Shown piece by piece: positions 1 through 21,446 of a stretch of DNA of 21,446 nucleotides (its first letter is position 1; each line of letters opens with the position of its first letter). The notes under the pieces are model-generated. The model saw only the letters and a program-made list of their open reading frames with translations. It was not told the origin of the DNA and did not search any database. Position numbers and translations under genes: made by a program. The stretch comes from a virus, in IMG/VR virus record IMGVR_UViG_3300013132_000303, positions 1 to 21,446 of that record; one strand, given 5' to 3'.

Positions 1-603
1 AGTACCTGTAATTGTTTGCAGGTACTCTGTGTTTTTATCGTGGAAGAGTAATTGACTATCACTTGCCAGCAGTGCGGCAACGTCACGGGTCATGTGAATC
101 ACACCTTGTTCTCCAGCTGGAGACGCTGATCCAATAGAATACTCAAGCAAGGCAAGTGCCTTCTTTGCGGCAAGCGCTGTTCCTGAGTTTAATATTGTTG
201 CCGCAGGATCAACTAGTGCCTTGTTGTTGTGACTCTCCCCGATGCGGATCGCACCGTCCCAAAGTTCTGCTTCAATAGCCTTCTGAGTTGTACCCTCAAG
301 TTGGCGTGTGATGCGTGCGATGCGGTCAATAGAGTTAAAACTAAACGTAGATAGAATCTCATCTACCTCAATAAAAAATGGGTCAATTTCGTCATAGTAG
401 ATAGGTGTCACTGTTGCGATAGAGTCACTGGTTGTATCAGTTGCGTCGTAGTTAGTTACAGCCTCTGGAGTAGTTTCCCACTCTTGCGCAAAACCACGTA
501 CCCACTTATCCTCATCAATATTATTTTCTGGCTTAACTACAGCTAAAAGACCAAAAGCTGAAGGCACGATCTTTGGAGCTTCAAATGTTCCATTGAAAGC
601 CAT
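1..603 (-). CDS. Second capsid-like (HK97-fold) protein, partial
   Basis: This frame is open for 201 codons from the ATG at 603 to the window edge, so the C-terminus is missing. The protein starts MAFNGTFEAPKIV. Residues about 70-150 contain a long helical stretch (RQLEGTTQKAIEAELWDG) followed by an Ala/Leu-rich helix and GEQGVIHMTRDVAALL. That order resembles the spine helix and A-domain of HK97-type shell proteins. AGGAAC lies about 7 nt before the start. It follows the scaffold-capsid fusion directly, separated by an 87-bp gap holding a hairpin. Some actinophage annotations pair a hexamer and a pentamer capsid protein in adjacent genes, and this could be the second of such a pair. A head-completion or decoration protein is the alternative. 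The assignment rests on fold-like features, not on a decisive motif. Confidence 0.7.
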   Translation of the reverse strand, partial: MAFNGTFEAPKIVPSAFGLLAVVKPENNIDEDKWVRGFAQEWETTPEAVTNYDATDTTSDSIATVTPIYYDEIDPFFIEVDEILSTFSFNSIDRIARITRQLEGTTQKAIEAELWDGAIRIGESHNNKALVDPAATILNSGTALAAKKALALLEYSIGSASPAGEQGVIHMTRDVAALLASDSQLLFHDKNTEYLQTITGT

Positions 604-646
604 GTTCTCTGTTCCTAACTTAATCTCGTCTTATTTGTTGTATCCA

Positions 647-668
647 GGGAGCCCGTTTCCAGGCTCCC
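647..668 (-). terminator. Hairpin between the two capsid genes
   Basis: GGGAGCC and GGCTCCC form a 7-bp GC-rich stem, extendable by one U-G pair in minus-strand RNA, around a short GGAAAC loop. It sits in the 87-bp gap between the major capsid stop and the next start. No U-tract follows, so it may be an attenuator, a processing site or a 3'-end stabiliser and not a true intrinsic terminator. Confidence 0.45.
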
Positions 669-690
669 CTTCAACAAATTGGTTATCGGC

Positions 691-2733
691 TTAGTATTCG
701 ATAGCCGCTGCAGTTACGCCACCAAGTGTATCACGGAGAGCAGCTGCTGCACCGTTTACGTTGATGGTTGATGTAACCTTAAGTGACTCAACGCCAACCT
801 TGGCAACACCTTCGAAGGTCTCAACGAACATCTTGTAGTCGTTGGTTCCAACTAGTGTGGAGTCGCGGATAACTCCGAGATCCAGTGTGCCACCGTCTAG
901 GAACAAGAATGTTCCCTCGGCGAACAAGTACCATACGAACGTATCGGTAAACTCGTTCATTGCGCTTGCACCTTGTGATGTAGTCATTGCTGAACCATCA
1001 ATTGTGTAGCAAGTGTTGATGCCGCGAGCTGCGATATATCCATCGATCTCGCCGTATGCGTTAAGGGTGTTGTCACCAGGAGCTGCAAGTGCGAAGTCGG
1101 CTGCCATTGCGTCCTTAACCCATGCAGGGATAATTGCGCGTAGTGGGAAGTCCGCTGGAAGGCGGTGACGTCCACGGTATTGAGCAGCTGCGCGACCAAG
1201 TTGTACTAGGAAGTCACGGCCCATACCGATTAAGGATGTGCTTGTAACTGCTGTTGACAATGTGGTCAAGCGGCTTAGGATCTGTGTCTCAGCCTCACGT
1301 GCGTGTTGAATAAGACCTAACTCGTTGTGACGAGCGATCAACTCAGGATATGCACGTGTCATTAGGTTACCAAATTGCAATTGCAATGTAACTGCGTCGG
1401 TAGCAACTGTGTTTTCTGTTGCTGCTGATACTGTTAGGCTTGCCTTTGTTGCAGTATCTGGTGCTGTATCAACTACGTTTGTCCAGACGCCGACTGCGTT
1501 GTCGTAGTCAGATAGTACTGGAGGCGTAATGAAGCGAATACCGCCACGATCTGCTTGGAAACGAGGTAGACAGTCGCGTACTGGACGCTCTGTAGTTCCG
1601 ATTCCGAAGATGTCGTACTTAACGGTAAATGGAGCAGAGTGTCCACCGGAAGCTACGATTGCCTCAGGTGAAGATACTGCTTGGATCTTATCCCAGTTGG
1701 CTTCTGCATCCTGTGTAAGGGTGCGATCCTCTGGGTATTGTGTGGTGATAGATGCAACGATGTGTTGTTCTCCATCTCCACCGTTTACACGGCGTAGACC
1801 ATGTAGACGCTTAGCCATTGCCTCGGCAACGGCCTTCATGTCTGCTAATTCACTGCCTGCTGTATAACCAGGAATATCAGCGCCAGCCGTAATTGCTACG
1901 GGAGCCGCTGATGATTGGGTTAGTGGGCGGCGATCAGCTGGAGCTTCAATAACTTCTACTGAAGCTGCCGGTTCGTTATTTGCGGCGGCGGTCACTGGTG
2001 CCTCCTGATCTTCCTGCACGATTTGTGCTTCGTTTGTTTCTGTGCTTGCTACAACTGCCTCTGCCTCAGCTACAACCTCGGCGGCTGCAACCTCATCAGA
2101 AGTTGTTGTTTCTACGGAGGCAGCCACTGCCTCTGTAGTTGGTTCTACCGCAGCAGCTACTGCCTCGGTAGTTTCAACAGTTACCGCAGGAGCCTCATCG
2201 GCTACTACTGTCTCTGCTGGTGTTTGTACTTCCTCAACTGCAAGTTCAGCAGCTGGAGTTTCCTCCGCTGCGGCCTCTGTAGTTGGCTCAGTTACTTGTG
2301 CTGTTTCTGTTGTTTCAGTTGAAAGTTCAGATACTTCTTCCACAGCAGTTGATGCTTCAGCCATTGGTTTTTCCTCTTCCTTTTCTTCAGCGGCGGGAGC
2401 TTCTGCAGCAGGCTCTTCAGCCGGCTTTATTTCTTCCTCCGCAGGGGTTTCGGTTTCGCCTTCAGGCGTTTCACCTTCTGCTTCACCCTTAACACGCATA
2501 GCGGCCTCGGCTGCGCGTGCTGCTAGCTCTTGAGCTAAAGCTTCACGACGGCTTACTTCACTACGGACGGTGTCAAGCATGTCAGCAAGAGATGTCATCG
2601 CATCTACTGTCTGAGGAGTAGGATCTTCCTTCTCAACCGTTTCAAATTCGCTGACGATGTCAGACTGTAGTTGCGCGACGTCTTCATCGCTTAACTCAGC
2701 CAGCATGTCGAGCTGTTGTTTTATACGGTCCAC
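691..2733 (-). CDS. Major capsid protein with fused N-terminal scaffolding domain
   Basis: This 680-aa protein is the likely main shell subunit. I start it at the GTG at 2733, because GGAGGAGGG ends only 3 nt before it. The ATG at 2775 has no Shine-Dalgarno sequence. Residues 1 to about 90 are charged and helical (KQQLDMLAELSDEDVAQL). Residues about 95-270 are low-complexity Glu/Ala/Thr/Val with repeated TTEAVAA-like units. The rest, from about 290, is an HK97-type shell: a long helix (AYPELIARHNELGLIQHARE), the segment GRHRLPADFPLRAIIP, and a C-terminal beta-rich half. Fused scaffold (delta) domains are known in HK97-like phages and are removed by the prohead protease, which is encoded directly upstream. 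The low-complexity linker is unusually long. Confidence is high for capsid and moderate for the exact start and cleavage site. Confidence 0.85.
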   Translation of the reverse strand: MDRIKQQLDMLAELSDEDVAQLQSDIVSEFETVEKEDPTPQTVDAMTSLADMLDTVRSEVSRREALAQELAARAAEAAMRVKGEAEGETPEGETETPAEEEIKPAEEPAAEAPAAEEKEEEKPMAEASTAVEEVSELSTETTETAQVTEPTTEAAAEETPAAELAVEEVQTPAETVVADEAPAVTVETTEAVAAAVEPTTEAVAASVETTTSDEVAAAEVVAEAEAVVASTETNEAQIVQEDQEAPVTAAANNEPAASVEVIEAPADRRPLTQSSAAPVAITAGADIPGYTAGSELADMKAVAEAMAKRLHGLRRVNGGDGEQHIVASITTQYPEDRTLTQDAEANWDKIQAVSSPEAIVASGGHSAPFTVKYDIFGIGTTERPVRDCLPRFQADRGGIRFITPPVLSDYDNAVGVWTNVVDTAPDTATKASLTVSAATENTVATDAVTLQLQFGNLMTRAYPELIARHNELGLIQHAREAETQILSRLTTLSTAVTSTSLIGMGRDFLVQLGRAAAQYRGRHRLPADFPLRAIIPAWVKDAMAADFALAAPGDNTLNAYGEIDGYIAARGINTCYTIDGSAMTTSQGASAMNEFTDTFVWYLFAEGTFLFLDGGTLDLGVIRDSTLVGTNDYKMFVETFEGVAKVGVESLKVTSTINVNGAAAALRDTLGGVTAAAIEY
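2040..2480 (-). repeat. Low-complexity Glu/Ala/Thr/Val-coding repeats
   Basis: This stretch encodes the scaffold-linker of the capsid fusion. It consists of imperfect repeats of the type (V/P)TTEAVAA(A/S)VE and EEKPAEE-like acidic runs. The composition also creates long open frames on the plus strand that encode only Ser/Ala/Val low-complexity sequence. Those frames are antisense artefacts. Confidence 0.7.
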
Positions 2734-2736
2734 TGT

Positions 2737-2745
2737 CCCTCCTCC
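2737..2745 (-). promoter_or_regulatory. Ribosome binding site deciding the capsid start
   Basis: GGAGGAGGG ends 3 nt before the GTG at 2733, with the GGAGG core 7 nt from it. It lies inside the longer open frame that begins at the ATG at 2775, so it argues for initiation at the GTG. Confidence 0.7.
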
Positions 2746-2775
2746 GGGCCAGTCATGATGAACGAGGTTGTTCAT

Positions 2776-2859
2776 TCGCTAATCAGTCCAAGGCCGAGGG
2801 ACTCCAGACGCATCTGTGCGCGGGAGGCACTCCACCTGAATTGAATAATATATTACTTT
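2776..2859 (-). promoter_or_regulatory. AT-rich gap upstream of the capsid gene
   Basis: Most of this module is tightly packed, but 84 bp or more separate the protease gene from the capsid gene. The gap holds an AT-rich run (TAATATATTATT on the minus strand, about 2845-2856) that could act as a -10 region for separate high-level capsid transcription. I see no clear -35 box, so this is tentative. Confidence 0.3.
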
Positions 2860-5800
2860 CTAAGTTAGGAGTCGAAGAAGTTTGCTCATCTCGGATGAGA
2901 TCTCTGCCTGGGAGTAGTAGTCTCCACCGGACATAAATGACTTGAGGTCTACAGTTGCCTCGTCCGCATCCTTCTTTCCTATCTTGTTTTCTACCCTTGA
3001 GATCATGTCATCGATCAGACCCTTTAGGGCCGGAGGAAGGTCGCTGTACCGAACCTTCTCCGTGTCGCTTCCAAACGGCAGGGGCAGGTTGGCAATTACC
3101 TTGCCTAGAGCCCTTGCCGAGGAACGAACGTTTTCTAACGACTTGGAGTCGAGAGCTCCTGTATCAATTCGGTCAACAATCGAGATAAGGTCCCCTGCTG
3201 AGCGAGCAGCGTCCAGATAGTTTCCAGCATCATCTAGGTTTTCAACCTCCTCTATCTTCTTTATTGCCTCGTCTGACCCAGAGTCTCCAAGGTCGGTCTT
3301 TAGGCGGGCTAGTACCTGGCGGAACTTACCCTTTGCGTCTCGCGGTTGAGTCTCAGGGGTGTATTTACCCTGGTCTTGTACCTCAACCGCTAATGCTTTT
3401 CCCAGTTCTTCACCTGTATTTTCAATCTTTGATGAAAACTCGGCTAGTCTTGTGCGAATATCTGTTAGGTCCTCGTCGATGAGCGAGGCGGACGCCTTCC
3501 TCCACTTATCTGGAATTAGGTCAGCTCTGCCAAGTCCGCGGGCACGCTTCATGATGTGACGGCGAACCGCCGCGCGCTTGCCTGGCTTTGATCGTCCGTA
3601 GGCTTGGATCGAGTCCTTCAAAGAATCAATGTTTGTGATCGGATATGACCCATCAGGTAGGGCATAACCCTTCTTTGCAAGTGCCTCACGTTTTTGACGA
3701 GATATGTATCCAAACTCGTCGTCATACTTTGGCTCGCCGTGGATACGGGCATACGCCGCATCGGCGGAGGCTGAAAGCTGGGCTGCCTTTTCCTCGCGAA
3801 CTACGTTAAACTTCTCTCTTGCGGCCTCGGCCTTAGTCGAAAGTTCAGCATTTTCCAACTGCTCCAATTTTTGTACGCGAGCAGACAGTTCTGCGATAGG
3901 ATCTGATTTCATGCGGGCAAGTACACCTGCACCTGCGGCAACAAGTGCCATGACCGCTCCTGATGCAACGCGGGCGCGTGCGATTGGGAACCCAGGTACG
4001 TTTACCTGGCAGACGGCTACAAGTTCAAGGTGACCCTTGACCGGACGCCAGTCTCCTGAAGGTGCTGACGCACGAAGTGCTCGGATCTGCTCTGGTGTTG
4101 TTCCTGGGCGAAGTGCACCGGCGACCCAGATGCCAAAGGCATCCTCTCCTGCGTGGACGTCGGCGATCGCTGACGCCGTGTCATCATAGTGACGTACGGC
4201 CTCGGCGGCGCTTGCCTCGAGCGAGGCGTGTCCTCCTGCTAATGTTAGTTGACCGACCGGAACGTCCTTTCCGCCGTCGGTGCGTACGACTCCCGTGTGG
4301 AAGTATGCGTACTTGCTTCTGCTGCGTGGTGGCTTGGTTCCAAAGCTCATTCCGATGTGATCAACGTGCCATGCGGCGATGTGACCAAACACACGACCTT
4401 CGTCGTCAACGGTTAGGGGCGTTGCCTTGTTTAACTTTGGATCTTCAAACCAAGAGCTTGGTGGAACGACCGGGATAGATCCTGCGACAATTCCGCAGGC
4501 AACCAGGGCCGATGCCTCACTCTCATCCATTTCATCGACATATGTTCCGTCTGGAATCATAGTGTCCTCCTGTTTCTCGTCCTCGACGAGGTAGATTTGG
4601 CACTCCTGGAATGCCGGTTTAGGCACTAGAGTTACCGCCATCACTCGTGCATGGGTAATCACGAGCTTGTCGGTACCAATCTTACCATCTTCTTGCTTAC
4701 TGTCAGTTAGATCAAGTTCTTGGCTTGCCTCGAACTGATCTAGGTCCGCGGATACTCCACGGATAAATCCATTGCGGACAAGACGCTCAGCCTCCTGGCC
4801 GTACTCGCCCTGGTCAAACACACCGGTCGCGTTTCCGATGCCGTTGCCCATGTCACTTTCAATTCTCTCCATATAGTCTATGCGGCCAACAACAACTGAT
4901 CCGTTATGACCCTCAGCCGTCTTGATCTGCCACAGAAGAGGAAGTGGGAGCTCTCTAATCTCAATCGCGCCCTTCTTAAACTTACGCCCGTCTCCTGACT
5001 CGATCTCCTCAGGTATAACAAGTGGAATGCTAAACTTTGATCCGTCAGCGTACTCGATCTCGGCTCCGGCAGTTAGAACACGGTTACGTGCCTCGTTTGC
5101 TCGAGCAACAAGAGATGTAGTCTCAACTATCTGCTCCGAGGTAAGAATGTCGTCGATTGCCGATAGGGCACCTCGCTTCATTCCTGGGTTACGTCGGTCT
5201 CCAGGCCACATACCTGTCATCTCCTTGTGACGTAGCGAGCAGTACCCCTTCGCTCTTGGACCCATATATTTCTTTAGGTTGCGGTAGCAGCGTGTCCAGT
5301 CACCAGGTGTGTTCCAGCGGATCTTTACAAGTCCACCTTTTCCGATCGTCCAGTAGCGACGCAGTCTTTCAGCGTTTCCGCGGTTGCGGTCTAGTCCACC
5401 GGCAGCTTGAACTGGTTGCTGTTTTACAACTCCGTCTGGAATCAAGGCAAACCTGCAGTACCCTAGTGGCTCAACAGGTTGCTCGATGATCTTGCAGACG
5501 TCACCTCCTGCGTACAACATGCAGTTTGCACACGTGACGCCGATCTCCTTGTTCTCGTTCTCATCGGCAGACTCATATCCTGCCCAGACACCGGAGTCGT
5601 CCTCGTTAAACTTTCCATACTTCTGTGTAATCTCAATTAGTGCGTCGGCAAGCTCCTGCTCCTCAGCAACGATAACTCCAGCCGCGGTTAATGTCTCCTC
5701 ACTAGGAGAGGCTAGGAACATCACGTTTCCACCCTTGCCCCAAAGAACCGTGATAAACTTCTCGTCTGGCATCGCGCTCGCTGAAACCGAGGTAACTCCG

Positions 5801-7764
5801 TCTATCTGCTCGATCACGGACTTCAATGCCGCCGCGTCAAGCGGAACGACAGGAGGAGGAGTGGCGGAGTTCATGTCAACAAGAACTGCCTCGTTGCGTA
5901 CCCACTGCTTGTTCTCTCGGGTATATGTCATCGAGTTGGTCGAGTCGGTCGCCGCAGGGACAAGTGACACTAGGTCGATCACCGCACTTGGGTCATCCTC
6001 GGAGACGATGGCAAAGAACAGAGGTTGTACGTCCGATGTCTCAGGAGTAATAACCTTGTCCTCAGGTGAAGCGGACGCTACCCTAGGAACCGCAGGTTGG
6101 TAGTAAAGCTTGTTTGGGTAGTAGACCTTTCCGTCCGCGCCCTTTACCTTCTTGTTTAAGAATGCCTCGAGCAGCGGGTGCTTATAAGGATCGGTTATCA
6201 TCCTTACGCCGGTTAGGTCCTCAAGCTCCTTGATGAAGGCTGGCTTCTCATATTGCTCAGTTTGACCTGGACCTGTGATGATGCTGCTGCCAGGTTTTGC
6301 AGTAGACTGTCCTGACGTAAACGCATCACGTTGTCCCTTGACCCAGGCAGGCCAGTCACCCTGCATCTTTGCGATGTCCTCCTGGTTCATGCGAGGAAGA
6401 GTTCCAGGTATCTGTGCGTATGGGCGGTCGATCGGCGTGCGAGGTTGTCCAAGAATTCCTGTGGTGTCAAGACCAAGTATCTCAGGAAGAGGAGCTGATT
6501 GAACTCCAGGAGATACGTTACCCTCAGGCTCTGTGAGGTTTGCCGGTATCTCTACGGTCTTACCTGTTGAGTCTAGTTTAATTATTACGCTTGACTTCTG
6601 TGGATTTATCGCAACGATGTTTCCGCGCTTTGTTGTATCACCTGATACGACCACGCGCCCACCTTGCTTTGCAAACTTACCTGTCTTGTCGCGTACCTGT
6701 TTTTGAGCCTTCTGTGATCTTTCCTCGGGAGTGTAGACTCCGTCTCCCTTTTCAGCCGGAGCTCCTACGGCAACCATTGTTCTGTCAAGAAATTCTAGGT
6801 CTAGCTCCTCGGCCGCGCGAAGAACTAACTCCGCCTCCTCGTAGTTTATATCAAATAATGATACAGGTTCCTCTGGGTTTTCCTGGAAGCACGCTGATAG
6901 GAACAGTGCAGACTCTGGGTCGATCTCAACGTGACTAAACTCTACGTTACCTTCAAGCTCGTCTAGCACTAGGTCATAGCTTACGATGTCTGGATCAACC
7001 TCTGCAAGTGTGTGCCAGTGTCCTGCGTCCCACACGGCCAGTGATAGATCCTCGTCTATCTTGTATAGACGGTCTATACCTGATCCGTCCATGCGCATGC
7101 GGGCGACGAACTCGACGTTGCCTGAGCTGAACGCATCGACGTCGGCGTCATAGATTACCTCTTCAATAAAGTTAAACTCGTCGTCCTCGTAACCAGGAAG
7201 CGCATATCCGTCGGCTCTTAGAGCTTTCTTGTTTTCTCGCTCGACGATCTGTTGTGCCCAGCGCCACGCGGCGTCGCCACCCCAGAGAGCCCACGCGATA
7301 CGGCCGCGAGATGGGAAACCGTCCTCGCCTGGCTCGTACCCCTTCGCCTTCTTATCGATCTCATGACGAGGAAAATACTTCGCAATATGCCGTACCTTTT
7401 CGATGCCAATCTGTCCACCCTTCACTAACGTTCTAGCGGTGTTAACTCCAACCGGTGTTCCTCCGCGCTTGTGCTCCTTGCGCCACTCCAGTGCCTTCCT
7501 TGCCTCGGCCTGTGCGGCCTTTGGAATCGTGTAGAGACGGGAGCCTGCGGCAACTACAGCTATGTCGAGAGTAGTTAATGCGGCCTCTGCTAGCTCGTAC
7601 ACAGATGAGCCTTCGTCAATGTCAGAAGGCTCCCATGAGGCTGATGCAGTTAGTGCAGATACCAAACCAGACTCAACTACGATGTTCTCGTCAACGTCAA
7701 CTACTACACCGTTATTTTCGTCTGTAAATAAGACGTGAGACCCACTTTTTCCTACCTGGTTCAT
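2860..7764 (-). CDS. Giant multidomain capsid maturation protease
   Basis: I start this 1634-aa protein at the ATG at 7764, which overlaps the upstream stop as ATGA; an in-frame start at 7818 would overlap by 58 bp. Approximate order: residues 100-170, a phage segment with GRIAWALWGGDAAWRWA; 339-412, YTPEERSQ plus RDKTGKF and a KOW/SH3-like beta stretch; 740-778, a Cys cluster (CANC, later GYCRFALIPDG); 798-855, YWTIGKGG and GYCSLRHKE; 860-1060, the protease core with putative His about 952 (EGHNGSVVVGRID), Ser about 1003 (GVSADL) and a second His (ITHARVMA); 1120-1270, the actinophage protease C-terminal region (PPRSRSKYAYFHTG, VNVPGFPIAR); then a hydrophobic run, a coiled coil, a DUF6582-like region (1345-1428) and a helical tail with a second YTPE...RDAKGKF. 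It should cleave the scaffold of the capsid protein encoded next. Its length far exceeds usual prohead proteases. The protease call is firm; roles of the added domains are unknown. Confidence 0.85.
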   Translation of the reverse strand: MNQVGKSGSHVLFTDENNGVVVDVDENIVVESGLVSALTASASWEPSDIDEGSSVYELAEAALTTLDIAVVAAGSRLYTIPKAAQAEARKALEWRKEHKRGGTPVGVNTARTLVKGGQIGIEKVRHIAKYFPRHEIDKKAKGYEPGEDGFPSRGRIAWALWGGDAAWRWAQQIVERENKKALRADGYALPGYEDDEFNFIEEVIYDADVDAFSSGNVEFVARMRMDGSGIDRLYKIDEDLSLAVWDAGHWHTLAEVDPDIVSYDLVLDELEGNVEFSHVEIDPESALFLSACFQENPEEPVSLFDINYEEAELVLRAAEELDLEFLDRTMVAVGAPAEKGDGVYTPEERSQKAQKQVRDKTGKFAKQGGRVVVSGDTTKRGNIVAINPQKSSVIIKLDSTGKTVEIPANLTEPEGNVSPGVQSAPLPEILGLDTTGILGQPRTPIDRPYAQIPGTLPRMNQEDIAKMQGDWPAWVKGQRDAFTSGQSTAKPGSSIITGPGQTEQYEKPAFIKELEDLTGVRMITDPYKHPLLEAFLNKKVKGADGKVYYPNKLYYQPAVPRVASASPEDKVITPETSDVQPLFFAIVSEDDPSAVIDLVSLVPAATDSTNSMTYTRENKQWVRNEAVLVDMNSATPPPVVPLDAAALKSVIEQIDGVTSVSASAMPDEKFITVLWGKGGNVMFLASPSEETLTAAGVIVAEEQELADALIEITQKYGKFNEDDSGVWAGYESADENENKEIGVTCANCMLYAGGDVCKIIEQPVEPLGYCRFALIPDGVVKQQPVQAAGGLDRNRGNAERLRRYWTIGKGGLVKIRWNTPGDWTRCYRNLKKYMGPRAKGYCSLRHKEMTGMWPGDRRNPGMKRGALSAIDDILTSEQIVETTSLVARANEARNRVLTAGAEIEYADGSKFSIPLVIPEEIESGDGRKFKKGAIEIRELPLPLLWQIKTAEGHNGSVVVGRIDYMERIESDMGNGIGNATGVFDQGEYGQEAERLVRNGFIRGVSADLDQFEASQELDLTDSKQEDGKIGTDKLVITHARVMAVTLVPKPAFQECQIYLVEDEKQEDTMIPDGTYVDEMDESEASALVACGIVAGSIPVVPPSSWFEDPKLNKATPLTVDDEGRVFGHIAAWHVDHIGMSFGTKPPRSRSKYAYFHTGVVRTDGGKDVPVGQLTLAGGHASLEASAAEAVRHYDDTASAIADVHAGEDAFGIWVAGALRPGTTPEQIRALRASAPSGDWRPVKGHLELVAVCQVNVPGFPIARARVASGAVMALVAAGAGVLARMKSDPIAELSARVQKLEQLENAELSTKAEAAREKFNVVREEKAAQLSASADAAYARIHGEPKYDDEFGYISRQKREALAKKGYALPDGSYPITNIDSLKDSIQAYGRSKPGKRAAVRRHIMKRARGLGRADLIPDKWRKASASLIDEDLTDIRTRLAEFSSKIENTGEELGKALAVEVQDQGKYTPETQPRDAKGKFRQVLARLKTDLGDSGSDEAIKKIEEVENLDDAGNYLDAARSAGDLISIVDRIDTGALDSKSLENVRSSARALGKVIANLPLPFGSDTEKVRYSDLPPALKGLIDDMISRVENKIGKKDADEATVDLKSFMSGGDYYSQAEISSEMSKLLRLLT

Positions 7765-8759
7765 TCCTGCTCTTTCTCTTTTCCTGTCTCGTCGGTTACG
7801 GGCCCACCAGCTATCCACGCGTCACAAGTACGCGCGGCAGCACACTTAAAATCAAGCGCTTCGCAATATCCTAAATCGCCCGCGGCAACCACGTCATAGG
7901 AATCTGCGACGTTTTTGTCACCCTCCTGTAGTCCTGTTGCTATGCAGTTAAGCATCTTTGAGGTCTTGACAAACGCCGCGCAGTTTCCACACCGACTGGT
8001 CTTAGCTTCCTCGACGGTCGTGTTCCAGCGATCAGCCTTGGCTTGCCAGAACTCGTCGTTTGGCTCCTCTGGGTTTAACGGACCATATCCGACGTTGTCG
8101 ATCGCGTTTTGGCGATTTTTTATATTTAACACGATGTCCTGGGTCGCAGGAGGACAGGCGTCAGCGTCAACCGCCGCGGTCAACGCGATACTTGAGTCTC
8201 CGATGACGGTGTCATTTACTGTTCCCTTTGGAACTTCCTTTCCATCAAGAACTTCAAGTAGCCAGGCGTTTGGTCCCTGCGGGTCGATCTCTCCAACCGC
8301 CGCAAGTACTAACTCAAGCATTCCGTCCGCCGTGATCTTCTGCTCAGGATCATCACTTGAAAGTTGCTCGTAAAGTTCAGGGTAGTCGATGAATACCTGG
8401 TCAATATCTTCATTTGTTTTTACAAGAATGTCACTTATGTTTGAGTCAGTCAATGAGCGATCAAGTGACTTGTCAATTGAAAGCATCTCCTCGCTTGTGG
8501 CTATCTTCTCATTTTCTTCCTCACGGGGACTAGAAAACTTAAAGAATGTTAGTCCAAACTTTGCCAATGCTAAAAAGTCATCTGCCTTATAGGTACCAGT
8601 AGAACCTTCGGCCTTGTCCATAAGCATCTTTACGCGCCTCTTGGAGTCAAACATGACGTTGTCCTTTGAGAACACATACTTGAATCCCTTGTCGTTTGCG
8701 ATGATTGAAAATATGTGGTCATTTGTGTTTATATCGTAAGCGCGAGCTACCTTTATCAT
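7761..8759 (-). CDS. Structural-module protein with C-terminal six-Cys domain
   Basis: This 332-aa protein starts at ATG 8759 with AGGA about 6 nt upstream, 6 nt after the stop of the giant upstream gene. Residues 1-130 are charged and unrecognised. Residues 130-200 are acidic and include GPNAWLLEVLDG. The C-terminus has the segment EFWQAKADRWNTTVEEAKTS followed by six Cys at 257, 260, 272, 299, 306 and 312 (CGNC, LGYC, FKC, RTCDAW) and GGP. This Cys pattern recurs in uncharacterised proteins of many environmental phages and recalls high-potential iron-sulfur or zinc-binding folds. Metal type and function are not known to me. Its place between the giant kinase-like protein and the protease suggests a virion or head-assembly component. 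Its stop overlaps the protease start by ATGA, so translation is probably coupled. Confidence 0.7.
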   Translation of the reverse strand: MIKVARAYDINTNDHIFSIIANDKGFKYVFSKDNVMFDSKRRVKMLMDKAEGSTGTYKADDFLALAKFGLTFFKFSSPREEENEKIATSEEMLSIDKSLDRSLTDSNISDILVKTNEDIDQVFIDYPELYEQLSSDDPEQKITADGMLELVLAAVGEIDPQGPNAWLLEVLDGKEVPKGTVNDTVIGDSSIALTAAVDADACPPATQDIVLNIKNRQNAIDNVGYGPLNPEEPNDEFWQAKADRWNTTVEEAKTSRCGNCAAFVKTSKMLNCIATGLQEGDKNVADSYDVVAAGDLGYCEALDFKCAAARTCDAWIAGGPVTDETGKEKEQE

Positions 8760-8765
8760 TTTGTC

Positions 8766-11700
8766 CTATCCCCAGTACCCTGGCGTAAGTGCTGACTTCA
8801 ACTCTCTGTTTAACTTTGTTCCACTTGTAATCAGATCCTTTAGCCTGTTCTTCAAGGCAGTGCTAAACGCGTCATACGTTCCCCACTTGTCGATGATCGC
8901 TGCAAGCTCACCGCCCTTAGGCTTAACTAACTCGTTGTCTACGTTATCAATTATCTTTTGAACCTCATTTGCATATATCGCATACGCGCGATCCTTTCCT
9001 GCAAGCCCCACAAGTCCAGGCATGTTGTTTTGATAGACGTTTCCAACGTCCTCTCTCCACTCCATTGCTAGGAAGCTGTAGATCTGATCCTCGGCAATGC
9101 TGTCATCAGTTGTGATGGCAGCAAGTGAGTTATCAACAGGAAACATAACCAACTTGTTGTCTGTTGTGTCGTAGGCAACCATCCAGTTTCCGTCATGACG
9201 ATCCTTGTTGTCTCCTAACATGTCAAGTATAGACATGCGAATTATGTCCTCTGGGTTCTTTAGCTGCTTAATAAATTCCTTAGGTTCATCTCCGTAGTAT
9301 CTTTCTCCATCTGGAGATGGAAGTCCGTATTTTAACATCCTAGATGCATTTACAGGCTCAATCGCAATAGGAAGGTTTGCTCCTGCACGCGACATGATTA
9401 TAAGATCTTCATCTTGGTTTGATCCGCGCACCGCGTAGGTACCGTTCATTCCCATCGCGTTCATCAGGATTGACATCTCTAGCTCTCCGGTGATGCCACG
9501 AACGTTGTTCCAGTTTCTAGAGAGCTCCTCCTTCTTTACATAGAACACCTGACCACTGACAGTGTGGGTAACCTCCCAGATGCTGTTCATTCCACTTTCA
9601 TCAACTGAAAGTTCTCTGTATGTATAACCTGCGTTCTCAATTTTAGCCGCATCATTTTCAAAATCATCAGCGGTAAACTCTGTAAGTGCCTCTCCAACCT
9701 GGAATGGATCTGAGTACGCATGGTCTGCTCGGTACTCTGCTGTCAAGGCGTTACGTAACTTAAACGTATCCTCAATCTTTACCTTACTGTTCTTGTTTAT
9801 CATCTCTAGACTTATGTAGTTGCTTAACGCAGTTTTTGCGTCAGGTGACAACTTACCAAGTGGATCGTTATTTCTTATGACCGTTCGTATCTGGTCAATG
9901 TAGACTGATAACTTTGGGTTATCAGTCTGGAAGTCATTACTTGCTACGTAGGCAATTAATTCTGAGCTAACGTTGGGCTTGTTTTGTCCAGCCTGTATAC
10001 GACGCTCGGCATTTTTAATTTGATTATAGTTTATCGCCTGCACTTGTTCTCTTGCTGAAGGCACAAGATGCTTGGTGCCGTTCCATGACGTTTCTGTCAT
10101 GACTGACTTTCCTATCCAGTTTGTTGCTCCTGGATACCAGCCAACGAGTGCGAGTTCCATAGGCGTTGGAATCTTTGAAACGTCGTACTTTCCGCTGTTT
10201 ATGTCATACGCGTCTGATATCTTCCTGTTTAGACGTCTTGCAACTTCCTTTTCATCTTCATTTCCTTTTCTTAAGATGGTATTTACGATACTTTTTGCGT
10301 TTGATCCATCACTTGATCCCCAGCCAAAGCCGTTTAATGCCCAGACAAACCCGCCTTGATACTCACGGCCACCGGCTGCAAATACCTTTACCTTCTCTAT
10401 CCCGTTTGCGATGTACCAGTTTTCCATGTATCGGTTATACGCACTTGCAAATCCTTTTTTCTTGTTTTTTCCAGTTACCTTCATAAAACTGTTGGATACG
10501 GTAACTTCTTTTGTCTTAGTTCCGTCTAAGTTGTTTATTATCTTAAACAATATTTCACGACGAACAGTACCAACGTTAGCTCCACTTTGGTCTAGTATGT
10601 TAAATGATACCTCCATGTTAACACCCTTGCTACCTGACAAAATTTCTTCAGCAGTTCCCTGTCCATACCCTTGTGCCGAAAGTAGCTGTAAGGTGTAATA
10701 CTCTGCGCCGAACGAAAGTCCGCTACGTGATCCGTATGCGTCAGCGGCCATTATGTTTAGGCGGTTCTGCGCTTCCTTAAGTTTTTCTCGATCACGGCTT
10801 TCGCGCGCGGCTGTAACTTCACGCAGAGCCTTTTCGAGCTCATCTAAGCTTACTCGGTCATTGGCCGCCTTGGCAATCTCCGCGTCACGCATTCCCCACT
10901 CAATAAACTTACTTTGCGGAACGTTCTTCTGTGTTAGATCCTTAATCTCGTCTGGAATCTTGCTGCCGACGTCATTAACACCGACTGTATCACCTGACCT
11001 TGCGATTCTAGGTGAGATCTCTGTTGGACGATCAAGTCTTTCTGTGACGTCGGTAGAAGGTGAAGGTTGAACTGATCTTAAGACATCTGAGACTGCCGCA
11101 GGTGCGGATCCGTCTGCGTTTGATACTGCCTTTACCTTAAATGCCGAGCGAACCGCGGTCTTTCCGTCGTCAAATAAAACACGAACATACTCAGGGTCAT
11201 TTTGAATTGCTACTACTGTTCCTTGCCTTCCATCCTTTGTAGCAACTACTCGCATTCCGGCGGCAAGTATCTTTCCGTCAATGTCAATGGTTGTGTTTGC
11301 GGTTGTGTATCCTGGTTGACGAGGTCCTGGGTACTCAGGCGTAGGCTCGGAAGGTGTCTCATCATCTGGAGTCTCTGCCTGAGGCTGTACTTCCTCATCA
11401 TTGACCATACTATTTGATTCATCACGCAACTTAAATAAAATGTCATTTGTGTTTATGCCTTGGTATTGAAGTGCGTCACGGATAGCCTCAACAGGAACCT
11501 CGGACGTAGAGTCATCATTAAATCTAACTAATGCTGCTCCACTTCCATCTGTAATGCCAGACTTCATCTGTTGTATAAGGTCTGAGCTACTTTTAACCAT
11601 TATTGCTATGTACTTAGGATTATCAGTGTAGCCTAATTCGTCTGGTTCAAGTATAGTAGAGGTATAAGGTGATAGGTCCATGTTGTAGTAGTCTGGATTA

Positions 11701-14099
11701 TCGAAATCAACTGGAATATTTTCAATTAAGTTACCAGGAAACTTCATATCCTCGTCATCTACATTGGTGTCTGCGTTTGTTATAGGTTTTTCTTCGTCTG
11801 GAGTTACATCGTCTATCTGTTTAATTTCATCAATGATGTCAACTATAAGCTTTTCTTCCTCAGGGGTAGGCACTCCGCCCTGAGCCTCAAGAAGCTTACG
11901 TAGATTGTTGCGATTTCCGTTGACGGCATCGTACGCGTTTGCAATTACACGGTTTGGATCTCCACCTGCTAACCACACCGCGTTGTACAGTGCCTCGGCT
12001 GGAACAAACTCGTCGCCTGCGTTAAACTCAAGAGAGCCTGCGCCGGATGCATTTACTCTCTCACCTCTAGGAACATTTATAGGTAGGTTATTCTCAAGTA
12101 TGTCACCGACCTCCGATAGATCAGGAAGGTTTCCATCTCCGTCGTCGTTGATGTCAACTATGTCCTCAACTACGTTCTCATCTACGTCACCGATCAGTGA
12201 CCTAGTAAACGCCCGAACAATTATGTCTAAGGGAAATCTAACCGCAATCCTGTTAGGCGCGTCGGTGAAGTCGGTTGACTCCTCATCTACACGTCCTTCA
12301 GGCTCATAACTTACCGCGCGTAGTCTAAATGCTCCGTCAGGAACGTCAAACCCAGAAAAAAGTTCTGGTGCTGATGTCTCCGCGGAGCTAGATACTTTTG
12401 GGAGTACTGTATCCTCATCAATCTTAGGCAACTCGTCAACAACAGTTGAGTCTATTGGATCAAGTCCGATCGTTGCGCGACCTTGGTTTATCTGGTCAAT
12501 TATCTTAGGAGTATCCTCGGTTATCTGATCCCACGATGTAGCAGGTCTTGCGTTATCAAACCAGAATCCACCCGTACCGTAGTTGATGTTTCCATCGCGA
12601 CCTACAACAGCAACGAGATACTCGTCGTTTCTTGTTGCTCCTGGAATATCCTTGTAGTACGTCTCGCTGATCTCGCTTGGATCTATCCTGGAGTACCAGC
12701 CGTCCGGCAGATCTCGTCCCTGCGAGTCCTTTCCTGACAACGCTCTCTCAAGTTGATCTTCAATTCTCTTGTTTGACTCCTCGTTTTGAGGAACCTGGTC
12801 CTTAAGCTGCTTTATCTCCTGTTGAATCTCTCGGTTCATTCTTGAGTAGCGAGGCTCAGGACGTTCTCCGTCACCAAGTGGAAGTTGACCGGACTCTACG
12901 TCCTCCTTGTACTTGTCGTACGCGTCCTCGTCAGCTTCCGCAACGTTCTGTGCGTCGGCCCAGGTCTTAGCGTCTCCAACCTTGTCGCCTGTGTTTCCCT
13001 CAGGGTCAAGGCGGTGAACTGAGTATCCATCGTCTGTTGGAATTACCTTGTAGTCATCATCTGACGTAAATGATCCGTCGTCGTTCTTCTTCCAACCTGA
13101 AGGTGTGTCAACCCTTGTGTTAAGCAGATCCTCGATGTTTGGAATTGACTCGTCAAACTGAGATGAAAGTTTATATCTTGATTTTTTGTCTGTGTCAACT
13201 CCCGCTCGCTCAAGCTCTGCCTCTGATAGTCTTGCCTTGAAGACCTCGGCGTTGCTGTTGCTTACGGAGTAGATACCGTCAGGGATGTTTTTATCTCCCT
13301 TAACCTCAACTAAACCTGCATTTGCCTCCTTCCTTGCCCAGTTTCCAGAGTATCCTGCGCTTGAATCACTGCCGACGTACGTTCCAGCGGCGGTTGCAGT
13401 ATTTCCGTTTGATAGTCTAAACTTAAAGTTAATTCCACGTCCCATCTCAACCCAGCGGCCGTAGCGATCACGCCACTGCAACTTTACGCGAGCACGTCGC
13501 GCGGCTGATGAGTTTCCATCACCAAATGAAAACGCCGCAACAAGTGCAGGCATGTCGATCTTTAGGTACGCAGGAAGTGCTGATGCCTTCACCGCGCTAA
13601 GACGAATAAACGCGTGCTCGCGCTCGAGAGATCCTGGCAGCTGCGAGTACGCCGCCGCAACTAGGTGACGAACGTCATCTGAGATTCCTGGGTCGGCTGA
13701 GAGCCAGGCTGCATACCTTTGTAGATAGTCCTCGGTTGACAAAGATGCATTGTGATCTGACAGCGGGTGTCCTGCCGGTAGAAGGTCCGTGTGCTTTGCA
13801 TATGAGTCATTTGCACGAAATGTATTTTGATTTAGCGAGATAAACTTGTTTACCTCACGTAAAACTCCAGCCTCACGTGACTCGTCTGACAAAGATGAAA
13901 GCTCCTTCATCGCACGGGCCATGATGATAAGTGCTGAGCGCGGTGTAACCTGTCTCTCCGGCAGTGCCACGTTGTTTGCAAACGTAACAAGTTGAAGTAC
14001 CTTCTCGTTAATCGAGTCTGAGGTCTTAACGTCAATCTTTACCTCAGCGGCCTGCCTACCTTCAACTAGGCCGATCATGCGATCAATAGGTAGATCCAA
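8766..14099 (-). CDS. Giant virion-module protein with GNAT-like and kinase-like domains
   Basis: This 1777-aa protein starts at a TTG at 14099 with AGGAG 7 nt upstream. Visible parts, approximate residues: TDLLPAGHP (about 100); RDRYGRWVEMGR with a beta-rich stretch (207-300); several acidic modules (340-900), two of which look duplicated around F-N...VP-x-EA; a KOW/SH3-like segment (942-990, GMRVVATKDGRQGTVV); a GNAT-like stretch (1160-1345, KKKGFASAYNRYM, GGFVWALNGFGW); and a kinase-like C-terminus (1490-1730). The last has FYVKK, a Glu in a following helix (TGELEMSILMNAMG), a hinge-like DLIIMSRAG, GDNKDRHDGNWM and FPVDNSLA. That is the order of Lys, Glu, hinge, catalytic loop and metal-binding loop in PI3/4-kinase-, HipA- or Fam20-like folds. 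The position between portal and protease is where actinophages often carry MuF-type or effector fusions, but I recognise no MuF domain. A role as an injected effector is inference. Confidence 0.7.
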   Translation of the reverse strand: MDLPIDRMIGLVEGRQAAEVKIDVKTSDSINEKVLQLVTFANNVALPERQVTPRSALIIMARAMKELSSLSDESREAGVLREVNKFISLNQNTFRANDSYAKHTDLLPAGHPLSDHNASLSTEDYLQRYAAWLSADPGISDDVRHLVAAAYSQLPGSLEREHAFIRLSAVKASALPAYLKIDMPALVAAFSFGDGNSSAARRARVKLQWRDRYGRWVEMGRGINFKFRLSNGNTATAAGTYVGSDSSAGYSGNWARKEANAGLVEVKGDKNIPDGIYSVSNSNAEVFKARLSEAELERAGVDTDKKSRYKLSSQFDESIPNIEDLLNTRVDTPSGWKKNDDGSFTSDDDYKVIPTDDGYSVHRLDPEGNTGDKVGDAKTWADAQNVAEADEDAYDKYKEDVESGQLPLGDGERPEPRYSRMNREIQQEIKQLKDQVPQNEESNKRIEDQLERALSGKDSQGRDLPDGWYSRIDPSEISETYYKDIPGATRNDEYLVAVVGRDGNINYGTGGFWFDNARPATSWDQITEDTPKIIDQINQGRATIGLDPIDSTVVDELPKIDEDTVLPKVSSSAETSAPELFSGFDVPDGAFRLRAVSYEPEGRVDEESTDFTDAPNRIAVRFPLDIIVRAFTRSLIGDVDENVVEDIVDINDDGDGNLPDLSEVGDILENNLPINVPRGERVNASGAGSLEFNAGDEFVPAEALYNAVWLAGGDPNRVIANAYDAVNGNRNNLRKLLEAQGGVPTPEEEKLIVDIIDEIKQIDDVTPDEEKPITNADTNVDDEDMKFPGNLIENIPVDFDNPDYYNMDLSPYTSTILEPDELGYTDNPKYIAIMVKSSSDLIQQMKSGITDGSGAALVRFNDDSTSEVPVEAIRDALQYQGINTNDILFKLRDESNSMVNDEEVQPQAETPDDETPSEPTPEYPGPRQPGYTTANTTIDIDGKILAAGMRVVATKDGRQGTVVAIQNDPEYVRVLFDDGKTAVRSAFKVKAVSNADGSAPAAVSDVLRSVQPSPSTDVTERLDRPTEISPRIARSGDTVGVNDVGSKIPDEIKDLTQKNVPQSKFIEWGMRDAEIAKAANDRVSLDELEKALREVTAARESRDREKLKEAQNRLNIMAADAYGSRSGLSFGAEYYTLQLLSAQGYGQGTAEEILSGSKGVNMEVSFNILDQSGANVGTVRREILFKIINNLDGTKTKEVTVSNSFMKVTGKNKKKGFASAYNRYMENWYIANGIEKVKVFAAGGREYQGGFVWALNGFGWGSSDGSNAKSIVNTILRKGNEDEKEVARRLNRKISDAYDINSGKYDVSKIPTPMELALVGWYPGATNWIGKSVMTETSWNGTKHLVPSAREQVQAINYNQIKNAERRIQAGQNKPNVSSELIAYVASNDFQTDNPKLSVYIDQIRTVIRNNDPLGKLSPDAKTALSNYISLEMINKNSKVKIEDTFKLRNALTAEYRADHAYSDPFQVGEALTEFTADDFENDAAKIENAGYTYRELSVDESGMNSIWEVTHTVSGQVFYVKKEELSRNWNNVRGITGELEMSILMNAMGMNGTYAVRGSNQDEDLIIMSRAGANLPIAIEPVNASRMLKYGLPSPDGERYYGDEPKEFIKQLKNPEDIIRMSILDMLGDNKDRHDGNWMVAYDTTDNKLVMFPVDNSLAAITTDDSIAEDQIYSFLAMEWREDVGNVYQNNMPGLVGLAGKDRAYAIYANEVQKIIDNVDNELVKPKGGELAAIIDKWGTYDAFSTALKNRLKDLITSGTKLNRELKSALTPGYWG

Positions 14100-14101
14100 C
14101 T

Positions 14102-15172
14102 TTATTCTCCTGATGCCTGTCGACGTCTTCTTGGTAAAAGATCTGAGTCCTTGGAGTTGTATAGGTTTGTCGCTAGGTCATACGCGCGTTGAAACGGTAC
14201 GTCGCCGTCGCGCACGCCGCGTAGCCACGCACCACGTAGCGCTGGGATCACCTCGTAGCCAAGTCCTGTGTACTCTGCCATCGAGTAGATCGCGTGCTCA
14301 GGAGAGCCGTATTCATCGGCGCTCTTAAGTGCAACCTCAAGAAGCTCGTGTTGAATAAGCGAGGCCTCACCGCGACTTGATCTAGGATGTGCCTTAGGCA
14401 AAAGATCGTTGTCCTGCTTGTAGTTTGGATTGGCGGGACGTCCTGACCTTAGAAGTTTTAGAAATGCGTTAACGCGAGCCATCGCCCACTGGTCACGGGT
14501 CTTACCTGGTCGGTGACTAGATGAGAACGCTCCTGATCCTCTGCGGTAGACAGCCTTCAGCATCGGAAGAGTTGCCTTGCGTCCTGGAGACGCATTCTTG
14601 TTATGTTCCTCAATCTTGTTGCGTAGTGCCTTCTCAACCTTTGCACTAAATACTATCTTCTTTCCACCCGCGGCTGAGCCTGGCGCGTTTTTTCTTGAGC
14701 CGTAGATGCGGTCCTTCTTAGGTGCTCTGCGTGACGCGGCAAATTCCTTCGCGGCTGCCGAGTCCTTTGGCACACAGTTTGGGACCATCTTTCCGTTCTT
14801 TTCCTTCATGCCAACCTGAACGTATCCGTCCCAGCATGAACCTTGGGCAGCGGCGGTAACCGGACCAAGTGCATCAAGGCGAGCCTCGCACATACAGGTT
14901 ATCGGACAAGGACACTCTTCTGAAGGACAGTTTTCACAGGCACAGCCGAGCTCGTCACAGAACGGGCAATCATACTCGCCTTCAACAATTACTTCACCCG
15001 CAGGAGCGTCTTCTAAATCATCATAGTTGTCTGACACAGGAGATTCATCAACAACACTAATAGTGGGTGTAACAGATACCTCATCCTTTAGGCGTGAGTA
15101 GAGCTCAGCCATCTTAAGAAGAATATCCGCTGCCTCCTGTGAGGTTGGGTCCTTGTGACTATCGTTATGCAC
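14102..15172 (-). CDS. Cys-rich head-module protein
   Basis: I start this 356-aa protein at the GTG at 15172, inside the last codons of the portal gene (8-bp overlap), with AGGAG 10 nt upstream. An in-frame ATG at 15247 would give a longer overlap and an unlikely Leu-rich N-terminus. Features in order: an acidic N-terminal third; a dense Cys cluster (FCDELGCACENCPSEECPC, ITCMCEAR) likely to bind metal; SCWDGYVQVGMK...VPNCVP, a short motif seen in other phage structural proteins; a basic stretch; then LKAVYRRGSGAFSSSHRPG and WAMARVNAFL, a segment I associate with conserved phage proteins next to the portal; and DNDLLPKAHP. The C-terminal SDLLPRRRR repeats the DLLP theme. Its function is unknown; a head or packaging role fits the context. 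Confidence 0.7.
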   Translation of the reverse strand: MHNDSHKDPTSQEAADILLKMAELYSRLKDEVSVTPTISVVDESPVSDNYDDLEDAPAGEVIVEGEYDCPFCDELGCACENCPSEECPCPITCMCEARLDALGPVTAAAQGSCWDGYVQVGMKEKNGKMVPNCVPKDSAAAKEFAASRRAPKKDRIYGSRKNAPGSAAGGKKIVFSAKVEKALRNKIEEHNKNASPGRKATLPMLKAVYRRGSGAFSSSHRPGKTRDQWAMARVNAFLKLLRSGRPANPNYKQDNDLLPKAHPRSSRGEASLIQHELLEVALKSADEYGSPEHAIYSMAEYTGLGYEVIPALRGAWLRGVRDGDVPFQRAYDLATNLYNSKDSDLLPRRRRQASGE

Positions 15173-16871
15173 CTGGTGTCTGCTCCTGTTCCTGGGTAGG
15201 TTCATCAATTTCATCAGAAGGAGGAGTAACTCCCGCCGCCTCATCAAGCGCCTGTTGAATCTCAGGTGGTATCGGCGCAGGTGATCCTGCGTTTTGAACC
15301 TCGCGGATCTTGTTCATGAACTCCGGAGAGATCGCGTTTATCATCGCCTCGGTGAGCTCAGGAGATAGAGATCCCTTCTCAACTAGAAGACGAATTGCAA
15401 GCTCCTTGGCGTCAGGGGCATCTGCGGCGGAGAAGCCGTGTGCGCGTCTCCATGCCTCCATCGACACCGCCATCCGGTCATATCCGGAGTCCGCGTCTGA
15501 CGCGCGGTCATTTCTTGTTGCAACCTGTGATGGGTCATACCAAACACAGATCTTCTTTACGTCCTCCTCGGTAAAGCCTGACGCGATAAGCGCTGGTCGT
15601 AGGTACACAACCGTGATCGCGTCGGCGATCAAGAGCATCAACGGCTCGATGTGCGCCTTGTACAGAGCCTCGTCGATCTGAAGCGCGTTTGAGTACTTAA
15701 CGTTTGCTAGTCCTGTGACGATGTCCTTAGGAACGTCAAGTCCCTGAAGGATACGCTCGAGCACTCGGTCAGCGCGTTGGGCAAGCGCTGGGTCAAACGA
15801 GCGCTCAAACTTAAACTGCTTAATCTTGTCGCCAAGCTCCGCAGGTCCGCGGATGATAAGTGGCACGACCGCACTTGCGGAGTCCTCGTCGCGGATCGGA
15901 GTTGTCATCGCGTCGATGAGCTGATCCTCAAACTCGTCCTCGGCCTCCTCGACCGTTACACCTGGATTTAACTCGTTCTCGTCGTCATAAGGGTAGTCAG
16001 GATCTCCCTGCGCGGCGACTGAAAGTCCGTCCGGCAGATAGAGTGCTCCTGCGTTTAGGCGTGACCTTGCGGTCGCGCGAAACGTTCTGTTTAAAAGTAA
16101 AAGTTCAGCGCAAAGGTCAAGTAGACCTCTTAGACTTGAGTCAGCCTCCTCGGAGTAGCGTGGGTGAGCTCTCCAGATGCGTCCAACGAACGCCTGGTTT
16201 GGAAGCTTGATTGCCTTGTCGCTGCCGCGACTTGCGGACGTGATGTCACGACGTGGAACGATCATGTATGAGTTTCTTGAGTCAACCTGTAGCTCGTCTG
16301 TAGATCGGATGTCCCATGACTCTGGAGTTCCTGTTCCCTGCTTTGCAGGGAACTGCACAAGATAGCACTCACCTGACACTGATAGGTTTAGTGCCGCGTC
16401 ACGTAATAAACCGGCCTGTCCCCCGTATGCGGAGTCAAGTCTTGACAGTGCACGCTCCGCGGCTGAGGCAAGTCGTGGATCGATAAAGTTACTTGAGCGA
16501 ACTGATACCGGAGTCTCCGCAGGGTTATCAATTGCCGCCGCGTAGAGACGAATTCTTGAGACGACGGACGCAACTAGGTTAAATGCGTACTTAACCTCGC
16601 CGATCGCGTCGTAGTACTCCCAAGCCTCACCCTGCCAGTCACTTGCTCCTCCGGCACGGCGTTGCTTAAAGTACTCAACCTCTCCCTTGTCGTTGAGAGG
16701 AATGCGGGCTGCTGCCGCGGTCATTGCTCGCGGTGAAGAATATGCAACAGGTTGCGCGAACGTTGACTCGCTCGTGATGAGCGTTATCTGACTTGGAATC
16801 TGCTTAGGTTTGTTTTGAGAACGAGAGGTCAGACGTGTGTTGCGAGGTGTATCTTTTCTAAATACTGCCAA
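15165..16871 (-). CDS. Portal protein
   Basis: This 568-aa protein is the probable dodecameric portal through which DNA enters and leaves the head. It starts at a TTG at 16871 with GAGGAG 6 nt upstream. Supporting features are the N-terminal helix after EAWEYYDAIGEVKYAFNLVASVVSRIRLY, the Trp-containing segment AFVGRIWRAHPRYSEEADSSLRG, and the region at about residues 376-400 (GLDVPKDIVTGLANVKYSNALQIDE) with the helix that follows. These are typical of the SPP1/HK97-type portals of actinophages. The C-terminus is Pro/Glu/Gln-rich and disordered. Its length is normal for the family. It opens the head module, 39 bp after the DUF1360-like gene, and its end overlaps the next gene by 8 bp. Confidence 0.88.
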   Translation of the reverse strand: MAVFRKDTPRNTRLTSRSQNKPKQIPSQITLITSESTFAQPVAYSSPRAMTAAAARIPLNDKGEVEYFKQRRAGGASDWQGEAWEYYDAIGEVKYAFNLVASVVSRIRLYAAAIDNPAETPVSVRSSNFIDPRLASAAERALSRLDSAYGGQAGLLRDAALNLSVSGECYLVQFPAKQGTGTPESWDIRSTDELQVDSRNSYMIVPRRDITSASRGSDKAIKLPNQAFVGRIWRAHPRYSEEADSSLRGLLDLCAELLLLNRTFRATARSRLNAGALYLPDGLSVAAQGDPDYPYDDENELNPGVTVEEAEDEFEDQLIDAMTTPIRDEDSASAVVPLIIRGPAELGDKIKQFKFERSFDPALAQRADRVLERILQGLDVPKDIVTGLANVKYSNALQIDEALYKAHIEPLMLLIADAITVVYLRPALIASGFTEEDVKKICVWYDPSQVATRNDRASDADSGYDRMAVSMEAWRRAHGFSAADAPDAKELAIRLLVEKGSLSPELTEAMINAISPEFMNKIREVQNAGSPAPIPPEIQQALDEAAGVTPPSDEIDEPTQEQEQTPGA

Positions 16872-16910
16872 GTGCTGCTCCTCGTCGTTGGCTAACGGAA
16901 CGCTGGGTCA

Positions 16911-17222
16911 TTACTGGTCCAGGCGCGCGGTTATAAGGCTTGATACTGCCGACAGGGCAAATATACACCCAACGAGCAAGGTGATACTTGGATTTATGGC
17001 ATAAAAGATCACGGTCGGAAGTGCGACCCAGAGCGAGACGCACCACTCGCACGTAAAGAAAAATCCTACGTAGCTTGTCTCCGGAGGGAACCTGTCCCAG
17101 ATCTTGTCTCTTAACGCCGCAAAGATCTCATCCGCAACTATTGCTCTAGTTAGTCGAAATATCGCCAGGGCAAGTATGATAAACGTGATTCCTGACATGT
17201 GTGTTATGTGATATAGGTTCAT
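16911..17222 (-). CDS. DUF1360-like membrane protein
   Basis: This is a 103-aa integral membrane protein. A first hydrophobic helix (residues 10-22) runs into FRLTRAIVADEIFAALRDKIWDRF, then comes a second helix starting with FFFTCEWCVSLWVALP and a C-terminal helix at 79-97. The combination of RLTR, the acidic residue after it, the R..I segment and the membrane-edge CxxC (Cys 58 and 61) is the hallmark of DUF1360 proteins. These occur in Bacillus and in actinophages, with no known biochemical role. Its start overlaps the upstream stop as ATGA. Finding a membrane protein between a TerS candidate and the portal is unusual, as the large terminase normally sits here. Confidence 0.75.
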   Translation of the reverse strand: MNLYHITHMSGITFIILALAIFRLTRAIVADEIFAALRDKIWDRFPPETSYVGFFFTCEWCVSLWVALPTVIFYAINPSITLLVGCIFALSAVSSLITARLDQ

Positions 17223-17605
17223 GCTGTTGGGTCCTTAATCGAGTCCATGGTTCGGTAGGGGCTCCAGCTCCGTAGACGGCTTCCACAGTTGCAGCCTTTT
17301 TGATACTTAAACGCGATGACCTTTCCAGACCGTGTTATCAGCTGGGAGTCATCCGTCTTGTTTCCAGACCAGTTAAGGTCCGCAAGTCTTTCTGAGAAGA
17401 TTAAACGTGGTCCTGCGTGGTGATCGGCCGCCACCATCACGACGTTACCGTTGTCGTCCGACGTGACGACGACGCGTACTCGCTCGAGATAACGAGCGCC
17501 GGTAAGGTTTGTTGACGGCGAGACCCTTACGGTCCTAAAGTCATCGACGACGTTTGGAGGGATCACCGTTATGTATGCCGGAAAGAGATCATGTAGTACC
17601 CTCAT
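17219..17605 (-). CDS. Conserved small phage protein with CNCGSRLRSW motif
   Basis: This 128-aa protein is predicted to be mostly beta strand: RVRVVVTSDDNGNVVMVAAD followed by PRLIFSERL. It ends with a lysine/cysteine segment, GCNCGSRLRSWSPYR (Cys 105 and 107). I associate the CGSRLRSW-type ending with small uncharacterised actinophage proteins found close to the packaging genes. It is coupled at both ends by 4-bp ATGA overlaps with the HTH gene before it and the DUF1360-like gene after it, so the three are one translational unit. Function unknown. Confidence 0.7.
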   Translation of the reverse strand: MRVLHDLFPAYITVIPPNVVDDFRTVRVSPSTNLTGARYLERVRVVVTSDDNGNVVMVAADHHAGPRLIFSERLADLNWSGNKTDDSQLITRSGKVIAFKYQKGCNCGSRLRSWSPYRTMDSIKDPTA

Positions 17606-18093
17606 GAGGCAAGTGCCCGATCTACTCGACGCTTCATCGCACGGTAGGTAACTCCTGACGCACGGGCAAGCTCCGAGACCGTAACACCTCTTAGGTAAAG
17701 TTGTCCTGCCATAAGTGTAAGCTCAACGTTTGCGGTGAAGGAAGTTGAGGATGGAGTTGTCCGAGATCGGTAGCGTCTAGCCAGCGGTGAAAGTCTCGCG
17801 ATTCTCAACTGGTCGTCGTGTGGAATTCCTGGCGACTTGGGACGCTGTCTCACGGACCTGGGTTTCTTAACGGGAGGAACGGGTACGTTGCCAAGTGAGA
17901 CTACGGTCTCGGGAAGTTTCTTGACTACCCAGGACCGGATGGTGGATCTTCTGCGCGGTGGATTAAACGCGTCGGCGATGGACTGTAGCGTCCAGCCTGC
18001 CTCGCTGAGGTCCTGGACCCTTCGCCACAGAACTTCTCTTGTCAGGGTAGAGATAAGTTCCTGCTCGCTCTTTGGCAGATCCGGAGTATGCAT
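17602..18093 (-). CDS. Two-HTH DNA-binding protein, possible small terminase subunit
   Basis: This 163-aa basic protein has two helix-turn-helix segments: residues 33-57 (GWTLQSIADAFNPPRRRSTIRSW) and 136-158 (VTVSELARASGVTYRAMKRRVD). They are joined by a Pro/Lys/Arg-rich linker with many RxR pairs. It is the first gene after a non-coding boundary and leads the unit that continues into the portal. That is the usual place of the small terminase subunit, which binds the packaging site. A transcription regulator of the late operon is equally possible. The start codon is the ATG at 18093. Its Shine-Dalgarno is poor, and a TATGAT box ends 11 nt before it, so the transcript could be leaderless or nearly so. 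Confidence 0.65.
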   Translation of the reverse strand: MHTPDLPKSEQELISTLTREVLWRRVQDLSEAGWTLQSIADAFNPPRRRSTIRSWVVKKLPETVVSLGNVPVPPVKKPRSVRQRPKSPGIPHDDQLRIARLSPLARRYRSRTTPSSTSFTANVELTLMAGQLYLRGVTVSELARASGVTYRAMKRRVDRALAS

Positions 18094-18124
18094 GTAGATA
18101 CCGTATCATACTCTTTTTCCGTTG

Positions 18125-18155
18125 TGTACATTTTGCGGCGGTAATATGATGTACA
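18125..18155. promoter_or_regulatory. Inverted repeat, candidate operator
   Basis: TGTACAT and ATGTACA form a perfect 7-bp inverted repeat separated by 17 bp. Each arm contains the palindrome TGTACA. The site lies 32-62 bp upstream of the HTH gene start and overlaps the plus-strand promoter-like boxes. A dimeric regulator could bind here, possibly the adjacent HTH protein. Confidence 0.4.
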
Positions 18156-18219
18156 ATTTGGATTATTTGATACCTTAAGGTTAACTGCCTTGGACGTGAG
18201 AGACGGCCCCGTATAGGGA

Positions 18220-18241
18220 GAGACACTTTTCAAAACGTCTC
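18220..18241. other. Hairpin in the module boundary
   Basis: GAGAC and GTCTC enclose TTTT-C-AAAA on the plus strand, giving a 9-10 bp stem with a small internal loop. On the plus strand a CAACTATTTTT run follows, so it could end a short plus-strand transcript starting near 18157. It could also be part of a packaging-site structure. Confidence 0.35.
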
Positions 18242-18282
18242 CAACTATTTTTACAATAAAAAATAATTTTGCGATGCAGAAT

Positions 18283-18317
18283 AAAAAAGACCACGTACCG
18301 TGAGATACGTGGCCTTT
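18283..18317 (-). terminator. Intrinsic terminator of the lysis unit
   Basis: On the minus strand, CCACGTA and TACGTGG form a 7-bp stem, lengthened by A-U pairs at its base, around an 8-nt loop. It is directly followed by TTTTTT. It lies 14 bp after the stop of the peptidoglycan-binding gene and is the clearest terminator in the window. Confidence 0.88.
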
Positions 18318-18330
18318 GTAATGTTTTACG

Positions 18331-18807
18331 TTAGATAATAACGTTTACGTTTGAATCTCCTTCAAAGATTCTCTTAAAGGTCTCAGCGTCTACCTTTCCA
18401 GTGGACCTTAGTCCCTTGTCCTTCTGGAACTTCTCAACTGAGAGCATGGTTAACTCGCCAAGCCATCCGTCCTTGTCACCGGCTGCGTCCTTGTATCCTA
18501 GTTCCTCTAGGCGACGTTGCAGGTGATGGATGGTTAGTGACTTGCGCTCGTAGATATTTTTGTATACGCACTTGGCAAGATATACGTCGTCCTTGTCACC
18601 TTTTCCGACGACATGTTTCGCAGGGCTTACCGCGACAGGCGCAGGCTGGACCTCGGGAACGACAGGCTTAGGTTCCTCGACGATAACTACAGGCTCAGGC
18701 TTAGGTTCCTCAACCTTGACAGGTTCAGGAGCTGGTGCCGCAGGGATGTTGACTACCACCGACTCCGCAGGGGCATCGGTCTTGGTCTCTAGGTTTTCTT
18801 GTTCCAT
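18331..18807 (-). CDS. Peptidoglycan-binding protein (PG_binding_1-like)
   Basis: This 158-aa protein likely targets the host cell wall. Residues 18-62 are Pro/Glu/Val-rich with repeated VEEPKP units, a typical flexible linker. Residues 91-149 match the PG_binding_1 pattern: LTIHHLQRRLEELGY, then DGWLGELTMLSVEKFQKDKGL, then TGKVDAETFKRIF. No catalytic domain is present. It follows the transglycosylase gene by 17 bp, and AGGA lies 8 nt before the ATG. Catalysis and wall binding may therefore be split between two polypeptides. The gene ends at a strong terminator, which closes the lysis cassette. A virion-associated wall-binding protein is the alternative. Confidence 0.82.
   Translation of the reverse strand: MEQENLETKTDAPAESVVVNIPAAPAPEPVKVEEPKPEPVVIVEEPKPVVPEVQPAPVAVSPAKHVVGKGDKDDVYLAKCVYKNIYERKSLTIHHLQRRLEELGYKDAAGDKDGWLGELTMLSVEKFQKDKGLRSTGKVDAETFKRIFEGDSNVNVII
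18663..18711 (-). repeat. 16-bp direct repeat in the Pro-rich linker
   Basis: CAGGCTTAGGTTCCTC occurs at 18663-18678 and 18696-18711, 33 bp apart. It encodes the repeated EEPKP units. The near-identical DNA suggests recent duplication within the linker. Confidence 0.75.
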
Positions 18808-18824
18808 GTGTATATCCTAATCTA

Positions 18825-19391
18825 CTAGTTCGCGGCTGACTTAGGAAACTCCTGCATGAGCTGGGTTATCTTGTGCTCGTGCGCCGTGCCGTCGTATGCG
18901 TTTGGACCTAGGCCCCATGAGCCCCAGTCCTTACCGCCTTTTGTCATGTGAAACGCGATCTGCGCGTTTGTGACAGGGTCAAAGAGCTCCCTGTTTGTTT
19001 CGATGCCAAACTTATCACGACGTGCCGCACCGAGGTCTCCGATCATGTTGATCTGAAACAGCCCGTATGAGTTATCACCTGTGTCGGTGTTGTCGTTGTG
19101 AGCCACGGGGCGACCACCTGATTCCTTCTTGGTCACCGCCCAGGCAAGCTTAAGTTGCTTACCCTTGAAGCCCACCGCATCGAGAAGCTCGATGAGTTGG
19201 TCATCGTTGAGAGCCTTGGCTCCCTTGTACTTAACGAGTGGATCCGTTACTACCGACGGGGTAGGAATTGATCCGACCAGTTGTACTGTTGCCGAGCTTG
19301 AGTTTATGTTTAACACCATAAGTACCCCAAGCGTTAGTGCCGTAATATAGGCCGCTGTCGACATTGCCATTCCACGTATTGTGATTTGCAA
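18825..19391 (-). CDS. Lytic transglycosylase-like lysin with N-terminal membrane anchor
   Basis: This 188-aa protein probably cleaves the glycan strands of host peptidoglycan. I start it at TTG 19391, because AAGGAGG (19402-19408) lies exactly 10 nt upstream. The in-frame ATGs at residues 8 and 10 would be too far away. Residues 11-29 form a hydrophobic segment that could be a membrane anchor or signal-arrest-release helix. Residues 80-160 carry the SLT/lysozyme-like pattern: WAVTKKESGG with putative catalytic Glu90, NSYGLFQIN (residues 107-115), then DPVTNAQIAFHM and DWGSWG. The peptidoglycan-binding partner is encoded directly downstream. A virion-associated hydrolase is possible. The family call is good; the export mode is inference. 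Confidence 0.82.
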   Translation of the reverse strand: MQITIRGMAMSTAAYITALTLGVLMVLNINSSSATVQLVGSIPTPSVVTDPLVKYKGAKALNDDQLIELLDAVGFKGKQLKLAWAVTKKESGGRPVAHNDNTDTGDNSYGLFQINMIGDLGAARRDKFGIETNRELFDPVTNAQIAFHMTKGGKDWGSWGLGPNAYDGTAHEHKITQLMQEFPKSAAN

Positions 19392-19527
19392 CGCTAGTTC
19401 GCCTCCTTAGGTTAGGGATGGGACAACCTGGCAATACCGCACCAGGTTTCTTGCTGTCGCCGTGCTTCTCAGACCTTGGTCTGTCCTCTACCGCTTGCAC
19501 AGCGTGAGAGATAAGAAGGGTTGACAA
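19231..19527 (-). CDS. Possible overlapping 98-aa ORF upstream of and into the lysin gene
   Basis: A TTG at 19527 follows GGAGG (19535-19539) at a 7-nt spacing. The leader ACGGAGGACC-ACAT is nearly the same as that of the zinc-ribbon gene at 20547. The frame runs 98 codons and overlaps the first 161 bp of the lysin gene in another frame. The product is hydrophilic and Gly/Asn-rich in its second half, with no recognisable domain or membrane segment. It may be a real small protein, a translated leader that tunes lysin expression, or a chance frame behind a strong ribosome site. I favour translation of at least part of it but cannot show it. Confidence 0.3.
   Translation of the reverse strand: MSTLLISHAVQAVEDRPRSEKHGDSKKPGAVLPGCPIPNLRRRTSVANHNTWNGNVDSGLYYGTNAWGTYGVKHKLKLGNSTTGRINSYPVGSNGSTR
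19402..19408 (-). promoter_or_regulatory. Ribosome binding site of the transglycosylase gene
   Basis: A perfect AAGGAGG sits 10 nt before the TTG at 19391 and fixes that codon as the start. Confidence 0.8.
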
Positions 19528-19570
19528 TGTCGGTCCTCCGTCTCTCCGTAGTTAGGGCCCGGTTGGGCCG

Positions 19571-19587
19571 TTGGGATAACTATACCA
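19571..19587 (-). promoter_or_regulatory. Promoter-like element P3 (lysis unit)
   Basis: On the minus strand it reads TGG-TATAGT-TA-TCCCAA, an extended -10 box (19579-19584) with the same TCCCAA element as at P1 and P2, 2 nt downstream. It lies just before the ribosome site at 19535 and would drive the lysis genes. No good -35 box is visible. Confidence 0.6.
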
Positions 19588-19598
19588 TAGACCAGGTA

Positions 19599-19624
19599 AA
19601 ACAGGCACCCGCAGGCACCTGTTT
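19599..19624 (-). terminator. Hairpin terminator after the small membrane gene
   Basis: In minus-strand RNA, AAACAGGUGCC pairs with GGUGCCUGUUU over 11 bp (two G-U pairs) around a UGCG loop. On the plus strand the G-U pairs become A-C mismatches, so the structure is specific to minus-strand transcripts. The U-tract is short (UUUU, partly within the stem). It sits between the holin-like gene and promoter P3. Confidence 0.6.
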
Positions 19625-19644
19625 ATCCTAGTTTTTAGAGTTTT

Positions 19645-19815
19645 TTAGCTTCTCATGGCCAATAAGGCCGATGCAACCGAGGCTAACCCTAGGGCTAGGA
19701 CCAGGCTGCCGCTCTCAGGGGAACTGAGCGCCACCAGGACGGCAAGTAGAGCTGACCCGGCGGATATTATTGAAGGCCAGGCAAGGTCCCGCAGGACGAT
19801 CCAGAGGTAGCTCAT
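19645..19815 (-). CDS. Small two-helix membrane protein, possible holin
   Basis: This 56-aa protein starts at ATG 19815, overlapping the stop of the HTH gene as ATGA, and ends at TAA 19645. It has two hydrophobic segments: about residues 14-31 (PSIISAGSALLAVLVAL) and 37-53 (SLVLALGLASVASALLA). A short turn with SSPESG lies between them, and the C-terminus is short and basic (MRS). Size, topology and position just before the lysin genes suit a holin. Holins have no reliable motif and small phage membrane proteins are common, so the role is tentative. A hairpin terminator follows it. Confidence 0.6.
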   Translation of the reverse strand: MSYLWIVLRDLAWPSIISAGSALLAVLVALSSPESGSLVLALGLASVASALLAMRS

Positions 19816-20000
19816 AGAACTGACTTTGGTTTTCTTGTCTTACCCTTAAGTCGATCGGACGTGTTGCGTATCGGCGTGCCTGACTCCTGGATTAGCTTAC
19901 GGGCCTTGCCGTATGTAATTCCAAGTGCCTGGGCTACCTCAACTACGGACTTACCTGCCGTGTAGAGTGACGCGGCCTGGGTAGGTGTGATTGTTGTCAC
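19812..20000 (-). CDS. Small helix-turn-helix protein
   Basis: This 62-aa basic protein starts at GTG 20000 with AAAGGA about 6 nt upstream. Residues 6-36 form one clear HTH: TQAASLYTAGKSVVEVAQALGITYGKARKLI. Small hydrophobic helices flank the turn at ALGIT. The Lys/Arg-rich tail (SDRLKGKTRKPK) suits non-specific DNA contacts. The fold resembles Xis-, HTH_23- and Lsr2-tail-like domains, and also the second HTH of the protein at 17602-18093. It probably regulates phage transcription. It is coupled by ATGA to the holin-like gene. Confidence 0.7.
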   Translation of the reverse strand: MTTITPTQAASLYTAGKSVVEVAQALGITYGKARKLIQESGTPIRNTSDRLKGKTRKPKSVL

Positions 20001-20048
20001 TGTTTTTCCTTTCGTAGTTTCTTCGTTTTCACGCTAAACAGCAAGGTG

Positions 20049-20100
20049 CGCGAGCGCGTGACCGACTCGCGTGCCTCTATGAGCAAATTACTACTGCTCA
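20049..20100. other. Inverted repeats in a 97-bp gap
   Basis: Two short inverted repeats lie between the zinc-ribbon gene and the HTH gene: CGCGAG/CTCGCG (20049-20071) and TGAGCA/TGCTCA (20080-20100), the second including the stop codon. Neither is followed by a T-run. They could be RNA structures or an operator. I see no promoter boxes here. Confidence 0.35.
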
Positions 20101-20547
20101 AGACTTTTTGCCTTTTTCAGGCTTGGGAGGAGTTCTTCCATGGTTATTGCAAAGTATCTTTCCACCCCAGGCTCCTCTTGGCTTTAGGTTGTTGTCACAG
20201 TCACTGCCGTATCCAGCGGCATAACACTTAAGCTTCTCGGTTTTTCCGATGGCGGTGGTCAAGGCGACGAGTGCTCGCTTAGTTACGCTGTCCTTGATTA
20301 AAAATCCATCCTGCTCGTGACATCCGGCACATAGGTACTCGTTGCGCCGGTGAACTGGGTCACGAAACGCAGTTGGACTGCCACAACGGTCACAGTGCTG
20401 TACGAAGCGTATGTTTGCGATTAACCTCTTGTAGTCATCGGCGCACATAAGCTTATCGTCAATTTCATAGACGAGTACGTTTGTGTCACCGCACGAGGAA
20501 CAGGTGTCATACACGTAGCGCTGTTCACGCTGGTTTGTGCCTAGCAT
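20098..20547 (-). CDS. Cys-rich zinc-ribbon-type protein
   Basis: This 149-aa protein has ATG 20547 preceded by GGAGG at an ideal distance. Its Cys residues fall into at least three groups. Cys16/19 (CSSCGDTN) and Cys35 form one; Cys52/55 (CDRCGSP) and Cys73/76 (CAGCHEQDG) form a standard four-Cys zinc ribbon; Cys108, Cys117, Cys133 and His136 (CNNH) form the third. The C-terminus is a Lys/Pro-rich tail. Such multi-ribbon proteins usually bind nucleic acid or act as protein adaptors, but I do not recognise a specific family. It has its own promoter (P2) reading from within the end of the preceding gene. Confidence 0.7.
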   Translation of the reverse strand: MLGTNQREQRYVYDTCSSCGDTNVLVYEIDDKLMCADDYKRLIANIRFVQHCDRCGSPTAFRDPVHRRNEYLCAGCHEQDGFLIKDSVTKRALVALTTAIGKTEKLKCYAAGYGSDCDNNLKPRGAWGGKILCNNHGRTPPKPEKGKKS

Positions 20548-20564
20548 GTTGGTCCTCCGTATTC

Positions 20565-20605
20565 GTCCTTGGGAAGAATATATTCCTTATTCCTCTTCTT
20601 GTAAA
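20565..20605 (-). promoter_or_regulatory. Promoter P2 with -35, -10 and TCCCAAGGAC element
   Basis: On the minus strand TTTACA (20600-20605), a 17-bp spacer and TATATT (20577-20582) match the sigma-70 consensus well. They are followed after 2 nt by TCCCAAGGAC (20565-20574), which is identical to P1. The -35 box lies inside the 45-aa gene. The transcript would start just before the zinc-ribbon gene. Confidence 0.72.
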
Positions 20606-20724
20606 TCCTTTGGTTCATGTTTCTTCACTATTCCGGCAAGCTGTGGTCCCCACATGCGCTCGCCAGGTTTAAGGTTATCTTCCTTTTCACGACGCTTGTC
20701 GTCTAGGGAAAATACATTACTCAT
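20587..20724 (-). CDS. Small charged protein of 45 aa
   Basis: ATG 20724 overlaps the stop of the upstream membrane-protein gene as ATGA, and the gene ends at TAA 20587. The product is hydrophilic: an N-terminal SLDDKRREKEDN helix, a central GERMWGPQLAGIVKKHEP and an acidic LQEEE end. I recognise no domain. The tight coupling and absence of a competing frame support a real gene. Promoter P2 for the next gene lies over its last codons. Confidence 0.6.
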   Translation of the reverse strand: MSNVFSLDDKRREKEDNLKPGERMWGPQLAGIVKKHEPKDLQEEE

Positions 20725-20918
20725 TTCTTCCTTGGGTTAACTACGCCAAGTAAAGGTTCAAGTCGGATGGTGTTCTTCCTGTAGCGGTAGAACTTGACGG
20801 CGGCAAATCCAGCCGCGATGGCAAGAACTAGAAACACGTTGATCTCAAGCGCGAACAGGTCGCGTACGTAGATCGAAAAAAGACTTCCGTAGATGTCCAT
20901 GCTAAAAAGTGGGTCCAT
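20721..20918 (-). CDS. Small single-span membrane protein
   Basis: This is a 65-aa protein with a strong AAGGAGA 7 nt before ATG 20918. Residues 1-24 are amphipathic and acidic. Residues 25-44 (EINVFLVLAIAAGFAAVKF) form one membrane span, followed by a basic segment (YRYRKNTIRLE) expected in the cytoplasm. It follows another small membrane protein and is coupled to the 45-aa gene. A role in host-envelope modification or lysis control is possible but not shown. Family not recognised. Confidence 0.65.
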   Translation of the reverse strand: MDPLFSMDIYGSLFSIYVRDLFALEINVFLVLAIAAGFAAVKFYRYRKNTIRLEPLLGVVNPRKK

Positions 20919-20935
20919 GTTTGTTTCTCCTTATT

Positions 20936-21169
20936 TTATTTTTTGTTCGCGAACTCGGTGTCCGCGATGTCGTCCATTGCAGCCGCAAGAAGCATCGCAG
21001 GAAAGAATCCTAGGATGCCCATGATAACTGCACCAACGAAGGTTAGCAGGCTTTCGCCTGCGAAGAAAAACATCGCCGAGTAGATTACCCACACTGTAGC
21101 AACGAACTTCATTGCCACGGCGTATCTACGAAAACGATAACCTCTAAAGTTATTGATCTTGATCTTCAT
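20936..21169 (-). CDS. Small two-span membrane protein
   Basis: This 77-aa protein starts at ATG 21169 with AAAGGA upstream. It has a basic N-terminus (MKIKINNFRGYRFRRYA), two hydrophobic spans (about 20-37 and 41-64, the latter LLTFVGAVIMGILGFFPAML) and an acidic DDIADTEF tail. It is the first gene behind promoter P1. A two-span topology with a charged tail could suit a holin or a superinfection-exclusion protein. I do not recognise the family. Confidence 0.65.
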   Translation of the reverse strand: MKIKINNFRGYRFRRYAVAMKFVATVWVIYSAMFFFAGESLLTFVGAVIMGILGFFPAMLLAAAMDDIADTEFANKK

Positions 21170-21192
21170 GGGGAATTTCCTTTCGTCGTTTT

Positions 21193-21213
21193 GTCCTTGG
21201 GATAATTATATCA
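21193..21213 (-). promoter_or_regulatory. Promoter P1 with extended -10 and TCCCAAGGAC element
   Basis: The minus strand reads TGA-TATAAT-TA-TCCCAAGGAC, an extended -10 with a perfect TATAAT (21205-21210). It is preceded by a direct repeat TTCCTGATAT. No -35 match is visible. It lies 36 bp before the first codon of the two-span membrane protein gene. Confidence 0.72.
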
Positions 21214-21253
21214 GGAATATCAGGAAGAAGACTCCTACCGAAACACCGGGGCT

Positions 21254-21430
21254 TCAATAGGAAGCTTCTACCTTTATGACTTCCTCTAGCATGTCTAGTT
21301 TAGTGACTTCCTCTAGCATCTCTTTTAAGGCCTCAAGTTTTGCTCTGTGATACCTGCTTCTATTTCTGTCCGTATCAGTAAGCAAAAAGTCTGTGTGATA
21401 CTTAATCCTGTCAAGTATCTTTTCCCGCAT
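21254..21430 (-). CDS. Small charged protein with tandem 9-residue repeat
   Basis: The frame runs from ATG 21430 to TGA 21254 and encodes 58 residues. It is highly charged and predicted helical: MREKILDRIKYHTDFLL, then RNRSRYHRAKLEALKE, then MLEEVTKLD-MLEEVIKVE. The two final 9-residue units are encoded by a 27-bp tandem duplication. The frame remains open upstream to the window edge, so the true start could lie outside, although a GGA lies close to this ATG. Family not recognised; possibly a small regulatory or adaptor protein. Confidence 0.55.
   Translation of the reverse strand: MREKILDRIKYHTDFLLTDTDRNRSRYHRAKLEALKEMLEEVTKLDMLEEVIKVEASY
21277..21319 (-). repeat. 16-bp direct repeat, 27-bp period
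   Basis: TGACTTCCTCTAGCAT occurs at 21277-21292 and at 21304-21319. The 27-bp period keeps the reading frame and doubles the MLEEV motif near the C-terminus of the 58-aa protein. Confidence 0.75.
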
Positions 21431-21446
21431 AGAAAGATTTCCAAAC

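Follow-up and report, generated by a model that had tools for sequence, protein, structure and literature searches.

An intact composite capsid maturation protease of actinophages with a Peptidase S78 domain, a probable second protease domain and candidate cleavage motifs

The window, i.e. the whole 21.4 kb stretch of an IMG/VR virus record that was analyzed, carries on its minus strand, in this order, genes for the portal, a 381-aa DUF5824 protein, a 1777-aa protein, a 332-aa Cys-containing protein, a giant protease and the major capsid protein, followed by further genes. The portal gene (15165..16871, minus strand) lies upstream of the giant protease gene in the same operon-like array, and the gene after it (14102-15247, minus strand) encodes the DUF5824 protein (E 2e-7). 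DUF5824 was also weakly matched (E 0.0012) in a fusion of module W (see below), S78 protease and capsid protein in Roseobacter phage CRP-831. The 1777-aa neighbor (8766-14099, minus strand) showed a weak PI3/PI4-kinase-like match at its C-terminus (residues 1619-1658, E 8.5e-4), which recurs in Pumpernickel (E 7.2e-5) and in locus L045 (E 0.0016). The 332-aa protein (7761-8759, minus strand) has a C-terminal four-Cys pattern, CxxC...C...GYC, and its positional counterpart in phage DSL-LC01 is annotated as a high potential iron-sulfur protein (HiPIP). The giant protease gene (2860..7764, minus strand) sits between the portal gene and the major capsid gene (691..2775, minus strand), as is usual for S78 proteases.

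The giant ORF encodes 1634 aa when read from ATG 7764 and 1652 aa when read from GTG 7818. ATG 7764, which overlaps the stop codon of the upstream gene (ATGA), lies downstream of a purine-rich stretch and is close to where the orthologue alignments mostly start, is judged from these signals to be the better start. Residue numbers refer to the 1652-residue ORF unless stated otherwise; subtraction of 18 gives those of the 1634-residue protein. With tblastn 955 phage records were retrieved, and the eight of them that cover at least 80% of the giant protein all belong to actinophages. In IMG/VR 80 loci were found with best-segment identities of 54-100%, among them a contig (L002) whose protein is 100% identical to that of the window and many relatives at 56-87% that have it likewise as one ORF. 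Because these loci mostly carry single ORFs of 1500-1870 aa, the giant size is a trait of the clade. An earlier note, made from the DNA sequence, had described a 1634-aa chain as unusually large; the ORF 7764..2860 is intact at that length, but its size is the rule in the clade and not peculiar to the phage of the window, as 61 distinct full-length sequences (window included) entered our alignment set. That an assembly or sequencing artefact joined separate genes, a doubt raised in the same note, can be dismissed with near certainty: relatives do have split versions with proper start/stop overlaps, but the same single long ORF recurs intact in tens of independent contigs, among the 61 full-length orthologues, and in isolated and sequenced Microbacterium phages. 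The ORF is an intact, real and conserved composite head protease.

Module HMMs built from orthologue segments were scanned across all loci and gave the order W-B-K-P-T-Fe-Y-D1-D2-S-C for the window, where Fe denotes the Cys module and all modules are encoded on the minus strand. Module W (7219..7530) contains GRIAWALWGGD, is phrog_2859-like, has a net charge of +10 and also heads protease-capsid fusions of roseophages and cyanophages. It is followed by the strongly acidic module B (6754..7218, net charge -33), by module K (6529..6753), which holds the first of two RDxxGKF motifs (residues 376 and 1493) and is present too in some homologues of the 1777-aa neighbor, and by modules P and T (5719..6528), whose border at about residue 577-613 is the most frequent point of gene splitting. 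The optional Cys module (5404..5616) has the pattern CxxC-x9-C-x12-GYC. Its four Cys show HiPIP-like spacing, though formal assignment to HiPIP was rejected since the PF01355 score stayed below the cut-off (13.7 versus 22 bits, E 0.08). This module occupies its place in about 7% of the orthologues and is elsewhere mostly found in an upstream gene, as in many loci, or after S, as in DSL-LC01, and in the following small ORF in L050. Module Y (5164..5403), with YWTIGKGG and a net charge of +15, corresponds to phrog_6439; it was found in 227 phage records, partly as a separate small gene, and is duplicated in several loci. The domains D1 (4534..5043; residues 908-1077 in the 1634 numbering) and D2 (3913..4491; residues 1092-1284 in the 1634 numbering) are followed by module S (3493..3705; KKGYALPDGSYPI.., net charge +13) and by the C-terminal module (2863..3369), which bears the second RDxxGKF and forms a gene of its own in DSL-LC01. 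Most orthologues keep this order, minus the Cys module. The charges of the basic modules W, Y and S and of the acidic module B are compatible with putative binding to DNA or scaffold.

The motifs that the earlier note had named, i.e. GRIAWALWGGD, a Cys cluster (CxxC-x9-C-x12-C), YWTIGKGG and two RDxxGKF repeats, were all recovered. Its protease core, placed at residues 860-1060, exists but sits slightly further on, at D1. The label 'DUF6582-like' for module S was given up, as no Pfam family matched this segment at E ≤ 10. On the whole, its picture of a prohead protease joined to modules that are separate elsewhere holds, apart from this label and the single protease domain, which probably has to become two.

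To characterize D1, hhalign comparisons with an S78 profile of 18 rows (HK97 gp4 and 17 further stretches) were used. D1 matched this profile with a probability of 95% and E 2.7e-8, whereas the controls gave E values of 0.1-0.3 (seven other modules) and 0.07-0.09 (reversed profiles); the Pfam score of D1 falls under the gathering cut-off. The profile alignment puts His971 (4906-4908) and Ser1023 (4750-4752) onto the catalytic His65 and Ser114 of HK97 gp4. By homology, D1 is assigned as a prohead protease (Peptidase S78) domain. Also the gene of HK97 gp4 precedes the capsid gene, but gp4 is a protein of 225 aa with one domain and without accessory modules.

A His/Ser pair is present in D2 as well, namely His1210 (4189-4191) and Ser1254 (4057-4059), and the pairs of both domains are invariant in 38 aligned sequences with 39-93% identity to the window. 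Against the S78 profile D2 reached E 0.031, which is not significant alone, although all 40 column shuffles scored worse. Between D1 and D2 themselves hhalign detected no similarity (E 0.18). A single-domain AlphaFold model of D2 (pLDDT 75, pTM 0.75) was compared with BFVD by Foldseek and retrieved 12 members of its own family first; the named neighbors beyond this family were mostly prohead or head maturation proteases (best E 1.9e-3, probability 0.90-0.96). The top PDB match of this model was the HSV-1 protease, which at E 0.18 was not significant. A model spanning D1 and D2 had low confidence (pTM 0.49), gave no useful PDB match and was set aside as too uncertain. The D2 family comprises 833 phage records. 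When the whole records of Forza, GMA2, Fugax and Phinally, four complete phages with D2, were searched, a match to S78 or D1 was absent, and therefore D2 is the sole candidate found if these phages process their capsid protein. Alternatively, D1 could be the sole protease; D2 would then serve structure or targeting in actinophage heads, and its conserved His and Ser would be fortuitous. This would agree with the non-significant match of D2 alone to the S78 profile, with the undetectable likeness of the two domains and with the annotation of some D2 homologues, e.g. as portal, virion structural protein or RNA ligase, but the four D2-only phages, the proteases among the Foldseek neighbors and the invariant His1210 and Ser1254 argue against it, and we regard it as unlikely. 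On structural and circumstantial support, we regard D2 as a probable second domain that is remotely prohead-protease-like; it would adopt a protease fold, and one or both domains would be active. This tandem reading makes the poorly characterized D2 family directly testable, with the D2-only phages as the simple case.

Pumpernickel gp84 and Cece gp70, the latter annotated as capsid maturation protease, have the modules B-K-P-T-Y-D1-D2-S-C on a single ORF, here about 1530-1550 aa long, as in the window, while module W was not detected in them. In these two and the other Microbacterium phages A3Wally, Big4 and Zooman the gene also precedes the capsid gene; their proteins, mostly annotated as hypothetical, share 43-45% identity with that of the window and lack the Cys module. 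Normal-sized homologues without the modules, a possibility considered in the earlier note, do exist: EarickHC gp25 has 489 aa, prophage versions have about 400 aa, and the Streptomyces loci L205 and L206 contain open frames that measure about 390-430 aa. EarickHC gp25 and the proteases of Streptomyces and Corynebacterium prophages carry D1-D2 with the conserved residues of the window. The conserved residues of D2 are likewise found in the D2-only proteins Forza gp84 and Fugax gp18. Unlike the window's protein, these D1-D2 and D2-only relatives are of normal size or fused to other domains, e.g. MuF, NUDIX or RNA ligase, and not to W, B, K, T, S or C. As in the window, module W and an S78 protease share one chain in Roseobacter phage CRP-831 and in Synechococcus phage S-CBS1, but this head polyprotein extends onto the capsid protein itself and D2 was not detected in it.

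Gene order was compared for split versions of the giant protein. In DSL-LC01 (59% identity) three ORFs called capsid maturation protease carry the window's modules as W-B-K-P, T-Y-D1-D2-S and C, i.e. the protein is split between P and T and again before C, and the Cys module stands after S and not before Y. DSL-LC01 was described in PMC10611076, the main text of which does not mention a protease. Splits between P and T were also found in L033 and L044, and a split before the C module in L050; the junctions in these three are ordinary stop-start arrangements, in L033 with a AAAGGAGG site. In Atuin and in Forza/GMA2 the protein is spread over two or more genes. L059 was not counted as a true split because about 150 bases are shared by its two ORFs, an arrangement that suggests a deletion or a frameshift at this place. 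In a quick FastTree phylogeny of D1 and D2 with modest node support (0.44-0.90), L033 fell among unsplit relatives, away from the group of L044, L050 and DSL-LC01, and at least two independent splitting events are therefore likely. Modules are also reordered: L198 has W placed between D1 and D2, and in L213 Y follows D2. Since DSL-LC01, L033, L044, L050, Atuin and Forza split at module borders, or relatives reorder the modules, the proposal of the earlier note that the chain merges functions which other actinophages spread over several genes proved right in essence. Together, the split and fused versions amount to a natural experiment that could show which components of such a protease have to be linked.

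The linkers of the giant protein repeatedly contain short sequences of the type LTASA, LTAGA, LVACG and LVAAG. Matches to [LMVI][TVS][AS][AGSC][AGSC] occurred nine times in the window's protease versus 0.8 expected from shuffles. Across loci, a motif of approximately [LVI][TVS]A[ASG][ASG], which was chosen after sequence inspection and counted over orthologous copies that are not independent, was observed 486 times in the protease versus 57 expected (ratio about 8.5) and 242 times in the capsid protein versus 39 expected (ratio about 6). The ratio was 3.4-3.8 in upstream ORFs (portal and others) and 1.2-1.4 in the mostly tail-related downstream ORFs (65 observed versus 48-54 expected); the enrichment is limited to head proteins, and control motifs in the protease gave 0.3-1.2 (scrambled) and 2.4 (reversed). 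Some matches may simply be part of the normal fold, e.g. IVASGGH within the capsid protein. In the window's protease LTASA (7639..7653, minus strand) lies near the N-terminus, where most of 16 displayed orthologues have L[TVI]ASA, LVACG/IVAGS (4477..4506, minus strand) lies in the D1-D2 linker, and LVAAG (3931..3945, minus strand), conserved in 61 of 61 orthologues, follows D2 in the low-confidence tail of its model. In the capsid protein [LIVM][TV]AG[AS][DE] was matched in 59 of 59 sequences, and in the twelve displayed the match is VAITAGADIPGY, at about 1876-1893 in the window, which as a further candidate cleavage site marks the border between the Ala/Glu-rich N-terminal region and the capsid fold. 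We consider [LVI][TVS]A[ASG][ASG] a candidate cleavage site; if it is the cut site, cleavage would be predictable in hundreds of actinophages. Two hypotheses are thereby added to the earlier note, that of a tandem protease and that of a cleavage motif. A search for a solved homologue of the giant protein, or of four capsid proteins for their mature N-terminus, found none. Among titles and abstracts of the open literature searched, none was on point for tandem S78 domains, actinophage cleavage sites or phage HiPIP modules.

Taken together, we favor the reading that the giant protein is a composite head-maturation protease of actinophages, which combines D1, a probable second protease-like domain D2 and flanking head modules, with putative cutting of the capsid protein and of itself. 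The protease would most likely be incorporated into the prohead, act on the N-terminal propeptide of the capsid protein and cut its own chain at the short [LVI][TVS]A[ASG][ASG] linkers. This would free W, Y and S, the basic modules, inside the head, where they may bind DNA or scaffold and be retained. Autocleavage and long propeptides have been documented for the prohead proteases of SPN3US (PMC10052503). More tentatively, the protein could be a head polyprotein whose tandem prohead/herpes-type proteases cut it at common short sites, which would supply equal amounts of DNA- or scaffold-binding modules to the head, relatives supplying them likewise from split genes. The protein could also stay uncut, as one long protease with lasting scaffold-like or portal-binding extensions, to be degraded or expelled once the head has matured. 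Departure from the head is common for scaffold-type proteins, and module order and spacing are kept in most orthologues, as expected for one working unit. Nevertheless, gene splits and reordered modules show that covalent linkage is dispensable and the candidate motif is found in linkers, among them those that flank D2, which makes an uncut protein rather doubtful.

Some minor observations were made in relatives. In EarickHC (OP068338.1) two further ORFs, at 43957-44133 and 14834-15010, match the first part of the D1 profile (E 5.9e-7 and 0.0012), one of them overlapping the capsid gene. A D1-D2 protein was found outside Actinomycetota in a Syntrophomonadaceae-assigned MAG (L203), possibly a mis-binned contig. 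GMA2 Orf10 (L086, 4071-6722) is a head maturation protease according to RefSeq, yet its whole length matches the RNA ligase family phrog_2659.

Follow-up and report, generated by a model that had tools for sequence, protein, structure and literature searches.

The described concept closest to the protein reported here is that of the polyvalent proteins of phages and conjugative elements (Iyer et al. 2017, PMC5512222). Like the giant slot protein encoded in the window (the whole stretch of virus DNA analysed, a record of 21,446 bases), polyvalent proteins are multidomain giants encoded among virion genes, carry varied enzymes (ART, GNAT, kinases and others), and are proposed to be packaged and injected (PMC5512222); the concept, including injection and kinases, is already known. 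The window giant is multidomain, lies among virion genes and has exchangeable enzyme domains; Pfam matched none of the domains of the 2017 survey (e.g., ART-PolyVal and Kinase-PolyVal) to it, and ART occurs in the slot proteins of its relatives. Described mainly for (pro)phages of Verrucomicrobia-Chlamydia and Bacteroidetes, the polyvalent kinases have no C-terminal subdomain, and an insert separates His from Asp in their catalytic loop (PMC5512222), whereas the kinase of the window giant has a catalytic loop without insert, a helical C-lobe and a PI4K/HipA/FAM20-type motif. The terms HipA and PI3 are absent from that survey.

For map position, the precedent is the 'Gratiaviridae' gut phages, which, as the part of the report used here describes them, carry a HipA-like kinase between portal and major head protein (MCP) (Benler et al. 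2021, PMC8008677). The likeness to the window is one of position and description; in contrast to the packaging considered below, that part of the report proposes a late anti-superinfection function and describes no giant or head-protein fusion (PMC8008677). The haloarchaeal 'phosphatidylinositol kinase' of HCTV-6 (gp16) and its relatives is, like the window domain, a PF00454-like kinase in a head/tail module, its gene lying between head and tail completion genes, but gp16 is a separate gene product of 490 aa in a virus with an archaeal host, and the paper describing the haloarchaeal virus genomes does not discuss it. MuF polymorphic toxins of temperate phages (PMC5576092, PMC3482391) join a head-associated N-terminal domain to a variable C-terminal enzyme, and the 2017 MuF paper makes no mention of kinases. 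They differ from the window giant, in which no MuF domain is recognised and for which no immunity gene was identified; with no MuF match in Pfam or PHROGs, the giant was ruled out as a MuF toxin. A HipA toxin-antitoxin module was likewise ruled out: the window and the homologues gave no HipA_C match, and no HipB-like neighbour of the gene was identified.

Phage kinases studied so far are, to our knowledge, all made inside the cell; that of T7 is made early there and is not packaged. If the kinase described here is carried in the head, it would act at time zero, before the phage expresses a single gene, and the principle of T4 Alt would be carried over from ADP-ribosylation to phosphorylation. 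Alt, the prototype of a head-packaged, injected enzyme, differs from the window protein in being an ADP-ribosyltransferase, and the T7 gp0.7 kinase phosphorylates host proteins (PMC5512222); two studied phage kinases are named in the part of the Gratiaviridae report used here (PMC8008677). Our literature search on virion-packaged or phage HipA/PI3K kinases yielded the Gratiaviridae report as the sole direct precedent, and the papers searched gave no virion proteomics or activity measurements for any member of the family. Judged by this literature, the new elements are that a PI4K/HipA-type kinase sits on a portal-adjacent giant, that cultured relatives differ in whether this gene carries such a kinase, and that kinases of this type are fused to head proteins of three kinds.

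The giant is encoded in a head module on the minus strand, with the following features:

691..2775, minus strand: major head protein (phrog_777, E = 4.7e-78)
2860..7818, minus strand: head maturation protease-type protein, downstream neighbour of the giant (phrog_859, phrog_18402, phrog_29860)
7761..8759, minus strand: 332-aa protein between giant and protease (conserved synteny)
8766..14099, minus strand: giant slot protein, 1777 aa (open reading frame list; blocks from homologue comparison)
within 8766..14099, minus strand: N-terminal region (residues 1-540), middle block (568-900) and C-terminal block (923-1777) of the giant
9915..10922, minus strand: conserved block, residues 1060-1395 (336 residues), with no assigned fold (alignment)
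13020..13517, minus strand: N-terminal slot domain, about residues 195-360, common to Microbacterium and Arthrobacter phage slot proteins with other C-termini
14102..15247, minus strand: DUF5824-containing protein between portal and giant (PF19141, E = 2e-7)
15165..16871, minus strand: portal protein, upstream neighbour of the giant (phrog_776, E = 2.8e-111)

In the direction of transcription the order is portal, DUF5824 protein, giant, 332-aa protein, protease-type protein and major head protein, and this order is kept in every family contig of sufficient length, in agreement with the sequence-only reading, which had placed the giant gene between portal and protease. The giant starts at a TTG codon at 14099 with AGGAG upstream, and its SPID/SPIN opening sequence is common to several homologues. 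Comparison of homologues defined the three common blocks listed above, between which family members carry anything from no insert to one of over 1300 residues. Ahead of the kinase domain lies the 336-residue conserved block, with the signature GFAxAYNRYMENWY...WALNGFxW, which had no match in Pfam or the PDB. By eye it resembles GNAT, but Pfam, PDB and HMM comparison gave no backing for this and we left the block unnamed.

In the related contigs L020, L024-L026 and L035-L037, pieces of the 332-aa, DUF5824 and protease-type proteins (window 7761-8759, 14102-15247 and 2860-7818) are shuffled among head-module genes. The inserts of the giants in L037 (residues 440-1650) and L029 (residues 530-1890) are made up of cassettes with EPPTPPSG-type linkers between them, and L037 has near-exact repeats of one ~120-residue cassette, which suggests recombination between linkers.

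The sequence-only reading had pointed to five kinase motifs at the C-terminus of the giant, and all five are present, in order and at the spacing it gave, including a hinge strand (DLIIM) between the predicted helix glutamate and the catalytic loop. It had assigned them to the last ~240 residues (8910-9635); the C-terminal location stands, while the domain proved slightly larger than that:

8769..9665, minus strand: PI4K/HipA/FAM20-like kinase domain, about residues 1479-1777 (Pfam, alignment, AlphaFold, Foldseek)
9534..9536, minus strand: codon of Lys1522, predicted beta3 ATP-binding lysine (FYVK), invariant in the family
9483..9485, minus strand: codon of Glu1539, predicted alphaC glutamate (GELE), invariant with distant kinases included
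9186..9203, minus strand: catalytic loop DRHDGN, Asp1633 to Asn1638 (alignments)
9132..9134, minus strand: codon of Asp1656, predicted metal-binding aspartate (PVDN) (alignments)

To characterize the domain we used a kinase family enlarged with IMG/VR contigs through iterated scans. None of the five active-site residues (Lys, Glu, Asp, Asn and Asp) varies among the 14 members of the family alignment, and Glu, Asp, Asn and Asp are invariant in 27 of 27 sequences when distant phages are included, down to about 15% identity. Loss of the Lys, DRH and D(N/H) residues across homologues would have told against a kinase; every family homologue keeps them. Pfam PF00454 (PI3_PI4_kinase) matched the window domain alone with E = 1.4e-4 and 22.3 bits, under the curated cut-off of 27.1, and matched 14/14 homologues (E up to 0.5, best 9.6e-6); several other phage kinases exceed the cut-off. 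With a profile built from 12 kinases of other phage lineages the giant reached 37.4 bits (E = 6.8e-11), while none of 500 shuffles scored above 7.7 bits (best E 0.078). The DRH motif had itself led to several of the 12, which makes this comparison circular in part; the Pfam and fold comparisons are free of this circularity. Searched against the PDB, the family profile gave weak matches at the catalytic loop to PI4KII, CtkA and FAM20A, and its top matches (methylthioadenosine phosphorylase, fructose bisphosphatase and superoxide dismutase) covered short stretches and were treated as chance. A single-sequence search of the PDB gave no match, and tblastn of the kinase domain against annotated phages, together with a genome-contig scan, gave no close relatives.

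Structure prediction gave the domain a kinase-type bilobal fold, the feature by which the sequence-only assignment could have failed. The AlphaFold model built from 27 sequences, kinases of unrelated phages included, reached pLDDT 90.1 and pTM 0.89; a model from 6 close sequences (pLDDT 41) was discarded. The predicted N-lobe has three strands with the lysine on the third, followed by a helix with the glutamate, a linker strand and the catalytic loop, and the predicted C-lobe is all-helical and extends to the end of the protein. The best 50 Foldseek matches in the PDB were all kinases or kinase-superfamily enzymes, among them HipA (4pu5; probability 1.00, TM-score 0.46) and PI4KII-alpha (4hnd; probability 1.00, TM-score 0.48). 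Among viral models, the best two were uncultured Caudovirales proteins, one of them named PI3/4-kinase, and a 1201-aa protein annotated as HK97 portal appeared lower down. Chance occurrence of the motifs is excluded by the AlphaFold model and the shuffle comparison, and the PF00454 matches, the model and the Foldseek matches bear out the kinase-like assignment: residues 1479-1777 are, on the predicted structure, a PI4K/HipA/FAM20-type kinase domain with an intact active site. Since TM-scores to HipA and PI4KII were at best 0.44-0.48, it is a divergent kinase.

Inositol lipids occur in actinobacteria and archaea, and a kinase of this type might act on them, or on small molecules, in actinobacterial or archaeal hosts, which would be compatible with packaging. 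The best Pfam family and the weak PDB profile matches are indeed PI3/PI4 kinases, and among the top PDB matches listed 4hnd has the highest query TM-score. We nevertheless consider a lipid or small-molecule substrate quite improbable: HipA and FAM20, which share the motifs, are protein kinases, and the structural score of HipA is almost equal. Sequence does not separate substrates, and nothing in this analysis tells lipid from protein substrates.

Between close relatives the kinase domain has a dN/dS of 0.06-0.14 and is under purifying selection. Its residues and this selection are consistent with ATP-dependent phosphotransfer. The divergent fold, with TM-scores below 0.5, could also be that of a degenerate kinase kept for structure or binding alone, but this is extremely unlikely given a dN/dS of about 0.1, a Lys that is invariant within the family, and Glu, Asp, Asn and Asp that stay invariant even where identity falls to about 15%.

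The portal of the window is closest to that of Actinomycetia phage DSL-LC01 (76% identity), followed by Microbacterium phages (58-64%) and Arthrobacter phages (46-48%). DSL-LC01 is a lake phage assembled from a metagenome with a predicted actinobacterial host (PMC10611076), and by analogy the host of the window phage is probably among freshwater actinobacteria. Despite the 76% identical portal, the slot protein of DSL-LC01 retains the first two blocks in part and has a different C-terminus. The N-terminal slot domain of the window giant (about residues 195-360) recurs in portal-adjacent giants of cultured Microbacterium and Arthrobacter phages, whose C-termini vary. In Microbacterium phage Pumpernickel, gp82 has a PF00454-like kinase at its C-terminus (E = 7.2e-5; a viral scan with this kinase as query gave no matches); the N-terminus and core of gp82 recur in Zooman gp70, Cece gp68 and Big4 gp74, which end ahead of the kinase. 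Arthrobacter slot proteins carry a UvrD helicase, combined with ART in Atuin gp71, and the portal-proximal gp75 of Sixama, in a comparable position, has a C-terminal ART. Between the window and contig L005 the kinase is 43% identical, against 76% for the portal and 79-82% for the MCP, as expected of an effector and not of a core part, although such fast divergence also fits scaffold-like proteins.

Kinases of the same type are joined to other head proteins. L039 encodes a lambda-type portal with a C-terminal kinase (PF05136 plus PF00454; phrog_21), L062 a head maturation protease (phrog_1522, E = 8.5e-80) with a C-terminal kinase (PF00454, E = 4.1e-6), and L078 a MuF/head-morphogenesis domain (phrog_241, E = 4.7e-21) joined to a kinase, an architecture that recalls the MuF toxins. 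Myxococcus phage Mx1 encodes a kinase, its N-terminus weakly matched by GNAT, that adjoins an ART-PolyVal/NUDIX protein. We tentatively suggest, as a reading with somewhat less than an even chance, that there is a widespread class of virion-borne kinases in bacterial and archaeal tailed viruses: PI4K/HipA-like domains that seem to have been fused on several independent occasions to portals, head proteases, MuF proteins and giant slot proteins, and that would be delivered at DNA entry and phosphorylate host targets before phage expression.

For the window giant itself, we think it rather probable that it is a polyvalent-protein-like head cargo with an active C-terminal kinase that is delivered along with the DNA and acts on one or more host proteins. 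The N-terminal part, conserved in the phage group, would probably attach the giant to the portal or procapsid, so that the giant is packed with the head. The kinase would then enter the cell together with the DNA and phosphorylate host protein(s) ahead of phage transcription, which may favour takeover or blunt defence. The conserved portal-giant-protease-MCP order, the swapped C-terminal enzymes and the head-protein fusions support a virion effector indirectly; from these we infer packaging, injection, a protein substrate and the time of action, and calling the N-terminal slot domain, for which no function is recognised, a 'packaging domain' is a guess. The reading is directly testable in cultured phages that have the same slot with the kinase (Pumpernickel) and without it (Zooman, Cece and Big4).

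Since late expression is the rule for head genes, the kinase could instead do its work in the cell at a late stage, or on head proteins as they assemble. It might then steer assembly or packaging in the producing cell by phosphorylating portal, protease, capsid or scaffold, making injection unnecessary; its location among head genes and the fusions to portal, protease and MuF would place it beside such substrates. However, the C-terminus of the slot protein is swapped for ART, helicase or no recognised enzyme in related phages whose head genes are conserved, which indicates that head assembly in general does not need the kinase, and ART and helicase have no obvious role in assembly; we regard this alternative as unlikely. 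A late-made kinase might also protect the infected cell from superinfection or modify the envelope, by analogy with five Gratiaviridae phages that have the same portal-MCP map position and for which, in the part of the report used here, this function was proposed (PMC8008677). Such a role seems very unlikely here, as it leaves both the giant polypeptide and the portal, protease and MuF fusions unexplained.

Beyond the family studied here, the same slot holds what looks like a second, divergent kinase-like family, to judge from its motifs. Sixama gp73 (L017:16713-19037), Phendrix gp66 (L018:16789-21228) and residues 1685-1863 of L014:19270-29139 have a domain in common, with the motifs KYYIK/YYVK, an INELLGHK-type helix, AWLANWDxxxxDN and VDTGG. 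The portal-adjacent Sixama gp73 matched the window kinase model weakly in Foldseek (E = 0.011), a link seen by Foldseek only; aligning gp73 directly with the window kinase gave a meaningless result. By eye, Sixama gp73 and Phendrix gp66 also carry an LLDGHHR-type ParB-like motif. In L085 and L083, a PspA-like coiled insert of ~150 residues in a kinase-like phage protein separates the DRH loop from a later ALIDNG, which holds the metal Asp. L009:1448-10666 encodes a second actinophage-like giant of 3073 aa, with the same kinase type at its end and most of the remainder unrelated.
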